Below are positions 1 to 64,000 of a stretch of 64,000 bases of DNA, piece by piece. Origin of the DNA: Sideroxydans lithotrophicus ES-1 (GTDB lineage Bacteria > Pseudomonadota > Gammaproteobacteria > Burkholderiales > Gallionellaceae). The first letter of the stretch is position 1, and every line of letters starts with the position of its first letter. The stretch spans positions 2,116,001-2,180,000 of the forward strand of contig NC_013959.1 in assembly GCF_000025705.1 (NCBI RefSeq), in the 5' to 3' direction. The position numbers and the translations under genes were made by a program. The notes under the pieces are model-generated. The model saw only the letters and a program-made list of their open reading frames with translations. It had not been told where the DNA came from and searched no databases.

Positions 1-438
1 CATGCGTTCCAGTTTCTCCAGCAGCGCGACCTTGTCATCGGCTTTCAGGGTCGCGATGGGATCGTGCGGCAGGTAAAGCGCCCGCGCCTTGCCGACATGC
101 ATATGGGCAGCCGTCTGCTTGCCGCCCTGGCGTGCAATCGCGCGGGTGGCCAATGCGGCATCTTCCAGTGCATGCAGCGTGATGTCATCGGAGTAGGCGA
201 AGGCGGTCTTCTCGCCACTCACCGCACGCACCCCGACCCCCTGGTCGATATTGAAGCTGCCGGATTTGACGATGCCTTCCTCCAGCGCCCAGCTCTCGGC
301 ACGACTGTACTGGAAATAAAGGTCGGCGTAATCCACACGATGTGCCAGCATCTTGCCGAACACCTGTTCCAGATTGCGCGGCTCCAATCCATGCTCAGTG
401 AGCAAGGCACGTTGCGCCAGTTGCATCGTTGAACTCAT
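1..438 (-). CDS. tldD: TldD metalloprotease subunit (N-terminal part, cut by window edge)
   Basis: The first 146 codons of a TldD/PmbA-family protein are present; the rest lies beyond the window start. TldD with TldE forms a cytoplasmic zinc protease that degrades unfolded peptides and processes microcin or modified-peptide precursors; this is family knowledge. The N-terminal region carries the family pattern: DYADLYFQY at about residues 37-45, an EEGIVKSGSF-type strand and a GVGVRAV segment. The zinc ligands would be in the missing C-terminal half. The ATG at 438 overlaps the TGA of the upstream amidase gene (ATGA at 435-438), which implies translational coupling. Together with yhdP this forms the yhdP-nit-tldD operon common in betaproteobacteria. 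Confidence 0.9.
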   Translation of the reverse strand, partial: MSSTMQLAQRALLTEHGLEPRNLEQVFGKMLAHRVDYADLYFQYSRAESWALEEGIVKSGSFNIDQGVGVRAVSGEKTAFAYSDDITLHALEDAALATRAIARQGGKQTAAHMHVGKARALYLPHDPIATLKADDKVALLEKLERM

Positions 439-1292
439 GTGTTGCATGACAGCGTACGATGCGACAGGGCAGGCAGGCTGCTGCGCAAGCTGGCCTGGTA
501 TGAGGGATTCACATCGGCGATGACCACACCGGAACCACGTTGCAACTCATCCATGACGCGCCCCCAGGGGTCGACGATCATGCTGTGACCGTGCGTCTCG
601 CGTCCGCTCACATGGTAACCGCCTTGGGCTGCCGCGATGACATAGGACAGATTCTCGATGGCACGGGCACGCACCAGCGGCTCCCAGTGCACCTTGCCGG
701 TGGTTGCGGTAAATGCCGAGGGCAGCACGATGATGTTCACGTCCTTCATGGCGCGAAACAGCTCGGGAAAGCGCAAGTCGTAGCAGATTGCCAGACCGAT
801 GCGCCCGAACGGGCTGTCGACCACCACTACCTTGTCGCCCGGTTCGATGGTCTGCGCTTCGTTGTAGCTCTCGTTGCCCAGCGTCAGGTTGAACAGGTGG
901 ATCTTGTCGTAACGCGCGACTTGCGCGCCGGTCTCGTCGAACACCAGCAGGCTGTTGCGCACCTTGTCCGGCGTATTGGCTGCCAAGGGAATGGAACCAC
1001 CCACCAGCCATATCTTGTGCTTGCGCGCCATCTCGCTGAGAAAGCTCTGGATCGGTCCCTGGCCCGGCAGCTCGCGCACCTTGACCTTGTCCTGTTCGTT
1101 CATGCCCATGATGGCGAAGAACTCGGGCAGCACCACCAGCTTCGCCCCCTGCTCCGCCGCCTTGGCGATCAGGCGTCGCGCCTCGCTCAGGTTGCCTTCG
1201 ACCTTGGGGCCGGAGGCCATCTGGATGGCGGCGACCTTGAAGGCATTGAGTTGCGCGGCGATTCTGGACTGGGTGCTATCGAGGGATGACAT
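435..1292 (-). CDS. Carbon-nitrogen hydrolase, Nit1/Nit2-like (probable deaminated-glutathione amidase)
   Basis: A 285-residue nitrilase-superfamily amidase with the full catalytic triad visible: E57 in LVVLPEFF, K130 in RYDKIHLFN and C170 in GLAICYDLRFPELFR. The RFPELFR context and the size match the Nit1/NitA clade, which hydrolyses deaminated glutathione in metabolite repair. That substrate is inferred from family membership. The protein should be cytosolic. The gene sits 66 bases after yhdP and shares an ATGA overlap with tldD, so all three are probably co-transcribed. The ATG at 1292 gives a slightly long N-terminus before the first core strand (FKVAAIQMASG); a shorter start cannot be excluded. 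Confidence 0.9.
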   Translation of the reverse strand: MSSLDSTQSRIAAQLNAFKVAAIQMASGPKVEGNLSEARRLIAKAAEQGAKLVVLPEFFAIMGMNEQDKVKVRELPGQGPIQSFLSEMARKHKIWLVGGSIPLAANTPDKVRNSLLVFDETGAQVARYDKIHLFNLTLGNESYNEAQTIEPGDKVVVVDSPFGRIGLAICYDLRFPELFRAMKDVNIIVLPSAFTATTGKVHWEPLVRARAIENLSYVIAAAQGGYHVSGRETHGHSMIVDPWGRVMDELQRGSGVVIADVNPSYQASLRSSLPALSHRTLSCNT

Positions 1293-1358
1293 ATTCGACT
1301 TTCAGTAATTTTGGTTATTCGGGCCTTGCCATGCTTGATGCTGATCATTGGTTCGACA

Positions 1359-4300
1359 TTACGGAGATTTGGGCTGTCCGACCTTTTCCACCTTGGGATC
1401 CACCCAACTGCCGCTGACATTGTATTCAAACGACACCAGCTTATCGAGCGGATCGCGCAATAATTTGTTTGCCAGCAACACTCCCATGCCGACCACAGGT
1501 CCGGCGGCAAATGAAAGCAATGAAACGTTATCGCCGATAGTCGGCAGGACGCGCACCTTCAGATCCTGCGTCTCGTGGTTTATATCGACCTGCCCGGCCA
1601 TGGTAACCTTTGCCGCCGCCCCCGTAAGTTTCATATCGTTGGTCAGCAACAGACCATTCACAATTTGGGCATTGCCGGTGATGCTGTCGAACTGGAATCC
1701 GCCGCTGAACACATCGGTAAAGTCCAGCGTGATGCGTTTCGGGATGGATTGCAGGCTCAGCACGCCGAGCAGCTTGGCCGCACCGGGATCGACCTTGAGA
1801 AAGCGTCCTTTGCCGACGTTCAAATGGATCTCGCCGTTCAGTTTGGAGTAGGCAAAGGTATCCGGCGCTCCCGCCCAGTGCAGGTCGCTTTGCAGAGAAC
1901 CGCTGCCGTCCTTGAGACTTTCCGGATAACCCGAGCGCGACAATATCTTGCCCGCATCGCTGATATCCACACGCAACTTGACCTGCGTCTGTTCGGGCTT
2001 GGCCTGCCACTTGCCGCTCATGCTCAACACGCCATCCGGATTGACCAGTTGCAGATTATCCAGGAGTACATCCCCGTCGGATTCGCTCATGTTCATTTCC
2101 AGCTTGCCGAGGTGACGTCCCTTGTAGACGAGTTTATCTACCGCCACATCAACTTCCGGGAACGAGGAATTGTCTGGCGGGCCGCTCCTCGCCAGAACTT
2201 CCGGCACGGTCGGTGCGGAATCGAAGTGCCCTTCGCCCAGCATCGCGTTCTTGAAGCGTCCAAGCAACTTGCCGTTGCCCTGCGGCTGCCAGATCACATC
2301 GCCATTCAATTCCCGCGAAGCCAGCCGCAGGCTGAGCAATCCGTTGCGTCCGCTGCCGTTGATGTCCAGCGCATTCACCGTATTGCCGTAACCGGTCAAC
2401 TTATCCACGGTCACATCGATGCCGGCAATGTTGGGCAGCTCCCCGCCATTCGAGGCAAACCCCAAACCGCTCCACCCCTCGATCGACACATGCGGCAACC
2501 TGCCGACCACCCATATTCCTTCCCTGCCGCCTTTTGCCGCACTGCCGCCGAGTGCGATGCGTCCGCGCCGGATGTTCCATGTCCCGTCCTTGCCGAGTTG
2601 GCGCGCCAACCGGGCATCGACCAGCGTCCCGACGCTCAAGCCCAGCATGTCCTGCCGCGAGCCGATGCTCTTTTGCTCGAAATGGAATGGCACGCGTTCG
2701 CCGGCCCGCTTGTTGAAAGGCTCCGGCAAGTCCGACGTAACCCCCTGCAGATCGGAATCCAGCGTCACATCGGCCTGTTTGTTCTGCACGCGGATATCGG
2801 CATTCCAGTCTGCCCCGCCATGCACGCGGCGTAACAGCGGCTGCGGAGTCACTGCGTTCAGATTGTCCAGGTCGAACTTGCCATATGCCTTGGTCATCAG
2901 GGCCCCGTTCTGGCTCGCCACCATCAGATGCGCTGCACCGCCAAGTATCTGCGCACTAATGTCGCCCGCATTCACCGACGATTCGGTGAACAGCAACACG
3001 CCATTCACTTTTCGCAATACCGGCACATTCTTGTCGAGATCGATGTCGTTGTTGGCGAAATGGTAGTCACCCCGCACCTTGACCGGCTCATCGCTGTCCA
3101 GCGGAATGTCGAGTTGCAGCCCCAGCCTGCCGTCGCCGCTCGCCTTGATCCCTTCGGTGAAGCCATCGAGGTAGCCGTTCACCGGGCTCTTGCCGATGTA
3201 ATCAAGGCAACGCTGCGTGGCATCTGCCGCTTCGCCGCGCACTTGCAACAGCAGGTTGTTCGCCAGCAAGTCGGGAATGCTTACTTTGATATTCTGCAGA
3301 TGCGCGCCCGCCGTCGTGGCTGTCGCTGCTTTGATTTCCAGCTTGTTGCCTTCTATCAACAGGTCGGTCTGTGCATCCTCGATACGCGGCCAGCCCTTGG
3401 CGAACTCCATCTCCACATCCTTGGCCCGCGCTTCCAGCTTGAAGATGCCGCGCTTGTTCCCGACAAAGGGAAAGTCGCGCAGATCCCCGCGCAGCCGCAC
3501 GCGAAACTTGTCCGCCTGCCCCCCCTGCAAGGCCGCCTGCAACCAGTCGTGCGTCGCCTTGTTCACCGCCGGTAGCGGGGTATAGCGCCCGGTGCGCTGC
3601 ACTGCGACACGCGTCATATCGACCGTAGCGTCGATTGATCCTGGACCGTCACGTTCAGTCTGGTAACTGCCATAGATGGTTCCGGCAAGGTCGGCGTTGG
3701 ACAGCACAACATTGTTCAGCTTGATCTCCAATCCTTGCGCGTTGCGTTGCCAGCCGAGCCGGGCCGCAAGCTTGTCGAACTCTACGGGCTCGGCGAACAA
3801 TTGCGGAACATCCAGACTGAGCTTGCGGCTGTCGATCGTGAGCAAACCGCCACTGTCCGCGCCATCCACCTCCCCGCTCAAACCGGAAAAACCGGGCAGC
3901 CCGCCGACTCGCCGCATCGACAATCCGTCGAAGCGCGCCCTGATCTCGTAGCGAGTGATGTTATCGATGCTGCCTTGCCACTGTGCCTGCAGATCGTCGA
4001 TCTGGCCGCGCGGCTGCGCCCCGATCCAGCGCTCCTTGATTTCCTTGTTCAGCGGCAGGTAGTCCATCATCCTGACGAATCCGCCCAGTCTCAGGGCGTT
4101 AGCCCGTATCTCGCCGGAAGACTGCTGCGAACCTTCCGGTCCCGACATCAGGCGCAGGTAGAAATCGGTTGGCTTCAATTCGAAGCCATCGCGCATTTTC
4201 AGTGCCAACCGTTGCGTATTGACCTCGAAGCCGCGCTCCAGCTGGTGCCAGCCGATACGCCCGCGCATTTCCTTCAGGTCAAGCTGCGGCAACTCTTCCG

Positions 4301-5180
4301 ACAGTCGCGCCCGCACTCCCGCCAGGGCGACGTCAGCATCCACACTGCTCAATTGTCCCTGCTCGAAGCCCAGCCACATCCGCAACGCGCCCTTGCCATG
4401 CTTGAATGCGTTCGGCAGCGACACCCAGGGTTTCCATGCCAGCACGTCGGCATAGTCGAGCTGGGTGTAGAGCTGTCCGCGCCAGTCGCTCATGTCGGTG
4501 AAACTGTCGCCGTAGAAATTCCCGCGCACATCCAGTCGGGAAGCCAGCCTTTCCGGCGCCGAAGCAAGCACCGCGAAACGATGGCGCCCGAACCGGTTGT
4601 CGATGCTCAGGTCCACATGTTCCAGTGCCAATAGCGGCGCGCCACGCAAGTCGTCCTGCCAGGTAATGCGTCCGTCGCGAATGACCACATTGGATTGGTG
4701 CAGCAACCAATCTGCGCTATCCGGCCCCTCGGCAGATTGTCCTTCAAGGGGGATGCCAGCCACGAACCAGTGCCCCTGCGCATCGCGCCGCACCGACAGG
4801 TCGGGACTGTCGATCTCCAGTCGTTGAAAGCGCAGTTCCGCCGTGAACAGGCTGGTCCATGCCACGGTATTCTCCAGGCGCGGCAAACTCAGCGCGACAT
4901 GGCCCTGTTTATCCAGTATCTGCACCTCGGACAACAACAGACGCGGACGCAAACCATCCCAATCCGCCTCTATCCTTCCTATGTGCAGCGGTTGACCGAT
5001 GGCGACGCTCGCCGCGGCGGTGATCTGTTCGTGATAGCGTTCGATGTCCGGCAATATGCGATAACGCAAGGTCAGCAGCACCAGCGCGCCGGCGATCGCC
5101 AACAGCAAGGAGATTTCCAGCGCGATGCGGGTCAACGTCCCCATTCCGCGCCAGGCCAGAAGAAGGGAGTTTTTCAGCAT
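1359..5180 (-). CDS. yhdP: YhdP family AsmA-like envelope protein
   Basis: A 1273-residue protein with one N-terminal transmembrane segment (about residues 17-40) followed by a very long, beta-rich periplasmic region with many repeated strand units. This is the architecture of YhdP, which with TamB and YdbH is thought to bridge the inner and outer membranes for phospholipid transport. The length is close to the E. coli homologue (about 1266). N-terminal features such as IGRIEADWDGLRPRL and the C-terminal AAGPVVGMGVLLANKLL region fit the family. It is the first gene of the operon with the amidase and tldD, and is divergent from glnE across about 100 bases. The function is from the family. Confidence 0.92.
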   Translation of the reverse strand: MLKNSLLLAWRGMGTLTRIALEISLLLAIAGALVLLTLRYRILPDIERYHEQITAAASVAIGQPLHIGRIEADWDGLRPRLLLSEVQILDKQGHVALSLPRLENTVAWTSLFTAELRFQRLEIDSPDLSVRRDAQGHWFVAGIPLEGQSAEGPDSADWLLHQSNVVIRDGRITWQDDLRGAPLLALEHVDLSIDNRFGRHRFAVLASAPERLASRLDVRGNFYGDSFTDMSDWRGQLYTQLDYADVLAWKPWVSLPNAFKHGKGALRMWLGFEQGQLSSVDADVALAGVRARLSEELPQLDLKEMRGRIGWHQLERGFEVNTQRLALKMRDGFELKPTDFYLRLMSGPEGSQQSSGEIRANALRLGGFVRMMDYLPLNKEIKERWIGAQPRGQIDDLQAQWQGSIDNITRYEIRARFDGLSMRRVGGLPGFSGLSGEVDGADSGGLLTIDSRKLSLDVPQLFAEPVEFDKLAARLGWQRNAQGLEIKLNNVVLSNADLAGTIYGSYQTERDGPGSIDATVDMTRVAVQRTGRYTPLPAVNKATHDWLQAALQGGQADKFRVRLRGDLRDFPFVGNKRGIFKLEARAKDVEMEFAKGWPRIEDAQTDLLIEGNKLEIKAATATTAGAHLQNIKVSIPDLLANNLLLQVRGEAADATQRCLDYIGKSPVNGYLDGFTEGIKASGDGRLGLQLDIPLDSDEPVKVRGDYHFANNDIDLDKNVPVLRKVNGVLLFTESSVNAGDISAQILGGAAHLMVASQNGALMTKAYGKFDLDNLNAVTPQPLLRRVHGGADWNADIRVQNKQADVTLDSDLQGVTSDLPEPFNKRAGERVPFHFEQKSIGSRQDMLGLSVGTLVDARLARQLGKDGTWNIRRGRIALGGSAAKGGREGIWVVGRLPHVSIEGWSGLGFASNGGELPNIAGIDVTVDKLTGYGNTVNALDINGSGRNGLLSLRLASRELNGDVIWQPQGNGKLLGRFKNAMLGEGHFDSAPTVPEVLARSGPPDNSSFPEVDVAVDKLVYKGRHLGKLEMNMSESDGDVLLDNLQLVNPDGVLSMSGKWQAKPEQTQVKLRVDISDAGKILSRSGYPESLKDGSGSLQSDLHWAGAPDTFAYSKLNGEIHLNVGKGRFLKVDPGAAKLLGVLSLQSIPKRITLDFTDVFSGGFQFDSITGNAQIVNGLLLTNDMKLTGAAAKVTMAGQVDINHETQDLKVRVLPTIGDNVSLLSFAAGPVVGMGVLLANKLLRDPLDKLVSFEYNVSGSWVDPKVEKVGQPKSP

Positions 5181-5232
5181 TGTGTGCGGGATGACAGCAT
5201 GAAGAAATGAGACCGGCAGTGCATGGAGAACC

Positions 5233-5238
5233 TATAAT
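5233..5238 (+). promoter_or_regulatory. Candidate -10 box for glnE
   Basis: A perfect TATAAT lies in the divergent yhdP/glnE spacer, 47 bases before the glnE start. The upstream region at 16-18 bases has only weak similarity to a -35 box, so the promoter may need an activator or may be weak. Confidence 0.45.
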
Positions 5239-5284
5239 GCAACGAAGAAGGACAGTGAGCATATTTTAACCCGAAGCCCCCCGC

Positions 5285-8038
5285 ATGAATACCGAAAACC
5301 CTCGCCCCGCAACCGATTTCGACGGACTGGTACGGCACGCCAGATATTGCAGCCGCTATCTCGCCCGGCTGCTGGATGCCGAGCCGGAACTGCTGGGCTG
5401 GTTGCGTGCACATCTTCTCACCCCGTGCAGCGCCGGGGTGGTGCACTCCTGGTCGGACGAGCTTCCGGCCGACAACGAGGAGCAGCTGTCACGCGCGCTA
5501 CGCCAGCTGCGCAAACGCGTCATGCTGCATGTACTGACCCGCGACCTGAACGGATTGGCCGACCTCGGCGAAGTGATGCGCAGCATGACCACCCTGGCCG
5601 AACTGGCCGTACGCCGTGCGCAAACACTCATCATGCAAAACATGGTCGAACAATTCGGGCACCCCATAGGCAAGGAGAACGGAGCTCGTCAGGAACTGCT
5701 GGTGATCGGCATGGGCAAGCTGGGCGGCGGCGAGTTGAACGTCTCTTCGGACATCGACCTGATCTTCGTCTATCCCGAAGACGGGGAGACCAGCGGCGCA
5801 CGCGGCTTGTCCAACCACGAATTCTTCAACCGTCTCGGGCGTAGAACGATCGCCCTCATCAACGACCTGACCGCCGATGGTTACGTGTTCCGCGTCGATA
5901 TGCGCCTGCGTCCTTACGGCGACAGCGGCCCGCTGACCATGAGCTTCGCCGCGCTGGAAGAATATCTGGTATCGCAGGGACGCGAATGGGAGCGTTATGC
6001 CTGGATAAAGGCCCGCGTCATTTCGCCGGAAAACAGCCCGCATACCGCCGAGTTGGAAAAACTCGTGCAGCCGTTCGTATTCCGCAAATACCTGGATTTC
6101 GGCTCGTTCGATTCCATGCGCAAGCTGCATGCGCAGATTCGCGCCGAAGTCGCCCGCCGCGACCGGCATCACAACATCAAGCTCGGCCGCGGCGGCATCC
6201 GCGAGATCGAATTCATCGCACAGGTGTTCCAGCTGATACGCGGGGGTCGCGATGCCCGCCTGCGTATCCGCCCCACACAACAGGTATTACAGCAACTGGC
6301 GCATGACGGGGAACTTGCCGCAGATGTGGTAGCCCGACTGGATAACAGCTATGTCTTCCTGCGCAACCTCGAGCACCGTTTGCAATATCTCGACGACCAG
6401 CAGACCCAGGAGCTGCCGGAAAACGTCGAACAGCGATCCATCATCGCCGAAGCAATGGGATATGCCGACTATGACGCCTTGCTTGCCGCATTGTTTCCAC
6501 TGCGTGAGTTCGTCAGCCAGCAATTCGAGACCGTGTTCGGGGCCAAGCAGGAAAGCGTTGACAACACCTGGTGGCGAGACGATGCCACAACAGGAGAATT
6601 CGATAGGGCGCTTGCTGCGCTCGGTTATGGCGAGAGCGGCCTGCTCGCCGAAAATCTGCTGCAGTTCCGCAACGGCAGCCGCTACCAGCAATTGCCGGAG
6701 TTCAGCCGCCAACGGCTGGACAAGCTGGTACCACGACTGGCAGAACTCTGCACAGAGACTTCCAATCCGGACAAGGCGTTGCATCGCACACTTGTCTTGC
6801 TGGAAGCGATCGCACGCCGCGCCGCCTACCTGGCTTTCCTTGCCGAATATCCGCAGGCATTGCCGCGCCTGGTCCGGCTGCTATCTGCCAGCGCCTGGGC
6901 GGGCGATTATCTGACCCAGCACCCCATCCTGCTCGACGAACTGCTGGACACACGCGAACTGTATGTCGCGCCGGACTGGCCCGAACTCGATGCGAGGCTG
7001 ACGTCGCAACTTGCCGCACATGCCGGCGATACCGAGCGGGAAATGGACACGCTGCGCCAGTTCCAGCAGGCGCAGACTTTCCAGCTGCTGGCAATGGACC
7101 TGCAGGGCCTTTTGCCGCTGGAAAGACTGAGCGACCACCTGAGCGACCTCGCCGATCTGCTACTCCGCCATGTGCTGCGCCTGTGCTGGCGCGATGCGCG
7201 CAAAAAACACCGCGAGCAGCCGCACTTCGCCAGTGACAATTTCGCATCCAGCTCGCTGGATAGCGAATTGCCTGCCTTTGGTATCATCGCCTATGGCAAG
7301 CTGGGCGGACGCGAACTGGGTTACGCCTCAGACCTCGACCTGGTATTCCTCTATGACGATGATCATCCCGATGCCGGCGAGGTCTATGCCCGCCTGGCAC
7401 AACGCATCAACACCATGCTTTCCAGCTACACCTCTTCCGGCCGCCTGTACGAAGTCGATCTGCGCCTGCGACCGAACGGCGAGAGCGGATTGCTGGTCAG
7501 TTCGATCGCCGCATTCGAGGAGTATCAGCGCAACAATGCATGGGTATGGGAACACCAGGCTCTGACACGGGCCCGCTTTTGCGCAGGAGATGAGTCTGTT
7601 GGCGTGCAGTTCGAGCGCATCCGCAACGAAGTTCTGCGCATGCCGCGCGACATTGCCAGGCTACGCCAAGATGTCATCGAAATGCGCCGGAAGATGCACG
7701 ACGGCCATCCCAACAAAACATCGCTGTTCGACATCAAACAGGACGGCGGCGGCATGGTGGACATCGAGTTCATGGTGCAATTCATCGTGCTCGCTCACGC
7801 CGCAGTCCACCCGGAGCTCACGGCAAACAGCGGCAACCTGGCGCTTCTGGACATGGCAGCGAAGCTGGAGCTGATCGATGGCGGACTCAGCAGCCAGGTG
7901 CGCGAGTTGTACCGGGAGCTGCGCCGCATCCAGCATCAGATGCGCCTGAACAATCAGGAGCCCTGCCGCATCGAGCGGGGCCTCATGGACATTACGCCCG
8001 TAACAGAGTTGTGGAAATCGCTGCTGGACGGAACCTAG
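5285..8038 (+). CDS. glnE: Bifunctional glutamine synthetase adenylyltransferase/adenylyl-removing enzyme
   Basis: A 917-residue protein (E. coli GlnE is 946) with two nucleotidyltransferase domains. The N-terminal deadenylylase motif GMGKLGGGELN followed by SDIDLIFVY is near residues 142-165; the C-terminal adenylyltransferase motif AYGKLGGREL followed by SDLDLVFLYDDD is near 667-692. Each is followed by an RLRP(Y/N)G motif. The enzyme attaches or removes AMP on glutamine synthetase in response to PII and glutamine, so it sets nitrogen assimilation. The gene stands alone on the plus strand, and its stop shares the bases CTAG with the stop of the convergent cyclase gene. Confidence 0.96.
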   Translation: MNTENPRPATDFDGLVRHARYCSRYLARLLDAEPELLGWLRAHLLTPCSAGVVHSWSDELPADNEEQLSRALRQLRKRVMLHVLTRDLNGLADLGEVMRSMTTLAELAVRRAQTLIMQNMVEQFGHPIGKENGARQELLVIGMGKLGGGELNVSSDIDLIFVYPEDGETSGARGLSNHEFFNRLGRRTIALINDLTADGYVFRVDMRLRPYGDSGPLTMSFAALEEYLVSQGREWERYAWIKARVISPENSPHTAELEKLVQPFVFRKYLDFGSFDSMRKLHAQIRAEVARRDRHHNIKLGRGGIREIEFIAQVFQLIRGGRDARLRIRPTQQVLQQLAHDGELAADVVARLDNSYVFLRNLEHRLQYLDDQQTQELPENVEQRSIIAEAMGYADYDALLAALFPLREFVSQQFETVFGAKQESVDNTWWRDDATTGEFDRALAALGYGESGLLAENLLQFRNGSRYQQLPEFSRQRLDKLVPRLAELCTETSNPDKALHRTLVLLEAIARRAAYLAFLAEYPQALPRLVRLLSASAWAGDYLTQHPILLDELLDTRELYVAPDWPELDARLTSQLAAHAGDTEREMDTLRQFQQAQTFQLLAMDLQGLLPLERLSDHLSDLADLLLRHVLRLCWRDARKKHREQPHFASDNFASSSLDSELPAFGIIAYGKLGGRELGYASDLDLVFLYDDDHPDAGEVYARLAQRINTMLSSYTSSGRLYEVDLRLRPNGESGLLVSSIAAFEEYQRNNAWVWEHQALTRARFCAGDESVGVQFERIRNEVLRMPRDIARLRQDVIEMRRKMHDGHPNKTSLFDIKQDGGGMVDIEFMVQFIVLAHAAVHPELTANSGNLALLDMAAKLELIDGGLSSQVRELYRELRRIQHQMRLNNQEPCRIERGLMDITPVTELWKSLLDGT

Positions 8039-9354
8039 GCAGAAGCCGGCGCTCCGCCTGCGGCAGGAAGGTGGTAGACGTTGCCCGCGGTGTCCGGCCC
8101 ATCTGCATGTGCGACACGTCCGATCATGCGGTATGAGGTCATCTCCCCCTTGCCTTTGACGTTCAGCACATTGGGCGGCTCGAACAGGTAGCCGAAGCGA
8201 AGCCGGTTATAGGTGAGCTTGTCGGTCAGGATGTGCCCTTGTCGCGCGTCATCGGTCAGCCGGCTGGCGATATTCACCGTATCGCCCCACAGGTCATAGA
8301 TGAATCGTTTGGTGCCGATCACGCCAGCCACGACCGGACCGGTAGCGATGCCGATATGGATACCCAGGTTGCGCTTGACCAACGCCGGATGCCTGGCAAC
8401 AAAATCCAGCATGTCGATCGCCATGTTGGCCATGTCCTCCACGTAATCTGGCCGTTCCCGCGACAGGCCACCCACCACCATGTAGGCATCGCCGATGGTC
8501 TTGATCTTCTCCAGACCGTATTTCTCGGAAAGCTCGTCGAAACCGGAGAAGACAGTATTGAGCAAACCGACCATCTGCTCCGGCGACATCTGTTCTGTAA
8601 GCTGGGTGAAGTTCACTAGATCGGCGAACATCACGGTCACATCGGCATAACCGTCGGCGATCAGCCCCTGGCTGTTCTTCAGGCGTTCGGCAATGTTGGA
8701 TGGCAATACATTGAACAGCACCCGCTCCGACTTCTTCTGCTCTTCCGCCAGCAACGCGTGCTGCTGGTCCAGCTGGATCTTGATCTTTTCAGTCTCTACC
8801 ACGAAGTAGCGCACCAGAAAATACAGGATGGACGACATCGCCGCAAAGTTGAGTGCAAAGAACACGCCGATGGTGTTCATCGGAATACCGGTCGCCGTCC
8901 CTGAACCCAGATAGAAATCGAAGAAACCGGACACTGCAGTGAGCACGATGTAAGCGAAGAACCAGGGAATGGACTCTTTCCAGCCGGACACCACCAGCGC
9001 CCCGATCGGCGCCAGCAAGGCCCAGAGCGCCACCCCGCTCGATGTGACCGAGCTGCCTATGCTCCATTGCATGATGAAAGGGGCGAACAGGAACAGGGTG
9101 AGCTGCACGAAGCGAAGGACCTCGAAATTGCGGGTCCGCATGTAATAGATCAGGGAGGCTACAGAGACGGCCTGGTAGCCGAGCGGGACGTTGCTGGAGA
9201 AGTTCAGGCCCATCATCCAGTAGATGGCCAGCCACAGCATGACAGCAAACGTCATGAAAGCGGCCGCGAAGATGAGCAGGCTCTTGCGCAGCTTCTCTTC
9301 CTGCGTATCCATCACTTCCGGCTTGACTTCCTTCGAATCGATGTGCTGCACCAT
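8035..9354 (-). CDS. Membrane-bound class III adenylate/guanylate cyclase
   Basis: About 439 residues: some six N-terminal transmembrane helices, a short helical linker (EKIKIQLDQQHALLAEEQKK) and a class III catalytic domain. Catalytic features are the metal-binding FADLVNFT segment, the EKIKTIGDAYM segment with the purine-contact Lys, and YDLWGDTVNIASRL with the transition-state Asn/Arg. Lys plus Asp at the purine-contact positions favours ATP, so cAMP is the likely product. No HAMP or ligand-binding domain is visible; the membrane part may be the sensor. The start is uncertain: the open frame reaches a TTG at 9435, with ATGs at 9378, 9363 and 9354. I chose 9354 because a G-rich stretch precedes it at suitable spacing. 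Confidence 0.88.
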   Translation of the reverse strand: MVQHIDSKEVKPEVMDTQEEKLRKSLLIFAAAFMTFAVMLWLAIYWMMGLNFSSNVPLGYQAVSVASLIYYMRTRNFEVLRFVQLTLFLFAPFIMQWSIGSSVTSSGVALWALLAPIGALVVSGWKESIPWFFAYIVLTAVSGFFDFYLGSGTATGIPMNTIGVFFALNFAAMSSILYFLVRYFVVETEKIKIQLDQQHALLAEEQKKSERVLFNVLPSNIAERLKNSQGLIADGYADVTVMFADLVNFTQLTEQMSPEQMVGLLNTVFSGFDELSEKYGLEKIKTIGDAYMVVGGLSRERPDYVEDMANMAIDMLDFVARHPALVKRNLGIHIGIATGPVVAGVIGTKRFIYDLWGDTVNIASRLTDDARQGHILTDKLTYNRLRFGYLFEPPNVLNVKGKGEMTSYRMIGRVAHADGPDTAGNVYHLPAAGGAPASA

Positions 9355-9459
9355 ACCGCCCATGCCCCCCGCTGCCATATAAAAGCAATGATTACATGAT
9401 ACGGCAACAAAAGGAATACACACGATCACGCTCAAGCCGGGATCGATCCAGATGCACCC

Positions 9460-9488
9460 TTCATAATCTGCACAGAAACAGCTAGAAT
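9460..9488 (+). promoter_or_regulatory. Candidate sigma-70 promoter for ilvE
   Basis: TTCATA at 9460-9465 and TAGAAT at 9483-9488 are separated by 17 bases, giving 4/6 and 5/6 matches to consensus. The predicted start near 9495 leaves a leader of about 35 bases before ilvE, ending in the ribosome site AAGGAAA. Confidence 0.5.
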
Positions 9489-9529
9489 CGCTGCCCTCGC
9501 AACAACATTACAAACTCAAGGAAATCACC

Positions 9530-10450
9530 ATGTCCATGTCCGACCGCGACGGCTTCATCTGGTACGACGGCAAGCTCGTACCCTGGCGCGAAGCCACCAC
9601 CCACGTGCTCACCCATACCCTGCATTACGGCATGGGGGTGTTTGAAGGCGTGCGGGCATACAAGACCACGCAGGGCACGGCCATCTTCCGCCTGCAGGAA
9701 CATACCGACCGCCTGTTCAATTCGGCCTCCATCTTCAAGATGAAGATGCCCTATGACAAGGCCACCCTGATGGAAGCGCAACGCGAAGTCGTCCGCGCCA
9801 ACAAGCTGGAATCCTGCTATATCCGCCCCATCGTGTTCTTCGGTTCCGAAGCGATGGGCATCGCCGCCACCACCCTGTCGGTACACGTCGCCATCGCGGC
9901 CTGGCCCTGGGGCGCCTATCTGGGCGAGGAGGGCATGGCCAAAGGCATCCGCGTGAAGACTTCCAGCTTCACCCGCCATCACGTGAACATCAACATGTGC
10001 CGCGCCAAATCGGTCGGCTCCTATACCAATTCCATCCTGGCGCATCAGGAAGTGGCACATGACGGCTACGACGAGGCCCTGCTGCTCGACCCGGAAGGCT
10101 ACGTGGCCGAAGGCGCGGGAGAGAACCTGTTCATCGTGAAGAAGGGCAAGCTGTATACCCCCGACCTGACCTCCTGCCTGGAAGGCATCACACGCGACTC
10201 CATCATCACGCTAGCCAAGGACATGGGGCTGGAACTGATCGAGAAACGCATCACGCGCGACGAAGTGTATTGTTGCGATGAGGCGTTCTTCACAGGTACC
10301 GCAGCCGAGGTCACCCCGATCCGCGAACTGGACACCCGCACCATCGGTATCGGCTCGCGCGGCCCGATCACGACCAAGCTGCAGGCTGCTTTCTTTGAAA
10401 TCGTCGCCGGCAAGAACAAGAAATACGCCGACTGGCTGGCACACGTATAA
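9530..10450 (+). CDS. ilvE: Branched-chain amino acid aminotransferase
   Basis: A 306-residue fold-type IV PLP transaminase that performs the last step of valine, leucine and isoleucine synthesis. The Schiff-base lysine is K160 in [12 protein letters not shown], and the family signature [11 protein letters not shown] follows. The N-terminal block [12 protein letters not shown] and the C-terminal [12 protein letters not shown] also match IlvE. AAGGAAA lies about 7 bases before the ATG at 9530. It heads a plus-strand run with a small zinc protein and waaF. It supplies leucine downstream of the leu genes found further along the window. Confidence 0.97.
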
Positions 10451-10472
10451 CAATTTGATACAAGGGGAAAGC

Positions 10473-10673
10473 ATGCCTAACGAGAACATCTCGCAGCGTT
10501 ACGTCGAAGTCAGTGCAGAGGCGCTGCCCCTGTTCTGCCCCACCCCGGCGATCAGCCTGTGGAGCGCGCATCCGCGCGTCGCCATCCCGGTGGAAAAACT
10601 GGGCGAAGCTCGCTGCCCTTATTGCGGCACGCTATACAAGTTCAAGGGCGAGTTGCCGCACGGGCATCATTGA
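10473..10673 (+). CDS. Small zinc-finger protein (zf-CHCC type)
   Basis: A 66-residue protein with the spaced ligand set C22, H33, C48 and C51, the last two in CPYCGTLYKF. This matches the zf-CHCC family, related to the small zinc subunit of respiratory complex I (NDUFS6). The bacterial role is unknown. AAGGGGAAAGC precedes the ATG and fixes the start. It lies 22 bases after ilvE and 31 before waaF, an arrangement often seen in betaproteobacteria, so co-transcription is likely. Confidence 0.85.
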   Translation: MPNENISQRYVEVSAEALPLFCPTPAISLWSAHPRVAIPVEKLGEARCPYCGTLYKFKGELPHGHH

Positions 10674-10704
10674 GCGAGCAACCTCCCCTTCCTGCCAACT
10701 TCCC

Positions 10705-11718
10705 GTGAGAAAGATCCTCATCATCGCCCCAAGCTGGGTGGGCGACTGCATGCTGATGCAGCCCATGCTGCACCGCCTGCAGCAGCGGCATTCAGGCGTG
10801 CTTATCGATGTCCTGGCCCCGCCGTGGACGGAGAAACTGCTGCGGCAGATGCCTGAAGTCCATGATGTCATCATCAATCCGTTTCCGCACGGCGATTTCG
10901 GTTTTTTCCAACGCCGCCGCCTGGGAATTGCGTTGCGCGATGCGCGATACGACCAAGCCATCGTGCTGCCCAATTCCTGGAAATCGGCACTGGTTCCGTT
11001 CTTTGCAAACATTCCGGTGCGCACTGGCTATGTGGGCGAATCGCGTTATGGCCTGCTCAACGACGCACGCAAGCTGGACAAGATGAAACTGCCGCTGATG
11101 GTGGAACGTTTCGCGCAACTCGCTGAAGCACCATGCAACGAGATCGAACGGCCCCTGCCGTCGCCGATGCTGAAAGTGAGCGATACGCAACGAGCTGAGA
11201 CACTCGCCAGGTTCGATCTGTCGCAGGACAAACCGGTCGCCGTGTTCTGCCCGGGCGCGGAATACGGCCCGGCCAAGCGCTGGCCGGCACATTATTATGC
11301 CGAACTGGCCCAGCATCTGCGCACCCAAGGCTATGCCGTCTGGCTCATCGGCTCCCCCAAGGACAAAGAAGTCGCTGACAAGATCATCGCGCTTGGCAAC
11401 GAGCCGTGCCGCAACCTTTGCGGCACGACCGATCTTGCCGACGCCATCGCGTTGATGTCGTGCGCCGACCTGGTGGTCAGCAACGATTCCGGCCTGATGC
11501 ATATCGCTGCTGCACTGAACAAGCCGCTGCTGGCGATCTTCGGCTCCAGCAGCCCGCAGTTCACGCCGCCGCTGTCGGACAAGGCGCAGGTGCTCAAGCT
11601 CGACCTGCCGTGCAGTCCCTGTTTCAAGCGCGAGTGCCCGCTCGGCCATTTCAATTGCATGATCAAGCTGACGCCCAAAGAGGTGGCCCGGCACATCCCG
11701 ATCCTTTCCAGGAAATGA
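10705..11718 (+). CDS. waaF: ADP-heptose:LPS heptosyltransferase II
   Basis: A 337-residue GT9-family enzyme that adds the second heptose to the lipopolysaccharide inner core at the cytoplasmic face of the inner membrane. The N-terminus KILIIAPSWVGDCMLMQPML and the C-terminal nucleotide-sugar region (PGAEYGPAKRWP, then VSNDSGLMHIAAALNKP and FGSSSPQFTPP) are diagnostic. I chose the GTG at 10705 because it places the first beta strand at the normal N-terminus; no good ribosome site is visible, so coupling to the preceding gene is likely. Its TGA overlaps an ATG of the following mutase gene. Confidence 0.94.
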   Translation: MRKILIIAPSWVGDCMLMQPMLHRLQQRHSGVLIDVLAPPWTEKLLRQMPEVHDVIINPFPHGDFGFFQRRRLGIALRDARYDQAIVLPNSWKSALVPFFANIPVRTGYVGESRYGLLNDARKLDKMKLPLMVERFAQLAEAPCNEIERPLPSPMLKVSDTQRAETLARFDLSQDKPVAVFCPGAEYGPAKRWPAHYYAELAQHLRTQGYAVWLIGSPKDKEVADKIIALGNEPCRNLCGTTDLADAIALMSCADLVVSNDSGLMHIAAALNKPLLAIFGSSSPQFTPPLSDKAQVLKLDLPCSPCFKRECPLGHFNCMIKLTPKEVARHIPILSRK

Positions 11719-11720
11719 CC

Positions 11721-13097
11721 ATGGCAAACCTTCCCAAAGAGATATTCAAGGCCTACGACATACGCGGCATCGTCAGCAAGTCGCTGACCAATGAGATCGT
11801 GGAATCCATCGGGCATGCCATCGGCTCGGAAGCGGTCGCACGCAATCAGCACAGCATCGCCATCGGCCGCGACGGCCGACTGTCGGGTCCCGAATTCGCT
11901 AGGTCGCTGGCCCGCGGCATCCAGAAGAGCGGCATCAACGTCATCGACGTAGGTCGCGTTGCCACGCCGATGACCTACTTTGCCGCCTTCCAGCTCAAGA
12001 CCGATTGCGCGGTGATGATCACCGGCAGCCACAATCCACCTGATTACAACGGCCTCAAGATGGTGCTGGCAGGTGAAACGCTGTCCGGTGAAACCATCCA
12101 GAAACTGCGCCAGCGTATCGAAACGAACGATCTCGAGCACGGTAACGGCGGCTATTCGCAATACGATATCGCGCCGGAATATCTGGCGCGCATCATCGGC
12201 GACATCAAGCTGACGCGTCCGCTGAAGATCACGGTGGACTGTGGCAACGGCGTGGCCGGGGATTTCGCCGCCAAACTCTATCGCGGCATCGGCTGTAGCG
12301 TCACCGAGCTGTTCTGCGAGGTGGACGGCAACTTCCCCAACCACCACCCCGACCCCTCCGATCCACACAACCTGGAAGACCTGATCGCCGCCCTGCGCGG
12401 CAACGACAGCGAACTGGGACTGGCATTCGACGGCGACGGCGACCGTCTCGGCGTGGTCACCAAGGACGGCAAGATCATCTTCCCAGACCGTCAGCTGATG
12501 CTGTTCGCAGCCGATGTGCTGAGCCGAAATGCGGGCGCCGAGATCATCTTCGACGTGAAATCCACGCGCAACCTGTTCCCGTGGATACGCGAGCGCGGCG
12601 GCAAGCCGATCCTGTGGAAGACCGGCCATTCGCTGGTCAAGGCCAAGATGAAGGAGACCGGCGCGCTGCTCGCAGGCGAGATGAGCGGGCACGTGTTCTT
12701 CAAGGAGCGCTGGTATGGCTTCGACGACGGACTGTATGCGGGAGCGCGCTTGCTGGAGATATTGAGCAAGGTCGCCGACGCCAATGCCACGCTGAATGCC
12801 CTGCCGGACGCGGTTTGCACGCCAGAACTGCATATCCATACGGCCGAGGGCGTGAACCACAGCCTGATCGCGCTCTTGCAAAAGGAAGCCCGCTTTCCCG
12901 ATGCCAAAGACATCATCACTATCGACGGACTGCGCGTGGAATATGCCGACGGGTTCGGGCTGATGCGCCCCTCAAACACTACGCCGGTGATCGTGCTGCG
13001 TTTCGAAGCGGACAATGTTGCTGCTCTGCAGCGTATTCAGAACGACTTCCGTCGTGTGTTACTGAATGCGGAAAGCAGTCTGACGCTTCCGTTCTGA
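11721..13097 (+). CDS. Phosphomannomutase/phosphoglucomutase
   Basis: A 458-residue alpha-D-phosphohexomutase of the AlgC/ManB type, interconverting hexose 1- and 6-phosphates for surface polysaccharide synthesis. The phosphoserine loop TGSHNPPDYNG is near residue 100-110, the Mg-binding DGDGDR near 237, the sugar loop GEMSGH near 319, and the phosphate loop RPSNTTP close to the C-terminus. An ATG at 11715 overlaps the waaF stop, but AGGA is correctly spaced for the ATG at 11721, so I use that. AlgC-type dual specificity is inferred from length and loops. Confidence 0.93.
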   Translation: MANLPKEIFKAYDIRGIVSKSLTNEIVESIGHAIGSEAVARNQHSIAIGRDGRLSGPEFARSLARGIQKSGINVIDVGRVATPMTYFAAFQLKTDCAVMITGSHNPPDYNGLKMVLAGETLSGETIQKLRQRIETNDLEHGNGGYSQYDIAPEYLARIIGDIKLTRPLKITVDCGNGVAGDFAAKLYRGIGCSVTELFCEVDGNFPNHHPDPSDPHNLEDLIAALRGNDSELGLAFDGDGDRLGVVTKDGKIIFPDRQLMLFAADVLSRNAGAEIIFDVKSTRNLFPWIRERGGKPILWKTGHSLVKAKMKETGALLAGEMSGHVFFKERWYGFDDGLYAGARLLEILSKVADANATLNALPDAVCTPELHIHTAEGVNHSLIALLQKEARFPDAKDIITIDGLRVEYADGFGLMRPSNTTPVIVLRFEADNVAALQRIQNDFRRVLLNAESSLTLPF

Positions 13098-13115
13098 ACC
13101 GTATTTCCGCTCGAT

Positions 13116-13574
13116 TCATCCTGATATGGATTGGGGATGGGCGTGTTGCAGCCCCTTGCCACTCAGCCAGCCAAGGTCGGCCAGTTCGTTCAGAAGCCGG
13201 GTGAATTCGACCAGATTCACCGGTTTCTTCACGAAGCTGTTGGCACCGATCTGGTAACTCAACACCACATCCGCGGGATCGTGAAGCTCGGAGAAAACGA
13301 CAATAGGCACATCCTGCAGCCGGGCCTCCATACGCAATGTTCTCAGCACGGCCAGACCGGCAAGTTTTGGGAGTTTCAAATCAAGCAGGATCAAGCGCGG
13401 CATCGCATAACCGCGTTCGACGGTATCGGTCAACCATGCCAGCGCCTCGGTCGCATCCCGTGCCACTGCAAGATGCAACTTGTCCGGACAGCTTGCCACG
13501 GCCTGCTGTATCAGCAGCACCTCAGCCTCGCCGTCTTCAACCAGCAGTATCGTATCGTTCGCTTGCCTGAGCAT
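13116..13574 (-). CDS. Single-domain response regulator (Rcp1-like)
   Basis: A 152-residue receiver-only protein. It has the acidic pair E13/D14 (LLVEDGEAE), the phosphoacceptor D65 (LILLDLKLP), S95 and K117 (FVKKP). There is no output domain, so it probably passes phosphate or binds a partner, as Rcp1-type regulators of phytochrome-like kinases do. No histidine kinase is nearby. I chose the ATG at 13574 because AAGGTGA lies about 9 bases upstream; an ATG at 13628 has no clear ribosome site. It is convergent with the mutase gene. Confidence 0.85.
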   Translation of the reverse strand: MLRQANDTILLVEDGEAEVLLIQQAVASCPDKLHLAVARDATEALAWLTDTVERGYAMPRLILLDLKLPKLAGLAVLRTLRMEARLQDVPIVVFSELHDPADVVLSYQIGANSFVKKPVNLVEFTRLLNELADLGWLSGKGLQHAHPQSISG

Positions 13575-13737
13575 CGTCCGCTTCACCTTGTATTCATCTG
13601 AAAACGAAGCAGCCGATCTGGTACGCATGGACCATCACACTTCATCTCCATCCCTGCCCGAACCCTACACCAGCAGCGCGCGCTTTGGCAACCTGTAATA
13701 AACAACGAACAATCGGGTGCCTGGAGCCCTGTTCCGA

Positions 13738-16359
13738 TCAGAGCTTTGCCTTTACCCAATCCGGAACGGATGCCAGTGCCTTCGCCAGGTGTTCCGGTTG
13801 CGTGCCGCCTGCTTGCGCCATGTCCGGCCTGCCGCCGCCCTTGCCACCGACCTGTTGCGCGACAAAATTCACCAACTCGCCTGCCTTGACCTTGGCTGTC
13901 GCATCGGCAGTCACGCCCGCGATCAGGCTCACCTTGCCTTCGGCTACCGAGGCCAGTACGACCGCAGCGGATTTGAGCTTGTCTTTCAGCTTGTCCAGCG
14001 TCTCGCGCAGCACTGCTGCATCGGCGCCATCCAGCTTGGCCGCGAGGACTTTCACGCCGCTGACATCCTGCGCCTGAGCCAGCAGCTCGTCGCCCTGTGC
14101 GGAAGCGAGTTTGGACTTCAGTGCCGCCAGCTCTTTCTCCAGCGACTTCACGTTATCGAGGATTTGCGTGATGCGAGCGGCGGCTTCCTGCGGCTGCGCC
14201 TTCACGGCATCGGCCACCTGCTGCAGTTGCACTTCCTGCTGTTGCACCAGCGCCAGCGCACCTTCGCCGGTCACCGCCTCGACACGGCGCACACCAGCCG
14301 CCACGCCGCTTTCGGCCACGATCTTGAACAGGCCGATATCGCCGGTGCGCTTCACGTGCGTACCGCCGCACAATTCGATGGACGAACCGATGTTCAGCAC
14401 GCGCACCACATCGCCGTATTTCTCGCCGAACAGCATCATCGCGCCGGTCTTCTGTGCTTCCTCGATCGGCATCACGCGCGACTGGCACTCGGCATTGCTC
14501 AATATTTCGGCGTTCACGATGGCTTCCACCTTGCGGATCTCCGCATCGCTCATCGGCTGCGTATGCACGAAGTCGAAGCGCGTCTTGTCCGCATCGACCT
14601 GCGAACCCTTTTGCTGCACATGGGTGCCCAGCACTTCGCGCAGCGCCTTGTGCATCAGGTGCGTCGCCGAGTGATTGCGCATGGTGCGGCTGCGCGCCGC
14701 CACATCCACCCTGGCGGTGACGCCGTTGCCCACGCTCAGCTTGCCGGTCTTCACCACGCCGTGGTGACCAAACACCGAGGCTTGTATCTTCTGCGTGTCT
14801 TCCACCGCGAAGATGCCATGCACGCTGCGCAGTTCACCGCTGTCGCCGACCTGTCCGCCGGACTCGGCGTAGAACGGGGTATCGTCCAGCACCACCACGC
14901 CCAGGTCGCCTTCATTCAGTTCGTTCACTTCGACACCATCCTTGTACAAAGCGAGGATGTTGCCTTTGTGTTCCAGCGATTCATATCCATGGAAAGTGGT
15001 CGCCGGACCGGAATATTCGAGGTTCGCAGCCATCTTGAACTTGCCCGCCGCGCGCGCCTGCTCCTTCTGGCGCGCCATCGCCGCATTGAACGCGGCATCG
15101 TCCACCTTCACGCCGCGTTCGCGGCAGATGTCGGCGGTCAGGTCGAGCGGGAAACCGTAAGTGTCGTGCAGCTTGAACGCGGTCTCGCCGTTGAATACCT
15201 TACCGCCCGCCTTCTCCATCTCGGCCAGGTCGGCTTCGAGGATCGCCATGCCATGCTCGATGGTGGCAAAGAAGCGTTCCTCTTCCAGCTTGAGGATGCC
15301 CTTCACACGCACCTGCTCGGCAACTAGCTCCGGATAAGCGCTGCCCATCTGCTCCACCAGATCGGGCACCATCTTGTAGAAGAACGCTTCACGCGCGCCA
15401 AGCTTGTAGCCGTGGCGGATGGCACGCCTAATGATGCGGCGCAGTACATAGCCGCGACCTTCGTTGCCGGGGATGACGCCATCGGCGATCAGGAAAGAGC
15501 AGGCGCGAATGTGGTCGGCCAGCACACGCAAGCTGGGCTGGTCGAGGTTGGTCTGATTGGTTTCGCGTGCGGCCGCCTTGATCAGCGCCTGGAACAGGTC
15601 GATCTCGTAATTGGCGTGTACATGCTGCAACACTGCCGAGATGCGCTCCAGCCCCATGCCGGTGTCGACGGAAGGCTTGGGCAACGGATGCATCACGCCC
15701 GCTTCGTCGCGGTTGAACTGCATGAATACGTTGTTCCAGATCTCGATATAGCGGTCGCCGTCTTCTTCCGGCGTGCCGGGCAGGCCGCCGGGAATATGTG
15801 CGCCGTGGTCGTAGAAGATCTCGGTACAGGGACCGCAGGGGCCGGTGTCTCCCATCATCCAGAAGTTGTCGGACGCGTAGCGCGCACCCTTGTTGTCACC
15901 GATGCGGATCACGCGATCCGCAGCCAGTCCGACTTTCTTGGTCCAGATGTCGTAGGCCTCGTCGTCCTCGGCATACACGGTGACGTAGAGCTTGTCCTTG
16001 GGCAGCTTGAACACCTCGGTCAGCAGTTCCCAGGCGTACTTGATCGCGTCGCGCTTGAAGTAGTCGCCAAAGCTGAAGTTGCCCAGCATCTCGAAGAAGG
16101 TATGGTGGCGCGCGGTATAACCGACATTTTCCAGGTCGTTGTGCTTGCCGCCGGCACGCACGCATTTCTGCGACGAAGCGGCGCGGGTATAGGGGCGCTT
16201 GTCGAAACCGAGGAACACGTCCTTGAACTGGTTCATGCCCGCATTGGTGAACAGCAGCGTCGGGTCTTCGTGCGGCACCAGCGAACTGGAAGAAACGACG
16301 GTATGGCCTTTGGAGGCAAAATAATCCAGGAATTTCTGGCGGATTTCACTGCTTTTCAT
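13738..16359 (-). CDS. alaS: Alanyl-tRNA synthetase
   Basis: An 873-residue class II synthetase (E. coli 876). The order is catalytic core ([15 protein letters not shown] near residue 45, then the [15 protein letters not shown] block), tRNA-recognition region, editing domain with zinc ligands [11 protein letters not shown] and [10 protein letters not shown], and the C-terminal glycine-rich DHHA1 segment ([15 protein letters not shown]). AGGGTG lies 6 bases before the ATG at 16359, which decides the start over an upstream in-frame codon. It follows recX on the same strand at about 90 bases. Confidence 0.97.
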
Positions 16360-16449
16360 CGATGCACCCTGAGCTCTTAAAGTCACGTTCCAGGCAGGCT
16401 GGACAAGGCGCGCATCATACCATTTGGTGTGCCTGTACGGCGTGCCGTG

Positions 16450-16923
16450 TCAGCCTTCCCCCTCCTCCATGACGGAGGACAGTTTCAGGACTTTGAGGGT
16501 CACGTCTATGGAAAACCCGCGCGATTGCAGAAATCGCACTTGTCTGGCTTTTTCCTTGGCGTCTTTAGGCAGAACGCCGAACTTCTTCTGCCACACCTCG
16601 CGCGCCGCGTCCAGTTCGGTTTCTTTCAGTTGGGGGATGGCATCGGCGATCAGGTTCTCGGCGATGCCTTTCTGGCGCAGTTCGTGGGCGATACGCTGGG
16701 TGCCGAAGCGCCCGCGTTTGGCATCCACCCACTGTGTGGCGGCGCGGATGTCCGAGAGCCAGTTGCGCTTTTCCAGCTCGTCCAGCACGGCAACCAGGTC
16801 TTCGCCTTCCTGCACATAGGGCTGCAGCTTGGCGTGCAGCTCGGCCCGGCTATGTTCGCGCCGCGCCAGATACCGCATGGCGCGGACGCGCAGGCTGAGT
16901 TCAGGCTTCTTCTGCGACTTCAC
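16450..16923 (-). CDS. recX: RecX regulator of RecA
   Basis: About 157 residues, all helical, with the typical three-helix repeats ([16 protein letters not shown], the [13 protein letters not shown] helix, and [16 protein letters not shown] near the end). RecX binds RecA filaments and limits recombinase activity. The GTG at 16923 is the best start because it gives a normal-length N-terminus; it places the first 23 bases inside the 3' end of recA, so recX is translationally tied to recA. A later ATG at 16878 would remove conserved residues. Confidence 0.9.
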
Positions 16924-17926
16924 TGACGCCCAAGGCGGCGACGCCGACCGCCGCACGCACCCTGTTCTCGATCTCGGCGGCGATCACCGGGTTGCTCTTC
17001 AGGAATTCGCGCGCATTATCCTTGCCCTGGCCGATCTTCTCGCCGTTGTAGGCATACCATGCGCCGGACTTCTCGACGATCTTGTGCAGCACACCCAGCT
17101 CGATGATCTCGCCCTCGCGCGAGATGCCTTCGCCATACAGGATGTCGAAGTTGGCTTCCTTGAACGGAGGTGCAACCTTGTTCTTGACCACCTTGACGCG
17201 GGTCTCGTTGCCGATGACCTCGTCGCCCTTCTTGATCGCACCAGTGCGGCGGATATCCATGCGCACCGAAGCGTAGAACTTCAGCGCATTGCCACCGGTG
17301 GTGGTCTCGGGATTGCCGAACATCACGCCGATCTTCATGCGGATCTGGTTGATGAAGATGACCATGGTATTGGAACGATTGATATTCGCGGTGAGCTTGC
17401 GTAGCGCTTGCGACATCAGGCGGGCATGCAGGCCCATCTGCGCATCACCCATCTCACCTTCGATCTCGGCCTTCGGCGTCAGCGCGGCAACGGAGTCGAC
17501 CACCACCACATCGACCGAACCGGAGCGCACCAGCATGTCGACGATCTCCAGCGCCTGCTCGCCGTTGTCCGGCTGCGAGATCAGCAGGTCTTCGACCTTC
17601 ACGCCCAGCTTCTTGGCATAGCCCGGATCGAGCGCGTGCTCGGCATCGATGAAAGCAGCGGTACCGCCCATCTTCTGCATCTCGGCGATGACTTGCAGGG
17701 TGAGCGTGGTCTTGCCGGAGGATTCCGGGCCGTAGATCTCGATCACGCGACCGCGCGGCAGGCCGCCGACGCCCAGCGCGATGTCCAGACCCAGCGAACC
17801 GGTCGACACGACCTGGATGTCCTTGCCGACCTCGCTCTCGCCCAGCCGCATGATAGAGCCTTTGCCAAACTGCTTTTCGATCTGGCTGAGTGCCGCCGCG
17901 AGTGCCTTGCTCTTGTTGTCATCCAT
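16901..17926 (-). CDS. recA: Recombinase RecA
   Basis: A 341-residue RecA with Walker [10 protein letters not shown] at residues 66-74, Walker [11 protein letters not shown] and the DNA-binding loop region ending [25 protein letters not shown] in family form. It drives homologous recombination, repair and LexA self-cleavage. AAGGGGA lies 6 bases before the ATG at 17926. The region upstream carries a candidate promoter and a palindromic box described separately. It lies between pncC and recX, a common arrangement in proteobacteria. Confidence 0.98.
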
Positions 17927-17961
17927 TTTGTTCCCCTTTCAGAAAATTCGATGGGGCGGAT

Positions 17962-18001
17962 TGTGGCACAACAATTCCGACTTGTACAGAACGTTCGTTC
18001 T
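17962..18001 (-). promoter_or_regulatory. recA promoter with SOS-like box
   Basis: Reading the minus strand, the box AGAACGAACGTTCT (17988-18001) has the form GAAC-N4-GTTC. It abuts a -35-like TGTACA, which is followed after 17 bases by the -10-like CACAAT. No CTGT-N8-ACAG (E. coli LexA) box is present in the recA-pncC spacer. The position is right for a LexA operator, and the form resembles the Bacillus-type box. This is inference from pattern only. Confidence 0.45.
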
Positions 18002-18010
18002 CTTTCTGAG

Positions 18011-18502
18011 TTACGCAAGCTTTGTTATGTTATTCAACAAGTTGATCGTTCCTTGCAGGGCGATTCGCACCGCTTTCACCCTTATCGCATCGCGATCCCC
18101 GGCCAGATGGTGACAGGCAGTACGCACCGTATCGCTGGTCGCCCAGGCAAACCAGACGGTACCGACCGGCTTCTCCGGCGTACCGCCGGTTGGTCCGGCG
18201 ATCCCGCTCACGGACAGGGCCACCTGCGCACGGCTATATTGCAGCGCTCCTTGCGCCATTTCACGCACCGTTGCCTCACTCACCGCCCCATGCTTCACCA
18301 GCGTTTCGGGCGCAACGCCCAACATCTCTTCTTTTGCAGTGTTGGAATAGGTCACGAAACCCCGGTCGAACCAGGCCGAGCTGCCCGATATTCTGGTCAC
18401 CGCCTGTGCAACGCCGCCGCCGGTGCAGGATTCCGCTGTCGCCAGCATCATGGCATGCGCCTTGAGTACCGATCCCAGCTGTTTGGCCAGTCTGGCACTC
18501 AT
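18011..18502 (-). CDS. pncC: Nicotinamide-nucleotide amidase (CinA C-terminal type)
   Basis: A 163-residue stand-alone CinA C-terminal domain. It deamidates NMN to nicotinate mononucleotide in pyridine nucleotide recycling. The motifs ATAESCTGGGVAQAVT, the RGFVTYSNTAKEEMLGV block and SGIAGPTGGTPEKPVGTVW are characteristic. The ATG at 18502 overlaps the TGA of metZ (ATGA), so translation is coupled to metZ. It precedes recA by about 85 bases, as in many proteobacteria. Confidence 0.93.
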   Translation of the reverse strand: MSARLAKQLGSVLKAHAMMLATAESCTGGGVAQAVTRISGSSAWFDRGFVTYSNTAKEEMLGVAPETLVKHGAVSEATVREMAQGALQYSRAQVALSVSGIAGPTGGTPEKPVGTVWFAWATSDTVRTACHHLAGDRDAIRVKAVRIALQGTINLLNNITKLA

Positions 18503-19665
18503 AACCCGCGCGCCAGGTCGTTCTGGATGTCGACCACTGCTTCCAGACCCACGGCGATGCGGATCAAGCCATCGCCGATGCCGGCAGCCGCGCGCGCTTC
18601 CGGCGAGATGCGCGCATGCGTGGTGGTCGCCGGGTGGGTGATGGTGGTCTTGGTGTCGCCCAGATTCGCCGTGATGGACAACAGCTTGGTGTTATCGATC
18701 ACGCGCCAGGCTGCTGCTTTGCCGCCCTTCACTTCGAACGCCACGATGCCGCCGCCGGTCTTTTGCTGTTTCATCGCCAGTGCATGCTGCGGATGCGACG
18801 GCAGGCCGGGATAGAACACGCGCGCCACGTTGGCTTGGCTCTCCAGCCAATGCGCCAGTTGCAGCGCATTGGCGCTGTGCGCTTCCATGCGCAGTTTGAG
18901 CGTCTCGATGCCTTTCAGGAATATCCAGGCGTTGAACGCGCTCATGGTCGGACCGGTGGTGCGCAGAAATCCATACACCGGCTCCATCAGTTTCTTGCTG
19001 CCCAGCACTGCGCCACCCAGCACGCGGCCCTGGCCGTCGATGTATTTGGTGGCGGAATGAATGACGATGTCGGCGCCGAATTCGAACGGACGTTGCAGGA
19101 TGGGAGTACAGAAACAGTTGTCCACTGCCAGCAAGGCGCCGCAACCCTTCGCCACGGCTGAGATCGCCGCGATGTCGGAGATTTCGGTCAGCGGGTTGGA
19201 CGGCGTCTCCAGGAAGAACAGTTTCGTGCTGGGGCGCACCGCCGCCTGCCATTGCGCGACATCGGTGGCGGAAACGAAGGTCGTCTCCACGCCGAATTTC
19301 TTCAGCACGTTGTTGAACAGGTTCACGGTCGAACCGAAGATGCTCTGCGACGCAACCACATGATCGCCAGCCTTGAGCAACCCCATGCAGGCCGACAGGA
19401 TGGCGGACATGCCGGACGATGTCGCCACGCACTGCTCGGCGCCTTCCAACGCGGCGAGGCGCTCTTCGAACATGGTGACGGTGGGGTTGGTGAAGCGCGA
19501 ATAGATGTTGCCCGGCTCTTCGCCAATGAAACGCTTGGCGGCCTGTTCCGCACTGTCGAAGGTAAAACTGGAAGTGAGGAACAAAGCCTCGCTGTGTTCG
19601 TGGAACTGGCTTTGCACGCCACCGGCACGTAACGCCAGCGTCTCTGGTTGGTATGATTCAGTCAT
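18499..19665 (-). CDS. metZ: O-succinylhomoserine sulfhydrylase
   Basis: A 388-residue Cys/Met-metabolism PLP enzyme that makes homocysteine directly from O-succinylhomoserine and sulfide. The PLP lysine is K207 in VIHSATKYIDGQGRVLGG, and the cofactor loop ATSSGMSAIL and C-terminal SLGD-equivalent ANLGDTKTTITHPATTTH match the family. The assignment to MetZ rather than MetB or MetC rests on overall resemblance and on the purF-metZ neighbourhood typical of beta- and gammaproteobacteria. AAGGACG lies 6-7 bases before the ATG at 19665. Confidence 0.92.
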   Translation of the reverse strand: MTESYQPETLALRAGGVQSQFHEHSEALFLTSSFTFDSAEQAAKRFIGEEPGNIYSRFTNPTVTMFEERLAALEGAEQCVATSSGMSAILSACMGLLKAGDHVVASQSIFGSTVNLFNNVLKKFGVETTFVSATDVAQWQAAVRPSTKLFFLETPSNPLTEISDIAAISAVAKGCGALLAVDNCFCTPILQRPFEFGADIVIHSATKYIDGQGRVLGGAVLGSKKLMEPVYGFLRTTGPTMSAFNAWIFLKGIETLKLRMEAHSANALQLAHWLESQANVARVFYPGLPSHPQHALAMKQQKTGGGIVAFEVKGGKAAAWRVIDNTKLLSITANLGDTKTTITHPATTTHARISPEARAAAGIGDGLIRIAVGLEAVVDIQNDLARGL

Positions 19666-19705
19666 TTTTTCGTCCTTGCGACCTGTCCACGCCGACAACG
19701 TCGCC

Positions 19706-19743
19706 AATAAAAAACCCGGAAAGCTTAGCGCTAAACCGGGTTT
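19706..19743 (-). terminator. Rho-independent terminator after purF
   Basis: On the minus strand AAACCCGG and CCGGGTTT form an 8-bp stem (19712-19719 with 19736-19743) around a loop with its own GC pairs, followed by a T run. It stands between purF and metZ, so metZ needs its own promoter or readthrough. Confidence 0.8.
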
Positions 19744-19838
19744 CCCTCGCTTTAGCAGTATTTGTAATGCGCCCGCAAGCTGTTCCTCAAATCGGCGCAG
19801 ACGGAAAGTAACACCCCCCGCCGCGAACTGTCAACGCA

Positions 19839-21365
19839 TCACATCGAGCTGACGGACATCGCCAGGTCGAGCTCCATCTGCTCATCGTCCACCTGCTTGT
19901 TCGCCTTGCCGCCGACCCGTGCCGCTTCGACGCGGTCCAGATATTCGTCGGTGATGTCGCCGGTGATGTATTCGCCATCGAAACAGGAGCAATCGAACTT
20001 GGCGATCCCGGGATTGCATTTCTGCACTGCAGCCTTCAGGTCTTCCAGATCCTGATAGATGATACGGTCGGCGCTGATCTCGCGGCATATCTCTTCGTCC
20101 GTGCGCCCGGTGGCGATGAGTTCCTTGCGGCTGGGCATGTCGATGCCGTACACATTGGGGAACTTGACGGGGGGTGCGGCGGAAGCGAAATAGACCTTGC
20201 GCGCACCAGCATCACGCGCCATCTGCACGATCTCGCGGCTGGTGGTGCCGCGCACGATGGAATCGTCCACCAGCAGCACGTTTTTGCCCTTGAATTCGAC
20301 GCTGATGGCATTGAGCTTCTGGCGCACCGATTTCTTGCGCATCGCCTGTCCCGGCATGATGAAGGTACGGCCGATGTAGCGGTTCTTCACAAAACCCTCG
20401 CGGAAGGGGATGCCCAGACGGTTGGCCAATTGCAGCGCGCTGGGGCGGCTGGAATCGGGGATGGGGATGACCACGTCGATGTCGTGATCCGGCCAAACGC
20501 GCATGAGCTTGTCTGCCAGGTACTCTCCCATGTTCAAGCGTGTCTCATACACGGATATCCCATCGATCACCGAATCGGGCCGTGCGAAATAGACATACTC
20601 GAAGATGCAGGGATTCAGCGCAGGATGCTCGGCGCATTGCTGATGGTGGAAATTGCCGTCGAGATCGATGAACACCGCTTCGCCGGGTTCGATGTCGCGC
20701 AGGTATTTGAAGCCCAGTGTATCCAGCGCCACACTTTCGGAGGCCACCAGGTATTCCACCCCCTTGTCAGTCTGGTTGCTGCCGACCACCAGCGGACGTA
20801 TGCCGTGCGTGTCGCGAAACGCCAGCAGGCCGTAACCAGAGATCATCGCCACCACGGCATAGGCGCCGCGGCAACGGCGATGCACCGCCGAGACGGCGGC
20901 AAAGATGCCTTTTTTGTCGAGACGGAAGTTCGTGGCATTGGCCTGCAACTCATGCGCCAGCACGTTGAGCAGCACTTCCGAATCGGAGTTGGTGTTCACA
21001 TGGCGCATGTCCTCGAGGAACAATTCCTTCTGCAGTTGCGCGGTGTTGGTGAGGTTGCCGTTGTGCCCCAGCACCAGGCCGAACGGCGAATTCACATAGA
21101 ACGGTTGCGCTTCGTTGTGATCGACGGCGGAACCAGCGGTCGGATAGCGCACATGGGCGATACCCGCATTGCCGGTCAGCGCACGCATGTTGCGGGTGCG
21201 GAACACGTCGTGCGCCAGGCCATTGCCCTTGTGCAAATGGAAGGTGTTGCGATCCAGCGTGGCGATACCCGCAGCATCCTGCCCGCGATGCTGCAATACT
21301 TGCAAGCCGTCATACAGCAACTGGTTGACGGGGCTTTGCGCAACGACACCTAGAATCCCACACAT
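19839..21365 (-). CDS. purF: Amidophosphoribosyltransferase
   Basis: A 508-residue enzyme (E. coli 505) for the first committed step of purine synthesis: PRPP plus glutamine to phosphoribosylamine. The start at 21365 gives MCGILGVV, so removal of Met exposes the catalytic Cys of the N-terminal glutamine amidotransferase domain. QHRGQDAAG follows. The C-terminal PRPP loop is [18 protein letters not shown]. It lies 34 bases after cvpA, an arrangement conserved in proteobacteria and part of the classic cvpA-purF operon. It is followed by a terminator. Confidence 0.97.
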
Positions 21366-21399
21366 ATTCGCTATCTGCTTCTCAAGTAAGTTGATCTGA

Positions 21400-21879
21400 C
21401 TATTTCTTCGCCGTGTCTTCCGGCAGGTAATCCCTGGCATACAGCGCCGCCTGCTGCAACGGCTTGCTCGACAGTGCATTGCGCCAGAACGGCAACTGCG
21501 GCAAGTCGGTCAGGCCACCAAGCCATACCAGCGCGATCACCACCAAGCCGCCGCGCAACATGCCGAAGATGGCGCCAAACTTCCCGTCCATCCCGCTCAA
21601 ACCGGCGAATTTCGCCAACCGTGCCAGGAACCATGCAAACAGCGCCCCCACGATCAGCGTCACGATGAACAGGGCTGCAAACGCCGCCGCCGAACGGATG
21701 TTTTCCGCGCCCACCGCCAAAGGAACATAAGGCGTTACCTGCGCAGAATAGGTGCGCGCCACTATATATGCCGCCAACCAGCCGATCAGCGAGAACAGCT
21801 CGTACATGAATCCGCGCCACCAACCCACCAGCGCCGACAGCACCATGATCGCAATGACCGCAAAATCGAACGACGTCAC
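21400..21879 (-). CDS. cvpA: CvpA family membrane protein
   Basis: A 159-residue inner-membrane protein with about four hydrophobic helices. The N-terminal [21 protein letters not shown] and the central [15 protein letters not shown] loop match the colicin V production protein family. The biochemical role is unsettled; mutants in other bacteria affect colicin V export and envelope stress. It starts with GTG, with AAGG about 7 bases upstream. It is followed by purF. Confidence 0.92.
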
Positions 21880-21888
21880 TCGCGAACC

Positions 21889-22548
21889 TTATTCCAGACT
21901 GACCACGTTGGACTGAGTCCCCTGTGCTTCCAGCCTGCTTTGCACCTTCTCTGCTGCTTCGCGCGTAGGATAACTGCCAACGCGCACTCTTACGACATTG
22001 CCGGCCTTCTCGGTATAAGCGTGAAACCCCTTTTTGCTCAACTTCGCTTGCAGACTTTTGGCGGTATCTGCGTTGGCAAAGGCACCTACCTGCACCCCCC
22101 AGCCCGTTTTCGGCACCGGCTGTGACTTGGCTACCGGCTTGCTCACGGCTTTGGGCTTGGGAGCAGGCTTTGGCTCTGGCTTGGCTTTTACTTCCGGCTT
22201 GTGTTTGGTCGCTGGCTGCAAGGCGGCGGGTTTTTCTGCAGGCGCAGGAGTAAGCACTGTCACTGGCGCCTCGGTCACAGCCGACGCGCTCGCCACTGAA
22301 GAAGCAGGCACGACAGCAGAAGCCATCTTGTCCAGCTCGGGCAAGTCGATCTTGGGCTGGAACTCGCCTGCGTTGTCCTTGTTGGGTATCCGCAGTTCGA
22401 TGTCATTTCCCTTGGTTGCTGGCGGTTCGCTGTCGAAAACCACCGGCAGCAGAATGACCACCAGCAATACCAGCGCAACAGCGCCAATCAAGCGGCGCCG
22501 GGTCTGCCGCTTCAAGTTGAATTCTTCATCTGTCGTCTGTTTTGCCAT
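21889..22548 (-). CDS. SPOR-domain cell-division protein (DedD-like)
   Basis: A 219-residue single-pass membrane protein. A short cytoplasmic end (EEFNLKRQTRRR) precedes a TM helix at about residues 20-38, then a long Ala/Pro/Lys-rich periplasmic linker and a C-terminal SPOR domain (WGVQVGAFANADTAKSLQAKL to the end). SPOR domains bind denuded glycan at the division septum. The position next to cvpA and folC matches dedD in many proteobacteria, so I regard it as the DedD counterpart. It ends 10 bases before cvpA. Confidence 0.88.
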   Translation of the reverse strand: MAKQTTDEEFNLKRQTRRRLIGAVALVLLVVILLPVVFDSEPPATKGNDIELRIPNKDNAGEFQPKIDLPELDKMASAVVPASSVASASAVTEAPVTVLTPAPAEKPAALQPATKHKPEVKAKPEPKPAPKPKAVSKPVAKSQPVPKTGWGVQVGAFANADTAKSLQAKLSKKGFHAYTEKAGNVVRVRVGSYPTREAAEKVQSRLEAQGTQSNVVSLE

Positions 22549-22566
22549 TGCGTCGCACCAGTAAGT

Positions 22567-23937
22567 TCAGCCGTAGCGCAAGCCGCGCACCCGCATCACT
22601 TCCGCCACTGTATAGAATGATCCGAAGGCCGCGATTCTATCATTTTCGCCCGCCCGATTGCTGGCCTCATGCATCGCATCGGCGATGGATGCACAGGGTT
22701 GGATCTCGCCGCGAACCTGTACATCCTGAAGTACCTGGACCAGCTCTGCCGCTGTTGCCCCGCGCGGAGCAGTTATGCCCGCAACCAGCCAGACGTCGAT
22801 CTGCCCGTCGAGCGCCTCCACCACCCCGGTCATATCCTTGTCCTTGAGCATGGCAAACACTGCGAAGGTTTTGGCGGGTGGCAGCGCCGCCAGATTCTGC
22901 GCCAGCGACCGCGCCGCATGCGGGTTGTGCGCCACGTCCAGAATCAACTGCGGCAACCCCGGCACGAACTGAAACCGCCCCGCAAGCTGCACCTCCACCA
23001 AACCGCGCCGCACAGCTTCCATGCTCACCGGCAGCTTATCCTTCAGCGCATCCAGCACCGCCAACACCGCGCTGGCGTTGTGCAACTGGAATGCGCCGCG
23101 CAAGGCGGGGAACGGCAATGAACTGCGAGTCCCCACTTTGCTGTAGAAATTCCATTGCCCCATCGGCTTCTGTTCCCTCTCCCGCGAGCGGGAGAGGGCT
23201 AGGGAGAGTGGCTGTCCGACGTTGATAACGTGAGCTTCGCCACCACCCTCTCCCCCGCCTGCGGGGGAGGGGAGTTGAAAGCCGAACTCGCTACCGATAC
23301 ACCACAACTCCGCCGCAACCGCTTGTGCGTGCTGGCGCAACGCCTGCGGCACATCGCCATCCGCACAGATCGCCACCCGCCCCTGGCGGAATATCCCTGC
23401 CTTCTCAAACGCGATCTTTTCGCGCGTATCGCCCAGGTAATCGACATGGTCGATATCCACGCTGGCCACCACAGCCACATCTGCATCGAACACGTTCACT
23501 GCATCCAGCCTGCCACCCAGGCCGACCTCGAGGACGGCGACATCGACCTGGTGAGAAATGAAGCACTGCATGGCAGCCAGCGTGCCGAATTCGAAATAGG
23601 TCAACGAAATATCGCCGCGCGCCTGCTCGATCTCGGCGAACGAGGCACACAACTCGGCATCGCTGGCCTGCTGCTTGGCGATGCGCACGCGTTCGTTGTA
23701 TTCCAGCAGGTGCGGCGAGGTGTAGCAGCCGACCTTGTATCCGGCAGCATGCAGGATGGATTCCAGCATCGCACATACCGAGCCTTTGCCGTTGGTGCCG
23801 CCAACGATGATGACGGGAAATGCCGGCTGCAGGTTCAGTTTCCGTCTGACCTGCTCCACGCGCTCTAGGCCAAGCGCGATGGTCTTGGGATGCAGGGATT
23901 CGAGGTAGGACAGCCAGTCGGCCAGGGTGCTTGGCAT
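22567..23937 (-). CDS. folC: Dihydrofolate/folylpolyglutamate synthase with in-frame repeat insertion
   Basis: A 456-residue Mur-ligase-family enzyme that joins glutamate to dihydropteroate and to folates. The P-loop is GGTNGKGSVCAMLES, followed by HLLEYNERV and YFEFGTLAAM, and the ligand loop ILDVAHNPHAA near the C-terminal domain. Residues about 222-256 do not look like FolC: they are low-complexity (PSPAGGGEGGGEA, then LSLALSRSRERE) and are encoded by two strong palindromes, i.e. a mobile-type repeat that inserted without breaking the frame. The start at 23937 gives the usual N-terminus MPSTLADWL. It lies 16 bases from the DUF3147 gene. Confidence 0.93.
   Translation of the reverse strand: MPSTLADWLSYLESLHPKTIALGLERVEQVRRKLNLQPAFPVIIVGGTNGKGSVCAMLESILHAAGYKVGCYTSPHLLEYNERVRIAKQQASDAELCASFAEIEQARGDISLTYFEFGTLAAMQCFISHQVDVAVLEVGLGGRLDAVNVFDADVAVVASVDIDHVDYLGDTREKIAFEKAGIFRQGRVAICADGDVPQALRQHAQAVAAELWCIGSEFGFQLPSPAGGGEGGGEAHVINVGQPLSLALSRSREREQKPMGQWNFYSKVGTRSSLPFPALRGAFQLHNASAVLAVLDALKDKLPVSMEAVRRGLVEVQLAGRFQFVPGLPQLILDVAHNPHAARSLAQNLAALPPAKTFAVFAMLKDKDMTGVVEALDGQIDVWLVAGITAPRGATAAELVQVLQDVQVRGEIQPCASIADAMHEASNRAGENDRIAAFGSFYTVAEVMRVRGLRYG
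23171..23275 (-). repeat. REP-like double palindrome inside folC
   Basis: Two GC-rich hairpins lie about 50 bases apart. The first pairs CCCTCTCCCGC (23175-23185) with GCGGGAGAGGG (23188-23198), an 11-bp perfect stem. The second pairs CCTCTCCCCCGC (23247-23258) with GCGGGGGAGGGG (23261-23272). The pair is like the dispersed palindromic repeats found between genes in many proteobacteria. It lies within a coding frame here, which is unusual. Its copy number in the genome cannot be judged from this window. Confidence 0.75.
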
Positions 23938-23953
23938 TTCGATGTCGAGAGGA

Positions 23954-24304
23954 TTACAACTGCACCCCGAGCTTGCGCAACACGGGCAGCAGCGCGAGGT
24001 AGCAGGCGACGGTTGCCGCAAGCGAGAGCGCCAGGCTCAGCCAGAAGCCCAGCCCCTGCCTGAGCAGCAACGGCAGCAGCACGAACAGGATCAGGGACGG
24101 GATGACCAGCCAGAAGATCTGGCCGGAGAGTTCGGCGATGCGGGCAGGCTCGCCGCCTTCGATATGCATCCAGATGAACGCCAGCACCGAGGTCAGCGGG
24201 ATCGCCGCCAGCAGTGCAGCAATGCCGATGTTGCGTTTCGCGATCTCCGCGATCGCCACAATGACGACTGCGGACACCGCGACCTTGAGCGCGTAGTACA
24301 GCAT
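23954..24304 (-). CDS. DUF3147 family inner-membrane protein
   Basis: A 116-residue protein with four predicted transmembrane helices and short loops (ALKVAVSAVVIVAIAEIAKR at the N-terminus, then ALLAAIPLTSVLAFIWMH). This matches the DUF3147 family, whose function is unknown. It lies 4 bases after accD and 16 before folC, so it is co-transcribed with them. Its presence between accD and folC has no functional explanation that I can offer. Confidence 0.8.
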   Translation of the reverse strand: MLYYALKVAVSAVVIVAIAEIAKRNIGIAALLAAIPLTSVLAFIWMHIEGGEPARIAELSGQIFWLVIPSLILFVLLPLLLRQGLGFWLSLALSLAATVACYLALLPVLRKLGVQL

Positions 24305-24308
24305 CGCG

Positions 24309-25193
24309 TCAGGCCGCTTCGATCTCCGCCACGGCTGACTGTTTGGTCAGCAGGGTGATCAGAGTTGCGAGTTGCTTACGCATCTCGCGCCGATCGACGA
24401 TCATGTCGATAGCACCGTGTTCCAGCAGGAACTCGGCACGCTGAAAACCTTCCGGCAGCGTTTCGCGCACGGTCTGCTGGATCACGCGCGCACCGGCAAA
24501 ACCGATCAATGCCCCCGGTTCGGCGATGACCACGTCACCGAGAAAGGCAAAACTTGCCGAGACGCCGCCCATGGTCGGATCGGTCAGCACCGAGATGAAC
24601 GGCAGCCTGGCTTCGGAAAGCTGGGTGAGCGCGGCGCTGGTCTTGGCCATCTGCATCAGCGACAGCAGGCCTTCCTGCATGCGCGCACCGCCGCTGGCAG
24701 AAAAACAGATGTAAGGGCATTGCTGTTCCAGCGCCACCTGCACGCCGCGCACAAAACGCTCACCCACGACAGAGCCCATGGAGCCGCCCATGAAGTCGAA
24801 CTCGAATGCAGCCGCAACGACCGGCAATGCATGGATGCTGCCCTGCAGCACGATCAGGGCATCGTCCTCGCCGGTCTTCTTCTTCGCATCGACCAGACGG
24901 TCGCTGTATTTCTTCTGATCCTTGAATTTCAGCGTATCGACCGACAGCACTTCGGAGCCGATCTCGAAACGACCTTCGGTGTCCAGCAACCAATCGAGAC
25001 GGGTGCGGGCGCTGATGCGGTGATGGTGGTTGCACTTGGGACAGACGCTATGGTTCTTTTCCAGATCGGCGTGATACAGCACCGCCTGGCACGATGGACA
25101 TTTGTGCCACAAGCCGTCCGGCACACTCTTTTTGGCCTCGGCCTCGCCCCTGCGTTTAATCTTGGGCGGTAACAGTTTTTGGAACCAGCTCAT
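24309..25193 (-). CDS. accD: Acetyl-CoA carboxylase carboxyltransferase subunit beta
   Basis: A 294-residue subunit that, with AccA, transfers the carboxyl group from biotin to acetyl-CoA to form malonyl-CoA. The four-cysteine zinc ribbon is C32, C35, C51 and C54. The crotonase-like part carries [17 protein letters not shown] and [19 protein letters not shown] lies before the ATG at 25193. It is in the trpA-accD-folC order common to proteobacteria. Confidence 0.97.
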
Positions 25194-25206
25194 GGTGCTC
25201 TCCTCT

Positions 25207-26004
25207 TTATTGATCGATCGCCTGACGCAATTCTTTCACCAATTTACCCACGTTGGCGACTACATTTTGTTCGGTCGAATCCTCGACTTCCTGCACGATG
25301 CGGCTGCCCACCACCACGCCGTCGCATAACCCCGCGACAGCCCTGGCAGTCGCTGCATCGCGGATACCGAAACCGACGCCGATGGGCAGCTTGATGTGCT
25401 TGCGCAGCTGCGGCAGTTTCTGCTCGATGGCCGCCAGGTCGAGATTGCCCGCACCGGTGACGCCCTTGAGCGAGACGTAATACACATAACCGCGCGCCAG
25501 CTTGGCGACTTGGGCTATGCGCGCTTCGTTGGTGGTCGGCGCCAGCAGGAAGATGGGGGCGATGTTGTGGCGCTGCAGATGCTCGAACGCCTCGTGGCTC
25601 TCTTCCGGGGGGAAATCCACCGTCAGTACACCGTCCACGCCGACTTCGGCGCAACGTTGCGCGAATGTTTCCCAGCCCATGGCCTCGATCGGGTTACCAT
25701 AGCCCATCAGCACCACCGGCGTGGTCGTGTCCTGTTTGCGGAACTCCGCCACCATGCCCAGCACGCCGCGCAGCGACATGCCGTTCCTGAGCGCACGCTC
25801 GGAAGCGCGCTGAATGGTCGGGCCGTCCGCCATCGGATCGGAGAATGGCACACCGAGTTCCAACACATCTGCACCGGCAGCCACCAAGCCGTGCATCAGC
25901 GGCACAGTGAGCTGCTGCGACGGGTCGCCGGCCGTGATGAACGGGATCAGCGCCTTGCGCTGTTGCTGCTTCAGCTTGTCAAAGGTCGCTTGGATGCGGC
26001 TCAT
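25207..26004 (-). CDS. trpA: Tryptophan synthase alpha chain
   Basis: A 265-residue TIM-barrel subunit that cleaves indole-3-glycerol phosphate to indole. Catalytic E49 ([10 protein letters not shown]) and D60 (DPMADGP) are present, with the phosphate loop region [14 protein letters not shown] near the C-terminal third. The ATG overlaps the trpB stop (ATGA at 26001-26004), so equimolar translation with TrpB is ensured. accD follows after 13 bases. Confidence 0.97.
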
Positions 26005-27200
26005 AGCGTGATCCCCTTCAGCTTGGCGACGGTGTTCATGTCCTTGTCGCCGCGACCGGACAGGTTCACCAGCAGCACCTTGTCGTTACCCATGGTTGGC
26101 GCGATCTTCATCGCGTGCGCCAGTGCATGGCTCGATTCCAGCGCGGGAATGATGCCTTCCAAACGGCACAGCGCATCGAAGGCAGCGATGGCTTCATCGT
26201 CGTTGATGGCGACATATTGCGCACGGCCGATGTCCTTCAACAGGCAATGCTCAGGACCTACGCCCGGATAGTCCAGTCCGGCGGAAATGGAGTGCGTCTC
26301 GATGATCTGTCCGTTCTCGTCCTGCATCAGGTAGACCTTGTTGCCGTGCAGCACGCCAACCTTGGCATTGCCGGTGAGCGGCGCGGCATGCTGCCCGCTG
26401 GCGATGCCGTGACCACCTGCTTCCACGCCGATGATCTGCACGTTCGGCACTTCGATATAGGGATAGAACATGCCGATGGCATTGGAACCGCCGCCGACGC
26501 AGGCGATCACCGTATCGGGCTGGCGCCCGATCATCTCCGGCATCTGCACCTTGGCTTCGTTGCCGATCACGCACTGGAAATCACGCACCATCATCGGATA
26601 TGGGTGCGGCCCCGCCGCGGTGCCGAAGATGTAGAACGTGCTTTCGACATTGGTGACCCAATCGCGGATCGCTTCGTTGCAGGCGTCCTTGAGCGTTCTG
26701 GAACCGCTTTCCACCGGCACCACTTTCGCACCCAGCAGCTTCATGCGGAACACATTGGGCGCCTGGCGCTGAATGTCTTCCGCGCCCATATAGACGATGC
26801 ATTCCATGCCAAAGCGTGCGGCCACCGTCGCCGTCGCCACGCCATGCATGCCGGCGCCGGTCTCGGCGATGACGCGTTTCTTGCCCATGCGCTTGGCCAG
26901 CAGGGCCTGACCGATGGCGTTGTTGATCTTGTGCGCGCCGGTATGGTTGAGGTCTTCGCGCTTGAGGTAGATCTGCGCACCGCCCAGGCTGTCCGACAGG
27001 CGCTTGGCGTGATAGATCGGGCTGGGGCGGCCGACGTAGTGCTTCAGCTCATAAGCGAATTCAGCCTTGAATTCCGGATCGTCGCGAAAGCGCAGGTACT
27101 GCTGGCGCAACTCCTCCACCGCCGGAATGAGCGTCTCGGCCATGTAGATGCCGCCGAACTGGCCGAAATGGCCGGATGAATCAGGAAAGTTGTAAGTCAA
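26001..27200 (-). CDS. trpB: Tryptophan synthase beta chain (TTG start)
   Basis: A 399-residue PLP enzyme (E. coli 397) that condenses indole with serine. The PLP lysine is K91 in HTGAHKINN, and the glycine loop [11 protein letters not shown] and the [14 protein letters not shown]-terminus are typical. I chose the TTG at 27200: it begins the conserved [12 protein letters not shown] segment and GAGG lies 9 bases upstream. The gene therefore overlaps the last 20 bases of trpF. An upstream in-frame codon at 27281 would add a segment wholly antiparallel to the family. Confidence 0.95.
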
Positions 27201-27810
27201 TCTGCTTAACCTCGTTGATGAACGCGGCGACTTTCGCCGCGTCCTTGATCCCCTTTGCCGCCTCCACGCCACTGGACACATCCACCGCGTAAGGCCGGAT
27301 TTTTCTTATCGCTTCAGCCACATTGCCCGCATGCAAACCGCCGGACAGGATCAGCGGCAGCGAAAGTTCGCGCGGGATCAGCGACCAGTCGAACGACTCC
27401 CCGGTGCCGCCTTGCGTGCCTTCGACAAAGGCATCCAGCAACAAGCCTTGGGCAGCACTGTAAGAAGCCGCGCATTGTACCAAATCCACCCCCGGCTTGA
27501 CCCGGATTGCCTTCAAGTAAGGCCTGCCGAACTGCCGGCAGAACTCCGGTGTTTCCTCACCATGGAACTGCAACACATCCAGCGGCACCTGCGCCAGCAC
27601 ATCGCGCACATATTCGTCGGAAGAGTTCACAAACAAACCCACCAGCGTGACGAACGGTGGCACGGCACGTGCCAGCTTCGCGGCCTGTTGCGGCGTGACG
27701 TAACGCGGGCTCTTATCATAGAACACGAATCCGATCGCATCAGCACCGCTGCGCGCGACCGCCAACGCATCTTCTGCGCGGGTGATGCCGCAAATCTTGA
27801 TCCTGGTCAT
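27181..27810 (-). CDS. trpF: Phosphoribosylanthranilate isomerase
   Basis: A 209-residue TIM-barrel isomerase of tryptophan synthesis. The active-site cysteine is C7 in KICGIT, and [17 protein letters not shown] plus [13 protein letters not shown] are family blocks. It is the first gene of the trpFBA-accD-folC run; trpE, trpG, trpD and trpC are not in the window. Upstream, 27811-28019 holds the divergent start region of trpF and the antiporter; no strong promoter or leader peptide was recognised. Confidence 0.96.
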
Positions 27811-28019
27811 ATTGTCAGGGGGTTAGCTCAATTACCGAGGCGGCATTGTAAAGCATTCCGGCAAGATGCCGGATTCCACATGCTCTGGCTTGCTCTTTTG
27901 ATACCAGGGAAACTCGAACAGATATTGACTCCCACCCATTGGCGGGATACGTTTCTGACAAGGTAAGCAATCAATATAGCCAGCATCTCCCATGGAGCAA
28001 ACAGCTACCAATAATACAG

Positions 28020-29234
28020 ATGAACTCCCAAACATTTCTGCTCCAGCTTCTCGGCATCCTGATCGCCTCCCGCATCTTTGCAGAGCTGGCGGTGCGCCTG
28101 AAATCTCCTTCGGTTATCGGCGAGTTGCTTGCCGGAGTGGCACTGGGGCCGAGCCTGCTTGGATGGATCGAGCCGACGCAGACGTTCCGCCTGCTGGCCG
28201 AAATCGGCATCATCTTGCTGCTGTTCGATGTCGGGCTGGAAACCGACATCATGCAACTGGTACGCGCCGGCAGCAGGTCCGTGGTGGTAGCCATCACCGG
28301 CTTCATCCTGCCTTTCGTCCTTGGATTCGCGCTATGTTTCTGGGGATTCGGTCTGGCCATGATCGTCTCCCTCTTTGTTGCCGGCACCATTACTGCCACC
28401 AGCATCGGCATCACTCTGCGCGTGCTGGCCGACCTGGATCGCCAGCACAGTCATGAAGCCCAAGTCATCCTGGGCGCAGCGGTCATAGATGACATATTGG
28501 GTATTCTATTGCTTGCATTGCTCTATGAATTCTCCGTCAGCGGGAACGTCGACTTTACCGAAAGCGGCAAGGTCCTGCTGTTCGTTCTGGCGTTTTTCCT
28601 GATCGCTCCGGCTGCAGCCAAGCTGATGTCGGTGCTCATCCAGCATTTCGACCAGGCCAGCGCCCTCCCCGGTCTCATTCCAATCTCCATTGTGTCGCTG
28701 GTGTTGTTCTTTGCCTGGTTTGCCCATGCCATCGGCGCACCGGAGTTACTGGGCGGATTCGCTGCCGGGCTGGCCTTGTCGCGCAGGTTCTTTCTTCCAT
28801 TCGGCCTTGCACTACACAGCAACCCCAGCTTCAACGAACAAGTGGAAAAACAGATGTTGCCGATCATCAACTTGTTCACCCCGATCTTTTTCGTGGTGGT
28901 CGGGCTCTCCCTCAATCTTCAGCAAGTCAACTGGAATTCTGTTTTCGTATACGCCTTTTCGGCCAGCTTGCTGCTGGTGGCCATAGCGGGAAAACTCGTT
29001 GGCGCACTGTTACTGCGCGAGCCCATGCATGTGCGCTGGGCCATCGGCATATCGATGGTCCCGCGTGGAGAAGTCGGCTTGATTTTTGCCGAGCTGGGCC
29101 GAGCCAATGGCATCCTGGTCGATGATGTATATGCCGCGACGATCATCGTGATCGCTTTGACTACGCTGCTGCCGCCATTCGTACTCAAAGCGTTTTATAA
29201 CCGGCATGGCGATCGCTTCAAAGCAACCAGCTAA
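28020..29234 (+). CDS. CPA2-family cation:proton antiporter (KefB-like transporter domain)
   Basis: A 404-residue inner-membrane protein with about 12 helices. It has the CPA2 hallmarks: LLLFDVGLETD, the ion-binding VIDDILGI pair of Asp and MVPRGEVGLIF. It resembles KefB/KefC and Na+/H+ antiporters but stops after the membrane domain: the TrkA-N regulatory domain is missing. The exchanged ion is unknown. The ATG at 28020 has no clear ribosome site. It is the only plus-strand gene between trpF and truA and breaks an otherwise minus-strand biosynthetic cluster. Confidence 0.88.
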   Translation: MNSQTFLLQLLGILIASRIFAELAVRLKSPSVIGELLAGVALGPSLLGWIEPTQTFRLLAEIGIILLLFDVGLETDIMQLVRAGSRSVVVAITGFILPFVLGFALCFWGFGLAMIVSLFVAGTITATSIGITLRVLADLDRQHSHEAQVILGAAVIDDILGILLLALLYEFSVSGNVDFTESGKVLLFVLAFFLIAPAAAKLMSVLIQHFDQASALPGLIPISIVSLVLFFAWFAHAIGAPELLGGFAAGLALSRRFFLPFGLALHSNPSFNEQVEKQMLPIINLFTPIFFVVVGLSLNLQQVNWNSVFVYAFSASLLLVAIAGKLVGALLLREPMHVRWAIGISMVPRGEVGLIFAELGRANGILVDDVYAATIIVIALTTLLPPFVLKAFYNRHGDRFKATS

Positions 29235-29272
29235 CCGGCAAGCATCCGCTTACCCGCAAACGCCAGCACGGA

Positions 29273-30037
29273 TCAACCACGTCCTTGCGGCAAACCCCAT
29301 TTTGCATCGTAAGTGATATGGCACAAATACAAACCATCCGGCGCAAAGGTCGGTGCTGCCAGTTTGCGCTCGCGCCCCTGTAGCAGTTCATGCATCCACT
29401 GCGGCGGGTACTTTCCCTTGCCAACGTACAACAGACAACCGACGATATTGCGCACCATGTGGTGGAGGAAGGCGTTTGCCGTCAGGTTGAAAATGATGAT
29501 ATCGCCCTGTTGCACGATGTCGAGTTGCGCCAGTGTCTTCACCGGGGTCTTGGCCTGACACTGTGAGGAACGGAAGGCGCTGAAGTCGTGTTCACCCAGC
29601 AGGTTTTGCGCTGCCATCCGCATCGCCTCCACGTCCAGCGGCAAGTGGAACCAGCCCACCTTGCCGTGATGGACCGCGCTCCGCGAAGGCCGGTTGATGA
29701 GCACATACTGATAGCTGCGTGCCTGTGCCGAGAAACGCGCATGGAACTCATCGGCAACGGGATGCGCCCACAGCACGGCAACATCTTTCGGCAACAAGGC
29801 ATTCGTGCCCCGCACCCACGAGGCGAGCGGCCTGACGATGCCGGTATCGAAATGCACAACCTGTTCCAGTGCATGAACGCCAGTATCGGTCCTTCCTGCG
29901 GCAATGATGGAGATATTTTCGCCTGCGATCCTGCTCAACGCCGCTTGCAATGTGTCCTGAATATTGGGCACGTCCGGCTGGCTTTGCCAGCCGTTGTAGC
30001 CGCTGCCGTCGTATTCGATGCCAAGCGCTATCCTCAT
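29273..30037 (-). CDS. truA: tRNA pseudouridine(38-40) synthase
   Basis: A 254-residue enzyme that isomerises uridines 38-40 in tRNA anticodon stems. Catalytic D51 is in AAGRTDTGVHA, followed by QVVHFDT; RSYQYVLINRPSRSA and FLHHMVRNIVG are other TruA blocks. The ATG at 30037 overlaps the stop of the preceding membrane-protein gene (ATGA). The truA-fimV-asd neighbourhood is typical of beta- and gammaproteobacteria. Confidence 0.95.
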   Translation of the reverse strand: MRIALGIEYDGSGYNGWQSQPDVPNIQDTLQAALSRIAGENISIIAAGRTDTGVHALEQVVHFDTGIVRPLASWVRGTNALLPKDVAVLWAHPVADEFHARFSAQARSYQYVLINRPSRSAVHHGKVGWFHLPLDVEAMRMAAQNLLGEHDFSAFRSSQCQAKTPVKTLAQLDIVQQGDIIIFNLTANAFLHHMVRNIVGCLLYVGKGKYPPQWMHELLQGRERKLAAPTFAPDGLYLCHITYDAKWGLPQGRG

Positions 30038-30654
30038 CGCCAGATTCCTGTCAGCACAGCCGCACATGCCAGTAACAACAAGATATCGACGGCACGGAAA
30101 GGCTGGAGCTTCAATTCGATATGCTCGGGGCCGCTTGCAGAAGACTGCATGGCAGCACGAATGGTTGAACGCCAATCACTCGCCGTATCGCGCATGGCGG
30201 ATTCCGCATACTCCAGCGTCAACGCCAGCCTTACAGCGATACGCTCGCGCGACAATCCGAGCCAGCGCAGCGGATATGCAAGGGTATATAGCCCGCCGAT
30301 CAGTTGTGACTGTGGCAGCAACTCCAACAGAATGGCCAGTCCTGACAACACGCACAGCAAGCGCCCCAGCTGCAACGATCCATCCAGCAGACCCTCCCGG
30401 GTGGGAGAAACGATGCCAAGCTGAAACCAAAGCGCCGTTCCCGGTGTCGTGTAAGCATAGATCAGCAGCAGGGAGACCAATATCCAGCGCGTGCGCCGCA
30501 CCAGGCCAAGTATCTGTTTCGCGCATAGACTCAAAGCCAGCACGAACAGGATGAAGGTAACCGCCAGCAAGGCGATCGGCCGCAGATGTTGCGCCAGCAA
30601 GGCAAGCAACACCCAGACAAGTATCTGCATGGCAGGATGTGGAATCAATTTCAT
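30034..30654 (-). CDS. EcfT/CbiQ-like membrane protein
   Basis: A 206-residue protein with about five transmembrane helices and a cytoplasmic segment carrying LGLSRERIAVRLALTLEYAE, which resembles the coupling region of energy-coupling factor T subunits. No ECF ATPase or S component is adjacent. It could be an orphan T component or a distant relative with a different role. It is translationally coupled to truA. A terminator lies between it and fimV, so it needs its own promoter. Confidence 0.55.
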   Translation of the reverse strand: MKLIPHPAMQILVWVLLALLAQHLRPIALLAVTFILFVLALSLCAKQILGLVRRTRWILVSLLLIYAYTTPGTALWFQLGIVSPTREGLLDGSLQLGRLLCVLSGLAILLELLPQSQLIGGLYTLAYPLRWLGLSRERIAVRLALTLEYAESAMRDTASDWRSTIRAAMQSSASGPEHIELKLQPFRAVDILLLLACAAVLTGIWR

Positions 30655-30660
30655 ATCAGT

Positions 30661-30694
30661 AAAATGAAAAACGGCAGCCGCGCAGGCTGCCGTT
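30661..30694 (-). terminator. Rho-independent terminator after fimV
   Basis: AACGGCAGCC and GGCTGCCGTT make a 10-bp stem (30670-30679 with 30685-30694) with a 5-base loop. On the minus strand it is followed by a T-rich tract. It ends the fimV transcript before the EcfT-like gene. Confidence 0.85.
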
Positions 30695-30713
30695 CGGTTC
30701 GCAACAGCATAAA

Positions 30714-33422
30714 TTACAGTTGCTGCATCAATGCTTGCGCAGAATCTCGCTGCTGTTCGTCTCCATCGCGCAAGACTTCTTCCAGTATCTCGCGTGCCCC
30801 GGCAGCATCGCCCATCTCCTGGTAAGCCTTGGCCAGATCGAGTTTGGTGGCAACTTCCTGCCAGCGCTCGTCCTTCTGTGCTGTAGCACCTGCCGAGACA
30901 GATGTCCCGGTTTTATCCAGGTTCAGGGTGATCTCATCCAGGCCCAGGCTGCGGGCTGGAGTGACCGCTGCCGGTGTGCTCTCCAGCGGGAAGTCGAGTG
31001 TAAACGCCAGCCCGCCATCTTCTGCAGGAGCCGCAGCGACAGGAGCAGAAGCAGGTACTTTGGGATGGGTGGCGGTCACGTCGAATACCAGATCATCCAT
31101 GGTCGTTACCGCCGCCAAATCCTGCTGGGCAGAACCGAGCGCCGGCACACCAGGATTGGTGCCGGTTATATCAAAATCCATCGGGGCAGCTTGAACTGCA
31201 CGCTGCAACTCTTCCTGCGACATGATGGCTGTCTTCTCTTGCACTGGCTGCGCCTCCAGCACTACTGTGTTCTGACTTGCGAATGCAGGAGCGGCCGGCG
31301 CTGGAGAGCCGAAGCCCAGATCGAAGTCTACGGCCGGTGCCGCCGGTGCAGCTTCAGCTTTTCCCCCGGCAGCAGCTGAGGCGCTGGAATCGCCGCCATA
31401 GTACGGATTGCTGGGATCGACCTCCCGACCCATCGCAGCAGCCTGTTGCCAGGCGGCATCATCTCCCGATTCCTTTATCTCGCGTGCGTAGCTGTAAAAA
31501 GAATTGGTGTCCTTGCGATTGGCATAGATGGACAACAGCTTGAGCTTGACCGGCATGTTGTTCGGATTCTTTTTCAATGCCTCTTTCAGCACTTCTTCGG
31601 CCTGCGCATCGCGACCGAACGTCAGGAACAGATCCGCTTCTCCAATGGGATCCACTTCCTCAGAATCCGCGCTTGCAACAGGTGCCGCTTGTGCTGCAGC
31701 ATTTGTGAAGTCACCTGTTTCTGGAGAGGGGGCGATCGGCGCCGCCATGCGTCCGGTGGAACTACCCTCATCCTCGTCTTTTTTCTTTGCCGGCGCTTTC
31801 TTCTTGCCACCACCCTGCTTGCCGCGCTTTACAGCCATGAATCCCAATCCGCCCAGCAGCAGTAATACTGCCGCGCCACCGGCAAGGTAGAGCGGCTCGC
31901 TCATCAGTTGCTCTACCAGCGAAGGTTGTTCAACGACCTTAGGCATAGCAATCTTGGGGTGAACCACCTTTGGTTTTGCAGGCGCCACACTGCTGGCCGC
32001 CTGCGTAGCCGAGGCAGCATTGACTGTGACCGCAGCCGCAGGTGCAGATGCTGTTGCGGCTTCTTGCTTCAACTCAGCCAGACGCTTCATATCCTGGACG
32101 TTCTTTTCCAGAATCGCGGTACGTTCCTGAGCATCCTTCAATGCCTTGCCTTGAGCTATGGATTCCTCTTCCTTGGCAATGACTTTGTCCTGTGACGTGG
32201 ATTTTCCGCCACCGACCGCTTTGTCATTCGGGGCTTCGCCTTTGGAGAGTTTCAATACCTCTTTGGCTGGCTCCTTGCTGGAAGTTGCCTTGTCGGTCAC
32301 AGCAGTGCTGATCTTGCCAGCGGCTTCCTGCTTGTCCTCGCTCTCTGCCTTTGCAGTGCGAGCCGCCGACAATTTCTGGCGGTACGCATTCCAATCGGCA
32401 GCCTGTGCGCGTATCTCCTCCACCGCATCCGCCTGAGGCATCTTCTGGACTGCATCGCTTGACGGGATATTCAGTATCTTCCCCGCCCTTATCCGGTTCA
32501 TGTTATGTCCGTCGAACACTCCGGCGTTTTCGCGATACAGCGCAACCAGCATACGCTCCAGACTGACATTGTCAGGTTTGATCTGCGCAGCGATCTTGCT
32601 CAGCGTGTCGCCACGCAGCACGGTGATATGTTCGGACGAACCAACTGGAGACGCTTCGGCAAGCGCCTCTTCCTTGCTCAGCGCATCCTGCTTCACAGGG
32701 GCGACCTCGGCAGGTGCTGCCGCAACCGGCGCACTCGCCTGGGACAGCTCTTGCTCGGTCAGCCCACTTTCGGCTGGTGCAGACTCTGCTGCCGGCGCCG
32801 CAGTCACTGCGCTTTCTGCCACTGGCGCTGCGACAACGGCACTTTCGGCAGTCGGCACAACGGCAGGAAGCGCCTCTGCCGATGCAGGCTGCGGCATGGC
32901 AGCAACAGGTTCGGAAGCCGCCTCTTCGGCAGTGGCGACTGGTGCCGAGGCTGGTTCAACGACTGGCGCAGCCAGGACCGGCTCGATCGGCGTCACTTCT
33001 TCCGGTTTGGGTTGCTCGGGCTTGTAGCCGGGCGGATCGAGCAGGAAGGTGTATTCCCGCAATAGCTTGCCGGAAGACCAATTCAATTCGACCAGCAAGG
33101 TGAGGAACGGGTCGTTGATCGGCTGGATAGAGGTCACCTTGATGAATGAGTCACCATTGGCATGATCCTCGATCTGGAACTTGAGCTTGGGGATGCCATA
33201 TGGAAAATCCATACCTGCATTCTTGTATGCATCGGCAGATGCCAGTTTGGCCCTGAGGGTTGATTTGTCTGCTTTATCGATATCGAGCACCGCGATCTCG
33301 GCCTTCAGGGGTTGCCCCAGCGACGAGGTCACATTGATGCCTCCCAAGCCTGCCGCACTGGCGATGCCAGACCCAGCCAGACAGGCAATGAAAATTGACG
33401 CTTTTAGAATTGATTTAAGCAC
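30714..33422 (-). CDS. fimV: FimV/HubP-type polar scaffold protein
   Basis: A 902-residue membrane protein: signal peptide (residues 1-23), N-terminal FimV domain (GLGGINVTSSLGQPLKAEI), a long Ala/Pro/Glu-rich stretch, a peptidoglycan-binding LysM (ITVLRGDTLSKIA) near residue 262-315, one TM helix at about 510-530, an acidic and Ala-rich cytoplasmic region, and a C-terminal FimV helix pair (KLDLAKAYQEMGDAAGAREILEEV in pattern). FimV scaffolds pole-localised type IV pili and c-di-GMP or chemotaxis factors. It starts with GTG, with AAGGGTGG upstream. A terminator follows. Confidence 0.93.
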   Translation of the reverse strand: MLKSILKASIFIACLAGSGIASAAGLGGINVTSSLGQPLKAEIAVLDIDKADKSTLRAKLASADAYKNAGMDFPYGIPKLKFQIEDHANGDSFIKVTSIQPINDPFLTLLVELNWSSGKLLREYTFLLDPPGYKPEQPKPEEVTPIEPVLAAPVVEPASAPVATAEEAASEPVAAMPQPASAEALPAVVPTAESAVVAAPVAESAVTAAPAAESAPAESGLTEQELSQASAPVAAAPAEVAPVKQDALSKEEALAEASPVGSSEHITVLRGDTLSKIAAQIKPDNVSLERMLVALYRENAGVFDGHNMNRIRAGKILNIPSSDAVQKMPQADAVEEIRAQAADWNAYRQKLSAARTAKAESEDKQEAAGKISTAVTDKATSSKEPAKEVLKLSKGEAPNDKAVGGGKSTSQDKVIAKEEESIAQGKALKDAQERTAILEKNVQDMKRLAELKQEAATASAPAAAVTVNAASATQAASSVAPAKPKVVHPKIAMPKVVEQPSLVEQLMSEPLYLAGGAAVLLLLGGLGFMAVKRGKQGGGKKKAPAKKKDEDEGSSTGRMAAPIAPSPETGDFTNAAAQAAPVASADSEEVDPIGEADLFLTFGRDAQAEEVLKEALKKNPNNMPVKLKLLSIYANRKDTNSFYSYAREIKESGDDAAWQQAAAMGREVDPSNPYYGGDSSASAAAGGKAEAAPAAPAVDFDLGFGSPAPAAPAFASQNTVVLEAQPVQEKTAIMSQEELQRAVQAAPMDFDITGTNPGVPALGSAQQDLAAVTTMDDLVFDVTATHPKVPASAPVAAAPAEDGGLAFTLDFPLESTPAAVTPARSLGLDEITLNLDKTGTSVSAGATAQKDERWQEVATKLDLAKAYQEMGDAAGAREILEEVLRDGDEQQRDSAQALMQQL

Positions 33423-33547
33423 GCCGCCACCCTTTTATTTTCCCAGACGTTATTCAGATTAACATCATAGGGTTAGTGATGCAAGCTCACTTTTCCCTTA
33501 AGTTCATGCGTTAACCACTAGTTAAAAACCGGATTTACCTTGTCGAA

Positions 33548-34651
33548 CTACTTGCCTAACAGGATGCGCAGCATGCGGCGCAACGGTTCTGCCGCACCCC
33601 ATAGCAATTGATCGCCACAGACGAAGGCGCTTACATACTCCGGCCCCAGCTCCATTTTGCGCACACGTCCGACCGCCACATCCAGCTTGCCGGTCACGGC
33701 AACCGGGGTCAGTTCGCGCACGGAGATCTCGCGCTGGTTCGGCACGAACTTGACCCAGGGATTGCCACCCTTGATGTGCGTCTCGATCTCGGCAAGCGGA
33801 ACATCCTTCTTCAATTTAAGTGTCAGCGCCAAGCTGTGGCAGCGCATCGCACCGATGCGCACACAAAGACCATCCACCGGAATGCGTTGCGTTGTTCCCA
33901 GGATCTTGTTGACCTCGGCCTGCCCTTTCCATTCCTCCTTGGACTGACCGTTATCGAGTTGCTTGTCGATCCATGGAATCAGACTGCCCGCAAGCGGCGC
34001 GCCGAAATTCTCGGTTGGCATTTCAGCCGAGCGCAGCTTATCCGCCAAACGGCGATCGATCTCCAGAATGGCCGACTTCGGGTCGGCCAGCAGGTCAGCA
34101 ACCGACGCATAGGCCATCCCCATCTGGTTGAGCAGTTCGCGCATGTTCTGGGCTCCCGCGCCGCTTGCAGCCTGATAGGTCATGGACGAAACCCACTCCA
34201 CCAGACCCGCATGGAACAAGCCCCCCAATCCCATCAGCAATATGCTGTTGGTGCAATTGCCACCGATGAAATTCTTGCCGCCGCTCGCCAGCGAACTCTT
34301 GATCAGGTCGAGATTCACCGGGTCGAGGATGATGACCGCATCCTTTTCCATACGCAGCGTGGAAGCTGCATCGATCCAGTAACCCTGCCAGCCAGCAGCA
34401 CGCAATCTGGGAAATATCTCGGTGGTGTAATCGCCGCCCTGGCAGGAGATGATGGCATCCATCGCCTTCAGCTCGTTCAAGTCGTGCGCATCTTTCAGGC
34501 GCACGCCACGACCCTCAGCTGGCGCTTCGCCGCCAGCATTCGAGGTGGTAAAGAATACCGCGTCGATCAGATCGAAGTCCTTTTCTTCACGCATGCGCTG
34601 CATGAGCACCGACCCGACCATTCCGCGCCAACCGATCAAACCTACTTTCAT
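33548..34651 (-). CDS. asd: Aspartate-semialdehyde dehydrogenase
   Basis: A 367-residue enzyme, the same length as in E. coli. It reduces aspartyl phosphate for lysine, threonine, methionine and diaminopimelate synthesis. N-terminal NADP loop [17 protein letters not shown], the catalytic C133 in GGNCTNS, and the [12 protein letters not shown] histidine region are all present. It follows leuB by about 20 bases, as is usual in betaproteobacteria, and supplies cell-wall diaminopimelate. Confidence 0.97.
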
Positions 34652-34673
34652 GACTCTTCCCTAGCCTTCCAAA

Positions 34674-35738
34674 TCAAAGCGCGGCGACCACTGCATCGCC
34701 CATCGCGGCACAGCCGACCTTCTGCTTGCCTTCTTCGTAGATATCGCCGGTGCGCAGGCCTTGCTGCAGCACCTTGCGCACTGCCGCCTCGATGCGCTGC
34801 GCGATATCGGCACGTCCGAAACTGTATTGCATCATCATCGCCACCGACAGGATGGTCGCCAGCGGATTGGCGATGTCCTTGCCGGCGATATCCGGCGCGG
34901 AACCGTGGCACGGCTCATACAAGCCCTTGTTGCTCTCGTCCAGCGATGCAGACGGCAACATGCCGATGGATCCGGTCAGCATCGACGCCTCGTCCGACAG
35001 GATATCGCCGAAGATATTGCCGGTCAGGATCACGTCGAACTGTTTGGGTGCCCGCACCAGTTGCATCGCCGCATTGTCCACATACATGTGTGACAGCGCC
35101 ACTTGCGGATATTCCTTCGCCACTTCGGTGACGATCTCGCGCCAGAACATGCTGGTATCCAGCACATTGGCCTTGTCTACCGAGCACAGTTTTTTGTTGC
35201 GCTTCATCGCGATCTGGAAACCGACATGCGCCACTCGGCGCACTTCCGATTCGCTGTAGTGCATGGTGTCGAAGCCCTGGCGTTCGCCATTCTCCAGTGT
35301 GCGGATGCCGCGCGGCTGGCCAAAGTAGATATCGCCGGTCAGTTCGCGCAGGATCATGATGTCCAGGCCGGATACGATATCCGAGCGCAGCGTCGAGGCA
35401 TTCACCAGCTCCGGATACACCATCGCCGGACGCAGGTTGGCGAACAGCCCAAGGCCCTTGCGGATGCGCAACAGGCCTTGTTCCGGACGCATCGGACGCG
35501 GCAAGTTGTCATACTGGTAACCGCCCACGGCTCCGAGCAACACCGCGTCGGATGCCTTGGACAGATCCAGCGTCGCTTCCGGCAGCGGATCCTTTGCCGC
35601 ATCGTAACCAGCCCCTCCGATGTGCGCATGCTCCATCTCGATCTTCAAGCCGTCACTGCGCAACGCTTCCAGCACTTTCACCGCTTGCGCCACGATCTCC
35701 GGACCGATACCGTCACCCGGCAATACTGCGATCTTCAT
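34674..35738 (-). CDS. leuB: 3-isopropylmalate dehydrogenase
   Basis: A 354-residue NAD-dependent decarboxylating dehydrogenase of leucine synthesis. [16 protein letters not shown] at the start, the substrate-binding [14 protein letters not shown] loop and the metal-binding [22 protein letters not shown] segment are standard. The second in-frame ATG at 35738 is the conventional start. It lies between leuD and asd. Confidence 0.97.
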
Positions 35739-35764
35739 CTCTTCTTCCAATCAGGTTAAATAAA

Positions 35765-36403
35765 TCAAGCAAACAGCCACGGCTGTGCGGCACGATGCTT
35801 CGTTTCGAATTCCTTGATGTCATCCACATGCTGCAAGGTCAGGCCGATGTCGTCCAGCCCGTTCAACAGACAATGCTTGCGGAAAGAATCCACTTCGAAC
35901 TTGTACGCGGCACCGTCCGGAGCAGTGATGACTTGCCGTTCCAGGTCGACCTTCAGCTTGTAACCCGCGCCTGCTTCCACTGCCTTGAACAGCACATCGA
36001 CTGTCGCCGCATCGAGTTTGATCGGCAACAGACCGTTCTTGAAACAGTTGTTGAAAAAAATATCGGCGTAGCTCGGCGCTATGATAACCCTGAAACCATA
36101 GTCCTCCAGCGCCCACGGCGCATGTTCGCGCGAGGAACCACAGCCGAAGTTTTCGCGCGCCAGCAGTATCTCCGCCCCCTGATAGCGCGGCTGGTTCAGC
36201 ACGAAGTCCTTGTTGAGCGGTCGCTTGCTGTTGTCCATGCCCGGCTCGCCATGGTCGAGATAACGCCATTCGTCGAACGCATTGGGGCCGAAACCGGAAC
36301 GCTTGATCGATTTCAGGAACTGCTTGGGAATGATCGCATCGGTATCCACGTTGGCCCTGTCCAACGGAGCGACCAATCCATCCAGCAAGGTGAATTTACG
36401 CAT
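35765..36403 (-). CDS. leuD: 3-isopropylmalate dehydratase small subunit
   Basis: A 212-residue swivel-domain subunit that combines with LeuC. The blocks [30 protein letters not shown] and [21 protein letters not shown] are typical. The ATG at 36403 shares one base with the stop of the upstream small exported gene (TGATG), so translation is coupled to it. AAGG lies about 10 bases upstream of the start. Confidence 0.96.
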
Positions 36404-36693
36404 CACTTGGTCGCCTTCTGTAATTTTTCCCCGCCAATTTCCAGCTCCTTGCCGACCCATTCGCCAGCTTTCTTGAGTCCCTTGACGGTGGCTTCGCCGC
36501 CTTTCTTGAGACCATGACCCACCACCTCGCCACCCTTTTCAATACCGCGACCAGCCGCCTCGCCGCCTTTTTTCACGCTGTCGCCTACGCGCTCGGAAGT
36601 GCTTTCCTTCCTGGATTCCTCTTCCTGCGCCAATACACCCTGCATCAGAAATGCGCCCAGCAACAACGATATCAACACAATTGATTTTTTCAC
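36403..36693 (-). CDS. Small exported Lys/Gly/Glu-repeat protein between leuC and leuD
   Basis: A 96-residue protein with a cleavable signal peptide ([21 protein letters not shown]) and a mature part made of short amphipathic units such as [18 protein letters not shown] and [15 protein letters not shown]. No lipobox cysteine is present, so the mature protein should be free in the periplasm or outside. The GTG start at 36693 has GGAG about 7 bases upstream. Small entericidin-like proteins sit between leuC and leuD in other betaproteobacteria, but their link to leucine synthesis is unknown. It is a member of the leuC-leuD transcript. Confidence 0.7.
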
Positions 36694-36703
36694 GTCACCA
36701 CTC

Positions 36704-38104
36704 CTATCGACTGACATCCACGAAATGCCCGGCGATCGCGGCGGCTGCCGCCATCTCCGGACTGACCAGATGTGTACGCCCGCCCTGCCCCTGGCGTCCC
36801 TCGAAATTGCGGTTCGAAGTCGCCGCACAGCGTTCGCCCGGAGCAAGCTTGTCGTCGTTCATCGCCAGGCACATCGAACAGCCGGGATCGCGCCATTCGA
36901 ACCCTGCTGCGATGAACACCTTGTCCAGACCTTCGCGCTCTGCCTGCTGCTTCACCAGGCCGGAACCCGGCACCACCATTGCCAGCTTCACATTCGGAGC
37001 GACCTTGCCGCCCCTGATCACAGCCGCTGCCGCACGCATGTCTTCGATACGGGCGTTGGTGCAGGAGCCGATGAACACCTTGTCGACCCGAATATCGGTG
37101 ATGAGGGTATTCGCCTTCAGCCCCATGTACTGCAAGGCGCGCTCCCAGTCGCCGCGCTTGACCGGATCAGGCACAGCCGACGGATCGGGCACACACCCGT
37201 CTACCGACACCACCATCTCGGGCGAAGTTCCCCAGGTCACTTGCGGCCTGATCTGCGATGCATCCAGCTCCACCACCGTGTCGAACTTCGCCCCCTCATC
37301 GCTGTGCAAGGTGCGCCAATAGGCTACCGCCTTGTCCCATTGCTCGCCCTGCGGCGCGAACGGACGCCCCTTGATGTATGCGAACGTCGTATCGTCCGCT
37401 GCCACCATCCCGGCACGTGCACCCGCCTCGATGGCCATGTTGCACAAGGTCATGCGGCCTTCCATGCTCAAGGCACGGATCGCAGCGCCTGCGAATTCGA
37501 TCGCGTAACCCGTACCGCCAGCCGTGCCGATCTTGCCGATCACTGCCAGCGCGACGTCTTTCGCGGTCACGCCGTTGCCGAGCGCCCCTTCCACTCTGAC
37601 CAGCATGGATCTCGATTTCTTGGCCATCAGGCATTGTGTCGCCATCACATGCTCGACCTCGGAGGTGCCGATACCGTGAGCCAGCGCGGCGAACGCACCA
37701 TGCGTACTGGTATGCGAATCGCCGCATACCACCGTCATGCCCGGCAAGGTCGCGCCCTGCTCCGGGCCGATCACGTGCACGATGCCCTGACGCACATCGT
37801 TCATCTTGAATTCGGTCACCTTGAACTCGGCACAGTTGGCATCGAGCGTATCCACCTGCAAACGCGAGACCGGATCGGCGATACCCGCCGCACGGTTCGT
37901 GGTCGGCACGTTGTGATCCGCCACCGCCAGGATGGAGTCCGTACGCCACAAGCCGCGATGCGCCAGTTTCAGGCCTTCGAAGGCCTGCGGGCTGGTCACT
38001 TCATGCACCAAGTGACGATCGATGTACAACAGCACGGTGCCATCGGCTTCCTGCCGCACCACATGACTGTCCCAGAGTTTGTCGTATAAAGTTTTTGCGT
38101 TCAT
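36704..38104 (-). CDS. leuC: 3-isopropylmalate dehydratase large subunit
   Basis: A 466-residue aconitase-family enzyme, same length as E. coli LeuC. The [4Fe-4S] ligands are C348 ([11 protein letters not shown]), C409 and C412 (GCSMCLAMN). [20 protein letters not shown] is another signature. GAGGTG lies 6 bases before the ATG at 38104. It is first in the leuC-X-leuD-leuB-asd run; leuA lies 163 bases upstream on the same strand. Confidence 0.97.
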
Positions 38105-38267
38105 TGCTGCACCTCGATTGAGCAAGCGATTATGCCACAGCCGCCGCGCCATCCCAAACCGCGCCTATCTCTCCGCGATACTTGCGGAACGGCGATCCAT
38201 TCAAGGCTCATCAAGCCCTGCGATCAAGAAACCATTTTGGCCAGACACCTTGATTCCCATCCGGGAA

Positions 38268-39959
38268 CTACGCCGCCCGCAGGCCATCTCGGAGGGACAG
38301 CCCGGCCCGATTGACGCCGCTCACCAGCGCCCTGATCGAGGCGGTCACGATGTTCGCGTCCAGGCCCACGCCATAGCAATCGGCATTGTTTTCCGGGCTG
38401 GCGATCTCCATGAAGGCGCAGGCTCGGGCATCTCCCGCCTCTCCGCTGGCACCCATCGAACGCTCTTCATAGCTGCGCACCTGAACCTTGATGCCGATAC
38501 CTTGCAAGGCGTGAACCGCAGCATCGATGGGGCCGTTGCCTTCGCCCACGAGCAAATGCGAAGTGCCATGGATTTCCACATTCAGGCGGATGCCCTGTGC
38601 TGCGCCATGTTCGAACAGGTGGTGTTCACGGTAACGCACCGGCTCAACCGTGTCGAGATAGGTCGCCGCGAACAACTGCCAGATCTCGGCCGCGCTGATC
38701 TCGCCGCCGTGGCTGTCGGCATGCTGCTGCACCACGCCCGAGAACTCCACCTGCAGGCGGCGCGGCATGACGACACCGTATTCCGTCTCCAGCAGATAGG
38801 CGATGCCGCCCTTGCCGGACTGGCTGTTCACACGGATCACCGAGTCGTAGCTGCGCCCGACATCCTTCGGGTCGACCGGCAGGTAGGGCACGTTCCACAA
38901 CGCGCCAGGCTGCTGCGCGGCAAAACCCTTCCTGATCGCATCCTGGTGCGATCCGGAAAAGGCCGTGAACACCAGGTCGCCGACATAAGGATGGCGCGGG
39001 TGGATCGGCAACTGGTTGCAATACTCGACCGTGCGCGCGACAGCGTTGATGTCGGAAAAATCCAGTCCGGGAGCTATCCCCTGCGTGTAGAGATTCATGG
39101 CCAGCGTCACGATGTCCACGTTGCCGGTACGTTCACCGTTACCGAAAAGACAACCCTCGACACGGTCGGCGCCCGCCATCAAAGCGAGTTCGGTGGAAGC
39201 GACGGCAGTACCGCGGTCATTATGCGTGTGCAGGCTGAGGATGACGCTGTCGCGCCGTGCGAGATGGCGGTGCATCCATTCGATCTGGTCGGCATACACG
39301 TTTGGCGTGGCGACTTCCACGGTGGTCGGCAGATTGAGGATGACCTTGTTATGGGGCGTCGCACCCCAGGCTGCGGTCACGGCGTCGCATATCTCGAGCG
39401 AGAAATCCAGTTCGGCGGCAGTGAAGGTCTCCGGGCTGTATTCGAGCACCCATTGCGTTTCCGGCTGTTCGGCAGCCAATTGCTTGATCAGCTTCACGGC
39501 CGACACCGCCATGTCCACGACCTCCGCCTTGCTCATGCCGAAAACGACATCGCGAAACGTCTTCGAAATGGGGTTGTACACATGCACGATGGCGTGTCGC
39601 GCCCCCTTGAGCGATTCCATGGTGCGGCGGATCAGGTGCTCGCGCGCCTGCGTCAGCACCTCGATGGTGACATCCTCGGGAATATGGCCACCTTCGATAA
39701 GCTCGCGCACAAAATTGAAATCGGTGGCGGAGGCCGATGGAAAGGCGACCTCGATCTCCTTGAAACCGATCTCGCACAACATGCGGAACATGCGCATCTT
39801 GCGTTCGCCATTCATCGGCTCGAACAGCGACTGATTGCCATCGCGCAGATCGGTACTCATCCAGATCGGCGGACGAGTGATGGTGCGGTTAGGCCATTGA
39901 CGTTCGGCAAGATCGATCGGCGGGAATGGCCTGTATTTGGTTTCGGGATGCTGCAACAT
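38268..39959 (-). CDS. leuA: 2-isopropylmalate synthase (LeuA2 type)
   Basis: A 563-residue DRE-TIM enzyme that commits carbon to leucine. The metal-binding [11 protein letters not shown] at the start of the barrel, the [11 protein letters not shown] loop (with ligand His residues) and [15 protein letters not shown] are present. The C-terminal part (from about residue 430) is the leucine-responsive LeuA dimer domain, consistent with feedback inhibition. This long form with the N-terminal extension [16 protein letters not shown] belongs to the clade found in actinobacteria and some proteobacteria. It is divergent from a Lrp-type regulator. Confidence 0.95.
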
Positions 39960-39997
39960 GGCTTGGGCTCCTTGAGTGACGGGTCAACGACTCGATG

Positions 39998-40135
39998 AAC
40001 AGAATCTTAGGAGCAACCCTCTGGCAGATGCTTGCGTATTTCATCAAAAATCCAAGATTATCAGCAATAATATTGCGTAAATTTCAGTTATGATTAAAAC
40101 TATCTATCATCATAATGAAATTTAACAGAATCTTA
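39998..40135. promoter_or_regulatory. leuA/lrp divergent regulatory region
   Basis: The 175-base AT-rich spacer holds a 12-base direct repeat AACAGAATCTTA at 39998-40009 and 40124-40135, exactly 126 bases apart, and a near-perfect palindrome GCAATAATATTGC at 40064-40076. The second copy touches the lrp start codon. This could be an operator for the neighbouring Lrp/AsnC protein. Confidence 0.4.
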
Positions 40136-40608
40136 TGCAACTCGATCGCTACGATCTGCAGATATTGGAGATCCTTCAACAGGATGGGCGCATCAGCAAC
40201 CAGGATCTGGCCGACCGCATCAGCCTCACGCCGTCGCCCTGCCTGCGGCGTCTGCATGCACTGGAAGAATCGGGACTGATCACCGGATACCGGGCGCTGC
40301 TCGACGCAAAAAAACTTGGTTTGTCGCTGATGGCACTGATCCTGATCTCGATGGACCGGCATACCCCCGAACGGTTGGGCAACTTCGAGGCTAAAGTACT
40401 GGAGATTCCGGATGTACTGGAATGCCTGCTCATCACCGGGCAGGATGCCGACTACCAGCTCAAGGTGGTGGTAAAGGACATGGATGCATACCAGGAGCTA
40501 TTGCTCAACCGCATCACCCGCATCGAAGGGGTCACCGGCGTGCACAGCAGCTTCGTCTTGCGCCGTGTGGTGGACAAGACAGCGTTACCGCTAGGAACTC
40601 AGGCCTGA
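40135..40608 (+). CDS. Lrp/AsnC family transcriptional regulator
   Basis: A 157-residue protein. The N-terminal helix-turn-helix is visible (ISNQDLADRISLTPSPCLRRLHALEESGLI, about residues 19-48), followed by the RAM amino-acid-binding domain with its GVTGVHSSFVL end. It is divergent from leuA, so leuA is a plausible target and an amino acid such as leucine a plausible effector; this is inference from position. Its end overlaps the convergent MFS gene by 10 bases. Confidence 0.92.
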   Translation: MQLDRYDLQILEILQQDGRISNQDLADRISLTPSPCLRRLHALEESGLITGYRALLDAKKLGLSLMALILISMDRHTPERLGNFEAKVLEIPDVLECLLITGQDADYQLKVVVKDMDAYQELLLNRITRIEGVTGVHSSFVLRRVVDKTALPLGTQA

Positions 40609-41768
40609 GTCAACACACCATGCGCCGCGTTGCGCAGCTTCCACCACATCAGCAACAGCCCCAGAAACGCCATTCCCGCGCTGAATGAATACAACGCCGA
40701 TGCGCCCCAGTGTTGCCAGATGGGGCCGCTCGCCAAACCTCCCAGCATGCCGCCCGCACCATAGGAAACGCTTCCATAGAGCGCCTGCCCCCTGGATTGA
40801 TGCTTGCCTTGAAAGAACTGGTGCACAAGACCCAGGGAACTGGCATGAAACGCGCCAAAGGTAAGCGCGTGCAGCATCTGGGCAAACAACAGCAGCACCA
40901 CCCAGTCCACCGCCCACCCTATCAGCAGGAAACGCAGTACCGCAGCACCAAAACTGGCCAGCAGGATGCGGGTAAAGCCGAAGCGGTTGGCTAACGCCGG
41001 CATCAGGAAGAACACGCCGATCTCGCAGATGACCCCCAGCGCCCATAACCCGCCTACCGCGCTCTTGGAGTAGCCGTGCTCGACCAGATAGATGGAATAG
41101 AAGGTGTAGTACGGACCATGCGCGACCGACATCAGGAAGCACGCGCCGAACAAGGCCAGCACGCGCGGCTGCAACACGATCTGGCGGATCGGCTGGTGGT
41201 CGGTGTGATGCGCCAGCACATCAGTGCTGGGCAACTGGCGCGCAAACATCAGGATGCCGAGTTCGCACACCAGCCCCGCCCACAACAGCCAGGCGATGGC
41301 AATATAGTCGAAGGCGAAACCCAGCCCCACCACGGTGAGAATAAAACCGATGGATCCCCAGGAACGGATGCGTCCGTAATTCTCGGTGTTCTTGCCCAGA
41401 TAGCTGAGCGTGGTCGCCTCCACCAGCGGCATCGAAGCGCTCCAGAAAAAGCTCATCAAAGCCAGCACCAGAAACAAGCCCCAGAAACTGGTGGTGGCGA
41501 ACACACCCAGATAAAACAGCACACTCAGCCCGGCTGCCGCCTGCACAACCATCAGCCGCTTGCCCGTGTGGTCAGCCAGCCAGCCCCAGATGCCGGGGGC
41601 AACCATGCGCATCACCGGCTGGATCGACATCAGTATGGAAATCTCGATGACGTCGAAGTGGATGGACTTGAGATACAGACTCCAGTAGGGCGCAAACATC
41701 CCCACGAAGGCGTAATAGAAAAAATAGAAACCGGCGATGCGCCAGTGATAATTCTTGGAGTTCAGCAT
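40599..41768 (-). CDS. MFS transporter (MFS_1-like, HcaT type)
   Basis: A 389-residue protein with 12 hydrophobic helices. The N-terminal FYFFYYAFVGMFAPYWSLYL and the loop WGWLADHTGKR match the MFS_1_like/HcaT group, which includes putative phenylpropionate permeases. The substrate is unknown. The gene is on its own, minus strand, between lrp and grpE. Nothing in the sequence shows regulation. Confidence 0.87.
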   Translation of the reverse strand: MLNSKNYHWRIAGFYFFYYAFVGMFAPYWSLYLKSIHFDVIEISILMSIQPVMRMVAPGIWGWLADHTGKRLMVVQAAAGLSVLFYLGVFATTSFWGLFLVLALMSFFWSASMPLVEATTLSYLGKNTENYGRIRSWGSIGFILTVVGLGFAFDYIAIAWLLWAGLVCELGILMFARQLPSTDVLAHHTDHQPIRQIVLQPRVLALFGACFLMSVAHGPYYTFYSIYLVEHGYSKSAVGGLWALGVICEIGVFFLMPALANRFGFTRILLASFGAAVLRFLLIGWAVDWVVLLLFAQMLHALTFGAFHASSLGLVHQFFQGKHQSRGQALYGSVSYGAGGMLGGLASGPIWQHWGASALYSFSAGMAFLGLLLMWWKLRNAAHGVLTQA

Positions 41769-41830
41769 GTCAGGAAAACGGCTTAGCGGCGCGCATTATC
41801 GCACGCCGGAAAATAATTTCCGCCTTGGCC

Positions 41831-41857
41831 CTTGAAATCCGAAACCCTGCCCCAATA
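41831..41857 (+). promoter_or_regulatory. Heat-shock sigma-32 type promoter upstream of grpE
   Basis: CTTGAAA at 41831-41837 and CCCCAATA at 41850-41857 are 12 bases apart, close to the RpoH consensus. It lies 28 bases before grpE, with a short leader and AGGAGA ribosome site. Confidence 0.75.
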
Positions 41858-41885
41858 AGTCCCAAGTCGAAAACAGGAGAGTCGC

Positions 41886-42413
41886 ATGGAGCAAAACGAG
41901 AACACCCCTCAGAACGAGCAACCGCAAGCCGGTGCCGGCGCGGCAGATACCACGCCCAGCCTGGAGGAAATGCTGAAAGCAGCCGAGCTCAAGGCCCAGG
42001 AACACTACGATGCCTGGATGTATGCCAAGGCCGAAGGCGAGAACATCCGCCGCCGCGCTGCCGAGGACGTGAGCAAGGCGCAGAAGTTCGCCGTGGAGCG
42101 TTTTTCCAACGAGATGCTGGCAGTGAAGGACAGCCTGGAAGCTGGCATGGCCGTGCAAACTGAAAATATAGAAAGCTTCAAGAGCGGCATGGAACTGACG
42201 CTGAAGCAGCTCTCCAGCGTGTTCGACAAGTTCAACATCAAGGAAATCAACCCGGTCGGCGAGAAGCTGGACCCGCACAAGCACCAGGCCATCGGCATGA
42301 TCGACAGCGACCAGCCGGCCAACACCGTGGTCAACGTGATGCAAAAGGGTTACAGCCTGAACGACCGCGTGCTGCGCCCCGCCTTGGTCATGGTAGCCAA
42401 AGCCAAAGAATAG
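41886..42413 (+). CDS. grpE: Nucleotide exchange factor GrpE
   Basis: A 175-residue DnaK co-chaperone that releases ADP. An acidic, disordered N-terminus ([17 protein letters not shown]) precedes a long coiled coil (about residues 25-90), then the beta domain ending in PNTV-like [29 protein letters not shown] lies 5 bases upstream. Sigma-32 promoter precedes it. Confidence 0.96.
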
Positions 42414-42416
42414 GCA

Positions 42417-42442
42417 CTTGAAATATCCAATGTCGCCCTGAT
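42417..42442 (+). promoter_or_regulatory. Possible second sigma-32 promoter upstream of dnaK
   Basis: CTTGAAA at 42417-42423 is followed after 12 bases by CCCTGAT at 42436-42442. The -10 match is weaker than for grpE. Expression of dnaK may also come from readthrough. Confidence 0.45.
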
Positions 42443-42502
42443 GTTAGGCGGCAAGGCAACAACAGAATTAACACTTACGTATTCAACTGAAAGGAAAGCA
42501 TC

Positions 42503-44428
42503 ATGGGAAAAATCATCGGTATCGACCTGGGCACGACCAACTCCTGCGTGGCCATCATGGAAAACGGCAAGACCAAGGTGATCGAGAACGCCGAAGGCGC
42601 TCGCACCACCCCGTCCATCATCGCCTACATGGAAGATGGTGAAGTGCTGGTGGGCGCGCCCGCCAAGCGCCAGGCCGTGACCAATCCCAAGAACACCCTG
42701 TACGGTGTGAAGCGCCTGATCGGCCGCCGCTTCGAAGAGCCGATGGTGCAAAAAGACATCAATATGGTTCCCTACTCCATCGTCAAGGCCAAGAACGGCG
42801 ACGCCTGGGTGAAGGTGCGCGACAAGGAAATCTCCGCTCCGGAAATCTCCGCGCAAGTGCTGGCCAAGATGAAGAAGACCGCCGAGGACTATCTGGGCGA
42901 GCCAGTCACCGAGGCCGTCATCACCGTTCCCGCGTATTTCAACGACTCGCAGCGCCAGGCCACCAAGGACGCGGGCCGCATCGCCGGCCTGGAAGTGAAA
43001 CGCATCATCAACGAGCCGACTGCGGCAGCGCTGGCGTTCGGTCTGGACAAACAGGAAGGCGACCGCAAGATCGCGGTGTATGACTTGGGCGGCGGCACCT
43101 TCGACATCTCCATCATCGACATCGCCGAAATCGACGGCGAACACCAGTTCGAAGTGATGTCCACCAACGGCGACACCTTCCTCGGCGGCGAAGACTTCGA
43201 CATGCGCGTAATCGAGTTCCTGGTGGAAGAATTCAAGAAGGAAAGCGGCGTCGACCTGAAGAAGGACATGCTGGCCTTGCAGCGCCTGAAAGACGCGGCG
43301 GAAAAAGCCAAGATCGAACTGTCTTCAGCACAACAGACCGAAGTGAACCTGCCCTACATCACCGCCGATGCCACGGGCCCGAAACACCTGGCCGTGAAGA
43401 TCACCCGCGCCAAGCTGGAAAGCCTGGTGGAAGACCTGGTCGCACGCACCATCGAGCCATGCAAGATCGCGATGAAGGATGCGGGCGTGTCCAATGCTGA
43501 CATCGCCGACGTAATCCTGGTCGGCGGCCAGACCCGCATGCCGATGGTGCAGGAAAAAGTGAAGGCATTCTTCGGCAAGGAAGCGCGCAAGGACGTGAAC
43601 CCGGACGAAGCCGTGGCAGTTGGTGCAGCGATCCAGGGCGGCGTGCTGCAGGGCGAAGTGAAAGACGTGCTGCTGCTGGACGTGACTCCGCTGTCTCTGG
43701 GTATCGAGACCATGGGCGGCGTGATGACCAAGCTCATCAAGAAGAACACCACGATCCCGACCAAGGCATCGCAGGTGTTCTCCACGGCTGAAGACAACCA
43801 GAACGCGGTGACCATCCACGTGCTGCAAGGCGAACGCGAAATGTCCTCCGGCAACAAGAGCCTGGGACAATTCAACCTGGCCGACATCCCGCCTGCACCG
43901 CGCGGCATGCCGCAGATCGAAGTGACCTTCAACATCGACGCCAACGGCATCCTGCACGTGAGCGCGAAGGACAAGGCCACCAACAAGGAAGCCAACATCA
44001 CCATCAAGGCCAGCTCGGGCCTGAGCGAGGAAGAGATCAACCGCATGGTGGCCGATGCCGAAGCCCACGCCGACGAGGACAAGAAGGCGATGGAACTGGT
44101 GACTTCGCGCAACCAGCTGGACGCGCTGATCCACTCGACCAACAAGTCGATGAAGGAATATGGCGAGCAACTGTCCGCGGATGAGAAGTCCGCCATCGAG
44201 GCCGCGCTGAAAGATGCCGAAGGCGTGGTAAAGGGCGACGACAAGGCCGCCATCGACGCCAAGGCCGAAGCGCTGGCCACAGCCGCGCAGAAGCTGGGTG
44301 AGAAGATGTATGCCGCCGAACAGGCCAAGGCGCAGGCCGCCCAAGGCGGTGCTCAACCGGAAGCCAAAGCGGATGAGGCTGACGTGGTGGATGCGGAATT
44401 CACCGAAGTCAAAGACGACAAGAAATAA
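42503..44428 (+). CDS. dnaK: Chaperone DnaK (Hsp70)
   Basis: A 641-residue Hsp70 with [14 protein letters not shown] at the N-terminus, [17 protein letters not shown], the [14 protein letters not shown] loop, [11 protein letters not shown], a substrate-binding domain ([11 protein letters not shown]) and a helical lid with an Ala/Glu/Lys tail ending in [10 protein letters not shown]. It folds clients with DnaJ and GrpE. GAAAGGAAAGC lies 6 bases before the ATG. Confidence 0.98.
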
Positions 44429-44454
44429 GACTCACCACTCTTGATGTTGTAATC

Positions 44455-44476
44455 GGTGGGGCGCATGCGCCCCATC
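44455..44476. other. Palindromic hairpin between dnaK and dnaJ
   Basis: GGGGCGCATGCGCCCC is a perfect 16-base palindrome (44458-44473), extended by T-A and G-C pairs. No T run follows, so it is not a typical terminator. It may protect or limit the dnaK-dnaJ transcript. Confidence 0.5.
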
Positions 44477-44492
44477 GTCACATGGATAAAAC

Positions 44493-45617
44493 ATGAGCAA
44501 GCGCGACTACTACGAAGTCCTCGGCGTCAACCGCGACGCCTCGGAAGAAGAGATAAAAAAGGCTTATCGCAAGCTGGCGATGAAGCACCACCCCGACCGC
44601 AACCCGGACAACCCGAAAGCGGAGGAACACTTCAAGGAAGCCAAGGAAGCCTACGAGACCCTGTCCGACGGGCAGAAGCGCGCGGCTTACGACCAGTATG
44701 GTCACTCTGCCTTCGAAGCCGGCGGCATGGGTGGCGGCAATCCCTTCGGCGCCGGCGGAGCGCAGGGTTTCGATTTCGGCGACATCTTCGGCGACATCTT
44801 CGGTGGCGGTCGCGGCGGACGTTCGCAGGCGCATCGCGGCGCCGACCTGCGCTACAACATGGAGATCACACTGGAAGAAGCGGCGCGCGGCGCGGAAAAA
44901 CAGATCCGCATCCCGGTCATGGAAGAGTGCGAGACCTGCAGCGGTTCCGGCGCCAAGCCCGGCACCAGCGCCACCACCTGCCAGACCTGCGCAGGCCATG
45001 GCCAGGTGCGCATGCAACAGGGCTTCTTCTCCGTCCAGCAGACCTGCCCGCGCTGTCACGGCAGCGGCAAGCAGATCAGCTCGCCGTGCAAGGACTGCCA
45101 CGGCACCGGCCGGGTGAAGAAACAGAAGACGCTGGAGATCAAGATCCCCGCGGGTATCGACAGCGGCATGCGCCTGCGCCACAGCGGGCATGGCGAAGCC
45201 GGCAGCCACGGCGCGCCGCACGGCGACCTGTATGTGGAGATCCACATCAAGCAACACAGCGTGTTCCAGCGCGACGGCGACGACCTGCATTGCGAAATGC
45301 CGATCAGCTTCGCCACTGCCGCACTCGGCGGCGAGATCGAGATCCCCACGCTGGACGGTGCCGCACGCATCAAGATCCCGGCCGAGACGCAGAGCGGCAA
45401 GCAGTTCCGTTTGCGCGGCAAGGGCATCAAGGGCATGCGCACCCACACGCATGGCGACCTGCATTGCCATGTCGTGGTGGAGACCCCGTCCAATCTGACC
45501 GATCGACAAAAAGAACTGCTGCGCGAGTTCGACGCCATCAGCCAGCAGGACAGCGCCCGCCACAGCCCGCGCGCCAAATCGTGGATGGGCAAGGTGAAGG
45601 AATTCTTCGGCCAATAA
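44493..45617 (+). CDS. dnaJ: Chaperone DnaJ (Hsp40)
   Basis: A 374-residue co-chaperone. The J domain has HPD at residues 33-35, followed by a Gly/Phe-rich part ([17 protein letters not shown]), four CxxCxGxG zinc motifs between about residues 147-210 ([32 protein letters not shown]) and a C-terminal substrate-binding domain. It lies 65 bases after dnaK. Confidence 0.97.
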
Positions 45618-45636
45618 GCAACAGTCAGCTGGCAAT

Positions 45637-45697
45637 CTTGTGCAGCGGCGCGGCGAATTGTTTATCATTCGCCGCGTCGTCCAACTCGCACAAGGAG
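45637..45697 (+). promoter_or_regulatory. Nested hairpin covering the lemA ribosome site
   Basis: An inner stem CGCGGCGAAT/ATTCGCCGCG (45649-45658 with 45667-45676, 8-base loop) lies within an outer stem CTTGTGC/GCACAAG (45637-45643 with 45688-45694). The outer arm includes part of the AAGGAG ribosome site (45692-45697) of lemA. It could act as an attenuator or thermosensor; no T run follows the inner stem. Confidence 0.4.
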
Positions 45698-45704
45698 CAT
45701 CGCA

Positions 45705-46274
45705 ATGGGTAGCACGCTAATCCTTCTCGGCATCTGCGTCGTCGTACTGATCTACGGCATCACCTTGTACAACAACCTGGTCAGCCTCAAGCACGGGGTT
45801 TCCAAGGCATGGGCGAACATCGATGTGCTGCTCAAACAGCGCCACGACGAGCTGCCCAAACTGGTCGAGGTGTGCAAGCAATACAAACAGTTCGAGCAGG
45901 AGACCTTGCAGCGCGTGATCGCCGCACGCTCCCAGGTGCAATCCGCCCGCGAAAGCCAGGATATCGAAGCGTTGGGCAAGGCCGAAGGAATGATGCGCAC
46001 CAGCCTGGGCGGCCTGTTCGCGGTAGCCGAAGCCTATCCCGAACTGAAGACCAACCAGAACTTCATGCAGCTGCAGACCCGCATCACCGGGCTGGAGAAT
46101 GGCATCGCCGACCGCCGTGAGCTGTATAACGATTCGGTGAACATCTACAACGTCGGCCTCGAACAGTTCCCGGGAGTGCTCATCGCCAACATGTTCGCCT
46201 ATGCCGCAAAACCGCTGCTGGAATTCTCCACTGCCGAAAAAGCCGACGTGGACATGAAGTCCCTGTTCAGCTAG
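45705..46274 (+). CDS. LemA family protein
   Basis: A 189-residue protein with an N-terminal signal-anchor helix (about residues 4-24) and a long helical domain with the LemA core (YNNLVSLKHGVSKAWANIDVLLKQRHDELPKLVEVCKQY region and ELKTNQNFMQLQ). LemA proteins are periplasm-facing membrane proteins of unclear role, often beside TPM- or GIDE-type genes. Here an outer-membrane-type protein and a GIDE gene follow. A hairpin covers its ribosome site. Confidence 0.9.
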   Translation: MGSTLILLGICVVVLIYGITLYNNLVSLKHGVSKAWANIDVLLKQRHDELPKLVEVCKQYKQFEQETLQRVIAARSQVQSARESQDIEALGKAEGMMRTSLGGLFAVAEAYPELKTNQNFMQLQTRITGLENGIADRRELYNDSVNIYNVGLEQFPGVLIANMFAYAAKPLLEFSTAEKADVDMKSLFS

Positions 46275-46366
46275 GGTTTGCTGCACGGGATCCGCAGTAC
46301 CGGGTTTTATCGCTTGTGCAGCTGCATGAGCGACCGATTTTCTTAAACAACACAGGAAAAAGTACC

Positions 46367-47083
46367 ATGAAGAAACTGCTCGTTTTGCTCTGCACACTGG
46401 GTATCGCACAACCGGTAATGGCGGCCAACATCACCACCCTGGGAAGCCTGGTTCAGCCGGAATTCAGGACGCTTTCCGAGGACCTTGGTGCCGCCTTGAG
46501 CTACAAGCCCATCACCCCGGCCGCGCCGCTGGGAACCACCGGCTTCGACATGGGCATCGAAGTCACCCAGACCGACATGTCCAGAAGCTCGCAACTGTGG
46601 AGCAAGATCACCAATGGCGGCAGCACCATCAGCAAGCTGTATATCCCCAAGCTGCACATCGCCAAGGGCTTGCCGTTCGGCATCGATATCGCGGCGTTCT
46701 ATTCCAAGATCCCGAGCACCAACATCTCGCTGTACGGCGGCGAACTGCGCTACGCCATTCTGGATGGCGGCCTTGCACAGCCGGCAGTCGCGATCCGCGG
46801 TTCCTTCACCAAGCTGAGCGGCGTGAATCAACTTTCGCTGGATACCAAAGGACTGGATGTCTCCATCTCCAAGGGTTTTGCCATGTTCACTCCCTATGCC
46901 GGCCTCGGCCAGGTGTGGGTCAATAGCACGCCGAACGTAGCTGGCCTGGTTGCGGAAAGTTTCACCCAGGGCAAGGTGTTCCTCGGAGCGAATCTGAACC
47001 TCGGCTTCAGTAACCTGGCGGCCGAATTCGACAAAACCGGCGGCGTCCAGTCGGTCAGCATGAAGCTGGGTTTCCGTTTCTAA
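46367..47083 (+). CDS. Exported protein of outer-membrane beta-barrel type
   Basis: A 238-residue protein with a signal peptide (KKLLVLLCTLGIAQPVMA, residues 2-19) and a mature part of alternating polar and hydrophobic strands ending in Phe (SMKLGFRF), the terminal pattern recognised by the Bam machinery. No specific family is recognised. GFDMGIEVTQ and GLDVSISKGFAMFTPYAGLG look like barrel strands. The ATG at 46367 is chosen over 46316 because it begins the signal peptide. It lies between lemA and the GIDE gene. Confidence 0.7.
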   Translation: MKKLLVLLCTLGIAQPVMAANITTLGSLVQPEFRTLSEDLGAALSYKPITPAAPLGTTGFDMGIEVTQTDMSRSSQLWSKITNGGSTISKLYIPKLHIAKGLPFGIDIAAFYSKIPSTNISLYGGELRYAILDGGLAQPAVAIRGSFTKLSGVNQLSLDTKGLDVSISKGFAMFTPYAGLGQVWVNSTPNVAGLVAESFTQGKVFLGANLNLGFSNLAAEFDKTGGVQSVSMKLGFRF

Positions 47084-47122
47084 CCTGACGTCTCCGCTGC
47101 GCGTGACACCAAGAGGACGTCG

Positions 47123-48019
47123 ATGCTGACCACCCTCCGCCGCGAATACGCGCAGCTCATCACTTCCGGCGGGCAACTATTACTGCTGCTTGTCGGCTTC
47201 AAGCTGGAATCGCGTACCGGCTGGCTGTGGTGCCTGGGCAGCATGTCCTTCGTCAGCCTGCTCGCCTGGTATTCCACCCTGTATCGCCTGCGCGCGATCA
47301 GCGGCACTCCCACTTCGCGCATCGCCTCCGCTGCTCAGGGCTATGTCGAACTGGTCGGGCAAGGCCAAGTGCATGGCATGCCTATCCTGTCCAGGTATTC
47401 GAACCTGCCCTGTCTGTGGTGCCGCTATAAACTCGAACGCAAGCGCAGCGACAACAAGGGCTGGAACACCGAGGAACAGGGCGAGAACAGCGCACCGTTC
47501 ATTGTCGACGACGATACCGGAAAATGTGTGGTCGATCCGCAAGGTGCCGAGATACTCACCCGGCACAAGGACAGCTGGACATCGGGAGAGTACCGCTACA
47601 CCGAATGGAGGCTGCTGGATATCGACACGATCTATGCTCTCGGCGAATTCAGGACTGCTGGCGGTAGCAACACCACGCTCACACAGGACGAATTGGTGAA
47701 GCAGGTCCTGTCCGAATGGAAGATGGACAACGCCGACCTGCTCAAGCGTTTCGACCTGGACAACAACGGCGTGCTCGACATGCAGGAGTGGATGCTGGCG
47801 CGATCGGCCGCAAAGCGCGAAGCGGAAAAACGTCTGGATGAGGCTCGCGCCGAACCCGATATCAACTTCATGATCAAGCCGCCGGATGGGCGGCTGTTCC
47901 TCATCAGCAACCTCGACCAGGACAAACTGGCACTCCGCTACAAACTCTGGGCCTGGGCGCATATCGTGATCCTGTTCGGCGCGTTGGGAGTCCTGGCCTG
48001 GCTGACGCGACAGCCTTAA
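47123..48019 (+). CDS. GIDE-domain membrane protein with an EF-hand loop
   Basis: A 298-residue protein. Two hydrophobic segments at about residues 15-50 are followed by a GIDE domain (GYVELVGQGQV near residue 73, then PCLWCRYKLERK and the STAIGE-like TIYALGEF region). Residues 211-222 form a canonical EF-hand calcium loop, with D1, D3, N5, G6, D9 and E12 ligands, and a C-terminal TM helix follows. GIDE is found in the mitochondrial ubiquitin ligase MUL1, but no RING domain is present here. Its bacterial role is unknown; nearness to lemA is typical. AGAGGA precedes the start. Confidence 0.82.
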   Translation: MLTTLRREYAQLITSGGQLLLLLVGFKLESRTGWLWCLGSMSFVSLLAWYSTLYRLRAISGTPTSRIASAAQGYVELVGQGQVHGMPILSRYSNLPCLWCRYKLERKRSDNKGWNTEEQGENSAPFIVDDDTGKCVVDPQGAEILTRHKDSWTSGEYRYTEWRLLDIDTIYALGEFRTAGGSNTTLTQDELVKQVLSEWKMDNADLLKRFDLDNNGVLDMQEWMLARSAAKREAEKRLDEARAEPDINFMIKPPDGRLFLISNLDQDKLALRYKLWAWAHIVILFGALGVLAWLTRQP

Positions 48020-48079
48020 CCCTGAAGCCTGTTCATGGCATTCCCCACGCATTCGTGAGCGCTCCACTACAATAGCCAT

Positions 48080-49204
48080 ATGGATCAGCCCACCCTGAAA
48101 ATCATCGAGGACATTGCAGACATTCCAGCAGCAGAATGGGATGCGCTTGCCGGGGGCGATCCGACGCTTTCCCACGCCTTCTTCCTTGCGCTGCAGGAAA
48201 GCGGCTGTGCCATGCCGCAGTTCGGCTGGAAGGCGCAATTCATCACCCTGTGGCAGGGGCCAACTCTTGCGGGTGCGATGCCGCTTTACCTCAAGATGAA
48301 TTCTTTTGGCGAACATGTGTTCGATTTTGCCTGGGCCGATGCCTATCAACGCAATGGCTTGCGCTATTACCCCAAGCTGGTCTGTGCCGTTCCATTCACC
48401 CCGGTGAGCGGCAGGCGCTTGTTGGCAGCATCGGATGAAACGCGCGGCTTGCTGCTGAATCATGCCTTGCAATATGCTCGGGACAGCGGCGTCTCTTCGT
48501 TGCATTGCCTGTTCCTGAACGAGGCCGATGCACTGGAAGCGCAGGCTCAGGGCATGATGCTGCGCCAGGACGTGCAGTTCCATTGGCAGAACCCGGGCTA
48601 TCGGGACTTCGACGATTTCCTGTCCACACTGAGCCGCGACAAGCGCAAACGCATCAAGCAGGAACGGCGCAAGGTGAAAGAGGCCGGCATCGAACTGCAA
48701 TGCATCTCCGGAGAAACCACCACTTTGGAACAGTGGTCCTTCTTCGCCTCCTGCTACCTGCACACCCTGCGTCTGCACAATTCGCCGCACCAGCTGAACG
48801 AGGATTTCTTCCAGCGCATCGGCGCCGCACTGCCGCAGCACACCCTGCTGGTCATCGCATCGCGCGAAGGCCGACCCATCGCCAGCGCACTGAATTACAA
48901 GACCGAAGAAGCCCTGTACGGGCGTTCATGGGGAACGTTCGAATTCCATTCCGGACTGCATTTCGAGGTTTGCTACTACCAGGCCATCGAGTTCTGCATC
49001 AAGCATGATCTCAAGACCTTTGAAGGCGGCGCAGGAGGCGAGCACAAACTGGCGCGCGGCTTCCTGCCGGTGACCACGCGTTCTGCGCATTGGCTGGCAC
49101 ATCCGCAGTTCGCCCGGGCAGTGGAGAATTACCTGCAGAACGAGACCCATGCCATCTCGGAATACCTGGACGAACTGAATGAGCGCAACCCTTTCAAACA
49201 CTAG
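48080..49204 (+). CDS. GNAT-fold FemAB-like acyltransferase (COG3146)
   Basis: A 374-residue protein of the DUF482/COG3146 group, which are double-GNAT proteins distantly related to FemAB peptidyltransferases. Recognised blocks are GDPTLSHAFFLALQESG, MPLYLKMNSFGEHVFD and the C-terminal FEGGAGGEHKLARGFLP. The acceptor is unknown; peptidoglycan and other targets have been proposed for relatives. It probably acts in the cytosol. It stands alone 60 bases after the GIDE gene. Confidence 0.85.
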   Translation: MDQPTLKIIEDIADIPAAEWDALAGGDPTLSHAFFLALQESGCAMPQFGWKAQFITLWQGPTLAGAMPLYLKMNSFGEHVFDFAWADAYQRNGLRYYPKLVCAVPFTPVSGRRLLAASDETRGLLLNHALQYARDSGVSSLHCLFLNEADALEAQAQGMMLRQDVQFHWQNPGYRDFDDFLSTLSRDKRKRIKQERRKVKEAGIELQCISGETTTLEQWSFFASCYLHTLRLHNSPHQLNEDFFQRIGAALPQHTLLVIASREGRPIASALNYKTEEALYGRSWGTFEFHSGLHFEVCYYQAIEFCIKHDLKTFEGGAGGEHKLARGFLPVTTRSAHWLAHPQFARAVENYLQNETHAISEYLDELNERNPFKH

Positions 49205-49255
49205 CGCGAATCCATCGAACGTACTTACAATTTTCATTTAACGGGAGAAGCATTC

Positions 49256-49714
49256 ATGAAGATATTACCCATTCCATTCATAGCGTTGACTGGCATGCTG
49301 CTCGCCAATGCAGCCGTTGCCGAGAACGATATGATGCAAATCGGCAAGCATCACGACATGAGCATGATCGACACGCGCATCTCGCTGAACGAATCACCGC
49401 AGATGAAACAACATCAGCTGTCAAACATGCGGGAACATGTGGTAGCGGTCAAATCCATCGTCGGCCTGATGGCGGAAGGCAGATTCGAGGAAGCCTCGAA
49501 GATCGCGCATGACAAGCTCGGCTTGACCCCGGAAATGAAAATGATGTGCGGCATGTTCAATAACGAGAACTTCGAGCAGCTTGGACTGGCCTTCCACAGG
49601 AGCGGCGACGAACTCGGCGATGCGCTGCATACCGGCGACATCAAAGCGTCGTTGCGCTCACTCAACAAGACCATGCAGTATTGCGTCGAATGCCATGCGA
49701 CTTACCGTCAGTAG
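49256..49714 (+). CDS. Exported c-type cytochrome-like protein with C-terminal CXXCH
   Basis: A 152-residue exported protein with a signal peptide (about residues 1-22) and a C-terminal heme-binding CVECH (C143, C146, H147) after a helical domain. This matches class II cytochrome c (cytochrome c' type), which has a four-helix bundle and the CXXCH near the end. Many Met and His residues in the N-terminal half (HHDMSMIDT) could be metal ligands. Function is unknown: gas binding or electron transfer are both possible. GGGAGAAG precedes the start. Confidence 0.75.
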   Translation: MKILPIPFIALTGMLLANAAVAENDMMQIGKHHDMSMIDTRISLNESPQMKQHQLSNMREHVVAVKSIVGLMAEGRFEEASKIAHDKLGLTPEMKMMCGMFNNENFEQLGLAFHRSGDELGDALHTGDIKASLRSLNKTMQYCVECHATYRQ

Positions 49715-49720
49715 CCAGCC

Positions 49721-50923
49721 TTACATCGCGGCATAGCGTTTCTTCGCAGCTACCGCACTCACGATGTAACCGCGAGTCTCGGCATAAGGCAGCCTGGTGC
49801 GCAAAGCATCGTACACCTCGTCCGGACGCATCGAATTGATCCTGTCCAGCGCATCGTTCTGGCGCGCCTTGCCGCTCAACTTGCTGAACGCACGCAACAC
49901 ATTGCTGGGCCCGGTGTTGTAGGCCGCAATGGCGCAGTATTCGCGCGATACGGGATTGCGGATATCGCGCAACGGGCTGTCGTTGAGCAGCACGCCAAGA
50001 TAGGTCGCCCCCAGCTCGATGTTGTTGTCGGCGTTGAACAGATAGTCCTTGCTCGGCATCACGTCCTCGCCCTTGGCCTTGCGATACGCCTCGCGTCCGC
50101 CGCTCGATGGAACGAGCTGCATCATGCCGTAAGCGGGCACACTTGAGACCGCATAGGGATTGAACGAACTCTCGACCTTGATGATGGCAAAGATCAGGCT
50201 GCGGCTGACCTGGGTGTCGCCTGAATACTTGCGCACCGAGGCTGCATATTGCAGCGCGCGCCGGTCCATATGCGCATTCACCATGTGCATCTCCACGTAC
50301 AGCACCTTCTTGTTCACGCCGTTGACATCGATGGTGCGGCTCTGCAATCTGCTGTCGACCAGATACTGGGTATAGCGGTCGATGTCAGCGCGTGTCTGCA
50401 GCACCACATTATCCTGGTCCACCACCAGATCCTGCAGATAGGGCTGGCCTCCGAGAGGTATCTCCTTGTCCGAGAACAGGTCGACCGCACCCGGATCGTC
50501 CGGCGTCAGCAATGCCACGACTGCCGCTTTGCGCAATTTCTCCTTTGCGCTCTCCTCGTCCAGCTGCTCGATGAGGATGGTGCCCGCATCGTAATCCACC
50601 ACCACGCGGTTCTTGTAGTTCTCGGTGTACTTCACATAGCGCGTGCGGCTCGCCAGCACGCGGGACTCTTTCTTGCCCCACTTCGCGCCGCTCTCTTTTT
50701 CGACATTGCCCATCAGGCGGTCGTATTCAGCCTTGGCTTTCCTGATATCGGAAAGGATCAGCGTGGGATTGTATTGATACGCCGTCACCCGGCGCTGCGC
50801 CATGCTCTTCAGCGCCTGCTCCGGATTCTTCGCCGTCGCCACGCTGATCATCTGCTGCGTGGTGCATGCCGGCAGGCAAAGTGCGCCTGCCGTCACCAAC
50901 ATCAATCCGCTCTTGACCTTCAT
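49721..50923 (-). CDS. MltC-like membrane-bound lytic murein transglycosylase
   Basis: A 400-residue lipoprotein with a lipobox LCLPAC (Cys 20 from the chosen start), an N-terminal DUF3393-like domain, and a C-terminal SLT domain. The catalytic Glu lies in IIKVESSFNPYAVSS, with YGMMQLVP and AYNTGPSNVL following. It cuts glycan strands non-hydrolytically from the periplasmic face of the outer membrane. A GTG 6 bases upstream is possible, but AGGGAG is correctly spaced for the ATG at 50923. It begins 9 bases after the ABC-F gene. Confidence 0.9.
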   Translation of the reverse strand: MKVKSGLMLVTAGALCLPACTTQQMISVATAKNPEQALKSMAQRRVTAYQYNPTLILSDIRKAKAEYDRLMGNVEKESGAKWGKKESRVLASRTRYVKYTENYKNRVVVDYDAGTILIEQLDEESAKEKLRKAAVVALLTPDDPGAVDLFSDKEIPLGGQPYLQDLVVDQDNVVLQTRADIDRYTQYLVDSRLQSRTIDVNGVNKKVLYVEMHMVNAHMDRRALQYAASVRKYSGDTQVSRSLIFAIIKVESSFNPYAVSSVPAYGMMQLVPSSGGREAYRKAKGEDVMPSKDYLFNADNNIELGATYLGVLLNDSPLRDIRNPVSREYCAIAAYNTGPSNVLRAFSKLSGKARQNDALDRINSMRPDEVYDALRTRLPYAETRGYIVSAVAAKKRYAAM

Positions 50924-50932
50924 CCGCACTCC

Positions 50933-52831
50933 CTATTTTTTCTCCAGCGTCTCCCAGCGCGCCATCAACTCCAACAACTCCTCGTCGATCTTGTCAGCGC
51001 GCTCCTGCAACTGCTTGGCATGTGCCGGATTATCGCGAAACAGGGTGCCCGAGCCAAGCGCTGCGGCGATGTCTTCCTGCTCGCGCTCCAGCACCTCAAT
51101 GCGCTTCGGCATCTCGTCCAGCTCTTTCTGCTCCTTGAAGCTGCGCTTGCTGTTCGCCTTCGGCTTTTCGTCCGGCGCTTTGGCGGCAGGCTTGGCGGGC
51201 GTGGCCGGCGCCACTTTCTGCGTAGCCTGGAATTTCTTCACCCTGACCCAATCCTCGTAGCCGCCGACGTATTCCATCAGCTTGCCGTCACCCTCGAAAG
51301 CGATTACTTGCGTCACCACGTTATCGAGGAAGGCGCGGTCGTGGCTGACCAGGAACAGCGTGCCGTCGTACTGTGCCAGCAACTCTTCCAGCAGTTCCAG
51401 TGTCTCGATGTCGAGGTCATTGGTCGGCTCGTCCAGCACCAGCACGTTGCTGGGCCGCGTGAACAGGCGGGCCAGCAGCAGGCGGTTGCGTTCGCCGCCG
51501 GAGAGCGACTTCACCGGCGAGCGCGCGCGTTCCGGCGCGAACAGGAAATCGCCGAGGTAGCTGATGACGTGCTTCTTGGCGCCGCCGATCTCGATGAAAT
51601 CCGAACCCTGGCTGATGGTGTCCGCCAGCGTGGCGTTGTCGTCAAGCTGCGCGCGCAACTGGTCGAAGTAGGCCACGCTGATCTTCGTGCCCAGCTTCAC
51701 CGTGCCGGAATCCGGCGCCTGCTCACCCAATATGATCTTGAGCAAGGTGCTCTTGCCCGCGCCGTTGGGGCCGAGCAGGCCGATCTTGTCGCCGCGCTGG
51801 ATGCGGCAGGAGAAATCGTCGATGATCTTGCGCGCGCCGAACGATTTGTTTACATGCTCCAGTTCCGCCACCAGCTTGCCGGAACGGTCGCCCACGTCGA
51901 GGTTCATCTCGACCTTGCCCTGCTTCTCGCGCCGCGCGGCACGCTCCAGCCGCAATGCTTCCAGCCGCAGCACACGGCCCTCGTTGCGCGTGCGCCGTGC
52001 CTTCACGCCCTGGCGTATCCACACCTCTTCCTGCGCCAGCACCTTGTCGAACTTGGCGTTCACCACCGCCTCGTCGGCCAGCATGCGTTCCTTGATCTTC
52101 TGGTAAGCGGCGAAATTGCCGGGGAAGCTTGCCAGCTTGCCGCGGTCGAGTTCGACGATGCGCGTGGCGACGTTGTCGAGGAAGCGCCGGTCGTGGGTGA
52201 CCAGCAGCACGCTGCCGCGAAAGTCTTTCAGCAGACCTTCCAGCCATTCGATGGAGGAGAAATCGAGGTGGTTGGTCGGCTCGTCGAGGATCAATACTTC
52301 CGGCTCGGCCACCAGCGCCTGCGCCAGCGCCACGCGCTTGCGCACGCCGCCGGAGAGCGAGCCCACCAGTGCTTCCGGATCGAGCTCCAGCCGCTGGATG
52401 GCGGTCTCGATGCGCGCCTGCACCGCCCAGCCGTTCTGCGCTTCCAGCGCGGTCTGCAGCGGCTGCATGGCTTCCAGCAGCTTATCGTAATCGGCATCCG
52501 GCTCGCCCAACTGGTGCGACAAGTGATGATAGTCGGTGATGATCTGGTGCAATTCGCCCAAACCGCGCGCCACTTCGTCGAACACCGTGGCATTGGAATC
52601 CAGCACCGGTTCCTGGCTGACGTAGCAGATGCGCGTGGACGGTTGGCGCCACAGCGTGCCGTCGTCCAGATGCGCCTGCCCGGCCAGCACCTTGAGCAGG
52701 CTGGACTTGCCACCGCCGTTGCGCCCGATCAGGCCGACACGCTCGCCCTCGTCGAGTTGAAAATCCACATGATCCAGTAGTGCGACATGACCAAAAGCCA
52801 GCGAGGCTTTATCCAGCGTGATATACGGCAT
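50933..52831 (-). CDS. ABC-F family ATPase, Uup-like
   Basis: A 632-residue protein with two ABC ATPase domains and no membrane segment. Walker A motifs are GRNGGGKSS (residues 36-44) and GPNGAGKST; signatures are LSGGVRKRVALAQAL and LSGGERNRLLLARL; D-loop EPTNHLD and EPTNDLD. A linker with charged helices lies between them. The C-terminal part (FKEQKELDEMPKRIEVLEREQ) is the coiled coil typical of Uup. ABC-F proteins act on ribosomes or DNA structures; Uup is implicated in genome stability. It touches the 4-TM gene upstream (TAA then ATG). Confidence 0.9.
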   Translation of the reverse strand: MPYITLDKASLAFGHVALLDHVDFQLDEGERVGLIGRNGGGKSSLLKVLAGQAHLDDGTLWRQPSTRICYVSQEPVLDSNATVFDEVARGLGELHQIITDYHHLSHQLGEPDADYDKLLEAMQPLQTALEAQNGWAVQARIETAIQRLELDPEALVGSLSGGVRKRVALAQALVAEPEVLILDEPTNHLDFSSIEWLEGLLKDFRGSVLLVTHDRRFLDNVATRIVELDRGKLASFPGNFAAYQKIKERMLADEAVVNAKFDKVLAQEEVWIRQGVKARRTRNEGRVLRLEALRLERAARREKQGKVEMNLDVGDRSGKLVAELEHVNKSFGARKIIDDFSCRIQRGDKIGLLGPNGAGKSTLLKIILGEQAPDSGTVKLGTKISVAYFDQLRAQLDDNATLADTISQGSDFIEIGGAKKHVISYLGDFLFAPERARSPVKSLSGGERNRLLLARLFTRPSNVLVLDEPTNDLDIETLELLEELLAQYDGTLFLVSHDRAFLDNVVTQVIAFEGDGKLMEYVGGYEDWVRVKKFQATQKVAPATPAKPAAKAPDEKPKANSKRSFKEQKELDEMPKRIEVLEREQEDIAAALGSGTLFRDNPAHAKQLQERADKIDEELLELMARWETLEKK

Positions 52832-53278
52832 TTAACGTTTTTCTTCCTGCGGCAAAGCGGATTGATAGATGAGCGAGAAGCCGATGGCGAAACAGCCCAT
52901 GGCGAAATAACCGAACGAGGTGGTGAACGTGTACAGCACAAGATGCGTGTTGTAGCTTTCGATACCAGGGGCGAAAAAGTGGAACACGAACAGCAGGCTC
53001 GCCAATAGGTTTCCCAGCAACAGCACCCGGTGCCCGATCTTGTAACCGTTGCCCCCCGGCTTGCCATGCGGCGGCAAGCCGTGCAGGAAATGCCAGACCA
53101 GATAGACGATCAGCAGCAACAGCAAGGCACCGACCAGGCGCCCCGGTATGTCGCCTTCATGAGTCGACACGCCCAGCAGCTCCAGCAGGATATTCCCTGC
53201 CGCCGCCACCCAGCCCATCGCCAGCGTCTGCAGCATGAAGAACCAGGCGGCAAAGGTATTCAAATTCGGGTACTTCAT
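52832..53278 (-). CDS. Four-helix membrane protein of unknown function
   Basis: A 148-residue protein with about four transmembrane helices (for example LVGALLLLLIVYLVWHFLHG and VLLLGNLLASLLFVFHFFAP). No family was recognised. The ATG at 53278 overlaps the stop of the peroxiredoxin gene (ATGA) and its stop abuts the ABC-F start, so it is in the peroxiredoxin/ABC-F transcript. Confidence 0.7.
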   Translation of the reverse strand: MKYPNLNTFAAWFFMLQTLAMGWVAAAGNILLELLGVSTHEGDIPGRLVGALLLLLIVYLVWHFLHGLPPHGKPGGNGYKIGHRVLLLGNLLASLLFVFHFFAPGIESYNTHLVLYTFTTSFGYFAMGCFAIGFSLIYQSALPQEEKR

Positions 53279-53817
53279 CACTTCCCTTTCATAGTCAGCT
53301 GCTTCAGATCCTCGATGATCTCTGTCGAATGTCTCGAGGTATCGACCTTCTCGTACACCTTGGCGATCCTGCCCTGCGGGTCGATCAGGAAAGTGTAGCG
53401 TTTGGCAAACTTGAACAGCCATAGATCCATCAGCGCGCCATAACGTGCAGCCACCTCGGTGGATCCGTCTGCCAGCAGCGGGAACGGCAGATGGTATTTT
53501 CTGGCGAATTCTGCATGGCTTGTGCTGTCGTCCACGCTGATGCCCACCACTTGCGCGCCCATGGCCGTCAGCTTGTGCAGGTCGTCGCGGAAGGCGCATG
53601 CCTCCTGCGTGCAGCCCGGCGTGTCGTCCTTGGGATAGAAATACAGCACCAGCCAGCTGCCCGAGAATTGCTTCAGGCTGTGCTTCACCCCGTTCTGGTC
53701 GGGCAACTCGAAGTCCGGGGCCGCTTCGCCCACCTTGGGCAGCTCGCCTGCCCGTGCCATCTGGCTCACCAACAGGGCAAAAGCAGCCAGCAAACCGAAC
53801 AAGATCAGCCATTTCAT
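53278..53817 (-). CDS. Exported PrxQ/BCP-type peroxiredoxin
   Basis: A 179-residue thiol peroxidase. An N-terminal signal or anchor (WLILFGLLAAFALLVSQMARA, residues 3-23) precedes the thioredoxin fold with peroxidatic C69 and resolving C74 (DDTPGCTQEAC). BCP is normally cytosolic, so the signal points to the periplasm. It reduces peroxides, and needs a thioredoxin-like reductant. The start at 53817 is chosen because it begins the signal. It is first in a minus-strand transcript with the membrane protein and ABC-F gene. Confidence 0.85.
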   Translation of the reverse strand: MKWLILFGLLAAFALLVSQMARAGELPKVGEAAPDFELPDQNGVKHSLKQFSGSWLVLYFYPKDDTPGCTQEACAFRDDLHKLTAMGAQVVGISVDDSTSHAEFARKYHLPFPLLADGSTEVAARYGALMDLWLFKFAKRYTFLIDPQGRIAKVYEKVDTSRHSTEIIEDLKQLTMKGK

Positions 53818-53861
53818 ACAGAAACCCCTCGTCCCGGATAAGCGAGGATGGGATTTTACGT

Positions 53862-53867
53862 TAGAAT
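53862..53867 (+). promoter_or_regulatory. Candidate tRNA-Arg promoter -10 box
   Basis: TAGAAT lies 22 bases before the tRNA and is followed by the GC-rich discriminator GCGCGCCGC, a pattern typical of stringently controlled stable RNA promoters. The -35 match is poor. Confidence 0.35.
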
Positions 53868-53889
53868 GCGCGCCGCATCTCCTGCATCT

Positions 53890-53964
53890 GTCCTCGTAGT
53901 TAAATGGATATAACCGGCCCCTCCTAAGGGTCAATTACAGGTTCGATTCCTGTCGAGGACGCCA
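53890..53964 (+). tRNA. tRNA-Arg(CCU)
   Basis: A 75-base cloverleaf: acceptor GTCCTCG pairs with CGAGGAC, the anticodon loop is CTCCTAA with anticodon CCT (reads AGG), the T arm carries GGTTCGATTCC and CCA is encoded at 53962-53964. It is the only RNA gene seen in the window. It lies divergent from the peroxiredoxin gene. Confidence 0.95.
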
Positions 53965-54074
53965 TCCATCCAATACTGCCACCATCCCACTATTTTATTA
54001 TGGTTATGTTGGGCTATAGTTCGATTGTCAAATTCTGATCCACCTTCTTGTTCAACTTAAGCGAAAGGCAAGCC

Positions 54075-54737
54075 ATGAAAATGAACGTATCGTTGAGAAG
54101 CCTGATGTTGATCGCAGCACTCGCAGTATTGACCGGCTGCGCCACCAGCCGCAGCGAGGTCAAGCTCGGCGGCATGGACACAGCCAACTACACAGTCACC
54201 AAGTCCAAGGTCGTCCTGATCCGCTCCGTGACCGACGAACGCGTATTCGAACAGGAACCCAGCGATCCCAGCACCCCGTCCCTGGGCGGTGAAGGTGCAA
54301 ATGGCGCATCGGCAGACACCAAGGCCCGCGCGATCGGACGCAAACGCGGCGGTTTCGGCAAGGCGCTGGGCGATGTGCTGCTGGAAAACGGGCAGACCGT
54401 GGCTGGCGTGGTGCGCGAGAACCTGACTACGGCATTCAAGCAGGCAGGCTACCGGACGACGAGCAGCGCAGCCGAAGCAGGCCCGTCACCCATGATAGTC
54501 GACGTGCATATCAAGCAATTCTGGGCCTGGGTCCAACCCGGTTTCTGGGCACTGACGCTGAATAGCCATATCACCACCGACCTTGAAATAAGTGGAACAG
54601 CAGCGCCGACGGTCGTGAGCGTGAGCGAGAAAGATTCTCGGCAACTGGTCACCGACAGCGCCTGGATAGAGATCGTGGACAAGACATTGAAGGACTATCG
54701 CGAACAGGCCAGCGCCAAAGCTGCCGGTTTGCCGTAA
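54075..54737 (+). CDS. YajG-like lipoprotein
   Basis: A 220-residue lipoprotein: signal sequence with lipobox LTGC, then a domain resembling the YajG family of uncharacterised lipoproteins (VVLIRSVTDERVFE, then RKRGGFGKALGDVLLENGQTV). Function is unknown. AAAGG lies about 8 bases before the ATG at 54075. It faces alr across a strong hairpin. Confidence 0.7.
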   Translation: MKMNVSLRSLMLIAALAVLTGCATSRSEVKLGGMDTANYTVTKSKVVLIRSVTDERVFEQEPSDPSTPSLGGEGANGASADTKARAIGRKRGGFGKALGDVLLENGQTVAGVVRENLTTAFKQAGYRTTSSAAEAGPSPMIVDVHIKQFWAWVQPGFWALTLNSHITTDLEISGTAAPTVVSVSEKDSRQLVTDSAWIEIVDKTLKDYREQASAKAAGLP

Positions 54738-54746
54738 CCGACAGGT

Positions 54747-54792
54747 TGCAACGAGCCGGATGACGGAACGATGCGTCATCCGGCTCGTTGCA
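54747..54792. terminator. Bidirectional terminator with 19-bp stem
   Basis: TGCAACGAGCCGGATGACG (54747-54765) pairs perfectly with its complement at 54774-54792 around an 8-base loop. It lies between convergent genes (the lipoprotein and alr). A short T tract follows on the plus strand. Confidence 0.75.
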
Positions 54793-54800
54793 TTTGTGCA

Positions 54801-55862
54801 TCAATATTTGACTGGCACCCGCGCCGTCAGCGCGCACATCAACTCGTAACTGATGGTTCCTGCCGACTTCGCCACCTCTTCCACCGACAATCCGGTGCCC
54901 CACAAGGTGACGGGACTGCCGATATCGGCATCCGGTATCTCGCTCAGGTCGACACTCAGCATATCCATCGAGACGCGCCCCAGTGTGCGGGTGCGCTGTC
55001 CGTTCACCTGGATCGGCGTGCCGGTCGGCGCATGGCGCGGATAGCCGTCGGCATAACCGCAGGCCACCGTGCCGATACGCATCGTCTTGTCGGCACGGAA
55101 CAGCCCGGCATAGCCGACGCGGTCGCCCGCCTTCAGTTCGCGCACCGAGATGATCTCGCTGGTCAAGGTCATCACCGGACGCAAGCCGAGCTGCTGAGCG
55201 CTGGCATCGGCGAACGGCGATGCGCCGTAAAGCATGATGCCGGGCCGCACCCATTCGCTGTGCGTGGACGGATAGCGTAACAGTGCAGCGGAATTGGCCA
55301 GCGAACGCGGCAAGCGATAAGCGGCGGTCAATCCCTTGAAGAGTTCGAGTTGCTCGGCGACACCTTCCGGCTCGTCGGCATGGGAGAAGTGCGTCATCAG
55401 GGTGATGTCGCGTACCGCCGGGTGCTTGCGCAATTTCTCCATCGCTGCGGGAACCTGTTCCGGCGCGAAGCCCAGGCGGTTCATGCCGGTGTTGATCTTG
55501 AGCCACACCTCCAGCGAGTTGCGGCGCGGGCAGGCATCGAGCATGGCCAGCTGCCGGGTGCTGTGGATGACGCTGCCCAGTTCGTATTCGGCCAGCAGCG
55601 GCAATTCTTCCGCGTCGAAAAAGCCTTCCAGCAGCAGGATGGTCTGGCGAAAACCGGCCTCGCGCAGGGCGATGGCATCGCGCACATCGAGCAATGCGAA
55701 CCCTTCCGCCTCATTCAATGCCTCGGCCACACGCAGCAAACCATGCCCGTAGGCGTTCGCCTTGATGACCGCCATGATGCGGCTGGATGCTGTGCGGCGC
55801 GCCACGCGCAGATTGTTCTGCAGGGCGGAAAGGTCGATGTGAGCTTGTATCGGGCGGGACAT
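54801..55862 (-). CDS. alr: Alanine racemase
   Basis: A 353-residue PLP enzyme making D-alanine for peptidoglycan. K34 in VIKANAYGHG binds PLP; the catalytic Tyr is in DRVGYAGLF; LGRVSMDML is a further signature. It is divergent from lplT across about 200 bases. Alanine dehydrogenase lies about 5 kb away, so both D- and L-alanine supply genes are in the window. Confidence 0.96.
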   Translation of the reverse strand: MSRPIQAHIDLSALQNNLRVARRTASSRIMAVIKANAYGHGLLRVAEALNEAEGFALLDVRDAIALREAGFRQTILLLEGFFDAEELPLLAEYELGSVIHSTRQLAMLDACPRRNSLEVWLKINTGMNRLGFAPEQVPAAMEKLRKHPAVRDITLMTHFSHADEPEGVAEQLELFKGLTAAYRLPRSLANSAALLRYPSTHSEWVRPGIMLYGASPFADASAQQLGLRPVMTLTSEIISVRELKAGDRVGYAGLFRADKTMRIGTVACGYADGYPRHAPTGTPIQVNGQRTRTLGRVSMDMLSVDLSEIPDADIGSPVTLWGTGLSVEEVAKSAGTISYELMCALTARVPVKY

Positions 55863-55955
55863 GAGTGAAGGCAGGAGCGGTTAAACTGCCGCGAATGATA
55901 GCAGGCCTCATATTTTCGTGTTATAAAAGACCGGTCCTCCCAAAAAGAATCTATA

Positions 55956-56066
55956 GTGAATCGCGGTTTTTACACCATCCTGATAGCGCAGTTCTTTTGG
56001 CTACGGCCAGACAATGAACCCGTCTTTAACGTGCTGTGCACATTAGCCTCCGCCGAAAGAACATGA
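55956..56066 (+). CDS. Short upstream ORF containing a diverged copy of the lplT 5' end
   Basis: A 36-codon frame starting with GTG. Its first 14 residues after the start correspond to LplT (NRGFYTILIAQFF), then unrelated sequence to a TGA that overlaps the lplT ATG (ATGA at 56063-56066). The copy (55956-55998) differs from lplT (56063-56105) at 6 of 43 positions; five are third codon positions and synonymous, the other is the start base. This implies a diverged homologous lplT, not a recent simple duplication. It may be a recombination remnant or now a leader peptide. No other match was seen. Confidence 0.5.
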   Translation: MNRGFYTILIAQFFWLRPDNEPVFNVLCTLASAERT

Positions 56067-57289
56067 ATCGAGGCTTCTACACAATTCTGATAGCGCAGTT
56101 CTTTTCCGCGCTCGCTGACAACGCTCTGCTGTTCGCCGCCATCGCCCTGTTGAAGCAGGTGCATGCGCCAAGCTGGCACACGCCTGTCCTGCAGCAGGCA
56201 TTCATCATCTCGTTCGTCATTCTCGCCCCCTTTGTCGGTGCGTTCGCCGACTCGCTGCCCAAGGGTCGCGTGATGTTCATCAGCAACGCGATCAAGATGG
56301 TGGGCTGCATCGCCATGCTGGTCGGCATCAATCCGCTGCTGGCCTACGGCCTGGCCGGCTTCGGCGCGGCAGCATATTCGCCGGCCAAATACGGCATCCT
56401 CACCGAATACCTGCCGCCGGAAAGACTGGTGTGGGCGAACAGCTGGATGGAAGGCCTGACGGTCAGCGCCATCATCCTGGGCGCAGTGATCGGCGGCATG
56501 CTCATCACGCCCAGTATCGCCACAGCGATCCTGCAGGACTTGCATGTGCCGATGGTGGTGACCCCGGCAGAACTGGCCATCTTCATCATTTTCTTCATGT
56601 ATCTTGTTGCGGCACTGTTCAACCTGTACATCCCGCTGGTACCCATCGAACACAAACCGTTCAGCCGCAGTCCGCTGTTCCTGCTCAAGGACTTCTGGCA
56701 TTGCTTCACGCTGCTGTGGAAGGACCCGCTGGGACAGGTCTCGCTGGCTGTCACCACGCTGTTCTGGGGTGCGGGTGCGACGTTGCGTCTGCTGGTGCTG
56801 TCGTGGGCGGCTGTGGCGCTGCATTACAGCATGGGCGAAGCGGCCAAGCTGATCGCCTGGTTCGCCGTCGGCATTGCCATCGGCGCCGTGATGGCAGCGC
56901 GTCTGGTCAAACTCGAACACGCGGTGAACGTGCTGCCGGTAGGCATCGGCATGGGATTGCTGGTGCTGGTGATGATCCCGATCACCAACCCGCTGCTCGC
57001 CATCCTGCTGCTCATCAGCATCGGCATGATGGCCGGTTTCTTCGTGGTGCCGATGAACGCCCTGCTGCAGCACCGCGGACACTTGCTGATCGGCGCAGGC
57101 CGCTCCATCGCCGTGCAGAACTTCAACGAGAACATCAGCATCTTCCTCATGCTGGGACTCTATGCGCTGATGGAAAAACTCGAGCTCCATCTCAACCTCA
57201 TCATTCTCGTGTTCGGCCTGCTGATGGCCGGCCTCATGGGTCTGCTGTACAAGAAACACGGCCACGACCAGGATAACGGCAGAATTTGA
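56063..57289 (+). CDS. lplT: Lysophospholipid transporter LplT
   Basis: A 408-residue MFS-type inner-membrane flippase (E. coli 397) with about 12 helices that returns lysophospholipids from the outer leaflet for reacylation. NRGFYTILIAQFFSALADN at the N-terminus, SLPKGRVMFISNAIK and YSPAKYGILTEYLPPERLV are typical. The acyltransferase Aas, often fused or adjacent elsewhere, is absent. It is followed by a small membrane peptide and a lipase-like lipoprotein. A duplicate of its 5' end lies just upstream. Confidence 0.93.
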   Translation: MNRGFYTILIAQFFSALADNALLFAAIALLKQVHAPSWHTPVLQQAFIISFVILAPFVGAFADSLPKGRVMFISNAIKMVGCIAMLVGINPLLAYGLAGFGAAAYSPAKYGILTEYLPPERLVWANSWMEGLTVSAIILGAVIGGMLITPSIATAILQDLHVPMVVTPAELAIFIIFFMYLVAALFNLYIPLVPIEHKPFSRSPLFLLKDFWHCFTLLWKDPLGQVSLAVTTLFWGAGATLRLLVLSWAAVALHYSMGEAAKLIAWFAVGIAIGAVMAARLVKLEHAVNVLPVGIGMGLLVLVMIPITNPLLAILLLISIGMMAGFFVVPMNALLQHRGHLLIGAGRSIAVQNFNENISIFLMLGLYALMEKLELHLNLIILVFGLLMAGLMGLLYKKHGHDQDNGRI

Positions 57290-57310
57290 ACGCTCCTCCA
57301 AGGAGATCGC

Positions 57311-57406
57311 ATGGGAATCCGGATACTCGCGTTGCTGATCTTACTCAGCTGCTTTGTCGACGAGATCATCGCCCGTTCCGTCGGTGCAAGCATCCACAAC
57401 GATTAG
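57311..57406 (+). CDS. 31-residue putative membrane peptide
   Basis: A 31-codon frame MGIRILALLILLSCFVDE (and 13 more residues). AAGGAG lies 6 bases before the ATG, a good ribosome site. One hydrophobic helix is predicted. It lies 21 bases after lplT and 10 before the hydrolase gene, so it is inside one transcript. Its short length makes it easy to miss, and expression is not proven. Confidence 0.45.
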   Translation: MGIRILALLILLSCFVDEIIARSVGASIHND

Positions 57407-57416
57407 GGAGAGCAAT

Positions 57417-58397
57417 ATGAGAGCGCTCGTTGCATCGATCATCGTATGCTCGATTCTCGATCTGAGCGGCTGTGCTACCACCAGCCACGACCCGGCACTG
57501 CTCACTTTTGACCAATCCCGGTTGCCGCCTGCCGACCTCAGCCTGACGATCCCCGGTCTCGGCCCTTGCACCAACAACCCGGATCGCACGCTGCACCTCA
57601 ACTCGCAACAGCCTGTGACCGTGCTGGTGCATGGTTGCCGCGGCTCGACCGGAAATTTCCGCGCACTGGCAGAAGTCATGGCGTTCCAGGGCCAGCAGAC
57701 GGCCTGCTTCGATTACGACGACCGCGACAGCCTGATGCGCAGTTCGGCGCAACTGGCCGCTTCGCTCGATGCACTGGCAAGACAGATGCATGACAAACAG
57801 ATCACCGTCATCGGCCACAGCCAGGGCGCGCTGATCTCGCGCAAGGCACTGGTGGCAGAGCGCCCCGACCCCATGCAGGACCAACAGGCTCAACTGCGAC
57901 TGGTCACCATATCCGGCCCGTTCTCCGGCATCGCCTCGGCCGAGACATGCGGCTCACCTTCTCTGCTATGGCGCGTGGTGACACTGGGGATGGTGAAACA
58001 GGTGTGTCAACTCATCAGTGGCGACAAGTGGTTCGAGATCACCTCTGCTTCCGACTTCATCCGCGAACCTGGCAAACTGCGCGACCAGGTGCAGTCGTAT
58101 CTGAAGATCGACACTGACGAGCGTGGCGCCTGCTATCGCGACAAAGAGGGCAATTGCATTGAGAAAGACTACACCTTCAGCCTGGCGGAACAGTATTACC
58201 CACCAGTCGACCATGCACCTCTGGTGAAGAACGTCGAGGTCAAGGCCGGGCATGTCGAGATCGTTGGCGACCAGCGTGTCGCCCCGGTCAAACTGATTGC
58301 CATCCTGCAGCAAAATGGCATACTTAACCGGACCGAGCCGCAGCGCAGCGCAGCATTCGACCTGTTACTGGCCAAACTGTATGTGCACGACAACTAA
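57417..58397 (+). CDS. Lipoprotein alpha/beta hydrolase (putative lipase/esterase)
   Basis: A 326-residue lipoprotein: signal with lipobox LSGC, then an alpha/beta-hydrolase domain. The oxyanion segment is VLVHGCRGSTGNF and the nucleophile S135 is in GHSQG. An Asp or Glu and His (VDHAPLVKN or HVEIVG) could complete the triad. The lipid substrate is unknown; a phospholipase role is suggested only by the neighbouring lplT. AGGGAGAG precedes the ATG at 57417. It is followed by a small lipoprotein. Confidence 0.8.
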   Translation: MRALVASIIVCSILDLSGCATTSHDPALLTFDQSRLPPADLSLTIPGLGPCTNNPDRTLHLNSQQPVTVLVHGCRGSTGNFRALAEVMAFQGQQTACFDYDDRDSLMRSSAQLAASLDALARQMHDKQITVIGHSQGALISRKALVAERPDPMQDQQAQLRLVTISGPFSGIASAETCGSPSLLWRVVTLGMVKQVCQLISGDKWFEITSASDFIREPGKLRDQVQSYLKIDTDERGACYRDKEGNCIEKDYTFSLAEQYYPPVDHAPLVKNVEVKAGHVEIVGDQRVAPVKLIAILQQNGILNRTEPQRSAAFDLLLAKLYVHDN

Positions 58398-58407
58398 GGA
58401 GCCCGCC

Positions 58408-58599
58408 ATGACCTACCGCACCGTCACCCTGCTATGCGCTATCCTGCTGCTCAGCGCTTGCGGCAAGAGCGATAACCAACCCGCTCCCAAGCTGTTCAAG
58501 GACCAGATCGATGTGCTCGACAAAGCCAAGGCAGTCGATCCAGCCTTGCAGCAACAGACGGACGAACAACGCAAGGCGATCGAAAAACAAGCACAGTAA
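58408..58599 (+). CDS. Small lipoprotein
   Basis: A 63-residue lipoprotein: signal with lipobox LLSAC, then a short acidic/basic mature part (KDQIDVLDKAKAVDPALQQQ). It lies 10 bases after the hydrolase and 14 before the M23 peptidase. No family is recognised. AAGGAG lies about 7 bases before the ATG. It could be a partner or helper of the neighbouring hydrolase. Confidence 0.75.
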   Translation: MTYRTVTLLCAILLLSACGKSDNQPAPKLFKDQIDVLDKAKAVDPALQQQTDEQRKAIEKQAQ

Positions 58600-58613
58600 A
58601 GGCCACAAGGTTC

Positions 58614-59498
58614 ATGTACAAACTATCCGCCAATATTCTCCGCATCTGCTTCCGCGCCAGCCTGCTGGTTCTGGCTGTCCCTACACTTGCCCAGGCCAGC
58701 CTCCCCCTGTCCTCCGATGTTCCCGGCGGTGTCGCGGTCGTTCCTCTTGGCAGCACTTCCACCATTGCCGGCAAGCCGCAAACCTGGCTGGGTGAGCAAC
58801 CAGTACTCGTCACCGCCGATCACGAACAATGGTACGCGGTGGTCGGCCTGCCACTGAGCATGACACCCGGTTCGCATGAACTGCGTGTCAAAGTCGGCGA
58901 TGAAACGAAGACACAGTACTTCATGGTCAACCCCAAGGATTATCCCGAGCAGCGCATCATCCTCAAGGACAAAAGCAAGGTGGAGCTGTCGGCCGCCAAC
59001 CTTGCGCGCGCCGAACGCGAGATCGCTGCGATCCATGAGCTGGAACACCACTGGAGTCCCATACAGGATACCGATATGGATTTCATCGTCCCCGCTGATG
59101 GCAAATTGGCCGGGCGCTTCGGACTGCGCCGATTCTTCAACGGCGAGCCGCGCGCGCCACATGCCGGGCTTGATGTGGCGGTAGCGCAAGGCACGCCGGT
59201 CATGGCGAGCGCTCATGGCACGGTGCTGGCGGTCGGCGACTATTTCTTCAACGGCAAAACAGTATTCGTCGACCATGGCAACGGGCTGATCACCATGTAC
59301 TGCCACCTCGAACGGATCGATGTGCAAGCCGGGGAAACCGTCGGCAAAGGCCAGTTACTCGGGCTTTCCGGCAAAACAGGGCGTGCCACCGGCCCGCACC
59401 TGCACTGGAGCGTCGTACTGAACGGAACCATGGTCGATCCCGCGCTGTTCATAACGGAAAAACATCATTCCGAGACCGCCTTGAACACGCTTGAATGA
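58614..59498 (+). CDS. M23 (LytM-type) peptidase
   Basis: A 294-residue protein with a signal peptide, an N-terminal beta domain (VPGGVAVVPLGSTS) and a C-terminal LytM metallopeptidase domain from about residue 175. Zinc ligands are H and D in PHAGLDVA and the HLHW motif near residue 264. These enzymes cut peptidoglycan crossbridges or act as degenerate activators; the ligands are intact, so an active enzyme is likely. It ends the lplT-lipase cluster. Confidence 0.88.
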   Translation: MYKLSANILRICFRASLLVLAVPTLAQASLPLSSDVPGGVAVVPLGSTSTIAGKPQTWLGEQPVLVTADHEQWYAVVGLPLSMTPGSHELRVKVGDETKTQYFMVNPKDYPEQRIILKDKSKVELSAANLARAEREIAAIHELEHHWSPIQDTDMDFIVPADGKLAGRFGLRRFFNGEPRAPHAGLDVAVAQGTPVMASAHGTVLAVGDYFFNGKTVFVDHGNGLITMYCHLERIDVQAGETVGKGQLLGLSGKTGRATGPHLHWSVVLNGTMVDPALFITEKHHSETALNTLE

Positions 59499-59659
59499 GC
59501 ATCGCCAGCTAACCGCCGGATTGGATCCATAGCTTCGCGCTTGACCGTGGCAGTTGAGTTGAGATGAAGAGAGCTGGTTGCTACAGGGTAAGGCGGCAGA
59601 TCGAGGTGACGCAAACACCACAGACCTGCCTGGCCACAACTTGCCCGAGGAGGATCGTT

Positions 59660-59713
59660 ATGGCTTCCGTTATCGTACATTTTCCGGCCTTGATCCGAGT
59701 CAAGAATATGTGA
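59660..59713 (+). CDS. Possible 17-residue peptide upstream of DUF2461 gene
   Basis: A 17-codon frame (MASVIVHFPALIRVKNM) preceded by the strong ribosome site CGAGGAGGA. It lies in the 251-base gap between the M23 and DUF2461 genes. Nothing else is recognised in that gap. It may be a leader peptide or chance. Confidence 0.2.
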   Translation: MASVIVHFPALIRVKNM

Positions 59714-59749
59714 AAAGACTGTCGAAATTATTGGGATTCCGTCACCACC

Positions 59750-60424
59750 ATGTTCACCAAAGCCACTTTCAAATTCCTCGACGAGCTGGCCGCCAACAAC
59801 GACCGGGCCTGGTTCGAGGCGAACAAGCCGCGCTATGAAGCGCTGGTGCGCGAACCTGCACTGGACTTCATCGAGGCGATGGAACCCGTCCTCAAGACAT
59901 TCGCCCCCAATTTCCGCGCCGAACCGCGCAAGATGGGCGGTTCGTTGATGCGCGTGTTTCGCGACACGCGTTTTTCGCGCGACAAGACGCCTTACAAGAC
60001 CAACATCGGCATCCAGTTTCGCCACGCACTGGGCAAGGACGTGCATGCGCCCGGTTTCTACGTGCATGTCGCCGCGGACGAGTGCTTCTTTGCGGTCGGC
60101 TGCTGGCATCCGGAAGCAGATGCACTGGGACGGATACGCGATCTCATCGCACAGAAACCGGAAAAATGGTTTGCCGCACGCGACGACAAGAAATTCGTCG
60201 CGCAATGGGAGCTCTGGGGCGACAGTCTGACTCGCCCCCCGCGCGGCTATGCCAGCGATCACCCTGCGATAGCCGATCTGAAACGCAAGGATTTTGTCGC
60301 CCTGGCCCCGTTGTCCGTTGCAGAGATCACCGGTTCCGGCCTGGTCAAACTGGCAGGCAAGCGTTTTGCCGAGACGGCTCCATTCATGGCGTTCCTGTGC
60401 GCAGCGCTTGAAGTACCCTACTGA
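59750..60424 (+). CDS. DUF2461 family protein
   Basis: A 224-residue protein of the DUF2461 family (WFEANKPRYEALVREP, RVFRDTRFSRDKTPYKTNIG, GFYVHVAADECFFAVG). The function is unknown. No signal peptide. It ends 10 bases before ald, so it is likely co-transcribed with it. No clear ribosome site precedes the ATG. Confidence 0.88.
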   Translation: MFTKATFKFLDELAANNDRAWFEANKPRYEALVREPALDFIEAMEPVLKTFAPNFRAEPRKMGGSLMRVFRDTRFSRDKTPYKTNIGIQFRHALGKDVHAPGFYVHVAADECFFAVGCWHPEADALGRIRDLIAQKPEKWFAARDDKKFVAQWELWGDSLTRPPRGYASDHPAIADLKRKDFVALAPLSVAEITGSGLVKLAGKRFAETAPFMAFLCAALEVPY

Positions 60425-60434
60425 AGGACGATAA

Positions 60435-61550
60435 ATGAAGATAGGCATCCCCAAAGAGATCAAAACCAACGAAAACCGCATCTCGCTGGTCCCGGCCGGA
60501 GCGGAAGCATTGGTGTCGGCCGGACATACGGTGATCGTCGAGGCAGGCGCGGGACTGGGCAGCGGTTTCAGCGACGCGCAATATCTGGCCGTGGGCGCGC
60601 AGATCGCCAGGGATGCGGATGCAGTCTGGGCAGCCTCCGACATGATCGTGAAGGTGAAAGAGCCGATCGAGTCGGAATGGCAACGCATCCGGCCGGGACA
60701 GACGATCTTCACCTACTTCCATTTTGCCGCCAACGAGCAACTGACCAAGGCACACATGGCATCCGGCGCGATCTGCATCGCTTATGAGACAGTCGAGTTG
60801 CCATCGCGCGAACTGCCCTTGCTGACGCCGATGTCGGAAGTGGCCGGGCGCATGGCGGTACAGGAAGGCGCCAAATATCTGGAGAAATTGAATGGCGGGC
60901 GCGGCATCCTGCTGGGCGGCGTGCCCGGTGTGCCTCCGGCCAAGGTAGTGATCCTCGGTGCCGGCGTGGTCGGCGTGAATGCGGCCAAGATCGCAGCCGG
61001 AATGGGCGCCAGCGTGGTCATCCTCGATGTGTCGCTGGAGCGGCTGCGCTACCTGAGCGATGTCATGCCGGCCAATGTACAACTGGTTTTTTCGGACCGG
61101 CACAATCTGCTGGCGCAGATCGCCAATGCCGATCTGGTCATCGGTGCGGTGCTGATACACGGTGCCGTTGCACCGAAACTGATCCGCCGCGAAGACCTCA
61201 AGACGATGCGCCCGGGCTCGGTGATCGTGGACGTCTCGGTCGACCAGGGCGGATGCATCGAAACGACTCATCCGACCACACATGAGAATCCCACCTTCAT
61301 CGTGGACGGCGTAGTGCACTACGGCGTGGCCAACATGCCCGGCGGCGTACCGATCACCTCGACGCTGGCACTGACCAATGCCACCCTGCCCTATGTGCTG
61401 CAATTGGCCAACAAGGGATACCGGCAGGCGCTCAAGGAGTCTTCCGCCCTGCTCAACGGCCTCAATATCATCGGTGGCAAGATCACCCACCGCAAAGTCG
61501 CCGAAGCATTCGGCATGGAATATCGCCCGGCGGAATCCTTCCTCGATTAA
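60435..61550 (+). CDS. ald: Alanine dehydrogenase
   Basis: A 371-residue NAD-dependent enzyme interconverting alanine and pyruvate with ammonia. KIGIPKEIKTNENRISLVPAG at the N-terminus (with the substrate Lys/Arg), the Rossmann loop VILGAGVVGVNAAKIA and MPGGVPITSTLALTNATLPY are standard. GAAGGACG lies about 6 bases before the ATG. It is convergent with the following hydrolase. Confidence 0.96.
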   Translation: MKIGIPKEIKTNENRISLVPAGAEALVSAGHTVIVEAGAGLGSGFSDAQYLAVGAQIARDADAVWAASDMIVKVKEPIESEWQRIRPGQTIFTYFHFAANEQLTKAHMASGAICIAYETVELPSRELPLLTPMSEVAGRMAVQEGAKYLEKLNGGRGILLGGVPGVPPAKVVILGAGVVGVNAAKIAAGMGASVVILDVSLERLRYLSDVMPANVQLVFSDRHNLLAQIANADLVIGAVLIHGAVAPKLIRREDLKTMRPGSVIVDVSVDQGGCIETTHPTTHENPTFIVDGVVHYGVANMPGGVPITSTLALTNATLPYVLQLANKGYRQALKESSALLNGLNIIGGKITHRKVAEAFGMEYRPAESFLD

Positions 61551-61580
61551 GCGGCCAAGCACCCGAGCGCTGCGCAACGC

Positions 61581-62477
61581 TCAGTTGCGTTTCCACCAGT
61601 CCGCGATGATGCTTCCCACCGCCGGATTGACCAGGTAGCCAAAGGAACGATGGCTGTTCAGGCCTTCGTTGGTGCAGAAAAAATTGTAGATCCCCTGGCA
61701 ATGATCTTCGATGGACTCAACCAGCCCTTGCTCCAGCATCGCACCGAAGCTGTCGTACAGGTTCCGTTTCAGGGAAACCAGATCGCCTTCCGATGACAGG
61801 TTGATCCAGTGCCGGATCAGTCCGGGATAGCTCTTCCGCCGTCCGCCATTCATGCCCATCAGGTATCGCTGTATATAGTGCATGCCCAGCGGACTGCCGA
61901 TGGTCAGGAAGTCCACCTTCCCCTGCAGTTTTTCCTGATGCGTCATTTCCCAGAGTGCATCATAGGCGATGACGGAACCCAGGCTATGGCCGATCAGCAG
62001 GACGGGTTCCTGCTTCTCCAGCAACGGCCGCAATATGTGTTTCACCAATTTGCGCATCTCGGCTGCCACGTTATCGCCATTGCTGAAGTAGCGCCGGATC
62101 TCCTGGTCCGTGCTGCGCGCATCTTCCGGCAGGAGCCGTATCAGCACCGGAACATGATCAACCAGGTTAAGGATGAAACCGCTGATCCGCACCTTCCAGG
62201 AATTCGCATCCTGAATGTCCTGCTTGGTCGGGCCATGCTTGTTGATGAGCGCATCGATCCACGGGATCTCGCGGGTGACATCCTTGTACTTGTGATAGTA
62301 GAGGTAATTCCAGCTCGCCAGGTGGAACTGTTCGCGGCCATGTTGCAGCTCCTCGGCAACATGGCTGTCGGCACGGCGGACTCCTTCAACGAGGGTGCGC
62401 CAGAGCAATTCACGGTGCTGCGCCGCACGCGGCTTGGGATTCTTGCCCGGCACGAAAACGATATGCCTGTTTGCCAC
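61581..62477 (-). CDS. Alpha/beta hydrolase of unknown substrate
   Basis: A 298-residue cytoplasmic protein beginning with IVFVPGKNPKPRAAQHRELLW and with nucleophile S165 in LLIGHSLGSVIAYDALW. FLTIGSPLG follows, as in lipase/thioesterase relatives. The GTG start at 62477 has AGGT about 7 bases upstream. The substrate is unknown. It lies 36 bases after the CapA-like gene. Confidence 0.8.
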   Translation of the reverse strand: MANRHIVFVPGKNPKPRAAQHRELLWRTLVEGVRRADSHVAEELQHGREQFHLASWNYLYYHKYKDVTREIPWIDALINKHGPTKQDIQDANSWKVRISGFILNLVDHVPVLIRLLPEDARSTDQEIRRYFSNGDNVAAEMRKLVKHILRPLLEKQEPVLLIGHSLGSVIAYDALWEMTHQEKLQGKVDFLTIGSPLGMHYIQRYLMGMNGGRRKSYPGLIRHWINLSSEGDLVSLKRNLYDSFGAMLEQGLVESIEDHCQGIYNFFCTNEGLNSHRSFGYLVNPAVGSIIADWWKRN

Positions 62478-62513
62478 TATTTACCTGCCTCGACACAGTT
62501 GCAATTCATGTTT

Positions 62514-63500
62514 TCATGCCTCGTATACCAGCCGGTCGGCATGGCGCGCGAGCACAGTCCCGAATTCTGCGCACAGCATCTCCATGCGCGCACAGATCGC
62601 CTCGAATTCCTTGCCGCGTGCCAGCGCAACATATCCGACGCCCAGCGAGACCGGCAGCAGCTCGATGCGGCGCAAGCTGCCCTGTTCGAACATCACCTTG
62701 AACAGGCAGGAACGGTCGTTGCGCAGCAGCGGATGGACTGCGTAATCGTCGATGAAATTGCCGGTATCGTAAAGGATGGGTTTGCCCTGGTGGATCTCGA
62801 TACCCTGACAGATGTGTGCACTGTGCCCGTAATAGATGTCGGCACCGAGATCGATCACCCGTCTGGCAAAGCTGCGGAATTCGGCAGCGGGACGTTCGAT
62901 GAAATTTGCCCCCCAGTGATTGGAGAACACCACCAGATCGGCGCCCTGCGCACGCGCCTGCCCGATACAGCCGGCGATGCGCGCCAGCGTCTCCGGCTGC
63001 AGCGACACTTCCAGATAGTTGGTGCCGGGATGTCCGCCCTCGGCAGCAAAGACAGGTTCGTTGTCGGTAAAAGAAAGAAGAGCCACACGGTAGCCAGGCG
63101 CCCCATGCACTTCGAGCATGGCTGGGATGGCAGCCTCGGCCGCATCGGCACCGGCCCCCGCATGACAGATATTTGCCGCTTCGAGCGCATCCAAAGTATC
63201 GAGCAGGCCGCGCTCCTCGAAGTCCAGGATGTGGTTGTTGGCCAGCACACAGGCATCGATGCGTGCCGCCTGCAATACGCGCACCGCTTCGGGGTCGGCG
63301 CGAAAATGGAACATCTTTTCGGTGCGTTCCCATGGCTGGCGATGGCCGGTCAGGGCGCATTCCAGATTGACGATACGCAGATCGGCTTGTGCCAGATGCG
63401 GCAACAGGTCGTTCCACATCTCCGCAGGCGTGATGTTCTTCAGCAACTCGTTCACATAGCGACCGAGCATCACATCGCCGGTGAGAGCCAGTGTCAGCAT
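62514..63500 (-). CDS. CapA family metallophosphoesterase-like protein
   Basis: A 328-residue protein with the CapA/PgsA pattern: TGDVMLGRYV, NLECALTG, ANNHILDFEERG, FSNHWGANF and YYGHSAHICQG, which carry the metal-binding residues. No signal peptide or TM helix is visible, unlike the capsule-associated PgsA. No poly-glutamate synthesis genes are adjacent. The substrate is unknown. It precedes the hydrolase on the same strand. Confidence 0.85.
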   Translation of the reverse strand: MLTLALTGDVMLGRYVNELLKNITPAEMWNDLLPHLAQADLRIVNLECALTGHRQPWERTEKMFHFRADPEAVRVLQAARIDACVLANNHILDFEERGLLDTLDALEAANICHAGAGADAAEAAIPAMLEVHGAPGYRVALLSFTDNEPVFAAEGGHPGTNYLEVSLQPETLARIAGCIGQARAQGADLVVFSNHWGANFIERPAAEFRSFARRVIDLGADIYYGHSAHICQGIEIHQGKPILYDTGNFIDDYAVHPLLRNDRSCLFKVMFEQGSLRRIELLPVSLGVGYVALARGKEFEAICARMEMLCAEFGTVLARHADRLVYEA

Positions 63501-63538
63501 TGGGAGGATTCAGCCGCAGGTCATGTTGGCCGGAATGA

Positions 63539-63826
63539 TCATTCGTCGCTGAGATGCAGCGGCGATTCTTCTGCCGGCTCGCCGGTTTCCGGATCTATCC
63601 AGTCGGCCATGCCGATCTCCGATTCCGCTTCTTCCAGTGACTCACCTTCTTCGTAGTCGTTGCCGTCATGATCCTGCATGTCCTGCACCGCCCCGAGCAG
63701 CGTCGGGAATGGGCCATACAACTCCTCGGTATCCTTGTCCTGCCAGTAAAAACCGTCAGGTCGTTCGATCACTCGTGCCTGATCGTAATCGGGTGGAGTT
63801 TCGGGAATGGATTCATTGGTGACCAT
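63539..63826 (-). CDS. Acidic small protein of unknown function
   Basis: A 95-residue, very acidic protein (NDYEEGESLEEAESEIGMAD). GGGAGG lies 6 bases before the ATG at 63826, which decides the start. The N-terminal half (RVIERPDGFYWQDKDTEELYGPF) resembles small conserved betaproteobacterial proteins; no function is known. Confidence 0.7.
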   Translation of the reverse strand: MVTNESIPETPPDYDQARVIERPDGFYWQDKDTEELYGPFPTLLGAVQDMQDHDGNDYEEGESLEEAESEIGMADWIDPETGEPAEESPLHLSDE

Positions 63827-63889
63827 GGCTACCTCCCTTACTTGCTTGTATGCCAGAACGGAACAACAGCAGATGTAATTCAAGCCTCA

Positions 63890-64000
63890 TCATTGTGCAC
63901 GAACCAGCAGCACCGGAACCGATGCCACGCGCACCACGCCTTCGGCCACGCTGCCCAGCAGCAAACGGTTCAGGCCAGATCGGCCATGCGTGCCGATCAC
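63890..64000 (-). CDS. Universal stress protein (C-terminal end only)
   Basis: The last 36 codons of a UspA-family protein; the rest lies beyond the window end. The nucleotide-binding motif GTHG-x9-GS (with RSGLNRLLL between) and VPVLLVRAQ at the end are diagnostic. It should bind ATP and act in stress adaptation. Confidence 0.9.

Follow-up and report, generated by a model that had tools for sequence, protein, structure and literature searches.

A dispersed structured element at the start of lplT in Sideroxydans lithotrophicus ES-1 is probably a site-guided insertion that supplies its target gene with a new end

Insertion sequences of the IS200/IS605 group combine a hairpin with a guide of about 4 nt that base-pairs with the cleavage sites, and they insert 3' of a short target. 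Integron attC sites carry the outer boxes RYYYAAC ... GTTRRRY and, when folded, present stems, an unpaired spacer, an extrahelical base, and variable terminal hairpins. Mobile ORFs of fungal mitochondria carry the C-terminus of a gene and encode homing endonucleases. MITEs and the palindromic elements of Rickettsia are short palindromes that insert within genes or close to them, and some are read in frame. The REPs mobilised by RAYTs are short dispersed palindromes, often near coding regions, that are non-autonomous (PMC3733652).

The start of lplT in S. lithotrophicus ES-1 occurs twice in the DNA analysed here (the window: 64,000 nucleotides, numbered from its first base). The gene downstream was identified as LplT by model NF008397 (580.6 bits; cut-off 297), and a direct-repeat scan of 55700-56400 reported the lplT-start repeat, at 42 nt and 88%, as the sole direct-repeat family there. 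The best explanation, to which we attach a probability of roughly 0.8, is that a site-guided, gene-end-restoring structured mini-element inserted in lplT and displaced its native start. The features, all on the + strand, are as follows.

55956..55998, +: displaced, probably native lplT 5' end (GTG, codons 1-14), the left copy; GTG as in 23/23 element-free loci of the same genus
55956..56066, +: upstream ORF, 36 codons, with a TGA overlapping the lplT ATG
55991..55998, +: left target arm t (GTTCTTTT), with the insertion point after 55998 (T/GG)
55999..56055, +: conserved structured core, GG..CCG, matched by both covariance models (R1, at 95.3 bits, and R2)
55999..56105, +: 107-bp unit, consisting of core, right arm, gene start, and t
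56056..56062, +: right arm, the reverse complement of target t in the intact gene, read from the sequence and following the same rule at other sites
56063..56105, +: working, probably imported lplT 5' end, with target t at 56098-56105 and junction T/C
56063..57289, +: lplT, intact

A sequence-only reading of the window had noted the 43-base repeat of lplT codons 1-14, and it is real: the copies are identical at 37/43 positions, with mismatches at positions 1 (GTG/ATG), 9, 12, 15, 21, and 24, the last five of which are synonymous. That reading derived the copy from a diverged lplT allele, and the two copies do look like diverged alleles over at least the first 24 bases; the last 19 are the same in both. 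Its 36-codon upstream frame is likewise as described, the TGA (56064-56066) overlapping the ATG as ATGA. The 22 codons it called unrelated arise where the frame reads through a dispersed structured element. An assembly error is an unlikely source of the repeat because the genome is a single contig and the same arrangement is found in other assemblies. A second diverged lplT in the ES-1 genome was rejected as the source, there being only one DNA match. A further LplT-like transporter is encoded at G000:C1:468984-470111 of that genome; at 43% identity it was judged too distant to be the source. Chance was rejected as well.

The 64 bp separating the two lplT starts are one of about 16 ES-1 copies of the element, whose core consensus, with some variation, is TGG[CT]TNCGRC, one or two variable hairpins, and GYCTNCNCCG; the core is laid out as a 3x3 internal loop (TNC/TNC) and two variable hairpins. 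Other Gallionellaceae have the same start type and a similar stretch of 64-70 bp before lplT, some with two or three units, of the kind seen at 55999..56105, in tandem. The majority of relatives have an lplT with a plain promoter and start and no element. A pattern taken from the right end of the stretch matched in 12/100 genomes, at some genes besides lplT, but a strict pattern run over the order matched in only 3/399, a low yield because the pattern was strict and the sample contained only 13 genomes of the ES-1 family. Covariance model R1 found copies in 59/91 genomes, ES-1 included, in a sample weighted toward the ES-1 genus and family: 48/55 within the family and 11/36 in other families of the order, with up to 17 copies per genome. 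ES-1 itself has 12 copies at E<=0.01 with R1; a second model, R2, for which 89 copies were used, finds 16 there at E<=1e-4. In a class-wide set of 185 genomes, R2 matched in ES-1 only (1/185), and one core had no match in E. coli. The literature searched, mainly open-access, yielded no description of the element.

This dispersal bears directly on the idea, also from the sequence-only reading, that the repeat is a lone scar, left by recombination with a diverged lplT allele and now perhaps serving as a leader. The silent-site divergence between the copies speaks for it, but a core that is shared with many unrelated genes and spread through 59 of the 91 genomes refutes it as a complete account, and we give it next to no weight. 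The short upstream ORF and its repeat are best read as the site where a dispersed structured element inserted.

A MAFFT alignment of 24 copies supports a 25-pair structure with a covariation score of 0.171, versus 0.104 when shuffled, and in an alignment of 89 copies fitted to the structure model the score rises to 0.437, versus 0.126 shuffled and <=0.071 slid. Cells changed on both sides of a pair number 413 in the 89 copies, as opposed to 136 in shuffles; the count of further pair types did not exceed shuffles in either the 24- or the 89-copy alignment. (The curated core alignment leaves out one copy, at L113.) As single-stranded DNA the element folds modestly better than shuffles (z -2.7 and -3.0 for the two strands). 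The RNA of the whole lplT leader folds no better than shuffles (z -0.08), and the modelling does not support an RNA structure that regulates lplT. A described RNA family was rejected as the identity of the element: at the lplT site no Rfam family matched even with E as high as 5, and the seven matches at a second site were all well under their gathering scores.

The targeting rules were read from 75 sites outside lplT (35 loci and 40 further sites, best-scoring places only), several of which are the same gene in different species and thus not independent; the mismatched controls include such pairs. Genes bearing the element outside lplT are presumably nrdB, murG, nuoD, and serS, among others; except for lplT, alr, and the phage genes of L245, site gene names were read from translated ends. 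In 53/75 sites the right arm is complementary over more than 6 nt (7-19 nt) to a target within 260 bases downstream, 6 nt being the 95th percentile of 1851 mismatched site pairs. The left flank is repeated downstream above the 95th control percentile (15) at 49/75 sites and above the 99th (28) at 26/75; 22/75 sites thus fail the arm test and 26/75 the repeat test. Targets usually lie within an intact gene, and the direct repeat is typically the duplicated gene end. Among the 53 arm-positive sites the target ends in TTTT in 30 and in TTGT in 18, and a C comes next at 49/53 junctions. Arms pair better with the right-hand target than with the displaced left one, the pairing being longer in 39, equal in 13, and shorter in one (medians 11 and 4 nt, respectively).

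Gene ends were scored at 51 of the 53 sites, two being omitted for too little downstream sequence. At 42/51, a stop codon on the opposite strand falls between core and junction and is followed by at least 100 further open codons, versus 10% of 2040 random intervals and 12/52 mirror intervals left of the core; start codons in the same interval were not enriched (13/51 versus a 22% control). Because arms follow targets, flanks repeat, and gene stops fall between core and junction, the sites appear to share one layout: a displaced gene end with its target, the core, then the arm and a gene end with its target, and finally the rest of the intact gene. Units read across sites span roughly 80-180 bp, and the duplicated stretches vary widely in length; by eye, the duplicate ends at the stop codon of the gene at L207 but not at L230 or L231. 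Cores at lplT form one close set of constant length, whereas those elsewhere run from 38 to 61 bases.

Some individual sites deserve mention. Five near-identical tandem units, about 145 bp apart, lie at the 3' end of a gene in L176 (G056:C1:1733000-1744000, positions 4656-5303) that we take to be GTP cyclohydrolase FolE2. At the gene ends of L159, L161, L153, L148, and L212, arm and target form a near-perfect hairpin of 16-18 bp with a short loop, leaving little space between them for a gene-end duplicate. One ES-1 copy (L170, G000:C1:2610188-2610251) adjoins a duplicated piece, presumably the 5' part of a tRNA-Ser gene.

Judged by sequence, the element resembles a REP, an IS200/IS605 element, or an integron cassette in parts but lacks tested hallmarks of REPs, MITEs, and attC sites. 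Like REPs, it is short, dispersed, palindromic, and often adjoins coding regions; unlike them, it has no conserved GTAG at the hairpin foot (the bottom strand reads GNAG, with N variable), it has locus-specific arms and a gene end, and its copies do not follow Y1 (HUH) transposases. With IS200/IS605 it shares a hairpin, a candidate pairing guide, and insertion 3' of a short target, but its arm is 7-19 nt and different at each locus, the gene end belongs to the unit, and no transposase was found alongside. Fungal mitochondrial mobile ORFs similarly restore the end of the entered gene and displace the old one, but they code for endonucleases, in contrast to units of this small size. As with MITEs and Rickettsia palindromic elements, the insertion is short, palindromic, in or near genes, and sometimes read in frame; however, no terminal inverted repeats are common to all copies (arms are locus-specific, and the inner bases in common are only TGG/CCG and the neighboring T/A), there is no fixed short target duplication, and a gene end is supplied.

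The likeness to integrons goes further in the fold. According to predicted folds and covariation, a single strand of the element would form a stem, a 3x3 unpaired spacer, a second stem, a bulged base, and variable hairpins, much as attC does, and its tandem units with cargo recall cassettes. An integron-like cassette, with the core as a folded attC-like site, the gene end as cargo, and an integron integrase to move both, would make sense of these features. The outer arms of the element are variable rather than RYYYAAC..GTTRRRY boxes, with a GTT..AAC polarity at lplT, and the cargo is a piece of the target gene. Nor was there an association with integrase in the 28 genomes sampled: 9/14 bearing and 6/14 free genomes were over the cut-off, so that co-occurrence does not single out the integron integrase, and the best element match at 10 integrase loci scored only 12.9 bits (E 0.97). 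We therefore consider the cassette explanation quite improbable. ES-1 does encode a full-length integron integrase (G000:C1:388278-389222, TIGR02249, 502 bits).

The history of the insertion at lplT can be approached through its relatives. Taking loci at least 68% identical to the ES-1 protein over nearly full length and merging identical genes (96 to 59), the element was present at 15/59 distinct lplT loci, in a scattered fashion; L114, with a truncated lplT, is outside this set. On an lplT tree built with the first 60 bases removed, whose bootstrap is not fully settled, 13 gains or losses are needed, eight of them forced by well supported branches, and the element label is as scattered as shuffled labels (13 versus a mean of 13.4). 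The two nearest relatives (L003 and L004) have no element.

Start codons differ between the two copies in a consistent manner. GTG is the start at 23/23 element-free lplT loci of the same genus, and in the bearers of that genus the left copy has GTG in 5/5 and the right copy ATG in 5/5. The copy upstream thus looks like the displaced native lplT start, and the direction given in the sequence-only reading, which derived it from a diverged allele, was probably reversed. At the 14 loci scored, the left copy is the better match to the nearest element-free relative in eight and the right copy in four, with two ties; L013 was scored separately, and L060, whose left copy is lost to a contig end, enters no left-copy count. 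Because GTG is found in element-free loci and left copies and ATG in right copies, import by the element is the probable origin of the working ATG start, but GTG could also have changed to ATG under selection after insertion. Part of the working start in ES-1 looks like a local copy instead, since the 19 bases shared by both copies include an ATA at codon 10 that is absent from the other loci compared.

An ordinary non-autonomous transposon, MITE- or REP-like, might produce much of this if a long target-site duplication rescued gene ends and arm complementarity arose later. The orientation of the element fits such a rescue, with a right-hand gene stop in those 42/51 sites and restored starts at lplT and the murG- and nuoD-like sites, and so does the unusual ATA codon in the last 19 bases of both ES-1 copies. 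It fits less well that the duplicated stretches are very unequal in length, that some stop at the stop codon of the gene (L207) and others do not (L230, L231), and that starts differ between left and right in all five bearers of one genus. In addition, the arm fits the target of the intact gene even where the left copy has diverged. We regard this explanation as unlikely.

Could the element instead be ancient, inherited vertically as a regulatory leader and lost often through recombination between direct repeats? Loss between 43-bp repeats would be mechanistically easy, and the scattered presence at lplT could be due in part to repeated loss; the close, constant-length set of lplT cores, versus 38 to 61 bases elsewhere, also favors inheritance. 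The higher R1 scores of lplT cores prove nothing because R1 was built mainly from them. Set against vertical inheritance are the 13 changes and a scatter like that of shuffled labels, a left start that is native-like and a right one that is non-native within the genus, and drift of the peptide. The sequence-only reading had reasoned that the same upstream ORF, if unchanged across many distant relatives, would indicate an ancient conserved leader; the outcome was mixed, in that an ORF-bearing element does recur, in 15/59 loci, but scattered and not unchanged. Vertical inheritance is, in our estimate, decidedly improbable.

What is kept at lplT is the upstream frame and its end, not its peptide, whose sequence drifts. 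In 20/21 lplT units the upstream frame closes precisely at the TGA of the following start; the units share descent, so they do not count as independent, and they span three lengths (107, 113, and 254), all 2 modulo 3, and the exception is one unit of 106 bases at L007. L013, scored separately, also ends exactly on the next start. Because frame and end are kept while the peptide drifts, translational coupling is indicated rather than a specific peptide: lplT is probably translated by coupling from the upstream ORF. The coupled leader suggested earlier therefore stands in respect of a frame that ends on the lplT start but not of a specific peptide. In L064 the lplT element contains a longer insert (1247-1500) that has inverted repeats of its own, yet the upstream frame runs uninterrupted through 85 codons up to the lplT ATG.

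The frame is also open through the core at other gene starts, at L228 and three further sites. At the murG-like L228 the frame closes a few codons into the restored gene, and at the nuoD-like sites, three in number, the first base of its stop lies 11 bases ahead of the restored start; L234, the fifth start site, has no frame that crosses the core. These positions suggest that genes tolerate an insertion at their start if ribosomes can move on to the restored one.

The element may also be carried by phages. In IMG/VR, 13 contigs have a strict match, and 13/13 also match R2, though some may be host flanks. In one of them (L245) the copy occupies the start of the gene for a major tail protein and lies downstream of that for a major head protein, so phages may act as carriers; the stop of the upstream frame overlaps the tail gene start as ATGA, as at lplT. 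At eight further phage contigs (L246-L250 and L253-L255) that stop starts 15 bases ahead of the restored gene start. The element in these eight is at the start of a gene with an N-terminus like that of the L245 tail protein. Named phage genomes were rejected as a vehicle: the 11 records obtained were all 25-base matches in Bacteroides phages (E 0.5). A plasmid vector was likewise rejected, one core having no match in a plasmid collection. The 107-bp unit matched pieces of 69 plasmid records, and among the matches listed (20 of the 69) nine were lplT starts and 11 were 28-base pieces in Acinetobacter.

Neither a transposase nor a recombinase was found alongside the element, and three candidate families do not track it. 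Besides the integron integrase, these are the Y1 transposase (PF01797), present in 38/59 bearing and 20/32 free genomes, and the reverse transcriptase (PF00078), in 9/17 bearing and 4/14 free; both were rejected on co-occurrence. PF01797 is absent from 21/59 bearing genomes, some of them incomplete but including G056, which is complete and has 14 copies, and G056 also has no PF00078 over the cut-off. The absence of a mobiliser today is weak evidence, since the copies may be fossil and not every genome is complete.

The reading we prefer, a site-guided insertion that restores the gene end, can be set out as a series of steps. A short structured mobile element would enter lplT after the T of GTTCTTTT, in codons 12-14, as a unit of conserved core, target-complementary right arm, and gene-end copy up to the target. 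Insertion would move the native start upstream, to 55956-55998, and supply the start now in use at 56063-56105; the LplT protein would be unchanged because the unit brings its own gene start. Translation would begin at the old GTG, pass through the element, and reach the new ATG by the ATGA overlap, so that coupling would drive lplT translation. For the movement itself, through cells or phages, we infer a single-strand reaction: the core would be recognised through its folded hairpin, and pairing by the arm would place the cleavage sites and so guide a recombination or transposition step; each of these steps is conjectural. Such a scheme would explain target-following arms, restored genes, tandem units, and the repeated occupation of one site.

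Whether this is a new kind of mobile DNA, non-coding, about 80-180 bp long, guided by its arm to one gene site and carrying the gene end, is a tentative proposal to which we give somewhat less than even odds. If it is true, such units can home repeatedly into conserved genes of cells and phages without killing them, and homing swaps the gene end of the recipient for that of the donor. The element as described here shows how an apparently mobile sequence can occupy conserved genes without disabling them, and perhaps transfer gene ends between species. The locus-matched arms make the targeting rule readable from sequence and open to direct testing, and the element accounts for oddities in the annotations of this order, namely partial gene duplications and short upstream ORFs.
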